64,000 bases of DNA. Source: Prosthecobacter sp. (GTDB taxonomy: Bacteria; Verrucomicrobiota; Verrucomicrobiia; Verrucomicrobiales; Verrucomicrobiaceae). This document shows, one piece after another, positions 1-64,000 of the stretch. Below the pieces are notes generated by a model that was given only the letters and a program-made list of their open reading frames with translations, ran no database searches and was not told the DNA's origin. Position 1 is the stretch's first letter, and the number at the start of each line of letters is the position of its first letter. The stretch covers positions 1 through 64,000 of the forward strand of contig JAURHS010000004.1 of NCBI GenBank assembly GCA_030833205.1, given 5' to 3'. Both the position numbers and the translations under genes were made by a program.

Positions 1-1056
1 TATCTTGAGGCGACGCCGTTGACCAGTTTCGTGCTCATCGCCTTGATCAATGCGCAGGAGGGCAATCATCCCGCGCTGCTGCCAGCCGTGCGGTTTTTGT
101 GTGCTTCGCAGCGCGATGACGGTGCCTGGCCCATTGACAGCGATTTGGCCACCTGGGGCACCACGCTGGCCTGCAAGGCTCTGGGGCAGGGAAGTGAGGA
201 GACCTGGGCTTGGCTGCTTGGTCAACAAAGCCGCAGTGAGCATCCCTTCACCGGCGCGGCGCCAGGGGCCTGGGCCTGGACCGATTTGCCCGGTGGCGTG
301 CCCGATGCCGATGACACCTCCGGGGCCCTGATTGCCCTGAGGCAGATTGCCGACCGACCCAAGGCAGCGGCGGCCGCAACGCAGGGGCTGCGCTGGTTGC
401 GCGATTTGCAAAACCGCGATGGCGGCATTCCCACCTTCTGCCGGGGTTGGGGCGCCTTGCCCTTTGACCGCAGCACGCCAGAGATCACCGCGCACGCGCT
501 GTTGGCGATGAGTTTGTGGCGGGATTCGTTGAGGGGCGGGCAGGAGTCGCAGGGGCAGCGCGTCGTGGACCGCGCTCTGCGTTACCTGCAACGCACTCAA
601 GCCGCGGATGGCTCGTGGCTTCCGCTGTGGTTTGGCAATGAGGCGGCGCAGGGCGAGAACAACCCCGTGTACGGCACGGCGGCCGTGCTGCAGTATCTCG
701 GTGCCGAGGGGCAACTTGCCCAACAGGCCAGGGATCTGATGATCAAGGGACGGGCTTACCTGCTGGCGGCGCAGGGCAGGGATGGGGGCTTTGGAGGGGA
801 GGCAGGGCTGAGGGCTTCGATTGAGGAAACGGCGATGGCCTTGTTGGCCTTGGTTGGAGGACCTGCGGACTGCCGCGAGGCGGCAGAGCGTGCCCTGGGT
901 TGGTTGCTGCGCCAGACCCAGGGCGGGCGACAATGGGCAGCGGCGCCCATTGGGCTGTATTTTGCACGGCTCTGGTATTTTGAACGGCTTTATCCGATGG
1001 TTTGGGGAGTGCAGGCGCTGAGGATGAGCGTCTTGCAGCGCCTGGTGCCGCGCTGA
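1..1056 (+). CDS. Squalene-hopene cyclase / class II terpene cyclase-like protein (5' truncated by window edge)
   Basis: Frame is open to base 1 (YLEATPLTSFVLIALI). DADDT matches the class II cyclase DXDDT motif; QW-like repeats such as QNRDGGIPTF and QAADGSWLPLW. Confidence 0.8.
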   Translation, partial: YLEATPLTSFVLIALINAQEGNHPALLPAVRFLCASQRDDGAWPIDSDLATWGTTLACKALGQGSEETWAWLLGQQSRSEHPFTGAAPGAWAWTDLPGGVPDADDTSGALIALRQIADRPKAAAAATQGLRWLRDLQNRDGGIPTFCRGWGALPFDRSTPEITAHALLAMSLWRDSLRGGQESQGQRVVDRALRYLQRTQAADGSWLPLWFGNEAAQGENNPVYGTAAVLQYLGAEGQLAQQARDLMIKGRAYLLAAQGRDGGFGGEAGLRASIEETAMALLALVGGPADCREAAERALGWLLRQTQGGRQWAAAPIGLYFARLWYFERLYPMVWGVQALRMSVLQRLVPR

Positions 1057-1159
1057 GGCTTGGCGCAGGCCTTTTTTGATAGGCAGCAGGCCCCTGCAGG
1101 CGTATCATTGAGGCTTCCGCCCTTTGGCGGGCTCAATCAACCTCAACACAAAACCTCCC

Positions 1160-1537
1160 ATGAAAAAACTGATCCTCCTCGCCTTGTCTCTGGTGGCCAG
1201 CGCCGGCTTTGCCGCCGAGTTCCCTGACATCAGCATCGCTGACCTCAAGCAGGCCATCGCCGCCAAGAAGGTTGTCGTCATTGATGTCAATGGCGCGGCT
1301 TCCTATGCCTCCGGTCACATCCCTGGCGCCGTGGATTTCGCCAGCAAGGGTGCTGACCTTGCCAGCGTGCTGCCTGCCGACAAGGGCACCCTCGTGGTGG
1401 CCTACTGTGGTGGCCCTTCCTGCTCGGCCTACAAGCGCGCCGCCAACAAGGCCTCGGAGCTTGGCTACACCAATGTGAAGCACCTCTCCGCTGGCATCTC
1501 TGGCTGGAAGAAGGCCAACGAGTCCCTTGAGAAGTAA
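1160..1537 (+). CDS. Secreted rhodanese-like domain protein
   Basis: Signal peptide MKKLILLALSLVASAGFAAE; rhodanese pattern VVAYCGGPSCSAYKRA...HLSAGISGWKK. Confidence 0.85.
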   Translation: MKKLILLALSLVASAGFAAEFPDISIADLKQAIAAKKVVVIDVNGAASYASGHIPGAVDFASKGADLASVLPADKGTLVVAYCGGPSCSAYKRAANKASELGYTNVKHLSAGISGWKKANESLEK

Positions 1538-1627
1538 TTTCGCGCTGCAGGCCCCAGAGGTCTGCAGATTGTGATTTGTGGCGTCGGGGCGCTGGACAAA
1601 CCAGCGTCCCGACGCTTTTTTGTGTCC

Positions 1628-1978
1628 ATGAAATCTCTCCTGACCTCCCTTGGCGCCGCGCTGCTGGTGAGCATCGGCATGTCCCTCTCTGCCGCCGAGC
1701 CCGCCTCGGTCACCTACGAGGGCCGGATCAGCGGGGTGGTCTGCGTTTCCTGCAAGGATCATGTGACCATGTCCCTGATGAAGAAGCTGCCCTTCATTGA
1801 GTCGGTGCAGGTCAAGAATGATCCGCAGAACCCCGCTGCGGAAGAGAAGCGCCTGATCATTGTGGCCAAGTCTGGTGAGGCCCTCACCCGTGAGATCGCG
1901 ATGGATGCCTTGGGCAGCTTCGCCAAGAATTACAGCATCACTTCCCTGGAGAGGAAAACCGCCAGCGCGGCACCATGA
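1628..1978 (+). CDS. Small secreted CxxC (HMA-like) protein
   Basis: Signal peptide followed by GRISGVVCVSCKDHVTMSLMKKLPFIESVQV, resembling a heavy-metal-associated fold with CVSC; next to the rhodanese gene. Confidence 0.55.
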   Translation: MKSLLTSLGAALLVSIGMSLSAAEPASVTYEGRISGVVCVSCKDHVTMSLMKKLPFIESVQVKNDPQNPAAEEKRLIIVAKSGEALTREIAMDALGSFAKNYSITSLERKTASAAP

Positions 1979-2676
1979 AGTTGCCGCAACTGCGCGAGGA
2001 GGTCTGCGAAGCCAATCTCGAATTGGTCCGCGCGGGGTTGGTCACCCTGACTTGGGGCAATGTCTCCGCCATTGACCGTGCCAGTGGCATCTGGGCGATC
2101 AAGCCCAGTGGCGTGGACTACGCCAAGCTGCGCCCCGCAGACATGGTGCTTCTGGATTTGGAGGGCAAGGTGGTGGAGGGCAGTTTGCGCCCATCCTCCG
2201 ACACCCGCACGCATCTGCATCTTTATCGCGAGTTTGAGGTCTTGGGTGGCATTGCCCACACACACAGCCTGCATGCCACGGCACTGTCGCAGGCCGGGCG
2301 TCCGCTGCCCTGTCTTGGCACCACGCACGCCGATCACTTTCATGGCACGGTGCCGGTGGTGAGGGCTCTGAGCCCGGAGGAGGTGGCTGCCGATTACGAG
2401 CACTTCACTGGTGTGGCGATCGCACAGCGCCTGCGCGAGCTGGGCCTCTCTCCGCTTCACATGCCTGCGGTGTTGCAGTTGCATCATGCGCCCTTCACCT
2501 TTGGCCGCAATGCCATGGACGCGGTGCACAATAGCGTGGCGCTGGAGTGTTGCGCGCAGATGGCTTTGGCCACCTGGGCCTTGCAGCCCTCGGCCTCCAC
2601 CATCCCCGCGCACCTGTTGGAAAAGCATCATCTGCGCAAGCACGGCCCCTCTGCCTATTACGGGCAAAAGTCCTGA
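1975..2676 (+). CDS. Class II aldolase/adducin family, L-ribulose-5-phosphate 4-epimerase-like
   Basis: LTWGNVSAIDR, IKPSGVDY, GGIAHTHSLHATA, TTHADHF motifs; ATGA overlap with the upstream gene. Confidence 0.88.
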   Translation: MKLPQLREEVCEANLELVRAGLVTLTWGNVSAIDRASGIWAIKPSGVDYAKLRPADMVLLDLEGKVVEGSLRPSSDTRTHLHLYREFEVLGGIAHTHSLHATALSQAGRPLPCLGTTHADHFHGTVPVVRALSPEEVAADYEHFTGVAIAQRLRELGLSPLHMPAVLQLHHAPFTFGRNAMDAVHNSVALECCAQMALATWALQPSASTIPAHLLEKHHLRKHGPSAYYGQKS

Positions 2677-2705
2677 TCCCATCTCACCTCCTTTCCATCG
2701 AACCC

Positions 2706-4139
2706 ATGAGCCAATCCGAATCCATCCCCAATGTCCTTGCCGAGCGCTATGCCAGTGAGGCGATGTGCGCCATCTGGTCGCCCCAGGGCAAGGTGCGTCT
2801 GGAGCGCGATTACTGGATTGCCGTGCTCAAGGCACAGGATGAGTTGGGTTTGAAGCTCCCGGAGGGAGTGATTGCCGACTACGAGAGAGTCAAGGGGCAG
2901 GTGAATTTGGAGAGCATCATGCGCCGTGAACGCGTGACCCGCCACGATGTGAAGGCGCGCATTGAGGAGTTCTGCGATCTGGCCGGCCACGAGCACATTC
3001 ACAAGGGGCTGACCAGTCGCGATCTGACCGAGAATGTGGAGCAGTTGCAGAGTTTCCGCGGGCTGGAGGAAGTGCGCCTGAAAACCGCGGCAGTGCTGCA
3101 CCAGTTGTCCAAGCGGGCCAGCCAGTGGCGCGATCTGCCCTTGACGGCGCGCACCCACAATGTGGCCGCCCAAGTCAGCACCCTGGGCAAGCGTCTGGCC
3201 ATGTTTGGCGAGGAATTGCTGCTCGGCTTCGAGGCGCTGGAGTCCCTCATCGCCCGCTATCCTGCGCGCGGGCTGAAGGGCGCGGTGGGCACGCGTTTGG
3301 ACCAGATCACGCTCTTTGATGGTGATGCCGGAAAAGCCCGCGAGCTTGAGCAGCGCGTGCTTCGTCATCTTGGCATGCACGCCTCCTTGGACGCGGTGGG
3401 GCAGGTGTATCCGCGCAGTCTTGATTTTGAAGTGATGGCGGTGCTTTGTCAGGTGGCCAGTGGGCCGGCCAGTTTTGCCCGCACGCTGCGCCTGATGGCT
3501 GGCCATGAGCTGGCCAGTGAGGGCTTTGCCAAGGGGCAGGTGGGCAGTTCGGCCATGCCGCATAAAATGAATAGCCGCAGCTGCGAGCGCATCAACGGCC
3601 TGCAGGTCATCCTCAAGGGCTACCTGGCCATGGCCTCAGGCTTGGCTGGTGATCAGTGGAATGAGGGCGATGTGTCCTGCTCGGTGGTGCGTCGAGTCAT
3701 GCTTCCCGACGCCTTCCTCGCCATGGACGGTCTGCTGGAAACCACGCTCACGGTGCTCTCCCAGATGGAGGTGTTTGAGGCCGTTGTGGAGCAGGAGTTG
3801 ATGCGCTATCTGCCCTTCCTGCTCAGCACCACGGTGCTCATGCAGGCCGTCAAGGCCGGGGCGGGTCGCGAGGGCGCCCACGAGGCCATCAAGGAGCATG
3901 CGGTGGCAGTGGCCCGCGAGATGCGCGGCGGTCAGGTCAGTCGCAATGATTTGTTCGATCGGCTCGCTGCCGATGCGCGCCTTGGGTTGTCGCGCGAGGC
4001 CCTTGCCGCCGCGCTGGAAGGCGGGCGCAACAATGCCGGTGATGCCGGCGCGCAGGTGGACCACTTCGCCCAGCGCGTGGCAGCGATTGTCAAGCGCATC
4101 CCGCAGGCATCGGATTACACGCCAGGCAGTATTTTGTAA
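2706..4139 (+). CDS. purB: Adenylosuccinate lyase
   Basis: Fumarase/ASL signature GSSAMPHKMNSRSCERI; HIHKGLTSRDLTEN; full-length protein. Confidence 0.93.
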   Translation: MSQSESIPNVLAERYASEAMCAIWSPQGKVRLERDYWIAVLKAQDELGLKLPEGVIADYERVKGQVNLESIMRRERVTRHDVKARIEEFCDLAGHEHIHKGLTSRDLTENVEQLQSFRGLEEVRLKTAAVLHQLSKRASQWRDLPLTARTHNVAAQVSTLGKRLAMFGEELLLGFEALESLIARYPARGLKGAVGTRLDQITLFDGDAGKARELEQRVLRHLGMHASLDAVGQVYPRSLDFEVMAVLCQVASGPASFARTLRLMAGHELASEGFAKGQVGSSAMPHKMNSRSCERINGLQVILKGYLAMASGLAGDQWNEGDVSCSVVRRVMLPDAFLAMDGLLETTLTVLSQMEVFEAVVEQELMRYLPFLLSTTVLMQAVKAGAGREGAHEAIKEHAVAVAREMRGGQVSRNDLFDRLAADARLGLSREALAAALEGGRNNAGDAGAQVDHFAQRVAAIVKRIPQASDYTPGSIL

Positions 4140-4154
4140 TGGACAGCGGGTCTG

Positions 4155-4174
4155 TTGGGGCGGCAGCGCCCCAA
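4155..4174. terminator. Perfect hairpin between convergent purB and recN
   Basis: ttggggcg-gcag-cgccccaa, 8-bp perfect stem in the convergent intergenic region; no T-tract. Confidence 0.5.
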
Positions 4175-4192
4175 GGCCTCGCCGAGGGCTGC

Positions 4193-5854
4193 TCAGTGGG
4201 CTGCGCCAAGCAGGCTTAGGGCGTGCTCGCGTGCGCTCTGGGCCTTGCCGCCGAGCATGCGCGCCAACTCCTCAATGCGCTGCTCGCGGTCGAGCACCTG
4301 CAGCAGGGAGCGGGTGCGTCCCTCGCTGACATCCTTTTGCACCATGAAGTGGCTGGCGGCCAGCGCAGCGACCTGGGGGAAGTGGGTGATGGCAATGACC
4401 TGGTGCTGACGGCCAAGCTCGGCCATCTTGTGGCCAACGGCCTGGGCGATGTTGCCGCCGACATTGGCGTCAATTTCATCAAAGACCATGAGGGCCACGG
4501 AATCGTGCTCGGCCAATGCGCTTTTCACAGCCAGCAGCACGCGCGACATTTCGCCGCTGGAGGCAGTCAGGCGCAGGGCCTTGGGCGGTTCGCCGGGGTT
4601 GGGGGCAAAAAAGAAATCAATTTGCTCCATGCCTTGTGGCGCCGGGCTTTCCTGCGGCAGCAGGCGCACTTCAAAGATGCTTTGTTTCAGGCCGAGGTCC
4701 GCAAGGTGAACGCTGATGGCCTTGGCCAGCGATGGGGCGGCCTTCTGGCGCAGGGCAGTGAGTTTCCTGCCGCAGTCGCGCAGGGCGGCCAGGGCCTTGG
4801 CGACTTCGCCTTCAAGGCGGATGAGCTCGTCGTCGTGGTTTTCGATCTGGTGCAGGCGTTGCTTGGCGCGTTGGCCAAACTCGATGACTTGGGCCAAGCC
4901 CGGCCCGTACTTGCGCTTGAGGACCTGCAGGGTGTGGATGCGGGAGTCGAGGCGGTCGAGCTCAGCGGGATTGGTGTCGAGGGTGGCGGCGTAGTCCTGC
5001 AGATTGCTCTCCAGCTCGCGAAAGGCCACCAGCATGGAGGGCAGGTCGGCGAGGTAGGGCGCGGCCCCCTGATCGAGGCGCTCCAGTTCCTGGGCCTGAC
5101 GGTTGAGTTCGCGCAGCAGGTGCTGCAGACCGCCGCGCTCGTCGCTGAGCTTGCCCAGCATGGTTTGGCAGACCTCAAGCAGGCGGCTGCTGTTGGCCAC
5201 CACGCGGTGGCGCGCGTTGAGGCTGTCTTCCTCATCGGGCTTGAGTTCAGCAGACTCAATTTCCTGCACCTGGAAGCGCAGCATGTCGAGTTGCTGTTGG
5301 CCCTCGCGCTGGCTTTCCTGCAGGGTCTTGAGGTCCTCGCTGCACTGTTGCCACTGCGCATGCAGGCTGCGGTACTGGGCCAGGGTGTTGGCTGCGCCGG
5401 CAAATTGGTCGAGCAGTTCGAGCTGCCGTTGCTGGGAATGCAGCGATTGATGATCGTGCGGGCCGTGCAGGTCCACCAGCAGCTCGCCCAACTCCTTGAG
5501 CACCTGCAGCGTGGCGGCGCTGCAGTTGACGAATTGCTTGTTGCCGCCGCTGCTGCTGATGCTGCGTTTGAGAATCAGGGTGTGGTTTTCGCAAGGCTCA
5601 AGGCCGGCACGCTCCAGGATCTGATCCACGGCGCGGCAGTCGCGCAGCACGAAGCTGGCCTCCACGCTGCATTGCTCCTGACCGCTGCGGATCAGGCCGC
5701 GGTCGGCGCGTTCGCCCATGACCAGTTTGAGGGCGCCGACGATGATGGATTTCCCGGCGCCGGTCTCACCCGTCACGCCGATCAGTCCTGCATTGAGGTC
5801 CCAGGTGAGATCCTCGACCAAGGCAAGGTTGCGGATTTTCAGGCAGGAGAGCAT
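4193..5854 (-). CDS. recN: DNA repair protein RecN
   Basis: MLSCLKIRNLALVEDLTWDLNAGLIGVTGETGAGKSIIVGAL; MVFDEIDANVGGNIAQAVG; VIAITHFPQVAA. Confidence 0.95.
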   Translation of the reverse strand: MLSCLKIRNLALVEDLTWDLNAGLIGVTGETGAGKSIIVGALKLVMGERADRGLIRSGQEQCSVEASFVLRDCRAVDQILERAGLEPCENHTLILKRSISSSGGNKQFVNCSAATLQVLKELGELLVDLHGPHDHQSLHSQQRQLELLDQFAGAANTLAQYRSLHAQWQQCSEDLKTLQESQREGQQQLDMLRFQVQEIESAELKPDEEDSLNARHRVVANSSRLLEVCQTMLGKLSDERGGLQHLLRELNRQAQELERLDQGAAPYLADLPSMLVAFRELESNLQDYAATLDTNPAELDRLDSRIHTLQVLKRKYGPGLAQVIEFGQRAKQRLHQIENHDDELIRLEGEVAKALAALRDCGRKLTALRQKAAPSLAKAISVHLADLGLKQSIFEVRLLPQESPAPQGMEQIDFFFAPNPGEPPKALRLTASSGEMSRVLLAVKSALAEHDSVALMVFDEIDANVGGNIAQAVGHKMAELGRQHQVIAITHFPQVAALAASHFMVQKDVSEGRTRSLLQVLDREQRIEELARMLGGKAQSAREHALSLLGAAH

Positions 5855-5920
5855 GGCATGCGCGCCCGAAGGCAAGCAGCGCCATTGTGGGCGGTTGTGG
5901 GCGTTATGCAACTGCGCTGA

Positions 5921-8900
5921 TCAGCGACCAAAGCATTGCAGCCGTCCGTCCATGGTGCTGACAAAGACCCGCCCCTTGGCGGTGCTGATGCCATCCCAGA
6001 CCGGTGGGCTTTGCAGTTCAAGGCCCTGGCTCTGTTCGCCGTTCTGAGTGTTGACGGCCCAGAGTTTGGCACCCCGGCGGCCTTCGAGGGCCTCGTTTTG
6101 TTCCTCCAGTTCCTTGAGAATGGCAGGGTCACGGGCGGCGAGTCGCTCGAAGGCGTATTCCTCGTCAATGGTGTCCGGGGCGCCGCCGACCAGCACTGTG
6201 TTGCCTGCAAGGGCCATGCTGCGGGCCACGATGGGCACAAAGCGATCCCAATCGTGGCGCACAAAACTGCCCTTATCCGGGCCCGGGATTTGTCCGCCTT
6301 TGAACCATAGCGCAGCGCCCACCTTGCCCTTGCCGGTCTCCACCGCGGCGCCAATGCCGTGCAGGTTGTTGCCGCTGGAATCGCGACTGTCGCCGTTGTC
6401 AAAATTGTAGAAGGCCACTGCCGTTTGTGGACGGCTCTCCGGCGACTCGAAGCGCGCCTGCACTTCCTCGGCAGTGAGCGCCTGTTTGTAAATGGCCACC
6501 TGATCGAGCAGGCCGCGCAAGGGGCCCGGACTCTCCTCGGTCACGCCGCTGCCATTGCCCAGATACTGCGGACGCGCAGGTTTGCTGGGCAGCAGGGCAC
6601 TGGCCTTGCCCTGAGCCACGCTGCGACCATCGACATAGAGTTGCATGTTGGCGGCTTGATCCAAGGTGGCCACCAAATGGTGCCAACCCTCAGTGAGGGC
6701 CAAGGTGCTCTGAATGCTGCGCAACTCTCCCTCGGCCCGGACATGAAAGGCAGGCTTGCGGTGGGTGATGTCCAAGGCCAGACCCTGCAGTGGGCCGCCG
6801 TGATGCAGGACGGTCCCATTGCCCTCATCCAAGAGCACCCAGGCCTCAAGGCTACGGGCGCTTTGGCTGGGATCAAGCAGGGGATCATTGGGCAGGATCA
6901 CCGAACCGGGCAGTGGCGGCTCACCCGCAGCAGCAACTGCCTTGCCCTTGCCCTTGGCGCCGGCCTTGGCCATGGCTTTTTTGCCCTCGCCCTTTTTCTT
7001 GCCTGGTTTTTCCAGGGCAGGGGGTTGGTTGCCGATGGGTTGGCCATCGGGTCCAAGCACGAGGCTGTTGCCTTGTCGCGGGGTGGTGGCCTCGGCGGTT
7101 TCGTAGGCCTCTGGTGGAGGCTCCTTGGGGGTGGAGAACAGCGTGTACTCCATCGTGGTGGTCCACTTGTAGTACTGAGCCTCACGGCCATAGGAGAAGA
7201 CCTTGTCCTGATCGTGCACCAAAATGCGTCCAGCCGGAGCGTACTTGCCGGCTTGGAAGTAACCGCCATGGCCTCCGGCAAAACTCTTGCCATAGACCCA
7301 ATAGGAGCGGTGGAAGTTGCTGTCGTCCAGAAAGCCGGTTGGGGCAAAGAGGTGCTTGCCCTCGCCCTTGTGTGCGCCGCCTTGTTTGGCGAAGTCACCA
7401 CTGACCGGGCCCACCTCAATGCGCTTGCCCTTGGGGTCAATCTTCTGCGTGCGCAGATAAGTCCAGTTGCCGTCACTGCTTAAGATGTCGTTGAGGGCCA
7501 CGGGCATTTGCAGACTCTTGTGGCGGTCGTTGAGATCGCCGCCGGTATCCGGATCGCGGTCGTCGTAGTTCTCGCGGTGACGCAGCTCTCCGGTCTTGGC
7601 GTCGAGGCGATGAAACCAAAGTCCACCGTCCAAAAAGCAACTGCGACCGGCCACAAAGCTCACCAGTCCGTTTTCCACCAACACGCTGCCGTGCACCGGC
7701 CAGACGCTCTCCATCATTTCCCAGGCGCTGTGACTCAACCGAATCGGTGCGGCGTCATACTGCCAAAGCAGGGCGCCATCCTTGGCGCGCAGGCAATACA
7801 CGCGGCCATCCTTGCCTCCAAAGAACACGCGGCCTGCCCAATAACTCGGCGGCGAATCAATGCGGCCACCGGCCACAAACTTCCACAGGGGCTTACCGCT
7901 GGCCGAATCAAAGGCGTGCAGGGTGTGGCGATCCACCTCAGACACATAAGTCTGCCCAGCGGCGCTGGTGCTGGCGCTCAGCGGCGGGTTCAAGCGCACC
8001 TCCCAGGCCAGGCCGAGGTCCTTGCGAAGATCGCCCTTGCCTGCGCCGCTGCGCGCGTTGTCGGCGCGGTAGGTGGGCCAATCCTCGACATCGGCTGGGG
8101 TTTCCTCGAGGGCCTCGGTGTAGGCCTCACCACGCCATAGGCGCGTGGCATCCTTGGTTTTTGCGGGCAGGGGATGGCGCGCCACATCCGCCATGGCGGC
8201 CATGCCATCGAGCTTGGCCTCGGGATAGCAGGCGCAGTTGTGCGGGCCGGCGTAGGTCAGGCCGTTGGCGGGCAGCACGCCGTAAAGGCAGGCACCGCGC
8301 ACCCAGTGGTTGAGGTCCCAGTGCTTTTTCTCCATGTCCACATACTCGATGCCGGTGCGTGAGGGGATCAGGAAGCGCTCGGTGGCCTTGCCCATGTAAC
8401 AGCGATGATGGAACCAGTAGGTGCCCTCGGGGACATCGGGGAAGAAACTCCTTTTTTTCTCTCCGGTGAGAGGATCAAAACCGCGATACTCGCCACTTTG
8501 GTTGCCATTCAAGTTGCCGCTGTTCCAGACCAAGCCTTGAGCGACAACCACATCCTCAAGACTGCGGTAGCCGCTTTTTTCATGGGGAGCCACCCATAGA
8601 TCCTTGCCGCTGTTGGCGTCCATGCCCTTCATCTCGCCATTGCCGCCCGCATAAATGATCACATCGTTGTGCAGCAGCACGCGCGGGGCGAAGTTGAACT
8701 CGTAGAGCTTGCGTCGCTGCTGCGGTCCACTGGAGAACAGAACGCTGCCGTCCTTGCTGCTGCGCGCGGCAATGCCCTCGCCGTCGTAGTAAACCAGACG
8801 CTTGTCGTCAATCGCCAGCGTGATGGGGGCAATGCGGTCGCTTTGCTCCCAGAGTTTGTTGCCGCTTTCGAGCTCCAAGGCCAGCAGGCGGCGCTCCTTG

Positions 8901-9928
8901 CCGTCCCAGTTGAACTCCTCCTCGACGCGCTTTTGATCGGATTGCGCCTTGACGGCGAACTCCTGGTTCAGGCGCCATGGCTCCTTGTTGACCAGGGCGT
9001 AGAGCACGCCATTGCGGATGAGGATTTCTTCGGTGCCCTCGGTTTGCGGATACTGCCGAATCAGCTCGCCACTGGCCCCGTCCAAACAAACCACCGGCGC
9101 GTCAATGCCGAGGGTCACATAGACCCTGTCGCCCACCGCAACGAGGCGGCGCGCCAACTGCGTTGGACCGCTCTTCAGCGGCCAGAGATGGGTGCTCCAC
9201 TTGGGGATGGGCTTCTTCCAGAGGACGGTGCCGTTGAAGGCGTCGCGCGCAATCAAGGCAAACTGCGCCGGCATGAGGATGGAGATGCGGCTGCCCTCGT
9301 CCATGATGTAGAACAGACGCCCTCCTGCGCTGACCTTGGCGCTGACCGAGGACATGCGATCGTGATGGCGACTCCAGCGCGGGCTGCCCACCCACTGCAT
9401 TCGGCTGGGAGGACCAACGAGCATGTCGCGGCAGGTCGGGTTGCCCTTGCTGTCGTAGGCGTAGTGCGTCCATTCATCCATCTCCTTGGGCCAGGGCTTG
9501 CTGATCTTCTCCCAACGGCCCGCCTGACGCAGCATGGCCACACCCAAGGGGGCCAGCACGCGCAGGATCTCCTCGCGCTTGATGTCTCCGGGCTTTTCAA
9601 CCACCAACAAGTTCACGAAGTTCTCGATGTAGGGCAGGTGCTCGCCGGCCCAGGAGTCAATGCCGATGACTCCGGAGAGGCCCGCCAGTTGGGCCTTGAG
9701 GCGCAGAGCCTGCACCTCAGCAGGGGTGCCGCGCAGAAGACCCTGGACTTGAAAGGCCGCCGAGGGGCGCAGCTTGAGGGTCAGGCTGCCATCGCCGCAG
9801 TCGGCGTGGACCACCACGCCGCCCTTGATCCCTGATTGCGCAAGCAGCTCTGAGGCTTCATCGGCGCGCAGGGTAGTTTGCAGGGCAAGCAGTCCGTAAA
9901 GGCAGAGGGTGGTCACGAGGCGATTCAT
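5921..9928 (-). CDS. Exported methyltransferase-like / PQQ-like beta-propeller / LamG-domain protein (about 1335 aa)
   Basis: Signal peptide MNRLVTTLCLYGLLALQTTLRA; VVVHADCGDGSLTLKL resembles class I methyltransferase motif I; propeller blades (DAFNGTVLWKKPI, ALELESGNKLWEQ, DSASGKPLWKF); LamG-like RSLEAWVLLDEGNG...LYVDGRSVAQG. Confidence 0.78.
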   Translation of the reverse strand: MNRLVTTLCLYGLLALQTTLRADEASELLAQSGIKGGVVVHADCGDGSLTLKLRPSAAFQVQGLLRGTPAEVQALRLKAQLAGLSGVIGIDSWAGEHLPYIENFVNLLVVEKPGDIKREEILRVLAPLGVAMLRQAGRWEKISKPWPKEMDEWTHYAYDSKGNPTCRDMLVGPPSRMQWVGSPRWSRHHDRMSSVSAKVSAGGRLFYIMDEGSRISILMPAQFALIARDAFNGTVLWKKPIPKWSTHLWPLKSGPTQLARRLVAVGDRVYVTLGIDAPVVCLDGASGELIRQYPQTEGTEEILIRNGVLYALVNKEPWRLNQEFAVKAQSDQKRVEEEFNWDGKERRLLALELESGNKLWEQSDRIAPITLAIDDKRLVYYDGEGIAARSSKDGSVLFSSGPQQRRKLYEFNFAPRVLLHNDVIIYAGGNGEMKGMDANSGKDLWVAPHEKSGYRSLEDVVVAQGLVWNSGNLNGNQSGEYRGFDPLTGEKKRSFFPDVPEGTYWFHHRCYMGKATERFLIPSRTGIEYVDMEKKHWDLNHWVRGACLYGVLPANGLTYAGPHNCACYPEAKLDGMAAMADVARHPLPAKTKDATRLWRGEAYTEALEETPADVEDWPTYRADNARSGAGKGDLRKDLGLAWEVRLNPPLSASTSAAGQTYVSEVDRHTLHAFDSASGKPLWKFVAGGRIDSPPSYWAGRVFFGGKDGRVYCLRAKDGALLWQYDAAPIRLSHSAWEMMESVWPVHGSVLVENGLVSFVAGRSCFLDGGLWFHRLDAKTGELRHRENYDDRDPDTGGDLNDRHKSLQMPVALNDILSSDGNWTYLRTQKIDPKGKRIEVGPVSGDFAKQGGAHKGEGKHLFAPTGFLDDSNFHRSYWVYGKSFAGGHGGYFQAGKYAPAGRILVHDQDKVFSYGREAQYYKWTTTMEYTLFSTPKEPPPEAYETAEATTPRQGNSLVLGPDGQPIGNQPPALEKPGKKKGEGKKAMAKAGAKGKGKAVAAAGEPPLPGSVILPNDPLLDPSQSARSLEAWVLLDEGNGTVLHHGGPLQGLALDITHRKPAFHVRAEGELRSIQSTLALTEGWHHLVATLDQAANMQLYVDGRSVAQGKASALLPSKPARPQYLGNGSGVTEESPGPLRGLLDQVAIYKQALTAEEVQARFESPESRPQTAVAFYNFDNGDSRDSSGNNLHGIGAAVETGKGKVGAALWFKGGQIPGPDKGSFVRHDWDRFVPIVARSMALAGNTVLVGGAPDTIDEEYAFERLAARDPAILKELEEQNEALEGRRGAKLWAVNTQNGEQSQGLELQSPPVWDGISTAKGRVFVSTMDGRLQCFGR

Positions 9929-10070
9929 GCGCTGGCCTAAACGCCATGCCGTGGCCAGGCTTTCATGGGCTTGGGCGTACCCCACGGAAAATCGCCGGGC
10001 AAATCCCTGAAATGCTTGGCAGAAAGCGTTTTTTGGATTCGTATCGTCTCGCTTCCTCGCCCCACCTGAC

Positions 10071-13000
10071 ATGAGAACCCCGACTTTTCTTGGCCTGCTC
10101 AGCCTCTGCCTCCTCAGCCCCTTGTGTGCCAAGCCCCAATGGATTTGGAGCGCTGCGGGTGGCAACAAGGACAAGGAAGTGATTTTCAAGCGACAATTCA
10201 AGGTGCCGGCAGGGGCAGGAAAGATCATCTTGGATCTCACCTGTGACAACGGCGCCGATGCCCTGATCAACGGCAAGAAGGTCCTGAGCAATCCGGACTG
10301 GCAGCAGCCCTCCTCGGCGGACATCACGGGTCTGCTCCGCAAGGATGGAGTCAACGAGATCGTGGTGCAGGCGCGCAACAAGGGCGGAGTGGCTGCCCTG
10401 GTGGCAAGACTCAAGGCTCAAAGCGGCAAAGGACAACCCGAGGTCTTTCTTGAAACCGATGCGCAGTGGCAGGTGGCTTCCAAAGGCAGCCAGGCCTTTG
10501 CTCCTGCCACCATCATTGAGCCCTACGGCAAGGGTCCGTGGGGGCTTGCCCTGGACAAGCCCGGTGGTGGTGGTGCTGCTGAGAGTGGGGATTCCCTGGC
10601 GGCTGATGAAATCGGTGTGGCCAAGGGCTTCAAGGTGGAGAAACTCTACAATGTGCCCAAGGCCGAGCAGGGCTCCTGGGTGGCGCTGTGTGCGGATGAC
10701 AAGGGACGCCTGATTGCCTGTGATCAATACGGCGCGCTTTACCGCATGAGCGTGCCGGCTCTTGGCAGCAAGGCGGGTTTGCAACCGCAGCGTCTCGAGG
10801 TGGAGTTGGGCAAGGCCCACGGCTTGCTGCATGCCTTCGGCAGTCTGTATGTGATGGTCAATGAGGACGGCAAGAACAACGGCTTGTACCGCCTGCGCGA
10901 CAGCGATGGCAACGACAGCTATGACAAGGTGGACAAACTCCTGACCATGCAGGGTGGGGGAGAGCACGGCCTGCACAGCATGGTGCTCAGCCCCGATGGC
11001 AAGCGCATCTATTTCAACTGCGGCAACCACAGCAAGCTGCCCGAGGGCATCAAGGAAAGCCGCGCGCCCATGATCTGGGGCGAGGACCACATCGTGCCGC
11101 GCCTCTGGGATGCCAATGGCCATGCCCGCGGCATTTTGGCTCCAGGCGGCTACATCTGCAGCATGCTGCCCGATGGCGCAGACCTTGAGTTGTTCTGCTA
11201 CGGCTTCCGCAATGAGTTCGACATTTGCTTCGATCTGGGCGGCAGTTTGTTCACCTACGACGCCGACATGGAGTGGGACATTGGCACGCCTTGGTATCGC
11301 CCCACCCGCGTGAATCATTGCGTCAGCGGCGCGGACTACGGCTGGCGCAGTGGCAGTGGCAAGTGGCCCAATGGCTACCCAGATTCCCTGCCCACCACCC
11401 TGGACATCGGCCCCGGCAGCCCCACGGGTGTCGTCAGTGGCAAGGGGGCCAAGTTCCCCGCGAAGTACCAGCGCGCGGTCTTCATCAACGATTGGACCTA
11501 CGGCACCATGTGGGCCATTCACCTCCAACCCAAGGGGGGAAGCTATGTGGCGCAGAAGGAAGAGTTCGTGTTCGGCAAACCCTTGCCGCTGACCGACCTG
11601 ATCATCCACCCCCAGGACGGAGCCATGTACTTCGCCGTTGGCGGTCGTCGCACCCAGTCTGGGATTTACCGCGTGACTTATGCTGGCGACGAATCCACGG
11701 CTGCCGCTCAGCCTCTGCCCTTGGATGAGGAGTTCCGCATGCGCGAGGCCTTGGAGGCCTTCCATCGTCCTGGCAGTGACCTGAAGGCCGGTGTGCAGCA
11801 GGCCTTCTCCTATCTTGGTCATAGCGACCGTCATGTGCGCTACGCGGCGCGCGTCATCCTCGAGAAGGCTCCCTTGGAGTTGTGGCGCGACAAGGCACTG
11901 GCGCTGACCCAGCCTGCTGCGAAGATCGAGGCCCTGGTTGCCCTGGCGCGCGTCAGCCGCAAGGCCACGGCAGTGCAGGAAGGCGGCAAGCCCAAGAGCA
12001 AGCCAAGCACCACCTCCTCAGAGGCAGTCGGTCCTGTCGCTGCCGATCAGGTAGGCCTTCAAAAGGAATTGCTGGCCGCCTGGAACACCCTGCCTTGGGA
12101 CAAGCTCAACGCTGGTCAGCAGATGGCGGCCGTGCGCGCCCTGCAGCTGATTGTGATTCGCCTCGGCAAGCCAGGTCCTGAGACCTGCGCCGAGGTATGC
12201 AGTTGGATTGAGCCGCACTACCCCAGCAAGGATGTGGGCCTCAATCGCGAGCTCTGCGGCCTGCTCTCCACCCTGGAGAGCAAGAAGGTGCCTGCGCTTA
12301 CCCTGGGTCTGATGGCCACGGCGGCAGATGATTTTGTGGATGTGGCCAGCGATGCCGTGCTCTCCCGCAACGAGGGCTATGCCAACGCTGCCCGCGCCGC
12401 CGCTGGCAGCCGGCCCAATGCGCAGCAGATCGCGTACATGTACAACCTTCGCGACAGCAAGGCGGGTTGGACCCCGGAGCTGCGTCGCACTTACTTCTCC
12501 TGGTTTGCCCGCGCCCGCACCTGGAAGGGTGGCAACAGCTTCAAGGGATTCATCGAGAACATCCGCAAGGACGCCATGGGCAGCTTCGTGCCTGAAGCCG
12601 AGCGCGCCGAACTTGAAGCCTTGGGCACCAGACAGGAGCCTGTGGTGGCCGCCGCCAATTATGTGGCGCCGAAGGGACCGGGCCGGGCCTGGAGTTTGGA
12701 TGAGTCGCTGGCCACTCTGGGTGAGGGACTCAAGGGCCGTAATTTTGCCCAAGGCGAGGCCATGTACCGCAGCACCATGTGCGCCACCTGTCACCGCTTC
12801 AACGGCGAGGGCGGCAGCATTGGCCCCGACCTGACGGGCAGCGGCAATCGTTACACCCTGCGCGACTTGATGGAAAACATCATTGACCCCAGCCGTGTCA
12901 TCTCCGACCAGTACGACAGCCACGAAATCCGCAAGAAGGATGGCAGCCAGATCTTGGGCCGCATCGTGGTCGAGGAAAACGGCAAGGTCTTCGTGATGAC

Positions 13001-13199
13001 CAATCCCTTCGCGCCTGCGGATCTTGCCGCCATCAATGAGTCTGAGATTGCAGAAAAGCAGACCCGCAAGGTCAGCATGATGCCCCCGGGACTGATCAAC
13101 TCCCTCAATGCCGATGAACTCAAGGATCTGGTGGCCTACCTGCTCAGCGGCGGCAATCCCTCAGATTCAAGGTTTTCGCCATCATCTGGCAAGCCCTGA
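10071..13199 (+). CDS. PVC-type membrane-bound dehydrogenase/heme-binding domain protein (TIGR02604/TIGR02603-like) with c-type cytochrome
   Basis: Signal peptide; beta-propeller region (CYGFRNEFDICFD...TYDADMEWDIGTPWYRPTRVNHCVSGADYGWRSG); C-terminal MYRSTMCATCHRFNGEGGSIGPDLTGSG and ENIIDPSRVISDQYDSHEI. Confidence 0.85.
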   Translation: MRTPTFLGLLSLCLLSPLCAKPQWIWSAAGGNKDKEVIFKRQFKVPAGAGKIILDLTCDNGADALINGKKVLSNPDWQQPSSADITGLLRKDGVNEIVVQARNKGGVAALVARLKAQSGKGQPEVFLETDAQWQVASKGSQAFAPATIIEPYGKGPWGLALDKPGGGGAAESGDSLAADEIGVAKGFKVEKLYNVPKAEQGSWVALCADDKGRLIACDQYGALYRMSVPALGSKAGLQPQRLEVELGKAHGLLHAFGSLYVMVNEDGKNNGLYRLRDSDGNDSYDKVDKLLTMQGGGEHGLHSMVLSPDGKRIYFNCGNHSKLPEGIKESRAPMIWGEDHIVPRLWDANGHARGILAPGGYICSMLPDGADLELFCYGFRNEFDICFDLGGSLFTYDADMEWDIGTPWYRPTRVNHCVSGADYGWRSGSGKWPNGYPDSLPTTLDIGPGSPTGVVSGKGAKFPAKYQRAVFINDWTYGTMWAIHLQPKGGSYVAQKEEFVFGKPLPLTDLIIHPQDGAMYFAVGGRRTQSGIYRVTYAGDESTAAAQPLPLDEEFRMREALEAFHRPGSDLKAGVQQAFSYLGHSDRHVRYAARVILEKAPLELWRDKALALTQPAAKIEALVALARVSRKATAVQEGGKPKSKPSTTSSEAVGPVAADQVGLQKELLAAWNTLPWDKLNAGQQMAAVRALQLIVIRLGKPGPETCAEVCSWIEPHYPSKDVGLNRELCGLLSTLESKKVPALTLGLMATAADDFVDVASDAVLSRNEGYANAARAAAGSRPNAQQIAYMYNLRDSKAGWTPELRRTYFSWFARARTWKGGNSFKGFIENIRKDAMGSFVPEAERAELEALGTRQEPVVAAANYVAPKGPGRAWSLDESLATLGEGLKGRNFAQGEAMYRSTMCATCHRFNGEGGSIGPDLTGSGNRYTLRDLMENIIDPSRVISDQYDSHEIRKKDGSQILGRIVVEENGKVFVMTNPFAPADLAAINESEIAEKQTRKVSMMPPGLINSLNADELKDLVAYLLSGGNPSDSRFSPSSGKP

Positions 13200-13209
13200 G
13201 GCCGCGATC

Positions 13210-13230
13210 CAGCCAGCGAGTTTCTGGCTG
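13210..13230. terminator. Hairpin downstream of the heme-binding gene
   Basis: cagccag-cgagttt-ctggctg, perfect 7-bp stem just 3' of the stop codon. Confidence 0.45.
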
Positions 13231-13282
13231 ACAATATCTTGCTTCCCATCCGAGGCGATTTGCGTCTAAGCTCCGCCGCCGA

Positions 13283-14740
13283 ATGAATCCTCTCCTGCGC
13301 ACCAAGCCTCTCGAACAACTTCACGCCGAAGCCAATAGCAGCAGTCATGGACTGCGTCGGGTGCTGGGACGATACCATCTCATTGCCTTGGGCATTGGCG
13401 CGGTCATTGGCACGGGGATCTTCGTGTTGACCGGTCATGCCGCGGCCGACTTCTCCGGCCCTGCGGTGGCCCTGTCTTATATCCTCTCCGGTCTGGGTTG
13501 TTTGTTTGCCGGTCTTTGTTACGCCGAATACGCTGCAGCACTGCCCATCGCCGGCAGCGCCTACACCTACACCTACGCCACCCTGGGCGAGTTCATGGCC
13601 TGGATCATCGGTTGGGATCTGATCCTGGAGTATCTCTTCGCCGCCTCCACGGTGGCCGTGGGTTGGTCCAAGCACTTCATTCCCTTCATGAAGGACTTCT
13701 TCGGTGTGGAGTTGCCTGCCAACTGGTGCAAGGCGCCACTGGATTATGTGGGGGGCCAGATCATTCACACCAGCCACTATGTGAACATCCCGGCCATGGT
13801 GCTGGTGTGGGCGGTGACGGCGTTGTTGGTGGTTGGCATTCGCGAGAGTGCTCGCTTCAACAACATCATGGTGGCCGTCAAGTTGACCATCATCCTGCTC
13901 ATCATTGGTCTGGGCTGGGGTTACATCAATTGGGATAACCTCACGCCCTTTGTGCCCGAGAATACGGGCACGCCGGGTCAGTACGGCTGGAGCGGGGTGC
14001 TCAAGGGTGCAGGGGTGATCTTCTTTGCCTACATTGGTTTTGATGCCGTTTCCACCGCAGCGCAGGAAACCCGCAATCCGCAGAAGGACATGTTTTGGGG
14101 GATGATCGGCTCGCTGTTGATTTGTGGGCTGTTGTTTGTCGGCGTGTCCATCGTGCTCTGCGGCATGGTGCCCTACAAGGAATTGCATGTGGATGCCCCG
14201 GTGGTCTATGCTCTTGAAAAGGTTGCCGGCGACAGCCTCAAGTGGCTGCGCATGTCGGTGGAGATTGCGGTGCTTGCGGGGCTAAGCTCGGTGATTCTGG
14301 TGCTGCTGATGGGCCAACCGCGCATTTTCTTCTCCATGGCCCGCGATGGCTTGCTGCCGAAGTCCTTTGCCAAGATTCATCCCAAGTACGGCACGCCGCA
14401 CATCACCACCATCGTGACTGGTCTTTTGTGCTCACTGCTTGCCGGTTTTCTGCCCCTCAACCTTCTGGGTGAGTTGGTGTCGATTGGCACCTTGATGGCC
14501 TTCACGGTGATTTGCATCGGGGTGATTGTGCTGCGCCGCACCAAGCCTGACATGCCCAGGCCCTACCGCACACCATGGGTGCCATGGTTGCCCATCGCAG
14601 GTGCCATCATCTGCATGGCGCAGACCGTGCTCCTGCCCTCTGACACCTGGTGGCGTCTCGTCATCTGGATGGCCTTGGGTGTGGTGGTGTACTTCGCCTA
14701 CGGCCGCAGGCACAGCCGCCTCAATCACCCCCAAGCCTGA
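13283..14740 (+). CDS. APC-family amino acid permease
   Basis: LGRYHLIALGIGAVIGTGIFVLTG; about 12 hydrophobic segments; IGFDAVSTAAQETRNPQKD. Confidence 0.92.
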   Translation: MNPLLRTKPLEQLHAEANSSSHGLRRVLGRYHLIALGIGAVIGTGIFVLTGHAAADFSGPAVALSYILSGLGCLFAGLCYAEYAAALPIAGSAYTYTYATLGEFMAWIIGWDLILEYLFAASTVAVGWSKHFIPFMKDFFGVELPANWCKAPLDYVGGQIIHTSHYVNIPAMVLVWAVTALLVVGIRESARFNNIMVAVKLTIILLIIGLGWGYINWDNLTPFVPENTGTPGQYGWSGVLKGAGVIFFAYIGFDAVSTAAQETRNPQKDMFWGMIGSLLICGLLFVGVSIVLCGMVPYKELHVDAPVVYALEKVAGDSLKWLRMSVEIAVLAGLSSVILVLLMGQPRIFFSMARDGLLPKSFAKIHPKYGTPHITTIVTGLLCSLLAGFLPLNLLGELVSIGTLMAFTVICIGVIVLRRTKPDMPRPYRTPWVPWLPIAGAIICMAQTVLLPSDTWWRLVIWMALGVVVYFAYGRRHSRLNHPQA

Positions 14741-14889
14741 TCGGCAGCGGTGCAGCTGTGGCGCCCACGCCTACATCGTGAGGGCAGGGGATGTGAATTG
14801 AGCAGAAAAAAGTTTGTTCAGCGCTAGAGCCAACTCTTGAATAGAGCTGCTATCTTTTGCCCATTCCAAGCGTACTGATTCCCACCGCC

Positions 14890-16347
14890 GTGAAATTCAA
14901 ATGTCCCTCCTGTGAGATGCAGCTGATGGCCGAGCCAGAGTTGGCCGGCAAAATCGTTCGCTGCCCTGGTTGCAACAACAAGGTGTCCATTCCCGCCGCC
15001 GAGGCTGGTGCGGGGTTGCCGCCGCCCTCAGGGTTGCCAACACCCTCTGGCCTTCCTCCGCCAAGCGCTGCAGGAGACAATTGGGGTCGCGACGGTGAGA
15101 CCTCAGCGCCAGAGGAGCCGATGGCTCTAGGAGTGGCCCATGAGAGCTCGCACCCTTCGCGCTCAGCCCGTGGAGGTTGGGAGGAAAAGGACCCTGCCAA
15201 CCCCAACGCATTTTCAGCGCTGCTGATTGGCGGCCTGCTGACCTTGGCTTGGTACGCTGTCCTGTTTCCGCTTGGCCAGGGCAAGTACAATGCGCCTTCG
15301 GTGTCTGCCCTGGATTACATCCATGACTTGTTCTACGAGCGAACATGGGTCAACTACATGGAGACCTTCTTCTTCTTTTGGGCGGTGGGTATCCTTTACC
15401 TCAAGCTGCAGAAGCTTCGGCAACAGAAGGCGGCCATGTACCTTGATGTCCTTCCCACGGACATCAACAACGAGGTCAACCCCGAGAATGTCGGGCTGTT
15501 CATTGATCATCTTTACGGATTGCCGGCGCGACTGCGTGACAGCATGATGGTCAACCGCATCCGCAAGGGCCTGGAGTTGTTCGAGATCCGCCAGAACAAC
15601 GGTGATGTGAACAACATGCTCAGCGCGCAAAGCAGCATTGACAGCGCGCGTGTGGGCGGCTCCTACGCTCTGACCAAGGTCTTTCTGTGGGCGATTCCCA
15701 TTCTTGGTTTCATCGGCACCGTGCTGGGCTTGTCTCAGGCCATCGGCAGCATGGATCTTTCCAATGTTTCTGACATGGACAAGATCATGGCTTCGATTGG
15801 CAATGTCACCAGCGGCCTTGGTACCGCCTTTGACACCACGCTGTTGGGTCTGGTGTTGGCGATGTTCCTGAACTTCCCGATGAATGTCCTCTCCAAGGCT
15901 GAGGACGACAACCTCAACAACATCGACGCCTTCTGCAATGAGGTGCTTCTGCCCCGGCTCAATGACGGTGGCGCTGGCTCGGCTGCAGTGGGTGGTGAAG
16001 GTGGCGGTTTGATGGAGAATCTGGTCAAGGCGGTGGCCTTGTCACAGAAGGAGTTTCTCACCGACCTCAATGCCCTCTCCTCGAAGATTCTGGAGCAGGC
16101 CCACAATCTGGACCGCAGGGCTGAGGCTCATCAGCAGCATGTGGATGCGGAGTTTGGCAAGTCGGTTGAACGCATGCGCCATGACTTCACCACGGCAGTG
16201 ACCGATGCGGTCAAGCAGAGCGTTGAGTACAATCGCGCGCTGGCCAGCGGCATTCAGGGGCTCAATCAGGTTCTCAAGGAGCTGGGTTCCAAGCAGATCC
16301 TGATTCATCAGGTCAAGAAGAAGGGCTGGTTCAGTCGCGCCGAGTAG
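14890..16347 (+). CDS. MotA/TolQ/ExbB-like proton channel protein with N-terminal zinc ribbon and C-terminal coiled coil
   Basis: N-terminal FKCPSCEMQLMAEPELAGKIVRCPGCNNKVSIP; channel signature AIPILGFIGTVLGLSQAIG...LGTAFDTTLLGLVLAMFLNFP; GTG start inferred. Confidence 0.85.
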   Translation: MKFKCPSCEMQLMAEPELAGKIVRCPGCNNKVSIPAAEAGAGLPPPSGLPTPSGLPPPSAAGDNWGRDGETSAPEEPMALGVAHESSHPSRSARGGWEEKDPANPNAFSALLIGGLLTLAWYAVLFPLGQGKYNAPSVSALDYIHDLFYERTWVNYMETFFFFWAVGILYLKLQKLRQQKAAMYLDVLPTDINNEVNPENVGLFIDHLYGLPARLRDSMMVNRIRKGLELFEIRQNNGDVNNMLSAQSSIDSARVGGSYALTKVFLWAIPILGFIGTVLGLSQAIGSMDLSNVSDMDKIMASIGNVTSGLGTAFDTTLLGLVLAMFLNFPMNVLSKAEDDNLNNIDAFCNEVLLPRLNDGGAGSAAVGGEGGGLMENLVKAVALSQKEFLTDLNALSSKILEQAHNLDRRAEAHQQHVDAEFGKSVERMRHDFTTAVTDAVKQSVEYNRALASGIQGLNQVLKELGSKQILIHQVKKKGWFSRAE

Positions 16348-16374
16348 TCGCAAATCCACTTCTGAGAGCCTCTC

Positions 16375-17274
16375 ATGGCCGAGCGCCGATCATCCTCAGG
16401 CAACGAAGTCTCGTTGTTCCCCTTCCTCAGCATTCTGGCTTGTCTGATCGGCGCGCTGGTTCTGATCATCGTGGTGCTTGTGCTGGCGCAGGCAGACAAG
16501 GCCGGGGGGCGGACCAGGGAGGAATTGCAGCGTGCTCAGGAGTTTGTTCGACTGGAGCGCGAACTGCAGCAGCGCGTCAAGGATGATGCAGTGGTCAAAA
16601 AGAAGCTCGAGGAGTTGCTAAAACTTCAGAAGGACCTGCAGGAACAGCAGCAACGCTTTCTTCAGTTCCGCAAACTGGTGACCAGCTCAAAGGAGGTGCA
16701 GCGGCAGAATCAGCAGATTGCCGATGATCTCAAGAAGCAGTTGGACGATCTGCTCTTGGAGATCGAGGGCATCATCAAGCAACAGGCTGAGACTCGCGCT
16801 GAGGTTGCCAAGTTGATGGAGGAAATCAAAAACAGGGGAATCAAGTCCAAGGAGGTTCCTCCGGTGGTGGTGCAGCCTGGGGGCTCTGGTCTGCCTGAGG
16901 GGACAAGGGTGTTTTTCGTGGAGTGCAGCAGTGGTGCTCTGCGCATTCTTGAAGCCTGGGACAAGCAGGAGAGTTATCGCCTCGCCGCCAACCCCTCGGT
17001 GGTGGTGGCGGATGTGGCCTACAACCATTTGCTCTCTCAGTTGGCTGCGGATTCCAAGAGCCTCCTGCTTTTTCTGGTTCGCGATGATGGACAGGGAGCC
17101 TTCATCAACGGCGCAGGCAGGGCGGGGGAGTGGGGGGCTCGCTTTGGCAAGTTGCCCATCCCAGGCCGTGGAGAATTGGATCTTCAGTATTTTGCAAAGC
17201 TCCGCGGCAAGGTGCCGCCTCCCCCTCCGCCAACTTCGCCTCCGCCGGCTCCGCCGGTCAAACCCTCCACCTAG
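16375..17274 (+). CDS. Single-TM coiled-coil protein, ExbD/MotB-like, lacking the TM Asp
   Basis: NEVSLFPFLSILACLIGALVLIIVVLVLAQ TM segment near the N-terminus, then heptad-rich region (EELQRAQEFVRLERELQQRVKDD...), Pro-rich C-terminus. Confidence 0.7.
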   Translation: MAERRSSSGNEVSLFPFLSILACLIGALVLIIVVLVLAQADKAGGRTREELQRAQEFVRLERELQQRVKDDAVVKKKLEELLKLQKDLQEQQQRFLQFRKLVTSSKEVQRQNQQIADDLKKQLDDLLLEIEGIIKQQAETRAEVAKLMEEIKNRGIKSKEVPPVVVQPGGSGLPEGTRVFFVECSSGALRILEAWDKQESYRLAANPSVVVADVAYNHLLSQLAADSKSLLLFLVRDDGQGAFINGAGRAGEWGARFGKLPIPGRGELDLQYFAKLRGKVPPPPPPTSPPPAPPVKPST

Positions 17275-17277
17275 CCC

Positions 17278-18837
17278 ATGGCCAAGCGCAACGATTCTGG
17301 CGATTCGGAGTTGAATCTCGACTCCCTCATGGACGCGGTCACCAATGTGGTGGGCGTGCTGATGATTGTGTTCGTCATGATGGCGCTGAATACGGCGCGG
17401 ACTTTGCAGAAGGTGCTCTCTGAGCTCCCCAATGTCACAGAGGAGCAGTTGAAGGCCAAGCAGCAGGAGGCGGCAAAGATGCCCCCTCCACCCGCTGACC
17501 CCTTGCAGGTGCAAAAAGATCGTGAAAAGGCGGAGCAGGATTTGAAAAAGGTCGCACAAGATCTCAAGACCATTGACACCAGCGAGGTCGAGAAGCTCAC
17601 CAAGTTCATGGATTTGGAGAAATTTAGGAAGGAGTTGGAGAAGGCTCGAAAGGACCGGGAATCCCAGCGCAGCGCCTTGGAAAAGTTGTTCGACGAATTG
17701 GAAAAAGTGAAGGCGCTCTTGGCCAAAACGCCAGAGCCTGTGGCCAAGCCGCCCTCAGTGGTGCGGATGCCAAACCCAAGGCCTTTCCCCGAGGGCGCAG
17801 TGGAGACTCGGGTCATGGTGGCTGCAGGAGGGGTGGTATTTTTCAATCAGCAGGAGTTTTTGACGCCCTTGCTTGAAGGTTTGCAGAAGGCCAAGGCGCA
17901 GTTCGCCTATCGCGAGGTCAAGATTGATCCCTTTGCCAAGATGCTGCAGGAGGTCTATGGCAATGCCAATGCCGCCCGCGCCGCCTGGCCGCTGATTGCG
18001 GAGTTTGCTCCGACCTTCCAGCTCGATCAGGTGGCGTTGGCGCACAAGGTGCTTGCAGCGGGAGGTCTCACGGTAAGCAAGGGGCTACTGGAGGCCGTCG
18101 GCAATCTCTCATTGGTGACGCGCGCCACCATGCCGACGGTTGCCGAGGCGATCGTGGCCCTTGCCAAGGGGGATTCCACGCGTTGGAAGGCATTGGACCC
18201 GAGCCGCGACCCAGCCAAACCCATCATTACGGTCAACAGCAGCGGCGGCAAGCTGCAGCTTGGATGGGGCTCGTCCATCGCAGAGATGCGGCAAACGCCG
18301 AAGGATGTGGCGGACTATTTTGCCAAGACACTGGGTGACATTGCCTCAATCAAGAAGGCCTCGGAAACCCGCGAGATTGTGGACGCCTTCAAGTTGGTCG
18401 AGGTGCTGGAGCGGGCGGCGGCAAGCCCGATGATGAAATCCGCCTCCATGCGCATTGCGCCAAAGCTGAGGCCTGGGACCACCTCGGTGGTTCTTGATCT
18501 CTCTCCTCAGGGAGGCAATAGTACTGCGGCTCGTGCCCAGTTCGCTGACCCCTCAGCGCCTCTGCAGCGCCAGTTGCGTCAAATCAAGGCCGACGCGAAG
18601 GGTGTGGCCGTCTTTCAGGTCATGAAGGACGCCTTTGAGACCTACCTCGATGCCCGCCGCATCGCCGATGAGATTGGGGTTCCGGCGACTTGGGAGTTCC
18701 TGACCCAACTGGAGTTGACTCTGACTCTGCCAGGCTTTGAGGTGCAACGGTTTGCCGTGGCGCCCCCGCCAGCCAAACCCCTGCCTCCGGGTACGACGCC
18801 GGTGAGAATCGCGCCCCCGAAGCGCACACTGGATTGA
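17278..18837 (+). CDS. Single-TM coiled-coil protein, ExbD/MotB-like, with TM-entry Asp
   Basis: SELNLDSLMDAVTNVVGVLMIVFVMMALNTART, then a long coiled-coil-like segment; starts 4 bp after the preceding stop. Confidence 0.72.
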   Translation: MAKRNDSGDSELNLDSLMDAVTNVVGVLMIVFVMMALNTARTLQKVLSELPNVTEEQLKAKQQEAAKMPPPPADPLQVQKDREKAEQDLKKVAQDLKTIDTSEVEKLTKFMDLEKFRKELEKARKDRESQRSALEKLFDELEKVKALLAKTPEPVAKPPSVVRMPNPRPFPEGAVETRVMVAAGGVVFFNQQEFLTPLLEGLQKAKAQFAYREVKIDPFAKMLQEVYGNANAARAAWPLIAEFAPTFQLDQVALAHKVLAAGGLTVSKGLLEAVGNLSLVTRATMPTVAEAIVALAKGDSTRWKALDPSRDPAKPIITVNSSGGKLQLGWGSSIAEMRQTPKDVADYFAKTLGDIASIKKASETREIVDAFKLVEVLERAAASPMMKSASMRIAPKLRPGTTSVVLDLSPQGGNSTAARAQFADPSAPLQRQLRQIKADAKGVAVFQVMKDAFETYLDARRIADEIGVPATWEFLTQLELTLTLPGFEVQRFAVAPPPAKPLPPGTTPVRIAPPKRTLD

Positions 18838-18943
18838 TCGGGGCTTGCCCCAAAGGGCTTCAAGTTGCAGATTCCCTGCATCCATGGAGCTGGCGCAGGC
18901 GTCACTCTTGGTCCGTTGAATCAACCCCATCCCCAACTCGATC

Positions 18944-19438
18944 ATGTCTCTCGCTGTCGGTTCACCCGCCCCTGACTTTACTCTCTGCACCCTTGGGGCC
19001 AATGGCCCTGAGTTGTTCAAGCTCAGTGAGCATTTGGGCGCTGGCAATCTCCTGCTGCTGTTTGTGCCCATGGCCTTTACGGGAGTTTGCACCAAGGAGT
19101 TTTGTGAGATCTCCAATCAGATCAACGAGTACACCTCGCTCAACGCCAAGGTGGTTGGCATCAGCGGCGACAATCCCTTTGCGCAGAAGGCTTGGGCTGA
19201 GAAGGAAAAGATCACCCTCACCCTGCTCAGCGATTATGATCACAAGGTGACTGAGGCCTTTGGGGTTGCCTACGAGTCATTCCTTCCAGCCAAGAACCTG
19301 ATCATGGGCGGTGTCCCCAAGCGCTCGGCCTTTGTGATTGATTCCAAGGGTGTGGTGCAGTACGCCGAGGTTCTGGAGAGCCCAGGAGATCTGCCAAACT
19401 TTGAGGCGATCAAGGCCAAGCTTGCCGAGTTGGCCTGA
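18944..19438 (+). CDS. Peroxiredoxin (AhpC/TSA, redoxin family)
   Basis: LFVPMAFTGVCTKEFCEISNQINEY; VVGISGDNPFAQKAWAEK. Confidence 0.9.
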   Translation: MSLAVGSPAPDFTLCTLGANGPELFKLSEHLGAGNLLLLFVPMAFTGVCTKEFCEISNQINEYTSLNAKVVGISGDNPFAQKAWAEKEKITLTLLSDYDHKVTEAFGVAYESFLPAKNLIMGGVPKRSAFVIDSKGVVQYAEVLESPGDLPNFEAIKAKLAELA

Positions 19439-19460
19439 GTTGTTGGTTCGGCTTTGTTTT

Positions 19461-19490
19461 GGGGGCTTCCTTCGGGAGGCCCCCTTTTTT
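19461..19490 (+). terminator. Rho-independent terminator of the peroxiredoxin gene
   Basis: gggggcttcc-ttcg-ggaggccccc followed by tttttt; 10-bp stem with UUCG tetraloop. Confidence 0.92.
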
Positions 19491-19517
19491 GTGGGGTGAG
19501 GATCCAAGGTCCCAAAC

Positions 19518-20351
19518 TCAGGCGCGGGCCATGTAGCGCAGAACCGAGGCGATTTTGGCGCGCATGTCCTTGCGCTGAACGATCATGTCCACCAAGCCAT
19601 GCTGCATCATGAACTCCGCCGTTTGGAAGCCAGGCGGCAGGTCAGCATGCGTGGTTTCCTTGACCACGCGGGGCCCTGCAAAACCGATCATGCACTTGGG
19701 TTCGGCGAGGATGAGATCGCCCAGGGTGGCAAAGCTTGCCGTGACTCCGCCAGTGGTGGGGTGAGTCAGTACAGAGAGATAGGGGAGCTTGGCTTGGGCG
19801 TGGCGCGCCAGTGCTGCACTGCTCTTGGCCATCTGCATGAGACTGAGGATGCCCTCGTGCATGCGCGCTCCACCAGAGGCGGAAAAGACGATCACGGGTT
19901 TGCCCTCCGCCGTGGCGGTTTCGATGGCGCGGGTGATTTTCTCGCCAACAACGCTGCCCATGGAGGCTCCAAGAAAGCGGAAGTCCATGATGGCCAGGAG
20001 CACAGGGATTGTCTCGATGGTAGCGCGCCCGGTGAGCACGGCGTCCTTCAGGCCTGTCTTGGCCTGATAGGCCTTTACCTTGTCGAGATAGCCCTTGAAG
20101 CCAAGAGGGTTGATGGAGTCGAGATCGCCATCAATCTCCTGAAAACTGCCCTCGTCGATGAGGCTTTCGAGACGCTCGGTGCTGCTGATGGTGAAGTGGT
20201 AACTGCAGTGTGGGCAGACGCGAAGGTTGCGTGCCAAAGCCTGTTCGAAGAGGCTCTCATTGCAGGATGGGCACTTGGTCCACAGCCCCTCGGGCATGTC
20301 CTTTTTCTTCTCGCCGAGATCGCTGACGCTGCGCTTTTTGAAAAATCCCAT
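19518..20351 (-). CDS. accD: Acetyl-CoA carboxylase carboxyltransferase subunit beta
   Basis: Zn finger CPSCNESLFEQALARNLRVCPHC; VFSASGGARMHEGILSLMQMAK; VLTHPTTGGVTASFA. Confidence 0.95.
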   Translation of the reverse strand: MGFFKKRSVSDLGEKKKDMPEGLWTKCPSCNESLFEQALARNLRVCPHCSYHFTISSTERLESLIDEGSFQEIDGDLDSINPLGFKGYLDKVKAYQAKTGLKDAVLTGRATIETIPVLLAIMDFRFLGASMGSVVGEKITRAIETATAEGKPVIVFSASGGARMHEGILSLMQMAKSSAALARHAQAKLPYLSVLTHPTTGGVTASFATLGDLILAEPKCMIGFAGPRVVKETTHADLPPGFQTAEFMMQHGLVDMIVQRKDMRAKIASVLRYMARA

Positions 20352-20487
20352 GGTGATGACTTTGCGGCCTGACCTGTGACGGACGCTGAACGCTCCCTCG
20401 GATTGGCAAACCGCAGGGCGGCTGGGCACCCGCCCAAGCCTTGAGTCCAGTGACCCGCCACGAGGGCCGAGCCTAAGAGACTTCATT

Positions 20488-21252
20488 CTAGCCTCGTGCG
20501 GCGCAGATGACCACCACTTTTTGCGCCCCAGCCTGCAGGAGCGCTTCGGTGCATGCCTCGGCAGTGGCACCCGTGGTCAGCACATCGTCAACGAGTATAA
20601 TGGATTTATTTTCAATCCTTTGAGTGCACTTTATTTTTCCGCGCAGGTTGGTTTTGCGCTGCTGGCGGTTGAGGCCAACCTGATTGACAAGGCCATGCCG
20701 CCTTCGCAGTGCCCCCCGCAAGAATGGCAACCCGGAGCGGAGGCTAAGCTGCAGGGCCAGCTCGTGGCTTTGATTGAAGCCGCGCTGCCATTGGCGGATC
20801 GGGCTTAGCGGGCAGGCGACAATGCTGCAGGGGCGATCTTGGGTGAGCGCGCGCAGTCTTGGATCCTCCAGACAGCGGATCAGTCCGTCAGAGAGCAGAC
20901 GAGCCAGATTGCGCTGGCGGCCATATTTGAATTGGTGGATGAGATCGCGCCAGGAACCCGAGGCACGGTAGCCGGCGAGGGCGAAGTCGTAGGCTGGAGG
21001 GCTGGCAAGGCAGTTGCCGCATGGCAGGTGTGAGGGCCCGTGGCTCTGCAGCGGTTCGGCACAGCGGGGGCAGAAGGGGGGCTGCAGTGGCTCCAGTTCG
21101 CCAGCACAGGCGTTGCAGAGCCAATGCTTGGGTTGATGGGGGTTGCGTGAGCGCTCGGGCAGCCAAGCCTCACAGCAGCGGCAGCGTTGGGGAAGCAGCC
21201 ATTCCATGAACTGCTCGAAAGGCCCAGGGGGTACCATGTCCGGAGACTGCAT
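20488..21252 (-). CDS. ComF family phosphoribosyltransferase-like protein
   Basis: N-terminal Cys clusters (CRCCEAW, CNACAGELEPLQPPFCPRCAEPL); PRPP loop ILVDDVLTTGATAEAC. Confidence 0.9.
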   Translation of the reverse strand: MQSPDMVPPGPFEQFMEWLLPQRCRCCEAWLPERSRNPHQPKHWLCNACAGELEPLQPPFCPRCAEPLQSHGPSHLPCGNCLASPPAYDFALAGYRASGSWRDLIHQFKYGRQRNLARLLSDGLIRCLEDPRLRALTQDRPCSIVACPLSPIRQWQRGFNQSHELALQLSLRSGLPFLRGALRRRHGLVNQVGLNRQQRKTNLRGKIKCTQRIENKSIILVDDVLTTGATAEACTEALLQAGAQKVVVICAARG

Positions 21253-21338
21253 CTTGCCGGCAGGGATGAACCAGATTCGGCGCTTTGGGAAGTCGCAACC
21301 TGTCTGGCGCGGCGTGGCAACGCAGCAGCCCTGAGAAT

Positions 21339-22208
21339 TCAATTCCAACGACCCGCAGCAAGATCCGCAGTGAGGTCAGGATTTTCGACGAATGCGGACC
21401 CGAAGGTCAAGGCATCGGCATGAATGCCTCCGTGCTCGAGATTGGGGCTTCGCTTGCCTCGCGATTGGCGAGCGGGTAGCGCCAGAGGGCAGCGCATGGA
21501 GTCTGTCCACTGCCGCAGCGGACCCTCCCATGGCCGAATCAAATCCATGCCACAGACCACTCGAATCCAGGCCAAGTGGTCTGCCGCAAGGCTTCGAAGC
21601 ACCTGCAGACCGGCCAAATTGCCTGTCAATGGCTGGTTGAGATTGATGCGCACCGCGAGGCGACCGCTGCCGGTGGCCTCCATGGCCAGCGGCAGAAGGT
21701 TTTCCAGCTCGCGACTGCGCCTCAGCCAAGATTGCGGGATCAGCCATTCAACAGCTTCGAATCCCAACTCTCTGCCGAGCCGCGCCACATTGGAGAGATC
21801 GCGGGCCCAGGCCAGAGCCTCCTGTCCGCGCTGGGTGGTGTCGGGGGCCCAGAGTTGCAGAGCAACCCTGCCTCCCTGTTCCCTGACTCCCTTGGCAAGA
21901 GCGCGCCAAGAGTTCAGCGGCATTTCCTCACAGAGCCTTGGCTCACGGCTCCTGAGGCCGCTTCCTACCCCAGCCAGCACGGGTTCAGTGATCATCAGCC
22001 CGGCGCTGCAGCGGCGCAGGTAAAATTCCAGCATGCCGTCGGCGGGCGCGCCCTGCTCATCGGCGCGACAGGCGCCGATACCACCGAGCCAGACTCGATT
22101 GGCCAGCCTCAGAGCCCCTGCGCGCATCGGTTCAAACAGACCAACCCTAGCCCCTGCATGTGGGGTAACTTTCTGGGCTGCCTCTGGGTAATCAATCGGC
22201 GGGATCAT
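21339..22208 (-). CDS. Old Yellow Enzyme-like TIM-barrel protein, apparently lacking the catalytic HxxN segment
   Basis: LFEPMRAGALRLANRVWLGGIGACRADEQGAPADGMLEFYLRRCSAGLMITE and ADALTFGSAFVENPDLTADL match OYE ends; middle region shortened. Alternative start at 22253. Confidence 0.68.
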   Translation of the reverse strand: MIPPIDYPEAAQKVTPHAGARVGLFEPMRAGALRLANRVWLGGIGACRADEQGAPADGMLEFYLRRCSAGLMITEPVLAGVGSGLRSREPRLCEEMPLNSWRALAKGVREQGGRVALQLWAPDTTQRGQEALAWARDLSNVARLGRELGFEAVEWLIPQSWLRRSRELENLLPLAMEATGSGRLAVRINLNQPLTGNLAGLQVLRSLAADHLAWIRVVCGMDLIRPWEGPLRQWTDSMRCPLALPARQSRGKRSPNLEHGGIHADALTFGSAFVENPDLTADLAAGRWN

Positions 22209-22277
22209 GATCTTGATGGTTCCATTTACGGGTAACCCAATGGGTGGAATCATCCAATGAGAAAGGATTACTGTGCT

Positions 22278-22294
22278 GATAACTTGCGGTTATC
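22278..22294. promoter_or_regulatory. Candidate LysR operator in the divergent intergenic region
   Basis: Perfect inverted repeat GATAAC-ttgcg-GTTATC (contains T-N11-A), 29 bp upstream of the LysR ATG. Confidence 0.55.
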
Positions 22295-22323
22295 GCCGAT
22301 CGAGCCCTAGAATGCTGTCGTTC

Positions 22324-23223
22324 ATGGATCTCAACCAGCTGAAGTACTTTGTGGAGCTCTCCCGGGAGCTTCACTTCTCGCGCGCCGCGAAGCTTCTCCA
22401 CATCACACAACCGGCGCTGAGTCGGCAGATCTCGAATCTGGAGAGGGAATTGGGCGTAAGCTTGTTCGAGCGCGGTCCACGGGCGGTGAGGCTCACTGAG
22501 GCGGGCCAGTTCCTGCAGCCGAAGGCCGTGGCCATCCTGATGGCATGCCGGCAGACCAGCGAGGAATTGAGGATTCAATTTGGTGGCAACCAGCGGCCCC
22601 TGCAAATGGGTTTCCTGAGTGTGTTGCTTGATGATTTGGTGGCGCCCTCGATTCGCAGCTGTCGCCTCCGTCACCCGCGCCTAAGAGTGCAGCTTCACGA
22701 GCTCAGCCCAAGCCAGCAGATGGAGAAGCTGGCTGCCGGGGAGTTGGATCTGGCGGTGCTGGGGAACATCAATGAGCAGGATCGCCGGCTCTACAGGGTT
22801 CGCCGCTTGAGTTACCATCCCATGGCTGCCGTCGTCAGCGAGGATCATCCCCTGAGCCAGGCGAAAAACATTCACCTCGCGCAGTTGGCCAAGGAGCCAT
22901 GGATCTCGTTGGATGAGGGCCTGTTCCCCGGGCGTCGCGAATTTCTTCGCAAGGCCTGTCGCGCTGCGGGCTTTGAGCCCTTGATTGCGGCGGAGTTGGA
23001 GAGTCTGAATTTATTGCTGGCTGCGGTGAGTTCAGGGGAGGGGGTTGCGATCCTGCCCCGACACTCCTCAAAGCTGTCCCACCGGGGCTGCGTCTTCCTT
23101 CCGCTCCAGGCGCCCGTGCCGAAGGCCGAACTGCTGCTATTGCTGCGGCTCGAGGAAAAGCGGCCGGAGGCCGAGGCCATCGCCGTGGAGTTGGAGGCGC
23201 GGGCCCGCGAGGTGATGCGCTAG
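22324..23223 (+). CDS. LysR-family transcriptional regulator
   Basis: MDLNQLKYFVELSRELHFSRAAKLLHITQPALSRQISNLERELGVSLFER. Confidence 0.95.
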   Translation: MDLNQLKYFVELSRELHFSRAAKLLHITQPALSRQISNLERELGVSLFERGPRAVRLTEAGQFLQPKAVAILMACRQTSEELRIQFGGNQRPLQMGFLSVLLDDLVAPSIRSCRLRHPRLRVQLHELSPSQQMEKLAAGELDLAVLGNINEQDRRLYRVRRLSYHPMAAVVSEDHPLSQAKNIHLAQLAKEPWISLDEGLFPGRREFLRKACRAAGFEPLIAAELESLNLLLAAVSSGEGVAILPRHSSKLSHRGCVFLPLQAPVPKAELLLLLRLEEKRPEAEAIAVELEARAREVMR

Positions 23224-23280
23224 AGTTTTGATGTTGCGGCCAAGCGGGTTTGCGTTGCGTGTGCGGCGCTTTTGGCTCTT

Positions 23281-24243
23281 ATGAGCAGGCCTGTCATGGC
23301 ATTACCCGATCCACATCTTCGACCCGTTCGCCCCGGCGGTAGCGAGCAGGCCAGCTTCCCCTCCTTGGCCGAGCTTGCCTTGCTTTTGCCCCAGTATGAA
23401 ATGGAGCAGGTCATTGGCGTGGGTGGCATGGGAGCCATCTACAAGGCTCGCCACCGCGCCCTTGGGCGCAGCGTCGCCATCAAGGTGTTGCCTCAGGAGT
23501 CCTCGGATCAGCCCGAGGAGATTGAGCGTTTCATCAAGGAGGCCCGCGCCATGGCCAAGCTCAAGCATCCGCAAATCGTGACGGTATTTGACTTTGGGCA
23601 GACCGCGCAGCGTCACCTGTATCTGGTGATGGAGTTTGTGGATGGTCTTGATCTTCACCGTCGGATTCGTTTCCGCGAGCTCAACACAGAGCGCATTTTC
23701 TCGATTGTGGACCAACTCTGCGATGCCCTGCAGTTTGCCCATGCCCAGGGAGTGATTCATCGCGACATCAAGCCCGCGAACATCCTCATCAGCTCGGATT
23801 GGCGCGTCAAGGTGGTGGACTTTGGTTTGGCTCGCGAGATCTCTCTGCAGGGTGCAGGTCAGGAGGTTGAGTATGGAACTCCAGATTACACCTCACCCGA
23901 GCGGCTCATTCTCGGCGCTGCGGTGGACCATCGAGCTGACATTTACGCGCTGGGCGTGTTGATTCACGAGATGTTCACCGGCCACACCACGACCGCTGCG
24001 CAACCAGAGGACGGAGCATTGTTGCCAGGTGGCGTTGCCGCCGTGATCGCCCGCTGCACGGCAGAAGACCCCGATCAACGCTTCGGCAGTGCGATGGAAG
24101 TCAAGACGGCGCTGTTTTCGCCGGCCCCTAGCACCCGCACGGTGGTGAGGGTTGCGGGTTCAAGCTGCGCTGCGGCGATGAAAAAAACCACACTGGCCGC
24201 GCGGGCTGCTGCGTTTTTGCGTGGCTTTCGGGCCCGTCGGTAG
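23281..24243 (+). CDS. Serine/threonine protein kinase (Hanks type)
   Basis: IGVGGMGAIYKARHRALGRSVAIKVL; VIHRDIKPANILI; VVDFGLAREI; YTSPERL. Confidence 0.93.
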   Translation: MSRPVMALPDPHLRPVRPGGSEQASFPSLAELALLLPQYEMEQVIGVGGMGAIYKARHRALGRSVAIKVLPQESSDQPEEIERFIKEARAMAKLKHPQIVTVFDFGQTAQRHLYLVMEFVDGLDLHRRIRFRELNTERIFSIVDQLCDALQFAHAQGVIHRDIKPANILISSDWRVKVVDFGLAREISLQGAGQEVEYGTPDYTSPERLILGAAVDHRADIYALGVLIHEMFTGHTTTAAQPEDGALLPGGVAAVIARCTAEDPDQRFGSAMEVKTALFSPAPSTRTVVRVAGSSCAAAMKKTTLAARAAAFLRGFRARR

Positions 24244-24264
24244 GTTGTGGTCCCTCGGCGGCGT

Positions 24265-25596
24265 TTAACGCCTCGGGCTGGCAATCCTGTAGAGTGCTTT
24301 GTCTGTGCGCAGAATCAGGCTGTCGCCAACGACAATGGGGCTGGCCATGATGCCGCCATCGAGTTGATTTTGGGCCAGCACACGAAAGGTCTTGGATGCC
24401 TCGATCACGGTCACCACGCCCTCTCGGCTGGCGAGGTAAATCACACCTGCGGCTGCCAGTGGTGAGGCACTAAACTTTCCGCCAAGGCGCTCGCGGAAGT
24501 GCGCTTCCCCAGTGGCTGCATCGAGGCAGGAAACAATGCCGCCGTCGTCAACATAAAAGAGCAGATCGTTGACCAGGACTGGAGAGCTCATCTTGGGTGC
24601 ATTGCGGGCCTGTCTCCAGAGGACCGTTGGTGCGCCCTGAGCCTTGCTTTCAAACGCAATGACTTGGGATTTGCCGTAACTGGTGCTGAGGTAGAACCGC
24701 TTGTCGTCGGCCACTGGGCGCACGCTCATTGAGAAGCCAAGCTCGCCGTAAGCCACCTTCCAAAGCTCGCGTCCGTCTTTGGGGTCATAACCATAAACCC
24801 AGTTGGCGGCGGGGCTGATCAGCGTGCTGACTCCGTGGAGAGATGCAAGCAGAGGGGTGCCATAAGCCTTTTTGAGTTGAGGCCGCGCATCCATGGCGCC
24901 GGTTCGCGCTGTCTTCCAGGCCACCGCTCCACTTTCCACATCATAGGCGGCGATGAATTGCTGGTCGCTGCCGTCGAAGTGCGCGACATAGCGGTCCCCA
25001 CAAAGCACACCCGTGGAGCCTGGGCCATTTTCGTGGGCAACGGAAAGCTCCTGATTTCGCCAAAGGATTTTGAGGGTCTTGGTGTCCAGACAGGCGGCGC
25101 CAAAGCTGCCGTGGCTGGTATACAAGCGCTCCTGGCTCAAGGTGGGAGAGGGAGAGGCGTAGCTGTTGAGCTGATGAACCCATTGGGGCTTGTCAACCAC
25201 CAACAGTTCGATGTCGTGCCGCAGGCTGCCAGTTTCTGCATCCACACCCAGCGCGTGGATGGTGATCCGATTCATCACGCTGACAGGTTGATCGCCGGTG
25301 TTTGCCTTGAGCCGTTCCTTGGTCTCCGCCTCGCTTGCCGGTGTCTCTCTGGCACAGGTCATCCAAAGTAGCTTGCCATCGCTGACCGGGGTGGAGTGGC
25401 CACGGCCTGGGAGGGCCGTGCGCCAGGCCACGGAGCTGGTCTCACTCCACATGGTGGGCAGGGCCTTGGACTGGCTGTGCCCCTGGGCTCCTGGCCCGCG
25501 CCACTCCGGCCATTGGGCACAGACCATGCTGGGCAACATGCACAGCAGCAGAGGCTTGAGGGAAAACGAAGGGAGGGAAGGGAAGGCGCTGGCCAT
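24265..25596 (-). CDS. Secreted PQQ-like beta-propeller repeat protein
   Basis: Signal peptide; WPEWRGPGAQGHSQSKALPTMWSE; blades GYDPKDGRELWKVAYGE, CLDAATGEAHFRERLGG. Confidence 0.85.
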   Translation of the reverse strand: MASAFPSLPSFSLKPLLLCMLPSMVCAQWPEWRGPGAQGHSQSKALPTMWSETSSVAWRTALPGRGHSTPVSDGKLLWMTCARETPASEAETKERLKANTGDQPVSVMNRITIHALGVDAETGSLRHDIELLVVDKPQWVHQLNSYASPSPTLSQERLYTSHGSFGAACLDTKTLKILWRNQELSVAHENGPGSTGVLCGDRYVAHFDGSDQQFIAAYDVESGAVAWKTARTGAMDARPQLKKAYGTPLLASLHGVSTLISPAANWVYGYDPKDGRELWKVAYGELGFSMSVRPVADDKRFYLSTSYGKSQVIAFESKAQGAPTVLWRQARNAPKMSSPVLVNDLLFYVDDGGIVSCLDAATGEAHFRERLGGKFSASPLAAAGVIYLASREGVVTVIEASKTFRVLAQNQLDGGIMASPIVVGDSLILRTDKALYRIASPRR

Positions 25597-25717
25597 TCAG
25601 GGATAATGGTTTTCACGATGCCTTTCTTGCGCAGGGCCACCAAAAAAAGACGCGTAGGCTGCCCCAATGGCAAGCAGGCGCGGGTGGAGTCATGTCGGAC
25701 GCACACTCCAGACCGCC

Positions 25718-26545
25718 ATGCAAAACCAGACCCAACGCCCCCAAGCCGAATCCCAAAGCCCTTGCGATCGCTTTATTGAAACCGTGGCTCAGAGCGATTG
25801 GTTTCGCGCTTACCAGCAAGCATTTCACACGCTTACGGGCTTGCCATTGTGTTTGCGCGCTCAGGGTGATCAGGAGTTGATTGAAGAAGTGGTGACCCGT
25901 CGGGGAGTCTCAGGGGTGGTGCGCTCGCTTGTTCCAGTCAGGGTTGGCAAGACTCCCTTGGCCGTGCTGGTGACCGGTGGCGTGAGGCTGGAAGCCGCCA
26001 GTGCGGAAGCCTTTGTGCCCTTGGCCACCGCCCTCCTGGATGAGGATCGCAGTGCCGCAGAGATCCGTGGAGCCAGGTTGCAATTCGATCAGGTTCCCGT
26101 GATGAGTCCGCAGCGGTATCAGGCGGCGCTGGCGGTGTTGAGCTCTTTCGCGGCTCAACTTGGCGAGCGGGCCCATCGTCATTTGTTTGCGCAAACCGTA
26201 CACGAGCCCCAGGCCGTCAGGCAGGCGAAGATTTACATCCATGCCCACCTTGCGGAGTCAATGACTCTTGAGGCGGTGGCTGCGGCCGTTCATGTCAGTC
26301 CATTTCACTTTTGCAAAATCTTCAAGCGCGCCACTGGGTTGACCTTCACGGATTTTGTCAATCGTGCCCGTGTCGATAAGGCAAGGCGGATGTTGATGCA
26401 CCCCAATGCCCGAATCACCGAGGTGGCTTACGAAGTCGGCTTTCAGAGTCTGTCGCATTTCAATCGAAGTTTTCGTCGGATCGCCAATGAGTCGCCAACG
26501 CAGTACCGCGCCAGAATGCGGGGGTCTGATCAGGTGGCGGCCTGA
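25718..26545 (+). CDS. AraC-family regulator with PocR-type sensory domain
   Basis: N-terminal FRAYQQAFHTLTGLPLCLR; C-terminal HTH SMTLEAVAAAVHVSPFHFCKIFKRATGLTFTDFVNRARVDKARRML...GFQSLSHFNRSFR. Confidence 0.92.
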   Translation: MQNQTQRPQAESQSPCDRFIETVAQSDWFRAYQQAFHTLTGLPLCLRAQGDQELIEEVVTRRGVSGVVRSLVPVRVGKTPLAVLVTGGVRLEAASAEAFVPLATALLDEDRSAAEIRGARLQFDQVPVMSPQRYQAALAVLSSFAAQLGERAHRHLFAQTVHEPQAVRQAKIYIHAHLAESMTLEAVAAAVHVSPFHFCKIFKRATGLTFTDFVNRARVDKARRMLMHPNARITEVAYEVGFQSLSHFNRSFRRIANESPTQYRARMRGSDQVAA

Positions 26546-26562
26546 AACCTATTCCCCAGTTG

Positions 26563-26622
26563 CGGCCTGCCGGCAGGCCGAGCTGCAGGAGGCTCGTGCG
26601 GTCGTGGTGGTCCGCACGAGCC
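26563..26622. terminator. Double-hairpin bidirectional terminator between convergent araC-type and holB genes
   Basis: cggcctgc-cg-gcaggccg, then ggctcgtgcgg-tcgtggtggt-ccgcacgagcc (11-bp perfect stem) followed by aaatttt. Confidence 0.7.
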
Positions 26623-26646
26623 AAATTTTGTCCAGTGCCCTATGGC

Positions 26647-27654
26647 TTAGTCTCCACCGAAGGCCTGAAGGAAACAGGCATCCAGCGCCAAGGTCTCGTT
26701 GACATTGCTGTGCAGGTGCGTCTCGAGCTGGCGCAGTCCGCGCAGTCGCTGCTGCACCTGATGCGGAGTCCATCGTTGAGCCAGGGCGCCTGTCGCGTCA
26801 CGGCAGGGTTCAAGGTCCAACCGGGTGCTTCCTGCCTGCTGGCGCGCGATGTCACCAAGCCAGCAGAGCATCATGTCAATGAGTTGGCTTCGCTTGAGAA
26901 GGTAGCCTGCATTGGATTGGGCCTCCGCCTCCTTTTCACGGCGCTTCAACCAGGCCCCAGCATCCGTGGACTTGCCGTAGTGCTCCTTGTCGCGGTCCAT
27001 GTCGTCGTCAGCCTGTTTGCTGAGTTCCTCCTCGATGTTCTCAAGTATGGATTGGAATTCCGCCTTGATCATCATGGCCTCGGCCACGCTGCCGCCACCG
27101 CGTGCGGCCAAAGCGTTGAGTAGCCCGATGAGACGCTGCTCATGGGCGTCGAAGGAGCGCTGCTGCGATGGCGCCTGCAGTGCCACTTCAATGACCCGTG
27201 AGCGCGTGGTGCTCAGCAGCTGCGAGGGCTGCGTGCTCAACAAGAGCAGAAGCGTTCGAGGCGGGGGCTCCTCAAGGGTTTTGAGAAATGCATTTTGTGC
27301 CTCCACGGTCATTCGTTCGGCGTCTACGATGACGCCCAGCTTCCAGCCGTCCGCCGCCACCGAGCGCTGAATGTGATGCTGCAAAAGGCTCAGAGTGCCT
27401 GCTCCGGCCTCTCCGCTGTCATCGCGTAGGCGGATTCGCCTGCTCTTGCTTTGGGGGCGCAGGATGATGGCTCCCCTGGCGCTGCACTCCTCCAGATCAC
27501 TGGCCCGCTGCCCCGTGATGGCACTGATGCAATCCGCCGCGAAGCGCTCCAAATCCTGATGGTGCTGGCCGCTGATGAGGTAGGCGTGCGCGAGTCTGCC
27601 CTCGCGATGGGCACGCGTCATCAGAGTCAGTGCCTGATCATGCGGATGCGCCAT
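26647..27654 (-). CDS. holB: DNA polymerase III subunit delta'
   Basis: MAHPHDQALTLMTRAHREGRLAHAYLISG; KLGVIVDAERMTVEAQNAFLKTLEEPPPRTLLLLLSTQPSQLLSTTRSR. Confidence 0.88.
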   Translation of the reverse strand: MAHPHDQALTLMTRAHREGRLAHAYLISGQHHQDLERFAADCISAITGQRASDLEECSARGAIILRPQSKSRRIRLRDDSGEAGAGTLSLLQHHIQRSVAADGWKLGVIVDAERMTVEAQNAFLKTLEEPPPRTLLLLLSTQPSQLLSTTRSRVIEVALQAPSQQRSFDAHEQRLIGLLNALAARGGGSVAEAMMIKAEFQSILENIEEELSKQADDDMDRDKEHYGKSTDAGAWLKRREKEAEAQSNAGYLLKRSQLIDMMLCWLGDIARQQAGSTRLDLEPCRDATGALAQRWTPHQVQQRLRGLRQLETHLHSNVNETLALDACFLQAFGGD

Positions 27655-28297
27655 GAAGGTGGGGGCTGAGATGTTGCAGGATCTCGCTGTGAACCTGTTC
27701 CCGAGGTTGGTCGGCGTTGATGCGGCGGATCCGTTGAGGTTGTGTTTCGGCGAGGTGCAGATAGCCCGCGCGAATGGCCTCAAAGAAGGACTGGGGTTGG
27801 CGTTCCATGCGGTCGAGGCTGCGGCCGCTTTGCTCGATGCGGGCGCTGGCCCGAGTCACCTCAAGATCGAGCAGGAAGGTCAGGTGGGGCAGCAATCCAT
27901 CACTGGCAAAGGCATTGAGGTTTTCGATGGTCTGCTGTGGCAGACCTCGGCCAATGCCCTGGTAGACCGTCGTGGAGTCCACATACCGATCGAGAATCAC
28001 CCACACGCCCTGACGCAGCAAGGGCACGACCCGCTCCCGGATCAACTGGGCCCGGCTGGCTGCAAAGAGCAGAAGCTCAGCCTCGGCAACGAGACCCTCA
28101 CCTTCGCGTGCGTGCTGAAGCAGATGGCGGATGGCCTCCCCCACTGAAGTGCCCCCAGGCTCGCGCAGCACCTCCACTCGCAGTCCCTTGGCAATGAGGT
28201 ACTCCTGAAGCAGGCGGATCTGGGTGGACTTTCCGCAACCCTCCGTGCCCTCGAAGGAGAGCAGGAGGGCGGCGGTGGAAGGTGGGGCAGACGACAT
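27638..28297 (-). CDS. tmk: Thymidylate kinase
   Basis: LSFEGTEGCGKSTQIRLLQEYL; REPGGTSVGEAIR; VILDRYVDSTTVYQG. Confidence 0.95.
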   Translation of the reverse strand: MSSAPPSTAALLLSFEGTEGCGKSTQIRLLQEYLIAKGLRVEVLREPGGTSVGEAIRHLLQHAREGEGLVAEAELLLFAASRAQLIRERVVPLLRQGVWVILDRYVDSTTVYQGIGRGLPQQTIENLNAFASDGLLPHLTFLLDLEVTRASARIEQSGRSLDRMERQPQSFFEAIRAGYLHLAETQPQRIRRINADQPREQVHSEILQHLSPHLHGASA

Positions 28298-28430
28298 GCC
28301 GATGGTCTTTTTAGCGGGCTTGGGGGCGATGTCGAAAACAAAAGTTCCCCTTTTGGGTCGGGACTGTCGCCTTGCGCCTGTGGATTCATCGCGCTACTGC
28401 TTTGGTGCGGGGTCGCCCCCCACTGTTGCC

Positions 28431-28841
28431 ATGAATGAGCCCATCGCCTTTGCCCCCCGCCTCACCAAGCAATCCGTGGAGGAGGGGCTGGATTTTGCGC
28501 CCAAGTTTGATGAGCATGGGTTGATCGCCGCAATGGCGGTGGATGCCGATACGGGATTGCCTCTGATGCTTGCCTACATGAATCGCGAGACTCTCGCGGA
28601 AACCTTGCAGTTGGGGCAGGCCGTTTACTTCAGTCGCAGTCGTCAACAGCGCTGGCACAAGGGGGCCACCAGCGGCGAGTTTCAAGAGGTGGTGGAGATT
28701 CTCACCGACTGTGATCAGGATGCCCTGATTTTGCGCGTCAGGCAATTGGGCGGTGGTTGTTGTCACACCAAGAGACAGAGCTGTTTTTATCGCCGTGTGC
28801 TGCCTGCTGTGGATGGCAAGTCTCGGTTGGAGTGGGTGTGA
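28431..28841 (+). CDS. hisI: Phosphoribosyl-AMP cyclohydrolase
   Basis: LMLAYMNRETLAETLQLGQAVYFSRSRQQRWHKGATSGEFQ; DCDQDALILRVRQLGGGCCHTKRQSCFYR. Confidence 0.95.
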   Translation: MNEPIAFAPRLTKQSVEEGLDFAPKFDEHGLIAAMAVDADTGLPLMLAYMNRETLAETLQLGQAVYFSRSRQQRWHKGATSGEFQEVVEILTDCDQDALILRVRQLGGGCCHTKRQSCFYRRVLPAVDGKSRLEWV

Positions 28842-28873
28842 TGCGTCGCTGAATCCTTCCTCTCTGCGCAGTC

Positions 28874-29485
28874 ATGGCCTCCCTGGATTATCCACCTGCG
28901 CTGCGTCGCATGATCGCACAACTCAAGGTGCTTCCGGGACTTGGCCCCCGCAGTGCGGAGCGCCTGATGCTTCACCTGATGGGGGATGTGCCCAGAGTCG
29001 CCAACCTAGTTGAAGCTCTGCAGGAGGCTGCGCAGCGGGTGGTGGCATGCCCAGAGTGCGGTTTTTTCTGTGAATCGGATGCGGATTGCGAGCTTTGCTT
29101 TCATCCCCAGCGCCAGCGCCACCTGATCTGTGTGGTTGAGCAAGCCGCGGATGTTCTGCGACTTGAGCGTTCCGGTGCCTACCGCGGGCTCTATCATGTG
29201 CTGGGTGGCCGCCTGTCACCCTTGGATCATGTCACCGCGGAGGACCTTCGCCTTGAGAGCCTTTCCAGGCGCGTTGTGGCGTTGGGTGCCAGGGAGGTGA
29301 TTCTCGCCACGGGTTCCGATGTTGAGGGCGAGGCGACAGCGAGTTTCATCCGAGATCTTCTGCGAGGAATTCCAGGCCTGATGGTGTCGAGACTGGCTCA
29401 GGGGTTGCCCGCGGGCGGTGGTTTGGACCACGCCGATGAGCTCACGCTCTATCAGGCGCTCAATGGTCGGCGCGAGTGCAGCTAG
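28874..29485 (+). CDS. recR: Recombination protein RecR
   Basis: LKVLPGLGPRSAERLMLHL; Zn finger CPECGFFCESDADCELC; TOPRIM YHVLGGRLSPLDHV; VSRLAQGLPAGGGLDHADELTLYQAL. Confidence 0.96.
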   Translation: MASLDYPPALRRMIAQLKVLPGLGPRSAERLMLHLMGDVPRVANLVEALQEAAQRVVACPECGFFCESDADCELCFHPQRQRHLICVVEQAADVLRLERSGAYRGLYHVLGGRLSPLDHVTAEDLRLESLSRRVVALGAREVILATGSDVEGEATASFIRDLLRGIPGLMVSRLAQGLPAGGGLDHADELTLYQALNGRRECS

Positions 29486-29498
29486 GCCCGTGGCCTGC

Positions 29499-30719
29499 TC
29501 AGTGGCTCGCAGTAGCCGAGGGTTGGTAGGCGGTGACGATACGGATGTTGCCATCCAGCACTCCGCCAGGCTCAATGCTGACCGAGGCGGCGCTGACATC
29601 ACCGCGCACCAGGCCGTTCTTGCCGATGATCAGTCTTCCACGGCAATGGATCTGGCCAGTGAGCTTGGCGTGGATCTCGGCCTCATCGGTCTGGACTGGG
29701 TGAGTGAATTCAACCGTTGCGCCCTTCTCGATCACCAGCCTTTTGCAGCGGACTTTGCCGTTGATGCGACCATCGTTCCCAAAGCAGGCGTCTGCAGCGG
29801 CCAGGATGTCGCCCTGCACCCCGCCAATGCAGCGCAGGTTCCCGCACTCCAGCAAGCTGCAGATCAGGGCGCCACGCTTGCGGATGAGAACATCGCCGCG
29901 GGTTTGAATCGGGCGCTCGACCTCGAGATTGATCTCGATGTCCTCCAGGCAGATGGCCGCGCCGCACTTTGGACAGACGGTTTGCCTGGCAGAGCGATTG
30001 ACAGTGCTGCAGTGTTGGCACTGAAAGCAGACTGCATCCTTGAAATAGGCGCGACGGTAAACCTCGCCCTCACGCATTCGCTGCAGCGTGGTTGGCTCAC
30101 GCATGTGCTGACTCGCATTGGCCTCCGGTGAACTGCGCACCCTTGCGTGAGATGTGGAGGGGCGATGGCGTTGCTGAGCTTCGTGATGCTGCTGCCAGAG
30201 ATCAGGCGGCTTTGGAGATTCGCGCACCTTGCTGCTGCGCTCCACGCGGCCGCCGCTTGACTGCTCACGGCGAGTTGCAGGCTCTGCAATGGATGAGCTG
30301 CGGTTCGTCTTGGTCGTTGGCGCCTGCCGTTTGGCACTCTCACGGCTCAGGTTGCCTGTGAGGAAGGCTCCGAAGCCTTGCTCCAGCGCAGCAGGCAGCG
30401 ACTCCCCGACGGGAGGAGGGCTGCCGACGGGAGGAGAGACCGAGCCCAAACTGGACTCGCCAATGGGCTTGAGACTGCGCTTGGGGGGCGGCGCCAGAGG
30501 CGGAGGGTCCGCCCGTCTGGGTTGGGCTGGAGCCAGTTCCTTGGAGGCTCGAACCTTGCCGCGTTGCACATTGAGGTGGACGCCGCAGGTTCGGCAATTT
30601 GTGGAGATCACCAATTTGGGCTCGTACTGCGATGCCCCACAATCGGGGCACTGCAGCAGCATCTGCCCCTTGGCCGGAGCAGGGCGGTCTAGCTTGGAGC
30701 CAAAGAGTCTCCCAAACAC
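29499..30719 (-). CDS. Bactofilin-like polymer-forming protein with zinc ribbons
   Basis: CPDCGASQYEPKLVISTNCRTC and CQHCSTVNRSARQTVCPKC; C-terminal bactofilin-like repeats (GDILAAADACFGNDGRINGKVRCKRLVIEKGATVEF). Confidence 0.75.
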   Translation of the reverse strand: MFGRLFGSKLDRPAPAKGQMLLQCPDCGASQYEPKLVISTNCRTCGVHLNVQRGKVRASKELAPAQPRRADPPPLAPPPKRSLKPIGESSLGSVSPPVGSPPPVGESLPAALEQGFGAFLTGNLSRESAKRQAPTTKTNRSSSIAEPATRREQSSGGRVERSSKVRESPKPPDLWQQHHEAQQRHRPSTSHARVRSSPEANASQHMREPTTLQRMREGEVYRRAYFKDAVCFQCQHCSTVNRSARQTVCPKCGAAICLEDIEINLEVERPIQTRGDVLIRKRGALICSLLECGNLRCIGGVQGDILAAADACFGNDGRINGKVRCKRLVIEKGATVEFTHPVQTDEAEIHAKLTGQIHCRGRLIIGKNGLVRGDVSAASVSIEPGGVLDGNIRIVTAYQPSATASH

Positions 30720-30738
30720 AGCTCAACAGGGTTGAGGA

Positions 30739-31248
30739 TCAGGCCTGAGGACGGGCAGCGGCTTTGCTGGCATCGGGTTTGCGACCGACTGAGGACTGGC
30801 CCATGAAGGTGGCGCCTTCTTCGATGGAGAGGGTGCCCGCAGAGATGTCGCCGATGAGGATGGCGTTGCTCTTGAGTTCGCAGCGATCCGAGACTGAGAC
30901 ATTGCCCTCGACCTTGCCGAAAATAGTCACCCCGCGGGTCTTCAGCTCTCCCTTGACCACAGCGTTTTCGCCGATGGTCAGGTTGCCGTCGGAGATGACC
31001 TCTCCCTCGATTTTGCCGTCGATGATGAGATCGTGCGAGAACTTGATCGAGCCTTTGATTTCGACATCGCTGGAGAGCACATTCTTGCTGGAAGATACGG
31101 AGGACATGGCGGATTGAGGACGGGGGGTCATGGCGCTGGAGGCGGGGCTGGCCGGGTTGTGAGCCGCTGGGGATTGGGGAGCGGTTGGTGGTTCCGGCCG
31201 CTTGTCCGCGGGCGGGTTATTGGACTGACCGATGATGGAGCGAATCAT
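30739..31248 (-). CDS. Bactofilin family cytoskeletal protein
   Basis: VLSSDVEIKGSIKFSHDLIIDGKIEGEVISDGNLTIGENAVVKGELKTRGVTIFGKVEGNVSVSDRCELKSNAILIGDI. Confidence 0.93.
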   Translation of the reverse strand: MIRSIIGQSNNPPADKRPEPPTAPQSPAAHNPASPASSAMTPRPQSAMSSVSSSKNVLSSDVEIKGSIKFSHDLIIDGKIEGEVISDGNLTIGENAVVKGELKTRGVTIFGKVEGNVSVSDRCELKSNAILIGDISAGTLSIEEGATFMGQSSVGRKPDASKAAARPQA

Positions 31249-31259
31249 AAGGGGTGGGC

Positions 31260-31289
31260 AGTATACGGGCCGGGGCGGGAAAGTGTCAA
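31260..31289 (-). promoter_or_regulatory. Sigma70-type promoter for the bactofilin pair
   Basis: On the minus strand: TTGACA - 18 nt - TATACT, 11 nt upstream of the bactofilin ATG. Confidence 0.72.
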
Positions 31290-31391
31290 TTTAGGGCTCG
31301 CTTTTTTTGGGTGAGTCCCAAAGCAACTCAAGGACCATGGAGCGCGGCCTTGTCTTGACAGAGGCCCCCCTTGGGCAAACCCTAGCGGCCC

Positions 31392-33104
31392 ATGTCCGTC
31401 GAGTCCACCCCCCCTGCTGCGCCGTCGCTTGATTTCATCCGCGAGATCATCGCCGAGGACCTTGCCTCGGGAGCCTGCGGAGGGCAGGTGGTCACGCGCT
31501 TTCCGCCGGAGCCGAATGGTTACCTGCACCTTGGGCACGCCAAGAGCATTTGCCTGAATTTCGGTTTGGCGCAGGAACATGCTCCCCATGCGCGCTGCCA
31601 TCTGCGATTCGACGACACCAACCCCACCAAGGAAGAGGTGGAGTATGTTGAGAGCATCCAGGAGGATGTGCGCTGGCTGGGGTTCGATTGGGGAACGCAC
31701 CTTTACTACGCCAGCGATTACTTCGAGAAGCTTTACAGTTTTGCCCTCCAACTTATTGACAAGGGTTTGGCGTATGTGGACGACCAGAGCGCCGAGGAGA
31801 TTCGCCAGGGTCGTGGTACCCTGACCTCGCCTGGAGTAGCCAGCCCCTACCGCGACCGCAGTCCGAGCGAAAATCGCGCGCTGTTTGAGCGGATGCGAGC
31901 CGGCGAGTTCAAGGAGGGGGAGCGAGTGTTGCGCGCCAGAATTGACATGGGCTCACCCAACATGAATCTGCGAGACCCTGTGCTTTATCGCGTTTTGCAC
32001 GCCCATCACCATCGCACCGGTGATGCCTGGTGTTTGTATCCGATGTACGACTATGCGCATCCGCTCAGCGATGCGCTGGAGGGGATTACTCACAGTCTGT
32101 GTACCTTGGAGTTTGAGCATCATCGTCCGCTTTACGATTGGCTCATCGAGCATGTGGACGGCCTGCCTTCGCGGCCCAAGCAGCGCGAGTTTGCGCGCCT
32201 CAATCTCACCTACACCTTGATGAGCAAACGCAAGTTGCTGCGTCTGGTGCGCGAGGGCTTGGTCAGCGGCTGGAATGACCCGCGCATGCCCACGCTCAGT
32301 GGGATTCGCAGGCGTGGCTATCCTGCTGCCGCCGTACGCCAATTCTGCAAGGCCATCGGCCTGACAAAATATCCCTCACTGACTGAGTTGAATCTTCTCG
32401 AGCACCATGTGCGCGAGGAGTTGAATCGGATTTCAAGGCGCGTGTACGCCGTGCTCAATCCGGTTCGTGTGGTGCTTACCAATTATCCAGAAGGGCAGGT
32501 GGAGTTTCTTGAGATTCCCAATAATCCGGAGGATGAGGGGGCGGGCAGTCGCCAGGTTCCGCTGTCGCGCGAATTGTTCATCGAGGCCGAGGACTTCATG
32601 CAACATCCAGTGCCTGGTTTTCACCGCCTTGTGCCCGGAGGCGAGGTGCGCCTGAAGTATGCCTTTTGCATCATTTGTCAGGAAGTGATCACCGACGCCA
32701 ACGGGGCAGTGGTGGAGTTGCGCTGCACTTATGACGACGCAACGAGGCGTGGCGCCAAACCCGTTGGCAGGCCCAAGGTCAAGGGCACTATTCATTGGGT
32801 CAGCGCAGCGCATGCGCTTGAGGTCCCCGTGCGCCTTTACGATCGCCTTTTCACCGCCGAGGAGCCGGAGTCAGCCGGTGAGCAGGAGGGCGACTTCACC
32901 GCAGCGCTCAACCCGGCGTCGCTGCTGGAGGTCAGCGCGCGCATCGAGCCCTCAATTGCAGAGGCTGCTCCAGCCGCGCACTATCAGTTTGAGCGCGTGG
33001 GTTATTTCTTCACCGACCCGCAGGACAGCAGGCCAGGTGCTCCCGTATTCAATCGCACGGTTACCCTCAAGGAGGGATTCACGATCAAACCCACAGCAGC
33101 TTGA
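31392..33104 (+). CDS. glnS: Glutaminyl-tRNA synthetase
   Basis: [24 protein letters not shown] (HIGH-type); [13 protein letters not shown] (KMSKS-type); [15 protein letters not shown]. Confidence 0.96.
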
Positions 33105-33110
33105 TTTCCC

Positions 33111-34025
33111 ATGATTGATTCACTGCGCATCGCCCCCAATGGTCCAAGTGTTTCGCGGTTGGTTTATGGCACTTGGCGGATTCTCGACGACCCGGCGACG
33201 GCCTCCGTGGAGCACTTGCTCAAGCGTTTGCATCTTTGCCTTGAGCTGGGGATCACCACCATTGACACCGCTGAGATTTACGGTCTTTACCGCGTGGAGG
33301 AGTTTTTGGGGCAGGCGCTGGCCCGAGAGCCTGGGCTGAAGTCGCGCTTTCAGTGGGTGAGCAAATGCGGCATTTATGTGCCCTGTGAATTTCATCCGCA
33401 GCGCAAGGTTGCCTTCTACAACGCCGAAGCGGCTCGCCTGATCAAGAGCACGGAGAAGTCCCTGCGCCTGATGGGCTTGGAGCAGTTGGATCTGTTGCTG
33501 GTGCATCGTCCGGATTGGCTGACTTCAGCTGATGCCACCGCAGAGGGTCTCAATGCTCTTCTGCGGCAGGGCAAGATTCGCAGCGCCGGTGTCTCCAACT
33601 ACAATGTGCACCAGTTTGAATTGCTCAACAGCCGCATGGAACAGCCGCTGGTGACCAATCAGATCGAGCTGAGTCTGCTGTGCATGAGCGCCATTGAGGA
33701 TGGCACCTTGGATCAGTGTCAACGGCTGCGCATCGCGCCCATGGCATGGTCGCCCCTAGGGGGTGGTCGGCTCATGGACCCAACAAATGAGGCGGGGCAG
33801 CGCCTGCGCCGGGTGGCGGCGGAGCTGGCGCCCAAGTACAACAACGCCTCATTGGACCAATTGGCCTACGCCTGGATTTTGGCGCATCCCAGCAGCCCGC
33901 TGCCAGTGATTGGCACCAATCAGTTGGAGCGCTTGAAACAGACGGCACAGAGTGCGCAGATCCAATTGGAGCGCGAGGACTGGTATGCCCTGTGGACTGC
34001 AGCCAAGGGGCACGGCATTCCCTGA
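33111..34025 (+). CDS. Aldo/keto reductase
   Basis: GITTIDTAEIYGLYRVEEFLGQAL; LLLVHRPDWL; IRSAGVSNYNVHQFELL; MAWSPLGGGRL. Confidence 0.92.
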   Translation: MIDSLRIAPNGPSVSRLVYGTWRILDDPATASVEHLLKRLHLCLELGITTIDTAEIYGLYRVEEFLGQALAREPGLKSRFQWVSKCGIYVPCEFHPQRKVAFYNAEAARLIKSTEKSLRLMGLEQLDLLLVHRPDWLTSADATAEGLNALLRQGKIRSAGVSNYNVHQFELLNSRMEQPLVTNQIELSLLCMSAIEDGTLDQCQRLRIAPMAWSPLGGGRLMDPTNEAGQRLRRVAAELAPKYNNASLDQLAYAWILAHPSSPLPVIGTNQLERLKQTAQSAQIQLEREDWYALWTAAKGHGIP

Positions 34026-34040
34026 GCCAGGGAGACGGTG

Positions 34041-37000
34041 CTAGAGTGTGGTTTCAAGCAGGGACTCGAGTTCGCTGGCGTCCAGACCCATGGCCATCGG
34101 TGAGGTTTCGTCGATGCTGGCCTCGATGAGTCCGCGCTTTTTGGCCTGCAGCGCCAAGATGCGTTCCTCCACGCTGCCCCGCAGAATCAGGCGAGTGGCC
34201 TGGACCACGCGTTGTTGGCCAAAGCGGTGAGCGCGGTCAATGGCCTGTGCCTCCACGGCTGGGTTCCACCAGGGATCCATGAGGATGACATGGTCAGCAG
34301 CCGTGAGATTGAGGCCGTAGCCCCCGGCCTTCAGGGAAATGAGAAAGATGCGGCGCTGCGCATTTCCTTGGAATGCGGCTACCTGTTCATCGCGGTCCTG
34401 ACTTGCGCCATCGAGGTAGCATGGGCTGTGGCCTGCCTGCTCCAAGCCGCTGCGCAGCAGGCGCAGCCACTGCACAAACTGGCTAAAGACGAGCACCTTG
34501 CCGCCACCGGCGACGATGGCCTCGATTTGCTGGCCAAGGGCACTGGTTTTGGGGCTGAGGTCTTCGTCGCCGAGCCCCCGCAGGGCGGTGGGCGGGAGCC
34601 CCAGCAGCCTGAGATCGCAGCAGCACTGGCGCAGTCGAAGCAGCACCGTGAACATGGTCATGCGTGCGCCGCCCTCGCCACTGCGCTTGCGTGCGTCGCG
34701 GATCTCCGCCAATCCCTCCTGCAACAGGCGGCGATAGATCTCGGTTTGTGCAGGGCTGGCCTCGCAGAGAAGCTGCTGCTCAATTTTTTCCGGCAATTCA
34801 CGCAGCACTTCGGTCTTGGTGCGTCGCAGCAGGTAGGGGCGCATGAGACGGCGCAGGCGCATTGCAGCCTGCTCTGCGGCAGGGCTCTTGGCCTGGGTTT
34901 CCAGTGGTTTTTCGAAGCGTTCCCTGAAGTGGTCGCGCCTGCCGAGATAGCCGGGGTTGAGACACTCGCTGATGGACCACAAATCCCGCACGCTGTTTTC
35001 GATCGGGGTCCCGCTCAGGGCGACTCGAGCATGGGCACGCAGCGAGCGCATGCAGCGCGCCGCCTCGGTGTCGGGATTGCGGAGCTGGCTTGCCTCATCC
35101 ATGACCAGCAGGCTCCAGGGCTGGGATTGAAGTGCGCCCTGATCGCGCACGGCCAGGGGATAGGAGGTGAGCACCACGCGAAAGTTGGCCAGATTCTCGA
35201 GCATGCCGCTTCGCTTGGTGCCTTCCAGGCGCAGCACCGTCAGGTCCGGCGCGAAGCGGGCCAACTCCGCCTGCCAATTGCCAAGGAGCGACTTGGGGCA
35301 GACGATGAGAGTGGGCAGCTGCTGTTGATCCTTCAGGGCAAGGATGGCTGCAATGGTCTGCACCGTTTTGCCCAAACCCATGTCATCGGCGAGCAGGGCG
35401 CCTCGGCCAGCGCGTGCCAGCGTTGTGATCCACTGCGCACCCTGCGCCTGATAGGGGCGCAGTTGGGTGGACAAGGCGCCGACCTGGGTGTTCCAAGTGA
35501 GGGGGTCAACCGTCTCGAAGGAGGCAGGATTGCCCTGGCCGAAATGATGGGCGTGTTCGCTGCGCAGCCGCAGACCGCTGCTGGTCAGTTCCACGCTCAC
35601 ATCACCAAGACTTTGCTCAAAATCCTCAATGCCGGACTGATCGAGCACATAGTGGCGTCCCTTGACCTTGACGCTGCGTTGCCCTGAGCGCAGCAGCCGC
35701 ATCACCTCGGCACGCGGGAGACTGAAACCGTCTGCGGCGCGGTAGTCCATCTGCATCACCAGCCAGTCATTGCCGCCGCCATGAACCTGGCCTCCCTTGG
35801 CGTCGCCAAGTTCGGGCGCGATGCGCAGCACGGAGGCTGTGGCCCTCTGCCAGCGCTCGCTGGTCTCGACCTGCATCTCGCAGGCCAGACGCTTTAGCTC
35901 GCTGGCATGCAGTCGCAGGCAGTTCTCGGCCTTGCTGAGCCTCCAGTGCAGGCCGCTGCTACTGGCCTCAACCTCGAAGCCAGCACTTTGCAGGAGGGCG
36001 ATGTGCCTTGCCTCCTCGGCAATGGGGCGGGTGAAAAAACAGCTGGAATCGTCCTCGGACTGGGCCGGAAAGAGTGAATTGGCAACGCAGGTTCTGGAGC
36101 TGTCGCCAACGCACCAAGATTGATCCTGCCAATGCGCGCGCAAGGTGGCTCGCACCACGGAGAGGTCGCCGTCGATTGACAGTGCAAAACGGCAGTGGGC
36201 TGGACGCGTTCTGAGGCGTTGCAGGCTGGGGTCGCATTGCTCGATTTGCAGGCACTGCTCCAGTCGCTGGCGATGCTCAACCCACCAAGTGAGGCTGCGC
36301 GTGTCCTTGGGGTGTTCGAGCCAACTGAGCAATTCCGGGTCGAGCGCAGTTGGCTTCCATAGGGTGAGGGTTGCCGCGCAGAACCAGTGCCCCTGCCAGT
36401 GGCCGTGGAGCAGCGGCCAGACCTGCGGGGCAATGTGAAGATGCAGTCGGCCATCTGTGTCAACGCTGAGCCGGGTTGGCAGACGCGAGGGCTCAACCGC
36501 CAATCGCAGGGCTTCATCGGGGCTGGATGCAAAATGAAAGTGATCCTGTGGGGTTGCGTGGCGCAGCATCTCCTCAAGGCGAGGGCCGTCGAGGGTCAAT
36601 GGAGCGGAGGTCTCCCGCACTCCAGCCTGAGCCAGCCAGCCGGCCAGGGCGGAGCACTCTGGGGGGTCGGCCTCGGGATCGTGGCGCAGCATCAGGGAGA
36701 GGCGGCCCTTGAGGCTGCCCTGTGCCAGGGCAGTCGGCCACTGCCAGCGGTATCGTCCACGAATTTGGAGGGCCGTGATTTCGGGCCGCGTGGGCTGGAT
36801 TGGTGGGTTCACCGCTTTCGGGCCAGGGCCAGTGGGTTTGGGCATCTGGGGCGTCAGCCCCTGCAAGGCCTTGAGACCAAGGGCGAGTGCGTGATCGCAG
36901 ACCAGACCGCGCTGAGCGGCTGGGCAGCGGCAGGAGCAACGAACCTCCTTGGGTGAAAGGATCTGCAGGCTGCAGGCCATCGCGCTGCGGCCTTCGCCAA

Positions 37001-37127
37001 CGCTACCTCTGAGCATGTCGGGTTGATGTTGACTGAGGTTGACACGCCCCTGCGCCAGGTGGAGGCGGGCGGCTTTCATGGCCTGCCACCCCCCGATTTC
37101 ACCAAGCCATTTCTCGCTGATTTGCAT
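34041..37127 (-). CDS. SNF2-family helicase with N-terminal SWIM zinc finger
   Basis: SWIM VRCSCRCPAAQRGLVCDHALAL; helicase ALLADDMGLGKTVQTIAAIL, VMDEASQLRNPDTE, LVFSQFVQWLRLLRSGLE, DPWWNPAVEAQAIDRAHRFGQ. Confidence 0.93.
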   Translation of the reverse strand: MQISEKWLGEIGGWQAMKAARLHLAQGRVNLSQHQPDMLRGSVGEGRSAMACSLQILSPKEVRCSCRCPAAQRGLVCDHALALGLKALQGLTPQMPKPTGPGPKAVNPPIQPTRPEITALQIRGRYRWQWPTALAQGSLKGRLSLMLRHDPEADPPECSALAGWLAQAGVRETSAPLTLDGPRLEEMLRHATPQDHFHFASSPDEALRLAVEPSRLPTRLSVDTDGRLHLHIAPQVWPLLHGHWQGHWFCAATLTLWKPTALDPELLSWLEHPKDTRSLTWWVEHRQRLEQCLQIEQCDPSLQRLRTRPAHCRFALSIDGDLSVVRATLRAHWQDQSWCVGDSSRTCVANSLFPAQSEDDSSCFFTRPIAEEARHIALLQSAGFEVEASSSGLHWRLSKAENCLRLHASELKRLACEMQVETSERWQRATASVLRIAPELGDAKGGQVHGGGNDWLVMQMDYRAADGFSLPRAEVMRLLRSGQRSVKVKGRHYVLDQSGIEDFEQSLGDVSVELTSSGLRLRSEHAHHFGQGNPASFETVDPLTWNTQVGALSTQLRPYQAQGAQWITTLARAGRGALLADDMGLGKTVQTIAAILALKDQQQLPTLIVCPKSLLGNWQAELARFAPDLTVLRLEGTKRSGMLENLANFRVVLTSYPLAVRDQGALQSQPWSLLVMDEASQLRNPDTEAARCMRSLRAHARVALSGTPIENSVRDLWSISECLNPGYLGRRDHFRERFEKPLETQAKSPAAEQAAMRLRRLMRPYLLRRTKTEVLRELPEKIEQQLLCEASPAQTEIYRRLLQEGLAEIRDARKRSGEGGARMTMFTVLLRLRQCCCDLRLLGLPPTALRGLGDEDLSPKTSALGQQIEAIVAGGGKVLVFSQFVQWLRLLRSGLEQAGHSPCYLDGASQDRDEQVAAFQGNAQRRIFLISLKAGGYGLNLTAADHVILMDPWWNPAVEAQAIDRAHRFGQQRVVQATRLILRGSVEERILALQAKKRGLIEASIDETSPMAMGLDASELESLLETTL

Positions 37128-37177
37128 TTCCTGTGGCGCGCTGTGGGGTTTGGCGACACACTGAGGACTCCTGAATT

Positions 37178-37957
37178 ATGCGTGTCGTGGCCATTACTAA
37201 CCAGAAAGGCGGCGTGGGCAAGACCACGACGGCGATCAATCTCGCTGCATGCCTTGCCGATCTCGGCCAGCGCGTGCTGCTCGTTGACCTTGACCCTCAG
37301 GCCAACGCAACCAGTGGGCTTGGGCTGGCGCAGGAGGAGGGGCACAGCCTCTACGCTGCCTTGGTCATGGGGGCGGATCCCCTCGCGTTGGTGCGTGCCA
37401 CGCATCGCCCCAACCTCAGCATGATTGCCTCGCATCAGGAGTTGGCGGGTTGCGAGATCGAGCTGGCGCAGGCGGGCAACCATCTGGCGCGGCTGCGTGA
37501 GGTGCTGGCGCCGTTGCGTCAGAGTGCGGCCTACGATTGGATCTTTTTGGATTGCCCGCCCTCACTCGGGGTGCTGATGACTTCGGCCCTCGCCGCTGCG
37601 GATGAGCTGTTGGTGCCCCTTCAGTGCGAATATTTCGGGCTTGAGGGCCTGGGCAAGATTGTGGATTTGGTTGAGCAGATCCGTCAGTCTGGTGCCAACG
37701 CCCAATTGCATCTTGAGGGCATCATCATGACCTTGTTCGATGCTCGGGCCAATCTCTCCCAGCAGGTGCTCAGCGATGTGAAGAATTTCTTTCCCGAGGT
37801 GCTCTACCAGACCGTGATTCCCCGCAGCATTCGTCTTGGCGAAGCTCCCAGTCATGGCAAGCCCATCATCGAGTACGAGCCCAACGGAAGAGCCAGTACG
37901 GCCTACCGCGCCCTCGCCGCGGAGTTTCTTCGTCGCCGAAACATCCAAGCCTCCTGA
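37178..37957 (+). CDS. ParA/Soj-family ATPase
   Basis: MRVVAITNQKGGVGKTTTAINLAACLADLGQRVLLVDLDPQANATSGLG; DWIFLDCPPSLGVL. Confidence 0.95.
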   Translation: MRVVAITNQKGGVGKTTTAINLAACLADLGQRVLLVDLDPQANATSGLGLAQEEGHSLYAALVMGADPLALVRATHRPNLSMIASHQELAGCEIELAQAGNHLARLREVLAPLRQSAAYDWIFLDCPPSLGVLMTSALAAADELLVPLQCEYFGLEGLGKIVDLVEQIRQSGANAQLHLEGIIMTLFDARANLSQQVLSDVKNFFPEVLYQTVIPRSIRLGEAPSHGKPIIEYEPNGRASTAYRALAAEFLRRRNIQAS

Positions 37958-37966
37958 GGCATTGCC

Positions 37967-39334
37967 ATGTCCGGCGGCTCTGATGATGCTCAGGTCTTCA
38001 GTGTCAGTGAGCTGACGCGTGAGATCCGCGCCCTGTTGGAAGGGCATTGGTCGGATCTCTGGGTGGAGGGGGAGGTCAGCAATCTGCGTGTGCAGAGCAG
38101 TGGGCACCAGTACTTCACCCTCAAGGACGCCGGAGCGCAGATTTCATGCGTGTTGTTTCGCGCCGCTGCGTCGCGCAACGCGCTGCGCCTTGCTGAGGGG
38201 ATGCAGGTCAAGCTGCAGGGTGAGTTGTCGGTGTATGAACCGCGTGGTCAATATCAACTGATCGTGCGTCTGCTGCAGGATTGTGGGGTGGGTGCCTTGC
38301 AGGCTCGGTTCGAGGCACTGAAGCGGCGCTTGCACGCCGAGGGTTTGTTTGATTCGCATCGCAAGCGTGCCCTGCCCAGAATTCCCCAGGTGGTGGCCTT
38401 GGTCACCTCACCAACGGCTGCGGCGTTGCAGGACATGCTCAATGTGCTCACCCGGCGCAGCCCCTGGCTGCATCTGCTGCTTTATCCTGTTCGTGTGCAG
38501 GGGCAGGGGGCGGCTGCGGAGAGTGTTGCTGCGCTGAGGGCGCTCAATCATGCTACGGAGCATGGCTGGCCAAGGCCCGAGGTGATTGTGCTGGCCCGCG
38601 GTGGAGGCAGCATTGAAGACCTCTGGTCTTACAATGATGAAGGGCTGGCGCGGGCCATTGCCGGCTCCGACATTCCCGTCATTTCCGCGGTTGGTCATGA
38701 GATTGATTTCACCATTGCCGACTTTGCAGCAGATCTTCGTGCGCCAACCCCCAGCGCTGCCGCCGAATTGCTGGCTGAGGATGCGGCTCAAATGCGGCAG
38801 TTTTGGGATCAGTGCGAGGGGCGCCTAAGGCTTCGGCTCAACGAGGTGATCAGCCGCCACGAGAGATCTCTTGAGGCTCTGGGCAAAGGGGCACTGTTGC
38901 ACGGCCTGCGTCACGCTGTTCAGCGCGCTGAGATGGACGCTGACGCTCTGGAGCAAAGGCTCTCGGAGTCGGCTCAGACGGTCTTGCAGAGGGCTGCGGA
39001 GGCGCTGTTGCATTGTGAGAGGGTGCTGGCGGTGCGTCACCCGCGCAGCCTGTTGCTTGAAGCCGGGCACCGCGTTGAGAGCCTTGGCATCGGCATGGCT
39101 CAAAGCCTCTCGCGCAGCCTTGAGCGTCGGGAGGCGGCGTTGTCCTCCAGGGCGGCATTGTTACGCAGCCTTGGCCCTGAGGCGGTGCTCTCCCGGGGTT
39201 ACTCGATGACACTTGGCGAGGACGGGCAACCGCTGCGCGACGCCGCTGCACTGCAGGAGGGGCAGGTCATCACAACCCGCCTGCAGCGCGGCGAGCTGCG
39301 CAGTCGGGTGGAGGGCCGATCTGCCGCAGGTTGA
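37967..39334 (+). CDS. xseA: Exodeoxyribonuclease VII large subunit
   Basis: OB-fold LWVEGEVSNLRVQSSGHQYFTLKDAGAQISCVLFR; VVALVTSPTAAALQDML; VIVLARGGGSIEDLWSYNDEGLARAI; AVGHEIDFTIADFAADLRAPTPSAAAE. Confidence 0.96.
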   Translation: MSGGSDDAQVFSVSELTREIRALLEGHWSDLWVEGEVSNLRVQSSGHQYFTLKDAGAQISCVLFRAAASRNALRLAEGMQVKLQGELSVYEPRGQYQLIVRLLQDCGVGALQARFEALKRRLHAEGLFDSHRKRALPRIPQVVALVTSPTAAALQDMLNVLTRRSPWLHLLLYPVRVQGQGAAAESVAALRALNHATEHGWPRPEVIVLARGGGSIEDLWSYNDEGLARAIAGSDIPVISAVGHEIDFTIADFAADLRAPTPSAAAELLAEDAAQMRQFWDQCEGRLRLRLNEVISRHERSLEALGKGALLHGLRHAVQRAEMDADALEQRLSESAQTVLQRAAEALLHCERVLAVRHPRSLLLEAGHRVESLGIGMAQSLSRSLERREAALSSRAALLRSLGPEAVLSRGYSMTLGEDGQPLRDAAALQEGQVITTRLQRGELRSRVEGRSAAG

Positions 39335-39370
39335 GGCCGCGTCACAATCACGCAAGGCGTGGCCAAGGAA

Positions 39371-39401
39371 AAGGCCCGACCCCACGAGGGAGTCGGGCCT
39401 T
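39371..39401. terminator. Bidirectional hairpin between convergent xseA and the DUF1549/DUF1553 gene
   Basis: aaggcccgac-cccacgaggga-gtcgggcctt, perfect 10-bp stem. Confidence 0.72.
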
Positions 39402-39428
39402 CTGATGGCCGATCTGGGCCGAGGTGGC

Positions 39429-42233
39429 TCAGTGGTTGAAGTAGAACTCCTTGCTGTTCATCAACGCCCAGAAGATGTCCTCGAGGGCGGCTTGGCGCTG
39501 GTCACCGACATTGGTCAGGGTTTGAGTGATGCTGCCCCACTCCTTGTCATTGGGCAGGCGACCGAAGACCCGCAGGTAAAGCTCCTCAACAATCTCGCGA
39601 TCGCTCTTCTTTTCCGCCACCAACTTGGCCACCACGCGGCCTTGCTTGATGCGGTCATTGACGGCATCGCCGTTCATGAGGTGCAGTGCCTGCGAAAGGG
39701 TGGGTTCCATCTTGACCTCGCAGGAGCAGACGGACTCACGCTTGGCCCGCCCAAAGGTGGTGAGGAAGTAGTTGCTGACCGCCCCGTCTGCAATCTGCAC
39801 TGCGCGCGCTCCAAGAGGAAGGCCCTGGAACTTATTGGGGGTTTCGGTGATTTGAGAAATGGCGTCGAGCAGGATCTCGGCGCGCACACGGCGCACCATG
39901 GCATGGGAGAAGTTGCGCTTGTCGCCTGCGTTGGTCTCATTGACCTTGGTGCTGCGCTGGTAGGTCATCGAGGTGCAGATGTCCTTCACAAAGCGGCGGA
40001 AGTCGTACTTGTACTCGGTGAGCTTGCCGGCCAGCGCTGTGAGCAGTTCGGGGTTGGATGGTGGATTGGAAACGCGCACATCATCCACAGGGTCTACGAT
40101 TCCAGTTCCAAAGAAGTGTGCCCAGACGATGTTGGAGATGTTGCGGGCGAAGAAGGGGTTCTTCGGGGAGGCAATCCACTCCGCAAGGACCTTGCGACGG
40201 TCCTCTCCGGGTTTGATCTCAGGGCTCTCGCCGCCCAGGAACTTCGGCTTCATCACTGCCTGTGTGAGGAAGTGGCGGGATTCTCCGCCCTTGCTGTTGT
40301 AGATGATGACTTCCTGAGGGTCGTCGGTCGGCTTGCGGCCGATCTGACTGAAGAAGGCCTTGAAGCCGTAGTAATCGTCCATGGTCCAGCGGTCGAAGGG
40401 ATGGTTGTGACACTGCGCGCACTGAATGCGCATGCCCATGAACACCTGGGCCACATTTTCCGTGAGTTTGAGCTGGTCGAGCTCAGTCTGATAAAAGTTG
40501 ACGACAGGATTGGAGACCGTGCCTCCTGTGGCGGAGACCATTTCCTTGACGATTTCATCAAGGGGCACATTCTTGCCGATGCGCTCAGCGATCCAGTTGT
40601 AGTAAAGCAGGGCGTTTTTGTAGAATGGCGGCTGGTTGTTGTTGCCAGCAATGCCTGAGCGGATCTGCAACAACTCAGCCCATTTCATCACCCAGAGTTC
40701 GGTGAACTCCTTGCGTTGGGTCAGTTGGTCAATGAGTGCTTCGCGTTTCTTGGGGTTTTTATCTGCAAGAAAGCTGCGAATGTCCTTCGGATCGGGGTAG
40801 ACGCCGACCACATCAATGAAGGCACGGCGCACATACTCCTCATCGGTGCAGATGCCACTGGGGAGGATGCGAAGCTTGTGGAGGTTCTCGTTGACGAGCT
40901 GGTCAATGTAATTGACTTCGACGAGTTTGGGCCGCTCGTACTGGAGCTTGTCAGGGATGACCAGCACCTGAGTGGTGACGCTGTACACATCAAAGCGGGC
41001 CAGCATGAAGGCCACACCACGGTCGCCGCTGGTCACCAGGCCTGCCTTGTCAATGCTGGCTGTCGGGTCGTTGTTGGACATGAACAAAGCCAGTTTGGTG
41101 ACATCGCGGTCGCTGCCGTCGGAGTAGGTGGCGCGCACAGTGATCTGCTGGGTGTTTTTGGCACCTTCGAGCACGATCTGCTTGGGGAAGACCTCGATGC
41201 CCGTGACCTTGGCGTATCCGGGGGCATCGTTGTTGGCTCCGTTTTCAATCCACTCCAAAACCGTCTTGTTGTACTCCGATTCCGGTTCGTAGCATTGGTT
41301 GCCGCTATGGGGCACGGCACCTACGGCCTTCTCCACCAGAGTACTTTCCTGAGGAACCGCGAGGTTGATGCGGCGACCCACCATTTCACGGGTCAGGCGG
41401 ATATAGTCTCCATCGGGGTCCATGCCAAATAGGGACAGGCGGAAGCCGTCCTTGCCGCGGGCGGCGCCATGGCAGCCGCCCTGATTGCACCCGCCACGCA
41501 GCCAGACAGGCATCACATCGAGGTGGTAGGAGATCGGGCGATCCTTCTGGCCGTCCTTGATGGCGACAGCGGCCTTGACGCTCAGGTTGCCGAGATTGGC
41601 CTGCAGCTCAGTGGTGCCGCTGTCAGCGACCGGCGTGATGAAGTCATCCTTGAGTTGTGCGAGCTTGCTGTCTGCAATTTTGAGGTTTGAGAAGCGGGTG
41701 ACATCGCGGGTGGTGGCATCCGAGAAGGTTGCCATCACGACCACGCGATGGAAGTCGCGCTTGGTTTCCAAGGCAAAGCGCTCAGGGAAGATTTCGAGCT
41801 TGGTCAAGCTGGGGAGCTTCGCTTCCAGCGCGGCCATTGCCTTGAGTTCCTCAGCGCTTTTATGGCGCATGGTCAGTCCTTTGGGCCAGGGGGCTCCTTC
41901 CGCCACCCAGGCCTTCAGCAGTGCCACCTCGTCGGCCTTGAGCGGCCCGCCCTTGGGGGGCATGACTTCATCGTCATCTGCAGGCAGGGTGACGCGGCTG
42001 ATGATGCTGCTTTTCTCGGGCTTGCCAGGCACCAAGGCAGGTCCGCCCTCACCGCCCTTGAGCATGTCCTCAAGGGTGTGCATCAGCAGCTTGCCCTTGA
42101 TTTTGGCAGGGTTGTGGCATTCCAGACACTTGGATTCCAGCAGGGCCTGGACCTTGTTGAAATCAGCGGCTCCATGGGCGGCAGCGCCAGCAAGGGCGAG
42201 GGCCAGGAACAGGATGTGGCGGGGGGATTTCAT
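39429..42233 (-). CDS. PSCyt1-DUF1549-DUF1553 planctomycete-type cytochrome protein with Ig-like (BIG2-like) segment
   Basis: Signal peptide; heme motif KCLECHNPAKIKGKLLMHT; second CAQCHNHPFDRWTMDDYYGFKAFFSQIG; QQITVRATYSDGSDRDVTKLALF. Confidence 0.9.
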   Translation of the reverse strand: MKSPRHILFLALALAGAAAHGAADFNKVQALLESKCLECHNPAKIKGKLLMHTLEDMLKGGEGGPALVPGKPEKSSIISRVTLPADDDEVMPPKGGPLKADEVALLKAWVAEGAPWPKGLTMRHKSAEELKAMAALEAKLPSLTKLEIFPERFALETKRDFHRVVVMATFSDATTRDVTRFSNLKIADSKLAQLKDDFITPVADSGTTELQANLGNLSVKAAVAIKDGQKDRPISYHLDVMPVWLRGGCNQGGCHGAARGKDGFRLSLFGMDPDGDYIRLTREMVGRRINLAVPQESTLVEKAVGAVPHSGNQCYEPESEYNKTVLEWIENGANNDAPGYAKVTGIEVFPKQIVLEGAKNTQQITVRATYSDGSDRDVTKLALFMSNNDPTASIDKAGLVTSGDRGVAFMLARFDVYSVTTQVLVIPDKLQYERPKLVEVNYIDQLVNENLHKLRILPSGICTDEEYVRRAFIDVVGVYPDPKDIRSFLADKNPKKREALIDQLTQRKEFTELWVMKWAELLQIRSGIAGNNNQPPFYKNALLYYNWIAERIGKNVPLDEIVKEMVSATGGTVSNPVVNFYQTELDQLKLTENVAQVFMGMRIQCAQCHNHPFDRWTMDDYYGFKAFFSQIGRKPTDDPQEVIIYNSKGGESRHFLTQAVMKPKFLGGESPEIKPGEDRRKVLAEWIASPKNPFFARNISNIVWAHFFGTGIVDPVDDVRVSNPPSNPELLTALAGKLTEYKYDFRRFVKDICTSMTYQRSTKVNETNAGDKRNFSHAMVRRVRAEILLDAISQITETPNKFQGLPLGARAVQIADGAVSNYFLTTFGRAKRESVCSCEVKMEPTLSQALHLMNGDAVNDRIKQGRVVAKLVAEKKSDREIVEELYLRVFGRLPNDKEWGSITQTLTNVGDQRQAALEDIFWALMNSKEFYFNH

Positions 42234-42272
42234 GGGAGGGTGGCGGCGATCGATGTGGCTTGAGGGCGAAAC

Positions 42273-44702
42273 TTACTTGCCATTGGCTTCCTGGCGAAGC
42301 TGCTCGAGGCGGGACAGGGGCTTGGGGGCGGCTGGTTTTGGAGCTTCCTTTTTTGTGTTGCTGGCCACCACGGCTGCCGGCTTGGCTGCAGGTGCCTTGC
42401 GCGGTGCGTCGATGCGCAGGATGGAACCGATGGCAATGCGGTGAGTGGTGGTTCCGCCAGCCACGGGCACATCCACGCTGACAAAGAGATTGCCTTGTTT
42501 GCCTACCGGTGACTTGGCAGTGGTCACCACCTTGAAGGTCACCTCCTTGGTTTCCTTGTTGATGGTGTTGGGCTGGATTTCAATGGTGTCCGGCACCCCG
42601 AGAACACGGGCCTGGGCATTGCCCTCAAAAGGCTTGAGGTGCTCAATCTTGGCCACCATGACCGTTTCCTTGCCCTGTTCGACTGCAGTGAGCGGGATGG
42701 CAGGAGCGGTGAGGTAGGCGCTATCGGTCTTGATTTCGCAGAAGGGGGAGGCGTTGTAGACTCGGCCCTTGCCCGCATCCGCCTCGCCCATCACCACAAA
42801 GTTGAAGGCTCCAGCAGCCACTGCGGAATTGGCGTCGAGTTGGAAGGTGCATTCAGTCGCGCTCTCGCCGATGGTCTGTTCACCAAGGGAGCTGATGCCC
42901 GGTGGTTTCCAGCTCATGAAGACACGAATGGCACCTTTGAACTCAGGCTTGCGCTTGGCCTGAACCTTCAGGAGCATGACACCGTTGGCCACCAATGGTA
43001 CGGCGGGTTTGACGATCTCCAGGCTGTATGGCGCCTCCTCAACCACCGCTACGGGGAGTTTGTCTTCGAACTCGGTGTAGTAAACGACATTGCCATTGCG
43101 GACGATGTCAAACTCCTGCCGCATGCGCCCCACGATTTTTTGTGCCGGGTCTACGGGCTTGAGCGTCACAGGAACCACGGCACCTCCCAAGGGCGCGTCG
43201 GCGGCGGCCTCAAAAAGCAGAGGCATTGAAGGCTGGTCCTTTGGGGCGAGGGTGGTGAGAAGTTTGACGCCTTGGGGCAGGTTGGGGGCGTCGAAGTTGA
43301 AGTCGCCACTGACATTGCTGCGGCTGAAGTTTTGCAGCAGGACCATGCGGCCACCGCGGGGAATGGCCATGAATTGGCGATACTGGGTATCGTTGACGGT
43401 GTACTGGGGCGAGGCAAAGGTCAGCATTGGCTGGCTGGCCACCAACTCCAGGCGATAGACAAAATTGGGGCCGCCGCGCTCCAGATGGTCAGTGACGCGG
43501 ATGGTGTAGAGGCCATCTGCCGGAGGGTTGATGGTTTGCTTGCTGTCAAGGCGGCGGCGACCGCCTCCGTCATCGTTGCCACCGAGGCTGCCTCCCTTTT
43601 CATTGTAGACATTCACCACGGTGTCCAAGGGTGAGCCCAGGCTCTGAGCGTAGGCTTGCAACACAACCTGCTGACCCTTTTTCAGCGGAACGGTGAAGTA
43701 GTCAATGTCGCCAGGTTTCTCGATGATGCCGTTGATGGCAATGGGCTCGCCTTTCTCGAGCTTGGTGGCCTTGGCCTGTTCGTCGTTGGGTTCGACTTCC
43801 AAGGCATTGTCGAAGTCCACCAAGCGGAATGGGTTGCCTGAGGGGGCGCTCTCCTGCGTCTTGGAAAGAATCATGTAGTTGGGGTCGGCCTCATTGGGCA
43901 GCTGGGACTCTTCCTCGAAACTGCCGTCCTTTTCGATGAAGCGCACCTTGGTCTTGCTGCCAACGCGTCCCCCCGCGGGGTAGACGACATCGGGGCGGCG
44001 AAAGCCGCCAACATGGAGGCGGTAAAAACTGTTGCCGCTGCCGCGGTAGGAGGATTCTCGGATCATGACATAGTGCTCGCCGTCATACTGTGCGACATAG
44101 GAGCAGTAGCCATCCTGGCGATGCAGGATGGTGTCATCGGAGAAGGCCTTCTCGAAGCGGTCCTTGTCAATGATGGCGATGTAAGGGTCGAAGACCGTGT
44201 AGCCAAGTCTCAGACCGTCGGCCTCCAAACTGATGCGCTGTCCTTTCTTGAGGTTGATTTTGTAGTAATCAACATCCTCGTTGAGCACCAGGCCTTCGAT
44301 GGTTTGATTCAGTGAGATGGGTTGCGCCGCCTCCATCTCGCTGTTGGGTTCCTTCTCTTCCACATTGGGGAAGGGACCAACAAAGATTTGGCGCACATGA
44401 GAGATTCCGCTCTTGGTGCGAATGCGCAGCAGGTGGTTGCCCAGCGGAACCTCCGGGGCGACACTCACGGTGAGTTCGACGCGGTTGTTCTCCACCTTCT
44501 GAACGCTTTTCTGCGTGATCCCAGGCGAGAAAAACATCAGGCTCTCAAAGTCACTGAGGCGGTTGCCCGTTACCGTGAGCTTCCACTCCGCGCCGCGCGG
44601 ACCGCCATTGGGGATGGTCGTGGAAAACTCCGGATAGGCCGCGTGGCTGAGGGAAGCGGCAGCAAGGAGGCTCAGGGAGAGGCTGCGGGGGAAGGGAATC
44701 AT
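42273..44702 (-). CDS. Secreted pre-peptidase C-terminal (PPC) domain repeat protein
   Basis: Signal peptide; PPC repeats VDYYKINLKKGQRISLEADGLRLGYTVFDPYIAIID and IDYFTVPLKKGQQVVLQAYAQSLGSPLDTVVNVYNEKG; Lys/Ala/Pro-rich C-terminus. Confidence 0.85.
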   Translation of the reverse strand: MIPFPRSLSLSLLAAASLSHAAYPEFSTTIPNGGPRGAEWKLTVTGNRLSDFESLMFFSPGITQKSVQKVENNRVELTVSVAPEVPLGNHLLRIRTKSGISHVRQIFVGPFPNVEEKEPNSEMEAAQPISLNQTIEGLVLNEDVDYYKINLKKGQRISLEADGLRLGYTVFDPYIAIIDKDRFEKAFSDDTILHRQDGYCSYVAQYDGEHYVMIRESSYRGSGNSFYRLHVGGFRRPDVVYPAGGRVGSKTKVRFIEKDGSFEEESQLPNEADPNYMILSKTQESAPSGNPFRLVDFDNALEVEPNDEQAKATKLEKGEPIAINGIIEKPGDIDYFTVPLKKGQQVVLQAYAQSLGSPLDTVVNVYNEKGGSLGGNDDGGGRRRLDSKQTINPPADGLYTIRVTDHLERGGPNFVYRLELVASQPMLTFASPQYTVNDTQYRQFMAIPRGGRMVLLQNFSRSNVSGDFNFDAPNLPQGVKLLTTLAPKDQPSMPLLFEAAADAPLGGAVVPVTLKPVDPAQKIVGRMRQEFDIVRNGNVVYYTEFEDKLPVAVVEEAPYSLEIVKPAVPLVANGVMLLKVQAKRKPEFKGAIRVFMSWKPPGISSLGEQTIGESATECTFQLDANSAVAAGAFNFVVMGEADAGKGRVYNASPFCEIKTDSAYLTAPAIPLTAVEQGKETVMVAKIEHLKPFEGNAQARVLGVPDTIEIQPNTINKETKEVTFKVVTTAKSPVGKQGNLFVSVDVPVAGGTTTHRIAIGSILRIDAPRKAPAAKPAAVVASNTKKEAPKPAAPKPLSRLEQLRQEANGK

Positions 44703-44842
44703 CTTGTTTGGGGATACGAATCAATTGGTCGGAAGTTTTCTGATTTGAACCAGCTTTTGCGCTTTGTTTGGGCGGCTCAGCGGCGGGCGATCTGGGGTCC
44801 GGCTCAGATTTCCTTGCTTTTTCTATTCTAAAGAATTCGTTT

Positions 44843-45547
44843 TCAACGAATCATGGAGTTTTTGCTGAGGAGCGAGGTTGACTCGTTGAGGTCGGCAAGA
44901 TTTTCCAGGCAACGCCAAGGCGCATGAAGCTCCAATTCGCTGCGGCTAAATTGCCCGGTGGCCACCGCGAGGCAGCGCGCGCCAATGGCTTTGGCGCAGG
45001 CAATGTCCTTTGGAGTGTCGCCGATGAGGATGACCTCGTCGGGGTGCAGCTCATGTCCGCATGCCTGAGACATGCGCCGCAGCGCAAAGGGGCCGAGATG
45101 ATTGCGGTCATCGGCGTCATCCCCGAAAGCGCCATCCGCAAAAAACGGGTGAATGCCGAATCGCTCCAGCTTGAGTTGGGCTGCGGCACGCACATTGCCG
45201 GTCAGCAGTCCGAGGTGCACCTGCGAATCCCGGCTGAGTTGCGCGAGAAGTTCGGGCACTCCATCGAGAAGGCGACCGGCAAAATCCTCAGCATGGAGGC
45301 GTCGCTTGAGGAAACCAAGGTAGAGCTGCAGAAACTCTGCCCTTGCTTCGGTGGTGAGGGCTTTTCCCACCGCGGAAAAGAGATCGCGCAGCACACCGCC
45401 ATCAGTGGCTCCGGCGAGCATGAGTGGCGGCAGATCCCGACGACTGCAGGCAAACATTGCCTCAGCAGCATCGAGAATGGAGGCACCGCCGGCACCGCCG
45501 GTGTCCAGCAGCGTGCCGTCAATATCGAATAAAAGGAATGTGGGCAT
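44843..45547 (-). CDS. HAD-family hydrolase (phosphoglycolate phosphatase-like)
   Basis: FLLFDIDGTLLDTGG; GLLTGNVRAAAQLKLERFGI; VILIGDTPKDIACAKAIGARCLAVATG. Confidence 0.92.
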   Translation of the reverse strand: MPTFLLFDIDGTLLDTGGAGGASILDAAEAMFACSRRDLPPLMLAGATDGGVLRDLFSAVGKALTTEARAEFLQLYLGFLKRRLHAEDFAGRLLDGVPELLAQLSRDSQVHLGLLTGNVRAAAQLKLERFGIHPFFADGAFGDDADDRNHLGPFALRRMSQACGHELHPDEVILIGDTPKDIACAKAIGARCLAVATGQFSRSELELHAPWRCLENLADLNESTSLLSKNSMIR

Positions 45548-45558
45548 GAGTGGAGGAC

Positions 45559-45596
45559 AAAAAACAACCCCTGCCTCAAAGGAGGACAGGGGTTGT
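45559..45596 (-). terminator. Rho-independent terminator of the SWIB gene
   Basis: Inverted repeat acaacccctg...caggggttgt (10-bp stem) flanked by aaaaaa at 45559-45564, i.e. a T6 tail on the minus strand. Confidence 0.85.
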
Positions 45597-45616
45597 CCAA
45601 AAGACAGCGATTGGTC

Positions 45617-45889
45617 TTACTTCACATGGTTGCTGACATACTTCGCCAGTTCAAACATGGTCGCTGAGGACTTGCCGTCAAACAACGCCTTGAGCTTGTC
45701 GTCAGCATTGATGTTGCGCTTGTTCTTGGCGTCCTGGAGACCATTCTTCTTGATGTAGTCCCAGATTTTCTTGGTGATGGCGCTGCGGGGTTGTGCAGTG
45801 CTGCCAACGACTGCAGCCAGAACGGCGTCAGGCTGCACGGGTTTCATGAGGGCGGGATTAGCTTTGCGTTGAGCGACTTTTTTGGCCAT
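45617..45889 (-). CDS. SWIB/MDM2-domain protein
   Basis: QPDAVLAAVVGSTAQPRSAITKKIWDYIKKNGLQDAKNKRNINADDKLKALFDGKSSATMFELAKYVSNHVK. Confidence 0.92.
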   Translation of the reverse strand: MAKKVAQRKANPALMKPVQPDAVLAAVVGSTAQPRSAITKKIWDYIKKNGLQDAKNKRNINADDKLKALFDGKSSATMFELAKYVSNHVK

Positions 45890-46106
45890 AGGCAGGCATG
45901 CTGACAGTTTCCTCCTCTGTGGTCAACAGCCTGTTGCGGAAAAAACAATGGAGTTCGGCGTATGGTGAGTCAGTCTCGCGGTTCGCTGCATTTCGCAGCA
46001 TTTCGCGTTGCTTTTAAGGAATCTTGAACTTCGGCCTCCACAAGCATTCCTGCAGTCGCCGCGAGTTGGACTTGCCTTCTCGTCATTCATCAGACAGGAA
46101 GTGCCC

Positions 46107-47258
46107 ATGCCTGACCTTGCCCCCATTCTGCCGCCAGCAACCCTGGGAGTTCTTGGCGGCGGGCAGTTGGGGCGCATGTTCGCCATCGAGGCCAGGCGTT
46201 GCGGCTATCGTGTGGCAATCTACACCGACGAGCCCAAGGGAAGCCCGGCAGGGCAGGTGGCAGATTTGGAGTTCAACGGCGCCTACGACAACGAGGCATT
46301 GCTTCATGCATTTCTGGACGAGGTTTCAGTCGTCACTGTGGAGTTCGAAAACATCCCCGAGAACTGCCTGAGGATTGCGGAGGCTCGCAGGCCGCTGCGC
46401 CCAGGATTGCGGGCGATTCACACCACACAGCACCGCCAGCGTGAGAAGGAGTTTTTGCGCGCCAACGGCATCGAGTGCGCGCCGTTTTGCATCGTCAGTG
46501 ACGAGCTTGGCCTTCGGCAGGCGGTGGCTGAGTTGGGGCTGCCATGTGTGGTCAAGACTGCGGCCTTCGGCTATGATGGCAAGGGTCAGTCCAAGGTGGA
46601 GCAGGGCAGTGATTTGGGGCAGGTGTGGAGCGGGTTTGAGGGGCGTTCTGCGGTGGTGGAGCAGTGGGTGCCTTTTGTGTGCGAGATCTCCGTGGTTGGC
46701 GCTCGTGCCGTGGACGGGAGCCTTGCTGTGCACGGCGTGATTGAAAACCAGCATCTGCATCACATTCTCGATCTCAGCCTCGTGCCCGCTCGGGTTGGTG
46801 CCGAAGTTGCCCAGCAGGCCCTGGCGCTATGGCGCGCGGTTGCCGAGGCTCTCGACTATGTGGGAACATTGGCGGTGGAGATGTTCGTGACGGCCGGGGG
46901 AAGGGTATTGGTCAATGAGGTGGCGCCGCGCCCACACAACAGCGGTCACTTCAGCATTGATGCCTGTCTGGCGAGCCAGTTCGGCCTGCAGTTGCGTGCC
47001 ATTTGCGGCTTGGCCTTGGCGGACGCTTCGCCCCACAGTGCCTCAGTGATGATCAATTTGCTGGGCGATGTGTGGCCCGATGGCAACGAGCCAGACTGGG
47101 CTGCGGTGCTCAATCAGCCCTGGGCCAGGCTGCATCTTTATGGCAAGGCGCACCCCAGGGCGAGACGCAAGATGGGGCACATCACCGTGTTGGGGGAGGA
47201 TTTGCCTCAGGCTCTGGAGCGGGCACAGGCCATCAAGCGCTCGCTTGGCATGCCCTGA
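46107..47258 (+). CDS. purK: N5-carboxyaminoimidazole ribonucleotide synthase (ATP-grasp)
   Basis: LGVLGGGQLGRMFAIEARRCGYRVAIYTD; FENIPENCLRIAE; NEVAPRPHNSGHFSIDAC; GKAHPRARRKMGHITVLG. Confidence 0.95.
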   Translation: MPDLAPILPPATLGVLGGGQLGRMFAIEARRCGYRVAIYTDEPKGSPAGQVADLEFNGAYDNEALLHAFLDEVSVVTVEFENIPENCLRIAEARRPLRPGLRAIHTTQHRQREKEFLRANGIECAPFCIVSDELGLRQAVAELGLPCVVKTAAFGYDGKGQSKVEQGSDLGQVWSGFEGRSAVVEQWVPFVCEISVVGARAVDGSLAVHGVIENQHLHHILDLSLVPARVGAEVAQQALALWRAVAEALDYVGTLAVEMFVTAGGRVLVNEVAPRPHNSGHFSIDACLASQFGLQLRAICGLALADASPHSASVMINLLGDVWPDGNEPDWAAVLNQPWARLHLYGKAHPRARRKMGHITVLGEDLPQALERAQAIKRSLGMP

Positions 47259-47403
47259 AGCCAAACAGGGTGGGCAAAACGACTCAACATCAACGAGCTG
47301 AAAGGGGGGCGGCAGGGGTTGGCTGGCCTTGGTTTTTAGCCTTGCCAGCGCCGCGACCTGAGCTAACCTCAGGCTCGTTTCCTCGCAACCCCTTTTACCC
47401 TTC

Positions 47404-48012
47404 ATGGACAAACGCAAAAAGAAGAGCGCCAAGAACGCCGGCAAATCTGCCGCCCCAAAGCCAAGTCAATCTGTCGCAGCCGCGGCAAAGCCCAGTGCCA
47501 AGGGTGAGGGGGTCTTCGACCTGGCTCAATTGCGTGAGCTGGTGTCCCTGATGTCCCAGAACGACCTGTCGCTGGTCAATCTCGAGCAAGCCGGCGTGAA
47601 GCTTGAATTGCGCCGAGGCGCGGATGCCCAAGCCCTCGGGGCCCTGCTCTCGCGTCTGCCGATGAGCATGCCTGCAGCCCCTGTGGCGCTTTCCGCCCCT
47701 GCGGCCGCGGTCGCCGCTCCTGCGGCGGCACCTGTCGCGGCCCCCGCTCCGGCTCCAGCTGCGGACGGCCCTGCGGGACCGTGCATCAACAGTCCGATGG
47801 TGGGCACCTTCTACCGTTCCTCGTCGCCTGGCGAGAAGGCTTTCATCAGCGTCGGCGACAGCGTGGACGAGAACACCACAGTTTGCATCATTGAGGCAAT
47901 GAAGGTGATGAATGAAATCAAGGCGGAGGCTCGTGGGGTGGTGACTCGCGTGCTCGCCGAGGATGGAAAGCCTGTGCAGTACGGGCAGCCCCTGTTTGAA
48001 CTCAAGGCCTGA
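47404..48012 (+). CDS. accB: Acetyl-CoA carboxylase biotin carboxyl carrier protein
   Basis: INSPMVGTFYRSSSPGEKAFISVGD...CIIEAMKVMNEIKAEARGVV; Ala/Pro linker. Confidence 0.95.
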   Translation: MDKRKKKSAKNAGKSAAPKPSQSVAAAAKPSAKGEGVFDLAQLRELVSLMSQNDLSLVNLEQAGVKLELRRGADAQALGALLSRLPMSMPAAPVALSAPAAAVAAPAAAPVAAPAPAPAADGPAGPCINSPMVGTFYRSSSPGEKAFISVGDSVDENTTVCIIEAMKVMNEIKAEARGVVTRVLAEDGKPVQYGQPLFELKA

Positions 48013-48120
48013 TGCGGGGCACGATTTGCCTGGTGAGCCGTTTGTTCCGATTTTTTGTGCAGCATCCCAGCCGCCCCGAGGGGGGCTGCGGAGCGCACCC
48101 CAACACAACCCCCTAGCTTC

Positions 48121-49482
48121 ATGTTCAAGAAAGTCCTGGTCGCCAATCGCGGTGAGATCGCCGTTCGCATCATCCGAGCCTGCAAGGAGTTGGATGTCAA
48201 AACCGTCGCGGTCTACTCCGAGGCCGATGTGGATTCCATGCATGTGCATCTCGCCGATGAGGCCATCTGCATCGGGCCTGGGCCCAGCACTGAGAGTTAC
48301 CTGAAGATCTCGCGCATCATCAGCGCTGCAGAGATTGCCAATGTTGACGCCATTCACCCGGGCTACGGCTTTCTCTCCGAGAAGGAGGAGTTCGCCGAGA
48401 TCTGCCAGCAATGCAAAATCAAGTTCATCGGGCCCAGCGCAAGGGTGATCTCGATGATGGGTGACAAAAACACCGCCAGGGCAACGGCCAGGGCTGCAGG
48501 GGTCCCCGTTACCCCTGGCTCCGATGGAATCATCGAAAATGAGGAACAGGCGTTGGAGTGGGCCAGGCGCATTGGCTACCCTGTCATCATCAAGGCCACC
48601 GCAGGCGGCGGTGGACGCGGCATGCGTCCCGTACTCAACGAGGCCACTCTGATCTCCAGCTTCCAGGCAGCCAGCCTTGAGGCTCTCAAGTGCTTCGGTG
48701 ATGGCTCGATGTACATGGAGAAGTTGGTGGAAAAGCCCCACCACATTGAGTTTCAGGTGGTGGCCGACTCCCACGGCAATGTGGTGCATCTCGGAGAGCG
48801 TGATTGCTCGATGCAACGGCGCAATCAGAAGATCATCGAGGAGTGCCCAAGCCCCAAGATTAGCGACGCTTTGCGCAAGAAGATGGGGGACGCCACGGTC
48901 AAGCTCTGCCGCGAAATCGGATATGAGAACTGCGGTACGATCGAATTTTTGGTCGATAACAACCGGCGCGATTTCTACTTCATGGAGATGAACACCCGGA
49001 TTCAGGTGGAGCATCCCATCACCGAAGAGGTTTACGGCTGCGACCTGATCAAGGAGCAGATCCGCATCGCTGCTGGGTTGCCACTGAGTGAGCATGTGCT
49101 CAAGGCAAGGGCCCGTGGTCACAGCATCGAGTGCCGCATCAACGCCGAGGACCCTGCGCGCAATTTCGCCCCCAGCCCTGGCAAGATCAATCTTTGGTAC
49201 ACCAGCGGCGGTCGTGGCGTTCGGGTGGATACCCATGTGTATTCTGGTTATGAGGTGCCCCCTTACTACGATTCGATGATCGCAAAGCTCATCGTCACGG
49301 GTGCAACGCGCGACATCGCCATTCGCCGCATGCGCCGAGCGCTTGGGGAGTTCACTGTTGAGGGCATCAAGACCACCATTCCCCTTCAGTCGAAGGTACT
49401 GACCACCAGCGACTTTCAGAACGCCCAGTATGACATCACCTGGGTGGAGAACTTCCTTCGCCAAGAGGGCATGAAGTCCTGA
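48121..49482 (+). CDS. accC: Acetyl-CoA carboxylase biotin carboxylase subunit
   Basis: [72 protein letters not shown]. Confidence 0.97.
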
Positions 49483-49508
49483 CGGCCGTGGGCTTGGGGG
49501 CGGGGTGA

Positions 49509-50180
49509 CTAGCCACGAGCGGCCCGTGTCCTGACTGTTTGGCGGCTTGGACTGCGTTGACCGGCCACTTGGGGGCGTGCCGCTGGCATTTGCGCTGGCG
49601 GCGGGTGAATCTCTCCTTTTGGCAGCCCCCGTTTGGTGACATACACATCGTCTCCGATGCGCAGGCTGTTGAACAACTCAACGACATCGCGCATCCCCAT
49701 GCGGATGCAGCCGTAGCTCACGGGTTTGCCAAGATTGCGCTCTTCAGTGGTGCCGTGAATGTAGATGTAACGACGCTTGGCGTTGCGGTTGCCGCGCTCC
49801 TGGCCATCCAGCCAGAGAATCCGGGAGACAATGGGGTCGCGCCCGGGCGCATCGGGGCGCAGCACTTCGCCGTTCCAGCGGCGGCTTTTGAGCACGGCGC
49901 CCGATGGCAGGCCATGCCCGATTTTGGCGATGACTTCATGGCGTCCAAGCGGCGTGCGATAGCTGTTGAGGGCATCTCCGAGACCAAATTTGGAGGTGGA
50001 GATATTGTAGGTCTTCTCAAGCACACCATTGCGGTCATAGACGCCGAGACGCTGGTCGCCGACGCTGACCACCACTCTGCTTCGAGGAATCGGTCCGCTG
50101 CAGCAGCAGAGCAACGACAGGCTCAGGAAGCCGAGGAACCTGAGGTGCGCCAGAATTGACAAGGCGGGACGAGGCGTCAT
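49509..50180 (-). CDS. L,D-transpeptidase (YkuD domain), lipoprotein-like N-terminus
   Basis: YIYIHGTTEERNLGKPVSYGCIRMGMRDVVELFN; hydrophobic N-terminus LGFLSLSLLCCCSG. Confidence 0.9.
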   Translation of the reverse strand: MTPRPALSILAHLRFLGFLSLSLLCCCSGPIPRSRVVVSVGDQRLGVYDRNGVLEKTYNISTSKFGLGDALNSYRTPLGRHEVIAKIGHGLPSGAVLKSRRWNGEVLRPDAPGRDPIVSRILWLDGQERGNRNAKRRYIYIHGTTEERNLGKPVSYGCIRMGMRDVVELFNSLRIGDDVYVTKRGLPKGEIHPPPAQMPAARPQVAGQRSPSRQTVRTRAARG

Positions 50181-50289
50181 GGCAGGGCTGAGTGGCGTTG
50201 AGCATAGCCAACGCGTCCTGACGCGCAACCTCAGGCGCGTCAACAACTGCAGATTCCAATGCCAGCCCCAAACTGTGGAGGTTTTGGGC

Positions 50290-51648
50290 TCAACCGTAGG
50301 AGGACTCCACACGCTTGGCGACATCACGGTAGCCGTAGTCGGCGTTGTAGATTTCCTTGAGGGCTTCAAGGCTGCCTGCGTTGTCTCCCATCTTCTCACA
50401 AACCAAGGCCAGTTCGTAGAGGACCTCCTTCTTGGTGGTGTCCATGACGGTGAGCTCCTTGTTGGCGTCGGAGAGTGAGCTGCGAGCAAGGTCGTTCATG
50501 TTTTTGCGTTCAAAGCAGCGACCCAGCAACAACATCGCCTTGATGCGAATGTGGGGGTTGGCTTTGGCCTGTTGAAGCTCGGGGATGGCTTCGGTGAACA
50601 TGCCCGCGGTGAAGTAAGCCTGACCGAGTTCGAAGCGCAGCGTTTTGTCCGTGGGATTGCGTTCGACGCGCTGCCTGGCCTCCTGAATCATGGATTCTCC
50701 ACGGTTGCGTTTGGCCTGCGCGAGATTTTCGCGCTGTTGGCCGGCGTCAGGGCTGTCAGGGTTTGCCGCAAGCCAGCTTTCAAGCTGTTCGATGTATTGG
50801 TCCTGACTGCGGTCGCGCAGAGTCTCCACCCTTCGTTGCAGCGCAGCGTCCGCAGAGTTCAGGCTCAGGGCGTACTCGCTAAAAGACAGGGCGTTGGCCA
50901 AATCGCCGAGTTCCTCGTAGAGCTGGGCGATGGCTTTGACATGGTTGAGGTTGGACGGTTCCTGCTGGTACTTGGCAGCAAAGCGTTGCAGCAAATCCTC
51001 TGTTTGTTCGCGGGTGCGTCCCTGACGGTTGAGCATTTCCAGCTCGTTTTGCTCGTCGAGATTTTTGACCGCGCTCTTGAAGTCGCCGCCCCAGCCCTGA
51101 CGGAGAATGGAGGCCCTCGCCGAGGCGTCCTTCTCACCCTTGATGGCCACCATGTCGCGCGGGTCCACATCCGCGATGGCGCGGTAGACTTTGGCTGCAT
51201 TTTCTGGCTGCTCATAGGTCATGTAGTGGCTCGCCAACTGGTGCATCAGCTTGGTGTTGGTGGGCTGGGCCATGCGCATGGTTTCCAGCGCAAAGGCGGC
51301 CAGGTCATGATACTGCACCTTTTGCGCCAGATCGTAGAGTTGCTGGTTGCCGCTGGTGCTGAATGGGTCCTTGAGGAAGACTTTCTCCTCGAGATCTGCG
51401 ATGGCCTCCCAGGGGTCCTTCTTGGCAAACAACCCGCCGCCGCCCAGCGAAAACTTTTTGCCGTGACCAGCCATTTCACCCTCAGCGCGGCGCAGAGCCT
51501 TGCGGCCGTCGAGGAAGGTGGGGGCCTCCTTGACGATGGGCAGAATCAGGCTTGCGGCGTATTCCCAGTTCTTTTGCTCAATGGCGAGCAGACCTTTCTT
51601 CCAAAGGGTAAGGTGACGCGGTTCAAGTTGGGCTTCAGTGACGGTCAT
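50290..51648 (-). CDS. Tetratricopeptide repeat protein
   Basis: Repeated helical-pair patterns (NAAKVYRAIADVDPRD, LANALSFSEYALSLNSAD, LRFELGQAYFTAGMFTEAIPELQQAK). Confidence 0.8.
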   Translation of the reverse strand: MTVTEAQLEPRHLTLWKKGLLAIEQKNWEYAASLILPIVKEAPTFLDGRKALRRAEGEMAGHGKKFSLGGGGLFAKKDPWEAIADLEEKVFLKDPFSTSGNQQLYDLAQKVQYHDLAAFALETMRMAQPTNTKLMHQLASHYMTYEQPENAAKVYRAIADVDPRDMVAIKGEKDASARASILRQGWGGDFKSAVKNLDEQNELEMLNRQGRTREQTEDLLQRFAAKYQQEPSNLNHVKAIAQLYEELGDLANALSFSEYALSLNSADAALQRRVETLRDRSQDQYIEQLESWLAANPDSPDAGQQRENLAQAKRNRGESMIQEARQRVERNPTDKTLRFELGQAYFTAGMFTEAIPELQQAKANPHIRIKAMLLLGRCFERKNMNDLARSSLSDANKELTVMDTTKKEVLYELALVCEKMGDNAGSLEALKEIYNADYGYRDVAKRVESSYG

Positions 51649-51658
51649 GGCAGGTGTT

Positions 51659-51877
51659 TTATTTGGGGGGGAGAGTCGCTGGTGCAGTCGCGGGGTTGCT
51701 TGCGGGAGCGGAGCCCGGCGCGCTGAGCTGAGGCTTGCCTTGAGTCAGGGCGGCCCACTCTTGACGCAGGCCACGCCCGAAGGCTTCAAGGCTGAAACCG
51801 TATTCAAAGAGAATCATCCACACGAGCGTGGCCGCCACGAAGGCAAGCAACCAGAGGATTTTGGCGAACAGACGCAT
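51659..51877 (-). CDS. Small single-TM protein
   Basis: MRLFAKILWLLAFVAATLVWMILFEYGFSLEAFGRGL with Pro/Ala tail; directly downstream of the murA stop and upstream of the TPR gene on the minus strand. Confidence 0.6.
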   Translation of the reverse strand: MRLFAKILWLLAFVAATLVWMILFEYGFSLEAFGRGLRQEWAALTQGKPQLSAPGSAPASNPATAPATLPPK

Positions 51878-51942
51878 GGGGGATACTTTTTTAGGGTAAA
51901 AAGAGGGGGCGAGTCCAGTCCGATTGTTGGGCCTCTTGCGCC

Positions 51943-53220
<1,278 letters not shown>

Positions 53221-53296
53221 GGGCTCTGATGCGCGGTCTGGCAAGCTCGAAGATGCGGCCAATTGAGGTGGGGCCAACCGATGGCTGCGGGTTGCC

Positions 53297-54100
53297 TCAG
53301 GGCCTCGGTGCCTCGGCGGGCGGAGAAGGTGCTGGGGATGGGGCGGCTGATGCGCCCCCCTCTGAAGGAGGGACGCGCTTCCAGACCCCAGGGGGGAGAG
53401 CCCGATTGGTGGGCACCAGCCACAGCCCTGAGAGATTGAAGAGATTGTCCTTGAGGATGCTGCTGGCCACCAGGGTGAGGGTTTTGGCATCAGGCGAGAG
53501 CTTCAAGGTGCCGAGCAGTTGCTCTTGCGCGCCCTGCGAACTGACGCTGAGAGTGGCCTTGAGAAAGTACTTGGTCTCGCGCAGTTCCAAAATTCCGCCC
53601 TCCAAGGGGCCACAGCGCAGCTTGGCCACCACCTCGTAGCCGCCGGCGGGAAGACTTGGCAAAGTCCAAGTCGCGGAGGCTCCAGGGCGGCTCCAGGAGG
53701 TGATCTCGCCGCCCTGAAGCTTGGGCCCCTGAAGCGTCGCCGCCGCCAATGGCAACTCGATTCGATCCGGCAGTTGCATGGCTTTGAGAGCCTGCTCGCG
53801 GGTCTGTAGGCCCTGCAGTTGCTTGTCCAGGCGCAGCAGTTCCAACTCCAAGGCCTGTCGTTTTTCCCGCGCCTGAATTGCGGTGTCGTATTGGCGCGCT
53901 GCAGCCGCCTTTTGCTCAAGGCTCAACAGGTCCAAAGCCTGCTGCTTGATCACTGGCATGCTCTGGCTGATGACCTGACGGATGAATTCCAACTCGCTCA
54001 GCTCGACGCGCTGATCCTGAGCTTTCTGTGCTGCTGCCGAGTGGGCAAGCAGCGCGAGGGCGCAAAGGACCGGACGGTGGACCAGGGACATGGCAAGCAT
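53297..54100 (-). CDS. Secreted hypothetical protein with coiled-coil segment
   Basis: Signal peptide MSLVHRPVLCALALLAHSAAAQ; heptad-rich middle; no family recognised. Confidence 0.6.
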   Translation of the reverse strand: MLAMSLVHRPVLCALALLAHSAAAQKAQDQRVELSELEFIRQVISQSMPVIKQQALDLLSLEQKAAAARQYDTAIQAREKRQALELELLRLDKQLQGLQTREQALKAMQLPDRIELPLAAATLQGPKLQGGEITSWSRPGASATWTLPSLPAGGYEVVAKLRCGPLEGGILELRETKYFLKATLSVSSQGAQEQLLGTLKLSPDAKTLTLVASSILKDNLFNLSGLWLVPTNRALPPGVWKRVPPSEGGASAAPSPAPSPPAEAPRP

Positions 54101-54172
54101 CGTATGCAGGGGATTGGGGGCGGCGTCAAATTTCTGGTTCACAGATGGCGGGGAATGGTCTTGAGTACGCCC

Positions 54173-55264
54173 ATGCCTCAACTGCTTCCCATCCTCTGGC
54201 TGTCAGCCTTCGTCTCCGTCGCTTCAGCTGCACAGGCTTGGCGCATGGAAACCGTTGCTGGAACCGGTGAGCCCGGTGGCAGTGGTGATGGTGGCCCCGC
54301 TATGGCAGCTCGAATTGACAATCCCTTCGGCCTAGCCCGTGGCCCTGATGGTGCCTTGTACTTCTGCGAGTACACGGGGCAGCGGATTCGGCGCGTGCTG
54401 CCCGATGGCCGGATTGAGACGGTTGCCGGCACCGGTGCCAAGGGTTACAGCGGCGATGGCGGTCCGGCGCTGCAGGCCACCTTCAATCTCCCTCATGAGC
54501 TGCGCTTTGATGCAGCCGGCGATTTGTTTGTCGTGGACATGAGCAATCACGCCGTCCGTTGCATTTCCATGAAGACCGGCACGATCCGCACCATTGCCGG
54601 CAACGGCAAACCTGGGTACAGCGGTGATGGCGGACCTGCATCGGCTGCACAGCTTAAACAGCCACACAGCATCCAGTTCGGGAAGGACGGCTCGCTTTAC
54701 ATTTGCGACATTGGCAATCATGTGATTCGCAGGATTGATTTTCGCGACGGTCGCATCCATACCGCTGCAGGCATTGGCAAGCCGGGCCGCACCCCTGACG
54801 GGGCGCCGATTCAGGGTACTGCACTCAACGGCCCCCGTTCGCTGGATGTTGACCGCGAGGGCAATCTTTGGCTCTGCACTCGGGAGGGCAATCAGGTCTT
54901 CAAGCTCGACCTGAAGGCCGGGCGCATTGAGCACATTGCCGGCACTGGGGCAAAGGGCCTGGGGGGGAATGGTGGCCCTGCGTTGACCTGCACGCTCAGC
55001 GGACCCAAGGGCATTGCGCTGGATGCCCAGGGCAATGTGTGGCTGGCCGATTGCGAGAGCCACACCATCCGCATGATTCGCATGAGCGACCGCAGCATTC
55101 ATCTGGTTGCCGGCACCGGGGTCAAGGGCAATGGCACCCAATCCGACCCGCTCGCCTGTGCCATGGCAAGACCGCACGGTGTGCACTGTGATGCCGACGG
55201 TGGCATCTATATCGGCGACAGCGAGTCGCATCGCGTTCGGGTGTTGCGGCCCCAGACCCGCTGA
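54173..55264 (+). CDS. Secreted NHL-repeat beta-propeller protein
   Basis: Repeated VAGTGxxGxxGDGGPAxxAxxxxPxxxxxDxxGxLxxxDxxNHxxRxI units. Confidence 0.9.
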   Translation: MPQLLPILWLSAFVSVASAAQAWRMETVAGTGEPGGSGDGGPAMAARIDNPFGLARGPDGALYFCEYTGQRIRRVLPDGRIETVAGTGAKGYSGDGGPALQATFNLPHELRFDAAGDLFVVDMSNHAVRCISMKTGTIRTIAGNGKPGYSGDGGPASAAQLKQPHSIQFGKDGSLYICDIGNHVIRRIDFRDGRIHTAAGIGKPGRTPDGAPIQGTALNGPRSLDVDREGNLWLCTREGNQVFKLDLKAGRIEHIAGTGAKGLGGNGGPALTCTLSGPKGIALDAQGNVWLADCESHTIRMIRMSDRSIHLVAGTGVKGNGTQSDPLACAMARPHGVHCDADGGIYIGDSESHRVRVLRPQTR

Positions 55265-55284
55265 GCCCGTTCACATCAGCCGTC

Positions 55285-56148
55285 ATGGATGCCAGCCCCC
55301 GTCAACAAGCCTGCGATTGGCTCTTGGGCTATCTGCGTTCACTGCGCGCCCGGGGGTGCAGTCATGTTGCGGTTGATCCTGCGGTGCTGCAACGATTCAC
55401 GCAACGCAATCAGGCCTCGGTGACGGAAGTACGCGGGCCAGCGGCGGCAACATCTGCCGCTGCCCGTGCCCGTGAGCCTGCTGCTGAGTCAAAGGGTCAA
55501 AGTCTTCGCGCTTCGCCACCAATTGAACTGCAGGGGCAATCGCTGGAGCAGCGCATGCATTGCCTGCTGGATCACCTTGCAGCTCGGTTGCCCTCCATCG
55601 CGCCGTGGCGCCATGCCCTGCGGGCACCTGGTTTGGGGCCGATGGACGCCTCTTTGTGTCTGATCACGGACACCTGGTTGGCGGAGGACCCCCAGGGGGT
55701 CGCTCAAGGGGCTGAGGGGGATAAATTGGCGAAGATTTTGGGAGCGATGGGCTCGGGCCTCAGTCAAGTCTACCTTACCGCCCTGCTCAAGGACCCCTCG
55801 CTTCGTTCGCAATCCAGATCCTTGGAACCCGCGGAGCTGGATCTTTATGTCTCGGTGCTGTGCACCGAGATTGCCCAGTTGCGGCCACGCTTGCTTGTCG
55901 TCATGGGCCAGCAGGCTTGTGCGGCGCTTGGGCTTGGGCAGGCTACTCAGGCGCTGCGTGGCCGGGTGCATCAAGTGTTGGGCATTCCCGTGGTGGTCAC
56001 TCATCCGCCGATGCACCTCATCCGTCAGGAGCAAACCGCCGACGGCGGCCTGCGGGCCAAGCGCGAATGCTGGGAGGACATGCTTCAGGTGATGGAGTTG
56101 ATGGGCATGCCCATCAGTGAGAAGCAGCGCGGCTACTTCAGGCGTTGA
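55285..56148 (+). CDS. Uracil-DNA glycosylase-superfamily-like protein (divergent)
   Basis: LITDTWLAEDPQGVAQGAEGDKLAKILGAMG...VYLTALLKD...LRPRLLVVMGQQACAALG...HPPMHLIRQ follows the family 4/5 UDG layout with altered motifs. Confidence 0.62.
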   Translation: MDASPRQQACDWLLGYLRSLRARGCSHVAVDPAVLQRFTQRNQASVTEVRGPAAATSAAARAREPAAESKGQSLRASPPIELQGQSLEQRMHCLLDHLAARLPSIAPWRHALRAPGLGPMDASLCLITDTWLAEDPQGVAQGAEGDKLAKILGAMGSGLSQVYLTALLKDPSLRSQSRSLEPAELDLYVSVLCTEIAQLRPRLLVVMGQQACAALGLGQATQALRGRVHQVLGIPVVVTHPPMHLIRQEQTADGGLRAKRECWEDMLQVMELMGMPISEKQRGYFRR

Positions 56149-56154
56149 ATTCGC

Positions 56155-56847
56155 ATGCGTGTTTTGCTCACCAACGACGATGGCATTGCTGCTCCAGGGC
56201 TGGCTTGTTTGCGCAAGGCAGTGATGGCCATGGGGGCAAGTGAGGTCTGGGTGGTGGCTCCCAGTGCCGAGCACTCCATGTGCGGCCATCGGCTCACCAC
56301 ACACCAGCCGTTGCTGACCAAGGAAATGGAGCCGGGCAGTTGGGCTGTGGAGGGGACGCCTGCGGACTGTGTTCGGGTGGCGTTGTTCGCCCTGGGGCTG
56401 AAACCCGATTGGGTGTTTAGCGGCGTCAATGCTGGTGGCAATCTCGGGCAGGATTTGGTCATTTCGGGAACTTGCGCCGGAGCCCGCGAGGCCGCCTATC
56501 ATGGTGTGGGGGCGATCGCCTTCTCCCACTACTTGAGGCGTGAAGTGTCGGTGGATTGGCATCGAACCGCGCAGTGGACGATGCGCGTTGCCAGGGATCT
56601 TCAGGCCAAGCCTTGCGCCTCGGGCCAGTGGTGGTGCGTCAACTTCCCGCATCACCCCCCTGGCGCGATGGAGATGCCGCGGCAGGTGTTGGCGCGGCCC
56701 GCACGCAGTCCGCTTCCAGTCAGTTTCCGGAGTGTGGATGGCGGTTACCTTTACAACGCTTCCTACGCATCACGGGCGAGGGACAAGGGCAGCGATGTGG
56801 AGGCCTGTTTTGAGGGTCACATTTCCGTGGTGTGCGAACATGTCTGA
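56155..56847 (+). CDS. surE: 5'/3'-nucleotidase SurE
   Basis: MRVLLTNDDGIAAPGLACLRKAV; VVAPSAEHSMCGHRLT; DWVFSGVNAGGNLGQDLVISGTCAGAREA. Confidence 0.95.
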   Translation: MRVLLTNDDGIAAPGLACLRKAVMAMGASEVWVVAPSAEHSMCGHRLTTHQPLLTKEMEPGSWAVEGTPADCVRVALFALGLKPDWVFSGVNAGGNLGQDLVISGTCAGAREAAYHGVGAIAFSHYLRREVSVDWHRTAQWTMRVARDLQAKPCASGQWWCVNFPHHPPGAMEMPRQVLARPARSPLPVSFRSVDGGYLYNASYASRARDKGSDVEACFEGHISVVCEHV

Positions 56848-57346
56848 CGCTTGGGATTGGTTTTGCCTGGTGTTCTGGCCGCGGGTGCGGCGCGGGTGGC
56901 GGCGCAGGCTGTTGGGCATGGAGTTGCGTCTCTGCAATCTGGAGCGCTGTCTGCCTGCTGGTCTTTCGCGAGTCCATCCCCACGCCATTGGCCGTCTTGG
57001 AGAGCGCCTCGCCGCCCTGCATCTTCGTCGCGCTGGTGGTCGTCTGCTGTGGCGCAATTATCGCTGCCCCGATGGCGGTGAAATTGATTTGGTTTTTGGC
57101 GAGGGCAGGGGGTTGGTGTTTGTCGAGGTCAAGACAAGAGCCAGGTCTGGTGCGATCCGCCCCGCTCTTGCCGTGAATCGTGACAAGCGGCGTCTGGTTC
57201 GAAAAGCGGCCTGGCATTGGCACCGTCGGATCGGCAACCCCAGGATCCCCCTTCGTTTCGACATCGTCGAGTTGGTGCTGCAGGAGGGTAGCCCGCCTCG
57301 TGTGCAGCGCCTCCGCGATGCTTTTGGCTGGAACGAGGCTCAGTGA
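56840..57346 (+). CDS. YraN/UPF0102 family nuclease-like protein
   Basis: IGRLGERLAALHLRRAGGRLLWRNYRCPDGGEIDLVFGEGRGLVFVEVKTRARSG. Confidence 0.9.
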   Translation: MSDAWDWFCLVFWPRVRRGWRRRLLGMELRLCNLERCLPAGLSRVHPHAIGRLGERLAALHLRRAGGRLLWRNYRCPDGGEIDLVFGEGRGLVFVEVKTRARSGAIRPALAVNRDKRRLVRKAAWHWHRRIGNPRIPLRFDIVELVLQEGSPPRVQRLRDAFGWNEAQ

Positions 57347-59845
57347 TCAGGGGCGGCTGCGCTCCAGCACCATGCGAAAGCCAAGGGTGGGTTGTCGGCT
57401 TTCGGCAGGTAGCGCCTGCCTTGCACTGGCCAGCAGTGCGTCGGGGTCTGCGCTGCGCCAATTGCCGCCACGGGCGCATGCCAGTGGAGGTTTTTTGCCG
57501 GCGGCAGGTGCATAGTCGCTGTCCACCCACTCGCTGACATTGCCGCCCATGGCCTGAATGCCGCGCTCGTTGGGAGGCGTGGCGTTGACGGGGGCGATGA
57601 GGGGATAGCGGTCCTGAAAGCCTTCAATGAAGGCAGGCAGGTTGGAGCGTCCAGCGGCTACGGCGTCACAGAGGTTTTCGCTTTGATTGGGGGGCGGCCA
57701 ATCAAAGCCCCAGGGGTAGATGCCGCGAATGCGGCCATTGCGCTCGGCGGGTGTATCCCCACGCTCCAAGGGCAGCCCTGCTGCGCGACTCCATTCGCTG
57801 TCTGTTGGCAGCCGGTAGGTGTCTCCGTCGCTGATGAGGCCACTTCGGCGCTCGTGCTCGGTGAGCCACTTGCAAAACGAACGGGCCTCGTTGCGATCCA
57901 CGCCAACCACGGGAAGTGTCGAACCGCGGCCCTCGCTATCGGGGTTGCCGGGGCGGCGGGCGCCTGTGGCCTTGGCGTATTCGAGGTAGTCGCGGCGTCG
58001 AATCTCCTGTGCGGTGATCATGACCCCCTCACTCAGCGGAACAAAACGAATGCCGAGGCTGTTGGCCTTCCATTCCCGCCCGAAGGTCACCGCCTTGCGG
58101 GCCTGCATGTCTGCAAAGAGTTCGAGTTGCTCGCCGGATCGCACCTCACCGTCGAGAATGATGTCTGAGAAGCCCTCTTCGCGCAGTTCGTATTCGATGC
58201 TGCCACTGCGCACGCGGGGCAGTTCCAATGGTGTGGTGCCCAGCAGTTCCTCGAACTGGTAGACCTTCACTTTTTCCGGCCTGCTTCGGATGATCACGCT
58301 GCCGTAGCTCTGTCGTTCGATGCGCAATTGGAAGGCTCGCCACTGTGACTCCGGATCAGCCTTTGAGCCGCTGCTCTCCTCGCTGACCTCCTCACTGTTG
58401 CCCTGCGCCTCGACAAAGTAAAAGGGCTCGACTTCGTAGTGATGCTCCTGACTCAGCAGGCCTGCGTCGCGATCCCGTTCCGTCAGCCAGAAGCGAAATG
58501 CCTCGCTGTCCGCCGGTGGCACCACCACAGCGTAGTTGGGTTCCTTTCCCGCCGCCGTTCTAACCACTCTGCCCTCAAATGGGCGATCAGTGGCATCGAG
58601 AAAGTGCTTGAAGTGTCGAATTTCCACTGGTGTGGCGCTGAGGTGCCCGCCCGGCGCGGGCTTGAAGGCCATGCCCAGACTGTTGCTCCAGCGCTCGCCG
58701 CTTTGTGGCAGCCTTGTTGGTTCCAGGCTCAGCTGGTATTCCGCGGGTTTTTGGTGGTTGGCGATGTGCTCAACTTCGACATGCTTGTGCCCGGGCAGAC
58801 GCAATTGATAAATGATGGCCAGCCCCTCTTCGGGGTTGAGCTCCAGCGGAGTGGTGCCCAAATCGTCCTCGCCTGCGAAGACCCTTGCTCCAGGCGGGTC
58901 GGTGATCAGACGCAGGGCAGGGGCCTTGGTTTGAAGAGGGATGGGGGAGCTGTGCTGTTGCCGCCAGAGGACTGCCGCCAGAGGGATTAGAATCGCCAGC
59001 AAGGCGAGCAGAACGCGTCGGCGTCTGGGGGAGAGGGATGGATTTGCGCCACGCAACTCCGCCGCCATGATCGCCGCATCGTCATGACGATCGGCGGCCT
59101 TCGGGGCGCAGGCCCTGCAGATGATGCGATGCAGCCGTTGCCAGTCTCTCAGATCTCCGCCGCTGCTGTGCGATGTTGGCAGATCTGGAAAGTCCAGCCT
59201 GTCCTTGCCGGTGCTGGCCTCGTAGAGCACCATGCCCAGCGAAAAGAGGTCCGATGCCGCAGACCCGGGGCCCTCTGGCGCCACAAACCCCTCGGTGCCC
59301 ACAAAGCTGCGCTGCCCCAGCAAGGCCACCAAGCCCAAGTCGGCCAGCCGACAACGGCCCTCGAGGAAGACGAGATTGGAGGGTTTCACATCGCGGTGAA
59401 TGAGCTGATTTTGATGCAGGTGATGCAATCCGTCAGCGATGTCTGCACCCAGTTGGAGGCATCGCTGTGCGGCAATTCTCCTGCGGCGTTTCATTTCAAG
59501 GCCCAGCGTGTGGGGCACATAGGAATCCGGGTCAATGTCGCGGCCGCGCTCCAGATCATCGGCCAATTCCATCACATAGTAGTAGAAGCCCTGTGCGTCG
59601 TTGCGCCCCACCTGTAAAATGGGCATCAGGCCGTTGTGGTTGCGGCAGATTGGCTCGTACTTTCGCACAGCCTCGAACTCACGCTCGAACGAACCACTGT
59701 GGTCGTAGTCCTCTCGCCAGACCACCTTGACGGCTCGAAGGGCTCCAGTCACTGCGCGCGCCATCCAAACCTCGCCGTAGGCACCGCGGCCAATCAAACG
59801 AAGGGTTTGATGGTCGGCGATTTCCGGGGCTGGACGCGAACTCAT
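57347..59845 (-). CDS. Ser/Thr protein kinase with TM segment, duplicated PEGA and SUMF1/FGE-like modules
   Basis: LIGRGAYGEVWMARAVTGALRAVKVV; LIHRDVKPSNLVF; TM LLALLAILIPLAAVLW; PEGA-like ITDPPGARVFAGEDDLGTTPLELN and RSRPEKVKVYQFEELLGTTPLEL; C-terminal GGNVSEWVDSDY...LACARGGNWRS. Confidence 0.87.
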   Translation of the reverse strand: MSSRPAPEIADHQTLRLIGRGAYGEVWMARAVTGALRAVKVVWREDYDHSGSFEREFEAVRKYEPICRNHNGLMPILQVGRNDAQGFYYYVMELADDLERGRDIDPDSYVPHTLGLEMKRRRRIAAQRCLQLGADIADGLHHLHQNQLIHRDVKPSNLVFLEGRCRLADLGLVALLGQRSFVGTEGFVAPEGPGSAASDLFSLGMVLYEASTGKDRLDFPDLPTSHSSGGDLRDWQRLHRIICRACAPKAADRHDDAAIMAAELRGANPSLSPRRRRVLLALLAILIPLAAVLWRQQHSSPIPLQTKAPALRLITDPPGARVFAGEDDLGTTPLELNPEEGLAIIYQLRLPGHKHVEVEHIANHQKPAEYQLSLEPTRLPQSGERWSNSLGMAFKPAPGGHLSATPVEIRHFKHFLDATDRPFEGRVVRTAAGKEPNYAVVVPPADSEAFRFWLTERDRDAGLLSQEHHYEVEPFYFVEAQGNSEEVSEESSGSKADPESQWRAFQLRIERQSYGSVIIRSRPEKVKVYQFEELLGTTPLELPRVRSGSIEYELREEGFSDIILDGEVRSGEQLELFADMQARKAVTFGREWKANSLGIRFVPLSEGVMITAQEIRRRDYLEYAKATGARRPGNPDSEGRGSTLPVVGVDRNEARSFCKWLTEHERRSGLISDGDTYRLPTDSEWSRAAGLPLERGDTPAERNGRIRGIYPWGFDWPPPNQSENLCDAVAAGRSNLPAFIEGFQDRYPLIAPVNATPPNERGIQAMGGNVSEWVDSDYAPAAGKKPPLACARGGNWRSADPDALLASARQALPAESRQPTLGFRMVLERSRP

Positions 59846-60013
59846 GAGACCCTTCAGTGTAGCTCTGTCCAGCCGATTTGCCCACCTCAAAACCGCGCCA
59901 TCCACCAACGGGCAGGGGGGTGAGGGCCAAAACTGGGGCAATTCGTTGAAGGATCGGCCGCGCTGGGGCCGTGTTTTTCCACCGTGCTGCAAGGTTTTTG
60001 GCTTCGACATCCC

Positions 60014-61321
60014 ATGCTGCGTCTGCTGGCCTCCCCAGGTCTGCTATGGCGCACCGTGAGTCTTGGCCTCAAAAGCATCTGGCTCAATCGTCTGCGTTCA
60101 TTGCTGACGGCCCTCGGCGTGATCTTTGGGGTGGCCTCGGTCATTGCCATGTTGGCCATTGGCGAGGGCGCCAGCCATGAGGCACAGGAGCAGATTCGCC
60201 GTTTGGGCAGCCAGAACATCATTCTCGAGAGCATCCGCCCGCCCGATGGACAGGGTAGTGCGGCAGAGAGCCGCAGTCTGGTGATCAGCTACGGAATCAC
60301 CCTGCGTGATGTGCAGCAGATCCGTCAGACGGTCCCTGGGATTGAGATGGTCGTGCCTTCGCGCTTTGTTGCAGAGAACATCTGGAATTTCGATCGCAGT
60401 GTGGATGGCCGGATCGTTGGGGCGCTGCCCATCTACCCGCAGACGCGCAACCGCAAAATGCTCAGGGGACGATTCTTCACCGACATGGAGATGGAGTCCA
60501 AACTGCCGGTCTGTGTGGTCAATGAGCATGCGGCGGCCAAGCTCTTCCCGCTCTCCAGCCCCGAGGGCAAGGCCCTGCGGGTGAAGGGTTTCTATTACAA
60601 GGTTCTGGGGGTGATCGAAAATGAGCAGGGGCGCATTGCTGCAGCCGGAGATTCCTCCGGGGGGAATTCCGCCACTGCCGCCGACGCACAGATCTACATC
60701 CCCTATTCCACGCTAATGGACCAGTTCGGTGAGACTTTTTTCCGCTATCGCAGCGGCAGCTTTGAGGCCGAAAAGGTGGAGTTTCACGAGGCCGTCATTC
60801 GCGTGGCCGATGTGAAGGCCGTGGAGGGGCGCGCTGATGCCATCCGTCAGATTCTTCGCAGCAACCACCCCAAGGAGGACTGGAGGGTGGTGGTGCCTGT
60901 GGAATTGCTGCGTCAGGCCGAGCGGACCAAGCGCATCTTCAGCATTGTGTTGGGCAGCATTGCCGCCATCTCGCTGATCGTTGGGGGCATTGGCATCATG
61001 AACATCATGCTGGCCAGTGTCACCGAGCGGACGCGCGAGATTGGCATTCGGCGCGCCATGGGCGCTCGGCAGTCCGATATTGTCATTCAGTTTCTCATCG
61101 AGACGGTCTTGCTCTCAGGTGCGGGCGGTCTCATGGGGGTGGCTCTGGGCGTTTTGATCCCCGTGCTGGTCGAGCGGTTCGCGGGGGTCACCACGGTGGT
61201 GAAATTCTGGTCACCGGTGTTGGCCTTCCTGATTTCCGTGGTGACTGGGATTGCCTTTGGGATCTACCCGGCGCGGCGTGCGGCAAGGATGAAACCTGTT
61301 GAAGCCCTGCGCCACGAGTAG
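60014..61321 (+). CDS. MacB/FtsX-type ABC transporter permease
   Basis: SIWLNRLRSLLTALGVIFGVASVIAMLAIGEGA; VGGIGIMNIMLASVTERTREIGIRRAMGAR. Confidence 0.92.
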   Translation: MLRLLASPGLLWRTVSLGLKSIWLNRLRSLLTALGVIFGVASVIAMLAIGEGASHEAQEQIRRLGSQNIILESIRPPDGQGSAAESRSLVISYGITLRDVQQIRQTVPGIEMVVPSRFVAENIWNFDRSVDGRIVGALPIYPQTRNRKMLRGRFFTDMEMESKLPVCVVNEHAAAKLFPLSSPEGKALRVKGFYYKVLGVIENEQGRIAAAGDSSGGNSATAADAQIYIPYSTLMDQFGETFFRYRSGSFEAEKVEFHEAVIRVADVKAVEGRADAIRQILRSNHPKEDWRVVVPVELLRQAERTKRIFSIVLGSIAAISLIVGGIGIMNIMLASVTERTREIGIRRAMGARQSDIVIQFLIETVLLSGAGGLMGVALGVLIPVLVERFAGVTTVVKFWSPVLAFLISVVTGIAFGIYPARRAARMKPVEALRHE

Positions 61322-61352
61322 CTCGGGGATGGCCTGGCCTCGGACGGCGCCC

Positions 61353-61715
61353 CTACGCCCTGAGCTGCAGACTGACGACAGCAGGGCCGCAGTCCGGCAG
61401 GATCATCTTGCGCAGCACCACCTTGGCCTGCAGGGCGCCAAACTCGTCAATCAGGCAGCGGGCCATTTCATCGGCCAGGGTTTCCAAAAGCAGTCTTGGC
61501 CGCTGCGCTGCCAGCGCGCGCAGACGGATGGCCACGGCGGCATAGTCAATGGTGCGCTCCAAGCGCTCCTCCATTTCCGCAAAGGCCGTTGCAGGCTCGA
61601 GGCTGATGTCTGCCAGCAGCACCTGAATCTGGGCTCGTTCCTCCGCGGGCACGCCAATGTGGCAGGGCAATTGCAGGTCCTTTAGGGCGATGCTTTGGAA
61701 GAGGGACTCGGGCAT
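61353..61715 (-). CDS. folB: Dihydroneopterin aldolase
   Basis: SIALKDLQLPCHIGVPAEERAQIQVLLADISLEP...TIDYAAVAIRLRALAAQRPRLLLETLADEMA. Confidence 0.85.
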   Translation of the reverse strand: MPESLFQSIALKDLQLPCHIGVPAEERAQIQVLLADISLEPATAFAEMEERLERTIDYAAVAIRLRALAAQRPRLLLETLADEMARCLIDEFGALQAKVVLRKMILPDCGPAVVSLQLRA

Positions 61716-61721
61716 GGGGCA

Positions 61722-62813
61722 TCATCGCTTGGCACCGCTCTCGCGCAAGTGCCGCTCATGGCCCATGCGGATGAAGCTGAAGTCGCGGCAGTGGGCCTTG
61801 GCGTCCTCCAGGGTAATGAACTCGTACTTGAGCAGGTGCAGCAGGCTGTCGTCAATGGTGTGCATGCCATCGCGCCCGCCGATTTGGATCAGGCTGGGCA
61901 ACTGGGCAATGCGTTGCTCCCTGATGCAGGCGGAAATGGCGTGGTTGACGGTCATCACCTCGGAGGCCATGACGCGTCCCTGGCCGTCTCTGCGGCGGAT
62001 CAGGTGCTGACAGATGACTCCGCGCAGACAGTGACTGAGTTGGGCCGCAACATAATCCTGTTGTTCTTTGGGGTAGCTATCGAGAATTCTGGTGAGGGTG
62101 GCTGGCGTGTCCGTGGTGTGGAGTGTGGCGATCACCAAATGGCCGGTTTCTGCCGCTGTGAGTGCGGTGCGAATGGTTTCCAGATCCCGCAACTCCGAGA
62201 CGGTGATCACATTGACATCCTGCCGCAAAGCACTGCGCATGGCACGGGCGAAGTCGTGCGTGTCAAAGCCAACTTGGCGTTGGCGGATCAGACTGTCACC
62301 GTGATGGAACACGAACTCAACCGGGTCCTCGATGGTGACGATGTTGCAGGAGCGCATGGTGGCGATCTGCTGGGTCATGCTGCACAGTGTGGTGGTCTTG
62401 CCGCTGTTGCTGACTCCAGTGATCAGGATCAGGCCGTCGCGCTCCTCGCAGAGCTTGAGCACCGTGGGACCATGTCCCAATTCCTGGGGCGCGGGGATGG
62501 TCTCAGGAATGTGCCGCAGGTTTCCCTCGATGCGGCCCATGCAAAAGCAGGCATTGCCGCGGAAACGGCCAAGATTTTCAACCTCGATGGCGAAGTCCAG
62601 TTCCCAGTTCTGCTCGAGGCTGGCGCGCTGCGAATCTTTCAGTCCGCCCAGCAGCATTTCTCGGACATCCTGGGCGTCGAGCACTTCGTCGGTGAGAGGG
62701 GTCATGCGTCCGTGCAGACGGGCGGTGGGGGCGGCTCCAGGGGAGAGATGCAGATCGGAGGCGCCGGCCTGCAGGGTCATGGCAAGGTATTCAATCAGAT
62801 CGTATTGGCGCAT
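61722..62813 (-). CDS. PilT/PilU-type ATPase
   Basis: MTLQAGASDLHLSPGAAPTARLHGRMTPL; Walker A ILITGVSNSGKTTTLCSM; SELRDLETIRTALTAAETGHLVIATLHT. Confidence 0.9.
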   Translation of the reverse strand: MRQYDLIEYLAMTLQAGASDLHLSPGAAPTARLHGRMTPLTDEVLDAQDVREMLLGGLKDSQRASLEQNWELDFAIEVENLGRFRGNACFCMGRIEGNLRHIPETIPAPQELGHGPTVLKLCEERDGLILITGVSNSGKTTTLCSMTQQIATMRSCNIVTIEDPVEFVFHHGDSLIRQRQVGFDTHDFARAMRSALRQDVNVITVSELRDLETIRTALTAAETGHLVIATLHTTDTPATLTRILDSYPKEQQDYVAAQLSHCLRGVICQHLIRRRDGQGRVMASEVMTVNHAISACIREQRIAQLPSLIQIGGRDGMHTIDDSLLHLLKYEFITLEDAKAHCRDFSFIRMGHERHLRESGAKR

Positions 62814-62985
62814 GCGTTTGGCAGTAGCCCTCGACTGGGCGGCGGGTCAAGAACTGCTGGCGGATTGAGGGGCCGATCCTGTTGCAGACTTGCAAATGGG
62901 GTTGCGTCATCCTGGGCGCCTCATAGGGTGCCGCAGTGTGGCGGCTCCCTCTCAGGCGGGTCGTGTGCCTGTTGAATTTCATCTG

Positions 62986-64000
62986 ATGATTGTGCCCGAA
63001 TTCCACGACTCTGCCGAGGCCAGGAGGCGCTTGGATTTGCTCATTGAGGAGCTGCCTGAGGGCGGAATGTTCACCGGCAAGCAGTGGGTCATCTCCCCAT
63101 GGGCGATGCCCCTGGGCGCGCGCCTCATTGAGCAACTCGAGGCCATGGGGCCAGCACTGAGGGCGTTTCAGCAAGCTTGCGAGGAGTTGTATCTCCGTGG
63201 CGTCAGTGAGGAGCGCTGGCGCTGGGTCACTGAGTTGTTGGACCTGGGCAAGCCGGCGGATCTGGTGCGCTGGGGCAGACATCCGCGCTGGCGTGGGGTT
63301 CTGCCAGGTGTCCTGCGCCCCGATTTTCTGCTCGCTGCCGACGATCGTCTGATCCTGACGGAGATTGACAGCGTGCCTGGGGGCATCGGGGTGACGGCCA
63401 GGCTTGCCCAATTGCATGCCCGGCTGGGTGACCTCATTCTCGGCGGTGAGCGTGGCATGCTTGAGGGCTTCGCTCGGGCCTTTCACGGTCATGACATTCT
63501 CATCTCTGCGGAGGCGGCAGACTACGCCCCGGAAATGATTTGGTTGGCCGATCAACTCGCCCGCGAGGGACAGGCCAAGCCAGAGGTCCTGCGTGCCGAG
63601 TGCGTCGCTGCAGACGATCTTCGCGGCCGCAGTCTTTACCGCTTCGTTGAGTTGTTTGACCTGCCCAATTTGAAGGATTCGCAGCAGTGGCTTGCCATGG
63701 CAGGGGAGGGCGTTCTGAGATTGGATGCAGCCCCCAAGGCCTTTTTGGAGGAGAAGCTATGGCTGGCCTTGTTCCATAGCCCTGCCCTCACGAGCTACTG
63801 GCGCGAGGCCTTAAGCGCTGAGCATCACTGGCGTCTCTCTGAGGTGATTCCCCAAGGCTGGGTCCTGGACCCAAGCCCATTGGGGGAGCAGCAACAGTGG
63901 CCAGGGCTCGCAGTTCATGATTTGATGGAGATTGCCGATTGGGGGCGGCGTCAGCGCGAGTTGGTGATCAAAATCAGCGGTTATTCTCCTTTGGCTTGGG
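62986..64000 (+). CDS. Hypothetical protein, possible ATP-grasp/glutathionylspermidine-synthase-like (3' truncated by window edge)
   Basis: Manual translation gives an open frame MIVPEFHDSAEARRRLDLLIEELPEGGMFTGKQW...RPDFLLAADDRLILTEIDSVPGGIG...LVIKISGYSPLAW with no stop before 64000; absent from the supplied ORF track. Confidence 0.65.
   Translation, partial: MIVPEFHDSAEARRRLDLLIEELPEGGMFTGKQWVISPWAMPLGARLIEQLEAMGPALRAFQQACEELYLRGVSEERWRWVTELLDLGKPADLVRWGRHPRWRGVLPGVLRPDFLLAADDRLILTEIDSVPGGIGVTARLAQLHARLGDLILGGERGMLEGFARAFHGHDILISAEAADYAPEMIWLADQLAREGQAKPEVLRAECVAADDLRGRSLYRFVELFDLPNLKDSQQWLAMAGEGVLRLDAAPKAFLEEKLWLALFHSPALTSYWREALSAEHHWRLSEVIPQGWVLDPSPLGEQQQWPGLAVHDLMEIADWGRRQRELVIKISGYSPLAW

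Follow-up and report, generated by a model that had tools for sequence, protein, structure and literature searches.

The window analysed here, a stretch of 64,000 nucleotides of Prosthecobacter DNA, contains three neighbouring genes on the + strand that form an operon in the order A (14857-16347), B1 (16375-17274) and B2 (17278-18837). The A subunit is a MotA/TolQ/ExbB-type channel protein with an N-terminal zinc ribbon and a cytoplasmic C-terminal coil. It scores 43.4 bits against the Pfam model MotA_ExbB (PF01618), above the curated cut-off of 22.9, and its best PDB matches of relevance are the sodium-driven PomA chains 8brd/8bri. The gene is likely to start at GTG 14890 (VKFKC...) rather than at the annotatable TTG at 14857, since its relatives begin there with [VM]KFKC and the window reads VKFKCPSC. 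Read by eye, the flanks of the operon (10071-14740 and 18944-24243) appear to encode a large PVC-type cytochrome c / dehydrogenase, an amino-acid permease, a peroxiredoxin, AccD, a ComF-like protein, a LysR regulator and a Ser/Thr kinase. The flanking genes are not common to the relatives of the operon, suggesting that the motor operon stands alone. A conventional ExbB is encoded in the same genome as well, along with a pair of ExbD proteins that each bear the transmembrane Asp (IAPMIDVLL and IAPMIDVVF), so that even in this organism the ordinary state is an Asp pair.

B1 (299 aa) has a single transmembrane (TM) segment, EVSLFPFLSILACLIGALVLIIVVLVL, followed by a long coil and a periplasmic alpha/beta domain, and B2 (519 aa) has a single TM segment, ELNLDSLMDAVTNVVGVLMIVFVMM, followed by a coil and periplasmic domains with an inserted helical region. 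The earlier note on this DNA had observed that the first protein carries Ser and the second Asp in the TM segment, and both residues were read correctly: B1 has Ser19 (codon AGC, 16429-16431, + strand) in the Asp position and B2 has Asp19 (GAC, 17332-17334, + strand), which is invariant in 74 of 74 aligned homologues. That note covered 16375-17420, a span which begins with B1 and ends about 140 bases into B2, and it left out the upstream MotA-type partner, the Asp-bearing relatives of B1 and a further acidic residue of B2, Asp15 (17320-17322, + strand), located one helical turn before Asp19. In a profile-profile comparison with hhalign (75 B1 against 74 B2 sequences), the two families match with a probability of 98.7% and an E value of 2.6e-16, their TM segments align without a gap, and S19 pairs with D19 as G26 does with G26. 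Ser in B1 therefore genuinely occupies the Asp position, and by this comparison B1 and B2 are distant paralogues in register.

The AlphaFold single-chain model of B1 (mean pLDDT 87) combines a TM helix with a coil roughly 100 residues long and an alpha/beta domain. As modelled, the periplasmic fold appears TolR-like, although the top PDB match of the fold search, the periplasmic domain of TolR (5by4), is weak (E 4.8e-3, probability 0.97), with none at E <= 0.001. The periplasmic region of B2 is larger than that of B1, and its fold search returned nothing convincing, with TolR at rank 19 (E 0.77). An insert of about 150 aa, helical, lies in the periplasmic part of B2 in the window and its nearest relatives and is absent in genomes G237, G066 and G219, whose proteins have 364-381 aa. 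The Pfam ExbD model (PF02472) matches neither B1 nor B2 of the window, and among the 75 B1 relatives it is matched weakly by four (best E 0.012). Scans of B1 and B2 with Pfam, NCBIfam and PADLOC yielded weak matches, none reaching a curated cut-off and many involving coiled-coil families, and PDB sequence searches with the B1 and B2 profiles found chiefly coiled-coil and chance matches.

Relatives of the A subunit were found in 69 of the 291 sampled genomes of the phylum. Within the window's family a good A match is present in 64 of 68 genomes, and in 45 of the 47 that are complete and clean, with essentially one copy per genome (G323 gives two matches, which represent the halves of a single gene). 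These counts make the operon a near-universal single-copy locus of the family. A collection scan added 80 loci from Prosthecobacter, Verrucomicrobium, Brevifollis and other verrucomicrobial genomes, and the order A-B1-B2 is retained in nearly all relatives where it is readable.

Sequence alignments of 86 family relatives reveal that position 19 of B1 has two states and no third: Ser in 32 and Asp in 54. Ser19 is invariant in 32 of 32 Ser-type relatives, while D19 of B2 is constant in both types. The state of B1 is matched by that of B2. Ser-type B1 pairs with a B2 reading [NS][LMF]DSLMD in 30 of 30 readable loci (for example NLDSLMD), and Asp-type B1 pairs with PFVALMD in 50 of 50, so that Asp15 of B2 is Asp in all of the former and Val in all of the latter. 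There is no mismatch in the 80 loci with both genes readable, and none in a second, partly overlapping set of 17 Ser-type and 29 Asp-type loci. The A subunit follows, with four strict markers in Ser versus Asp type (R162/H, E169/N, V275/A and T327/A). Glu169 (15361-15363, + strand; Asn in the Asp type) occurs in 32 of 32 Ser-type A subunits. Altogether 146 of 404 core columns differ between the types. The type-separating columns lie at 6-27 of B1, 8-38 of B2 and 114-327 of A, almost all of them in or beside the membrane part, and the A tail and the periplasmic parts contain none. Because Ser is invariant in its type and fully linked to the partner states, its presence in B1 is more than chance. 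In one genome, G271, B1 and B2 lie on different contigs (L051 and L161), yet both are Asp-type. The same open reading frame (MTESPKKLIKVTIEPRKNNRAKCSCCGK...) follows B1 at one of these places and adjoins B2 at the other, a pattern that a mobile element might leave on splitting the operon.

These findings preserve one part of what the earlier note proposed and alter another. In one form of the motor the Ser/Asp asymmetry is genuine, conserved and of ancient origin, but Ser is not fixed in the family, where 54 of 86 B1 proteins, including some from the same genus, carry Asp. The note had held that common Asp or Glu in homologues of the first subunit would speak against its reading; Asp is indeed common there, but it marks a distinct, alternative form and is not noise. 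The interpretation given in the note is partly supported, and it would be better recast as a motor core that is co-inherited in two states than as a fixed single-Asp heterodimer. High-quality genomes within one genus have a single copy each, of either Ser or Asp type. We also considered whether the two forms could be coexisting, mutually converting paralogues, a possibility ruled out by the one copy per genome.

Distant relatives in other classes likewise retain the order A-B1-B2, with different B1 sequences. In one distant clade both B subunits bear Asp (FQDII with LLLDTMCN), and position -4 of B2 is Glu or Asp, which indicates that an acid at this position is not simply compensation for a missing Asp in B1. 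In these double-Asp loci (L058-L069, L073, L074) a fourth gene is often found downstream, encoding one N-terminal TM segment and a Gly-rich stretch, a possible force transducer, and some have a GYF_2-like protein upstream. Another distant clade shows Cys, Ser or Ala in B1 (TDFSSFMCVI) with LDSFLD in B2, and its A subunit also has Glu at the position of E169. Glu169 and a B1 without the acid thus coincide in this clade too, although one Ser-type relative, L056, is without Glu. This clade (L063-L065, L070, L078-L080) is possibly an independent asymmetric motor.

The trees of the membrane parts and of the outer parts of the same genes give very different histories. Type changes once on the tree of the A core, once on that of the B1 TM segment and once on that of the B2 TM segment, whereas 12 changes are needed for the A tail, 11 for the B1 periplasmic part and 17 for the B2 periplasmic part. 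On combined trees the core requires one change and the periphery 13, all 13 of them forced by well supported branches. Nor is type related to species kinship, since an rpoB tree of 40 genomes requires 11 type changes and 281 of 500 label shuffles perform no worse. For example, G201 (Ser) and G189 (Asp) are sisters within the window's genus. Between the sister genomes G329 (Ser) and G307 (Asp), whose rpoB genes are 96.9% identical, DNA identity is about 55-65% in the cores and 75-90% in most outer parts, whereas the same-type pair G320/G307, at equal rpoB distance, mostly shows 90-100% throughout. The most economical reading of these counts is that there are two ancient core haplotypes, in which the membrane parts of the three proteins have to fit one another, with recombination exchanging the outer parts between the haplotypes. 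Convergence is disfavoured, because up to 146 of 404 core columns would need to change jointly many times. When the diagnostic columns are removed, the core tree still has only three changes with 258 columns and four with 200, reaching 12 only at 144, which favours shared ancestry of the cores without proving it. Third codon and synonymous sites are saturated and cannot separate recombination from convergence, and an A-subunit tree rooted on ExbB paralogues, which has long branches and does not resolve the deep ones, gave no indication of which form is ancestral.

Known motors of this class have the composition A5:B2, with Asp on both axle helices. Like TolQR, ExbBD and MotAB, the operon has an A subunit of the MotA_ExbB family with the GxxGT...TxxG pore motif and B subunits with a single N-terminal TM helix, and its B1 may have a TolR-like periplasmic domain. 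The Asp a few residues into the TM helix is found in 74 of 74 B2 and in Asp-form B1 but not in Ser-form B1. The window's family differs from those 5:2 motors in having two different B genes, one of them without Asp in the Ser form, long coils, a zinc ribbon on A and two interchangeable core forms. The AglR-AglQ-AglS gliding motor of Myxococcus also combines one A gene with two B genes. However, both AglQ and AglS are described with a conserved Asp, where B1 of the window has Ser, and whether they form heterodimers or homodimers is given as unknown (PMC9389320); the two systems are compared here by description. Pairs of different tolR-like genes adjoining a tolQ-like gene were noted in 2025 in the same group of phyla (PMC12204202). 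That system belongs to the same phylum group as the window operon and, like it, joins a tolQ-like gene to two different tolR-like ones; beside the window operon no vWA or TPR gene was recognised by eye. Neither a partner lacking the Asp nor a pair of exchangeable cores is mentioned in the passages searched in one open-access library. The sodium-driven flagellar stator PomAB resembles the Ser form in that the equivalents of T158, T185 and T186 are all present in Ser-form A, but its PomB homodimer has Asp in both copies and the window operon has no flagellar link. The A subunit is also weakly similar to ZorA models of the Zorya system (31.8 bits against an NCBIfam cut-off of 100; ZorB match E 0.046; PADLOC matches partial). 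Unlike Zorya, the locus is near-universal and single-copy in the family rather than patchy as a defence system would be.

Taken together, the sequence comparisons suggest that the operon quite probably encodes one ion-driven inner-membrane motor, in which a pentamer of A surrounds an axle of B1 and B2 and which exists in two matched core forms. The indirect evidence for a single complex of A, B1 and B2 is strong: B1 and B2 are almost certainly together, because their membrane segments and that of A switch type only jointly. Other arrangements have to be weighed against this one. If B1 and B2 each made a separate homodimer motor with a common A subunit, as AglQ and AglS could in theory each pair with AglR (PMC9389320), the B1 homodimer of the Ser form would lack a TM carboxylate at the site. 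The three proteins, moreover, never mix types, B1 and B2 changing form only jointly even in G271, where B2 is unlinked. Obligate physical partners would behave in this way, and separate homodimers are very improbable. An axle made of a B2 homodimer within the A pentamer, with B1 placed outside like TonB or TolA, would render the B1 Ser irrelevant to the ion cycle. The absence of Asp from the window's B1 fits this arrangement, as do side-binding transducers described for this motor class (PMC12204202). Nevertheless, B1 aligns in register with the pore helix of B2, and in Asp-form B1 the Asp is likewise present, set between ExbD-like flanks. Four B1 members give weak matches to Pfam ExbD, and the diagnostic changes of B1 lie around position 19 and vary in concert with residues of the A pore, so we regard a B1 outside the ring as unlikely.

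Similar considerations apply to explanations of the Ser/Asp pattern itself. Neutral decay of a redundant site might seem suggested by the Cys, Ser or Ala found at the B1 site in a distant clade, but it is hard to reconcile with a family that is strictly Ser in one form (32 of 32) and ties that Ser to 146 of 404 core columns, and we give it very little credence. Many loci come from metagenome-assembled genomes with close relatives in the sample, a setting in which chimeric assembly could produce mosaics. The mosaic recurs at least 11 times, however, with the three cores matched each time, and genomes of good quality are among the cases: G189, G192 and G201 (all of one genus and 99% complete), Brevifollis gellanilyticus NBRC 108608 (L109, Asp form) and Verrucomicrobium sp. 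BvORR034 and BvORR106 (L119, L122), which makes an artefact exceedingly improbable. A more serious, if still doubtful, proposal is that the core types differ in their ion, the Ser form being sodium-driven and the Asp form proton-driven, so that Ser or Asp in B1 would be part of an ion-selectivity module and not primarily a matter of site number. T158, T185 and T186 of PomA are conserved in all sodium stators, and proton-driven MotA has Ala at 158 and 185 (PMC10374538). By profile alignment to 8brd, Ser-form A has all three: Thr288 in GFIGTVLG (15718-15720, + strand), which aligns with T158 and is kept in both types, and Thr327-Thr328 (15835-15840, + strand), which align with T185-T186 and are Thr-Thr in all Ser-type A subunits and Ala-Thr in the Asp type. 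Asp-form A thus reads T/A/T at these positions, like the ExbB-type paralogues of the same genome. On the other hand, both forms have Leu at the site equivalent to PomA A190 (332 here), nearer to the Ile of proton stators, and the distant clade with Asp in both B subunits is likewise Thr-Thr.

For a motor with a mixed B1-B2 axle, we propose the following mechanism. The A pentamer would enclose one B1 and one B2 helix (5:1:1), and the long coils would carry both B subunits into the periplasm, where they may serve an envelope function. In the Asp form each axle helix would contribute one ion-site carboxylate. The Ser form is most likely a heteromeric axle with one mid-membrane carboxylate, in which B1 would have lost or never had its own, B2 would have kept Asp19 with a further Asp one turn lower, and the form-specific Glu169 and Thr327 would lie in the A ring. 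The turnstile model has 36-degree steps and 10 ions per turn (PMC9389320). Under this model the single mid-membrane site of the Ser form would be used once per passage of an A subunit, so that a full turn would take 5 ions in steps of 72 degrees rather than 10 in steps of 36, and Asp15 of B2 might act as a cytoplasmic hand-over site for Asp19. Such a five-ion cycle, or an Asp15-Asp19 hand-over, appears to be the likeliest consequence of the Ser form. The idea of a single protonatable subunit, as the earlier note put it, is nevertheless too simple, for Ser-form B2 has both D15 and D19, A has its own Glu169, and these two additional acids, B2 D15 and A E169, could restore a second site; the coupling ion, moreover, may be other than H+.

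A bolder reading, which we hold to be less likely than not, is that the locus encodes a single-site heteromeric rotary motor (5 ions, 72-degree steps) as one of two interchangeable matched cores at a near-universal single-copy locus, with cores that possibly differ in ion and may be kept across species like a balanced two-allele system. It is unusual for a motor core to remain matched across three genes when recombination reshuffles the outer regions of those very genes, and the missing mixed combinations constitute evolutionary evidence for an A-B1-B2 complex. For mutagenesis, the diagnostic residues of the three proteins mark out pore positions to target, one of which follows sodium selectivity in PomA. 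As natural matched motor pairs from close relatives, the two forms bear on whether a 5:2 motor needs both axle Asp residues, and on 10 versus 5 ions per turn, and they would offer in this family a natural test of how such motors turn.
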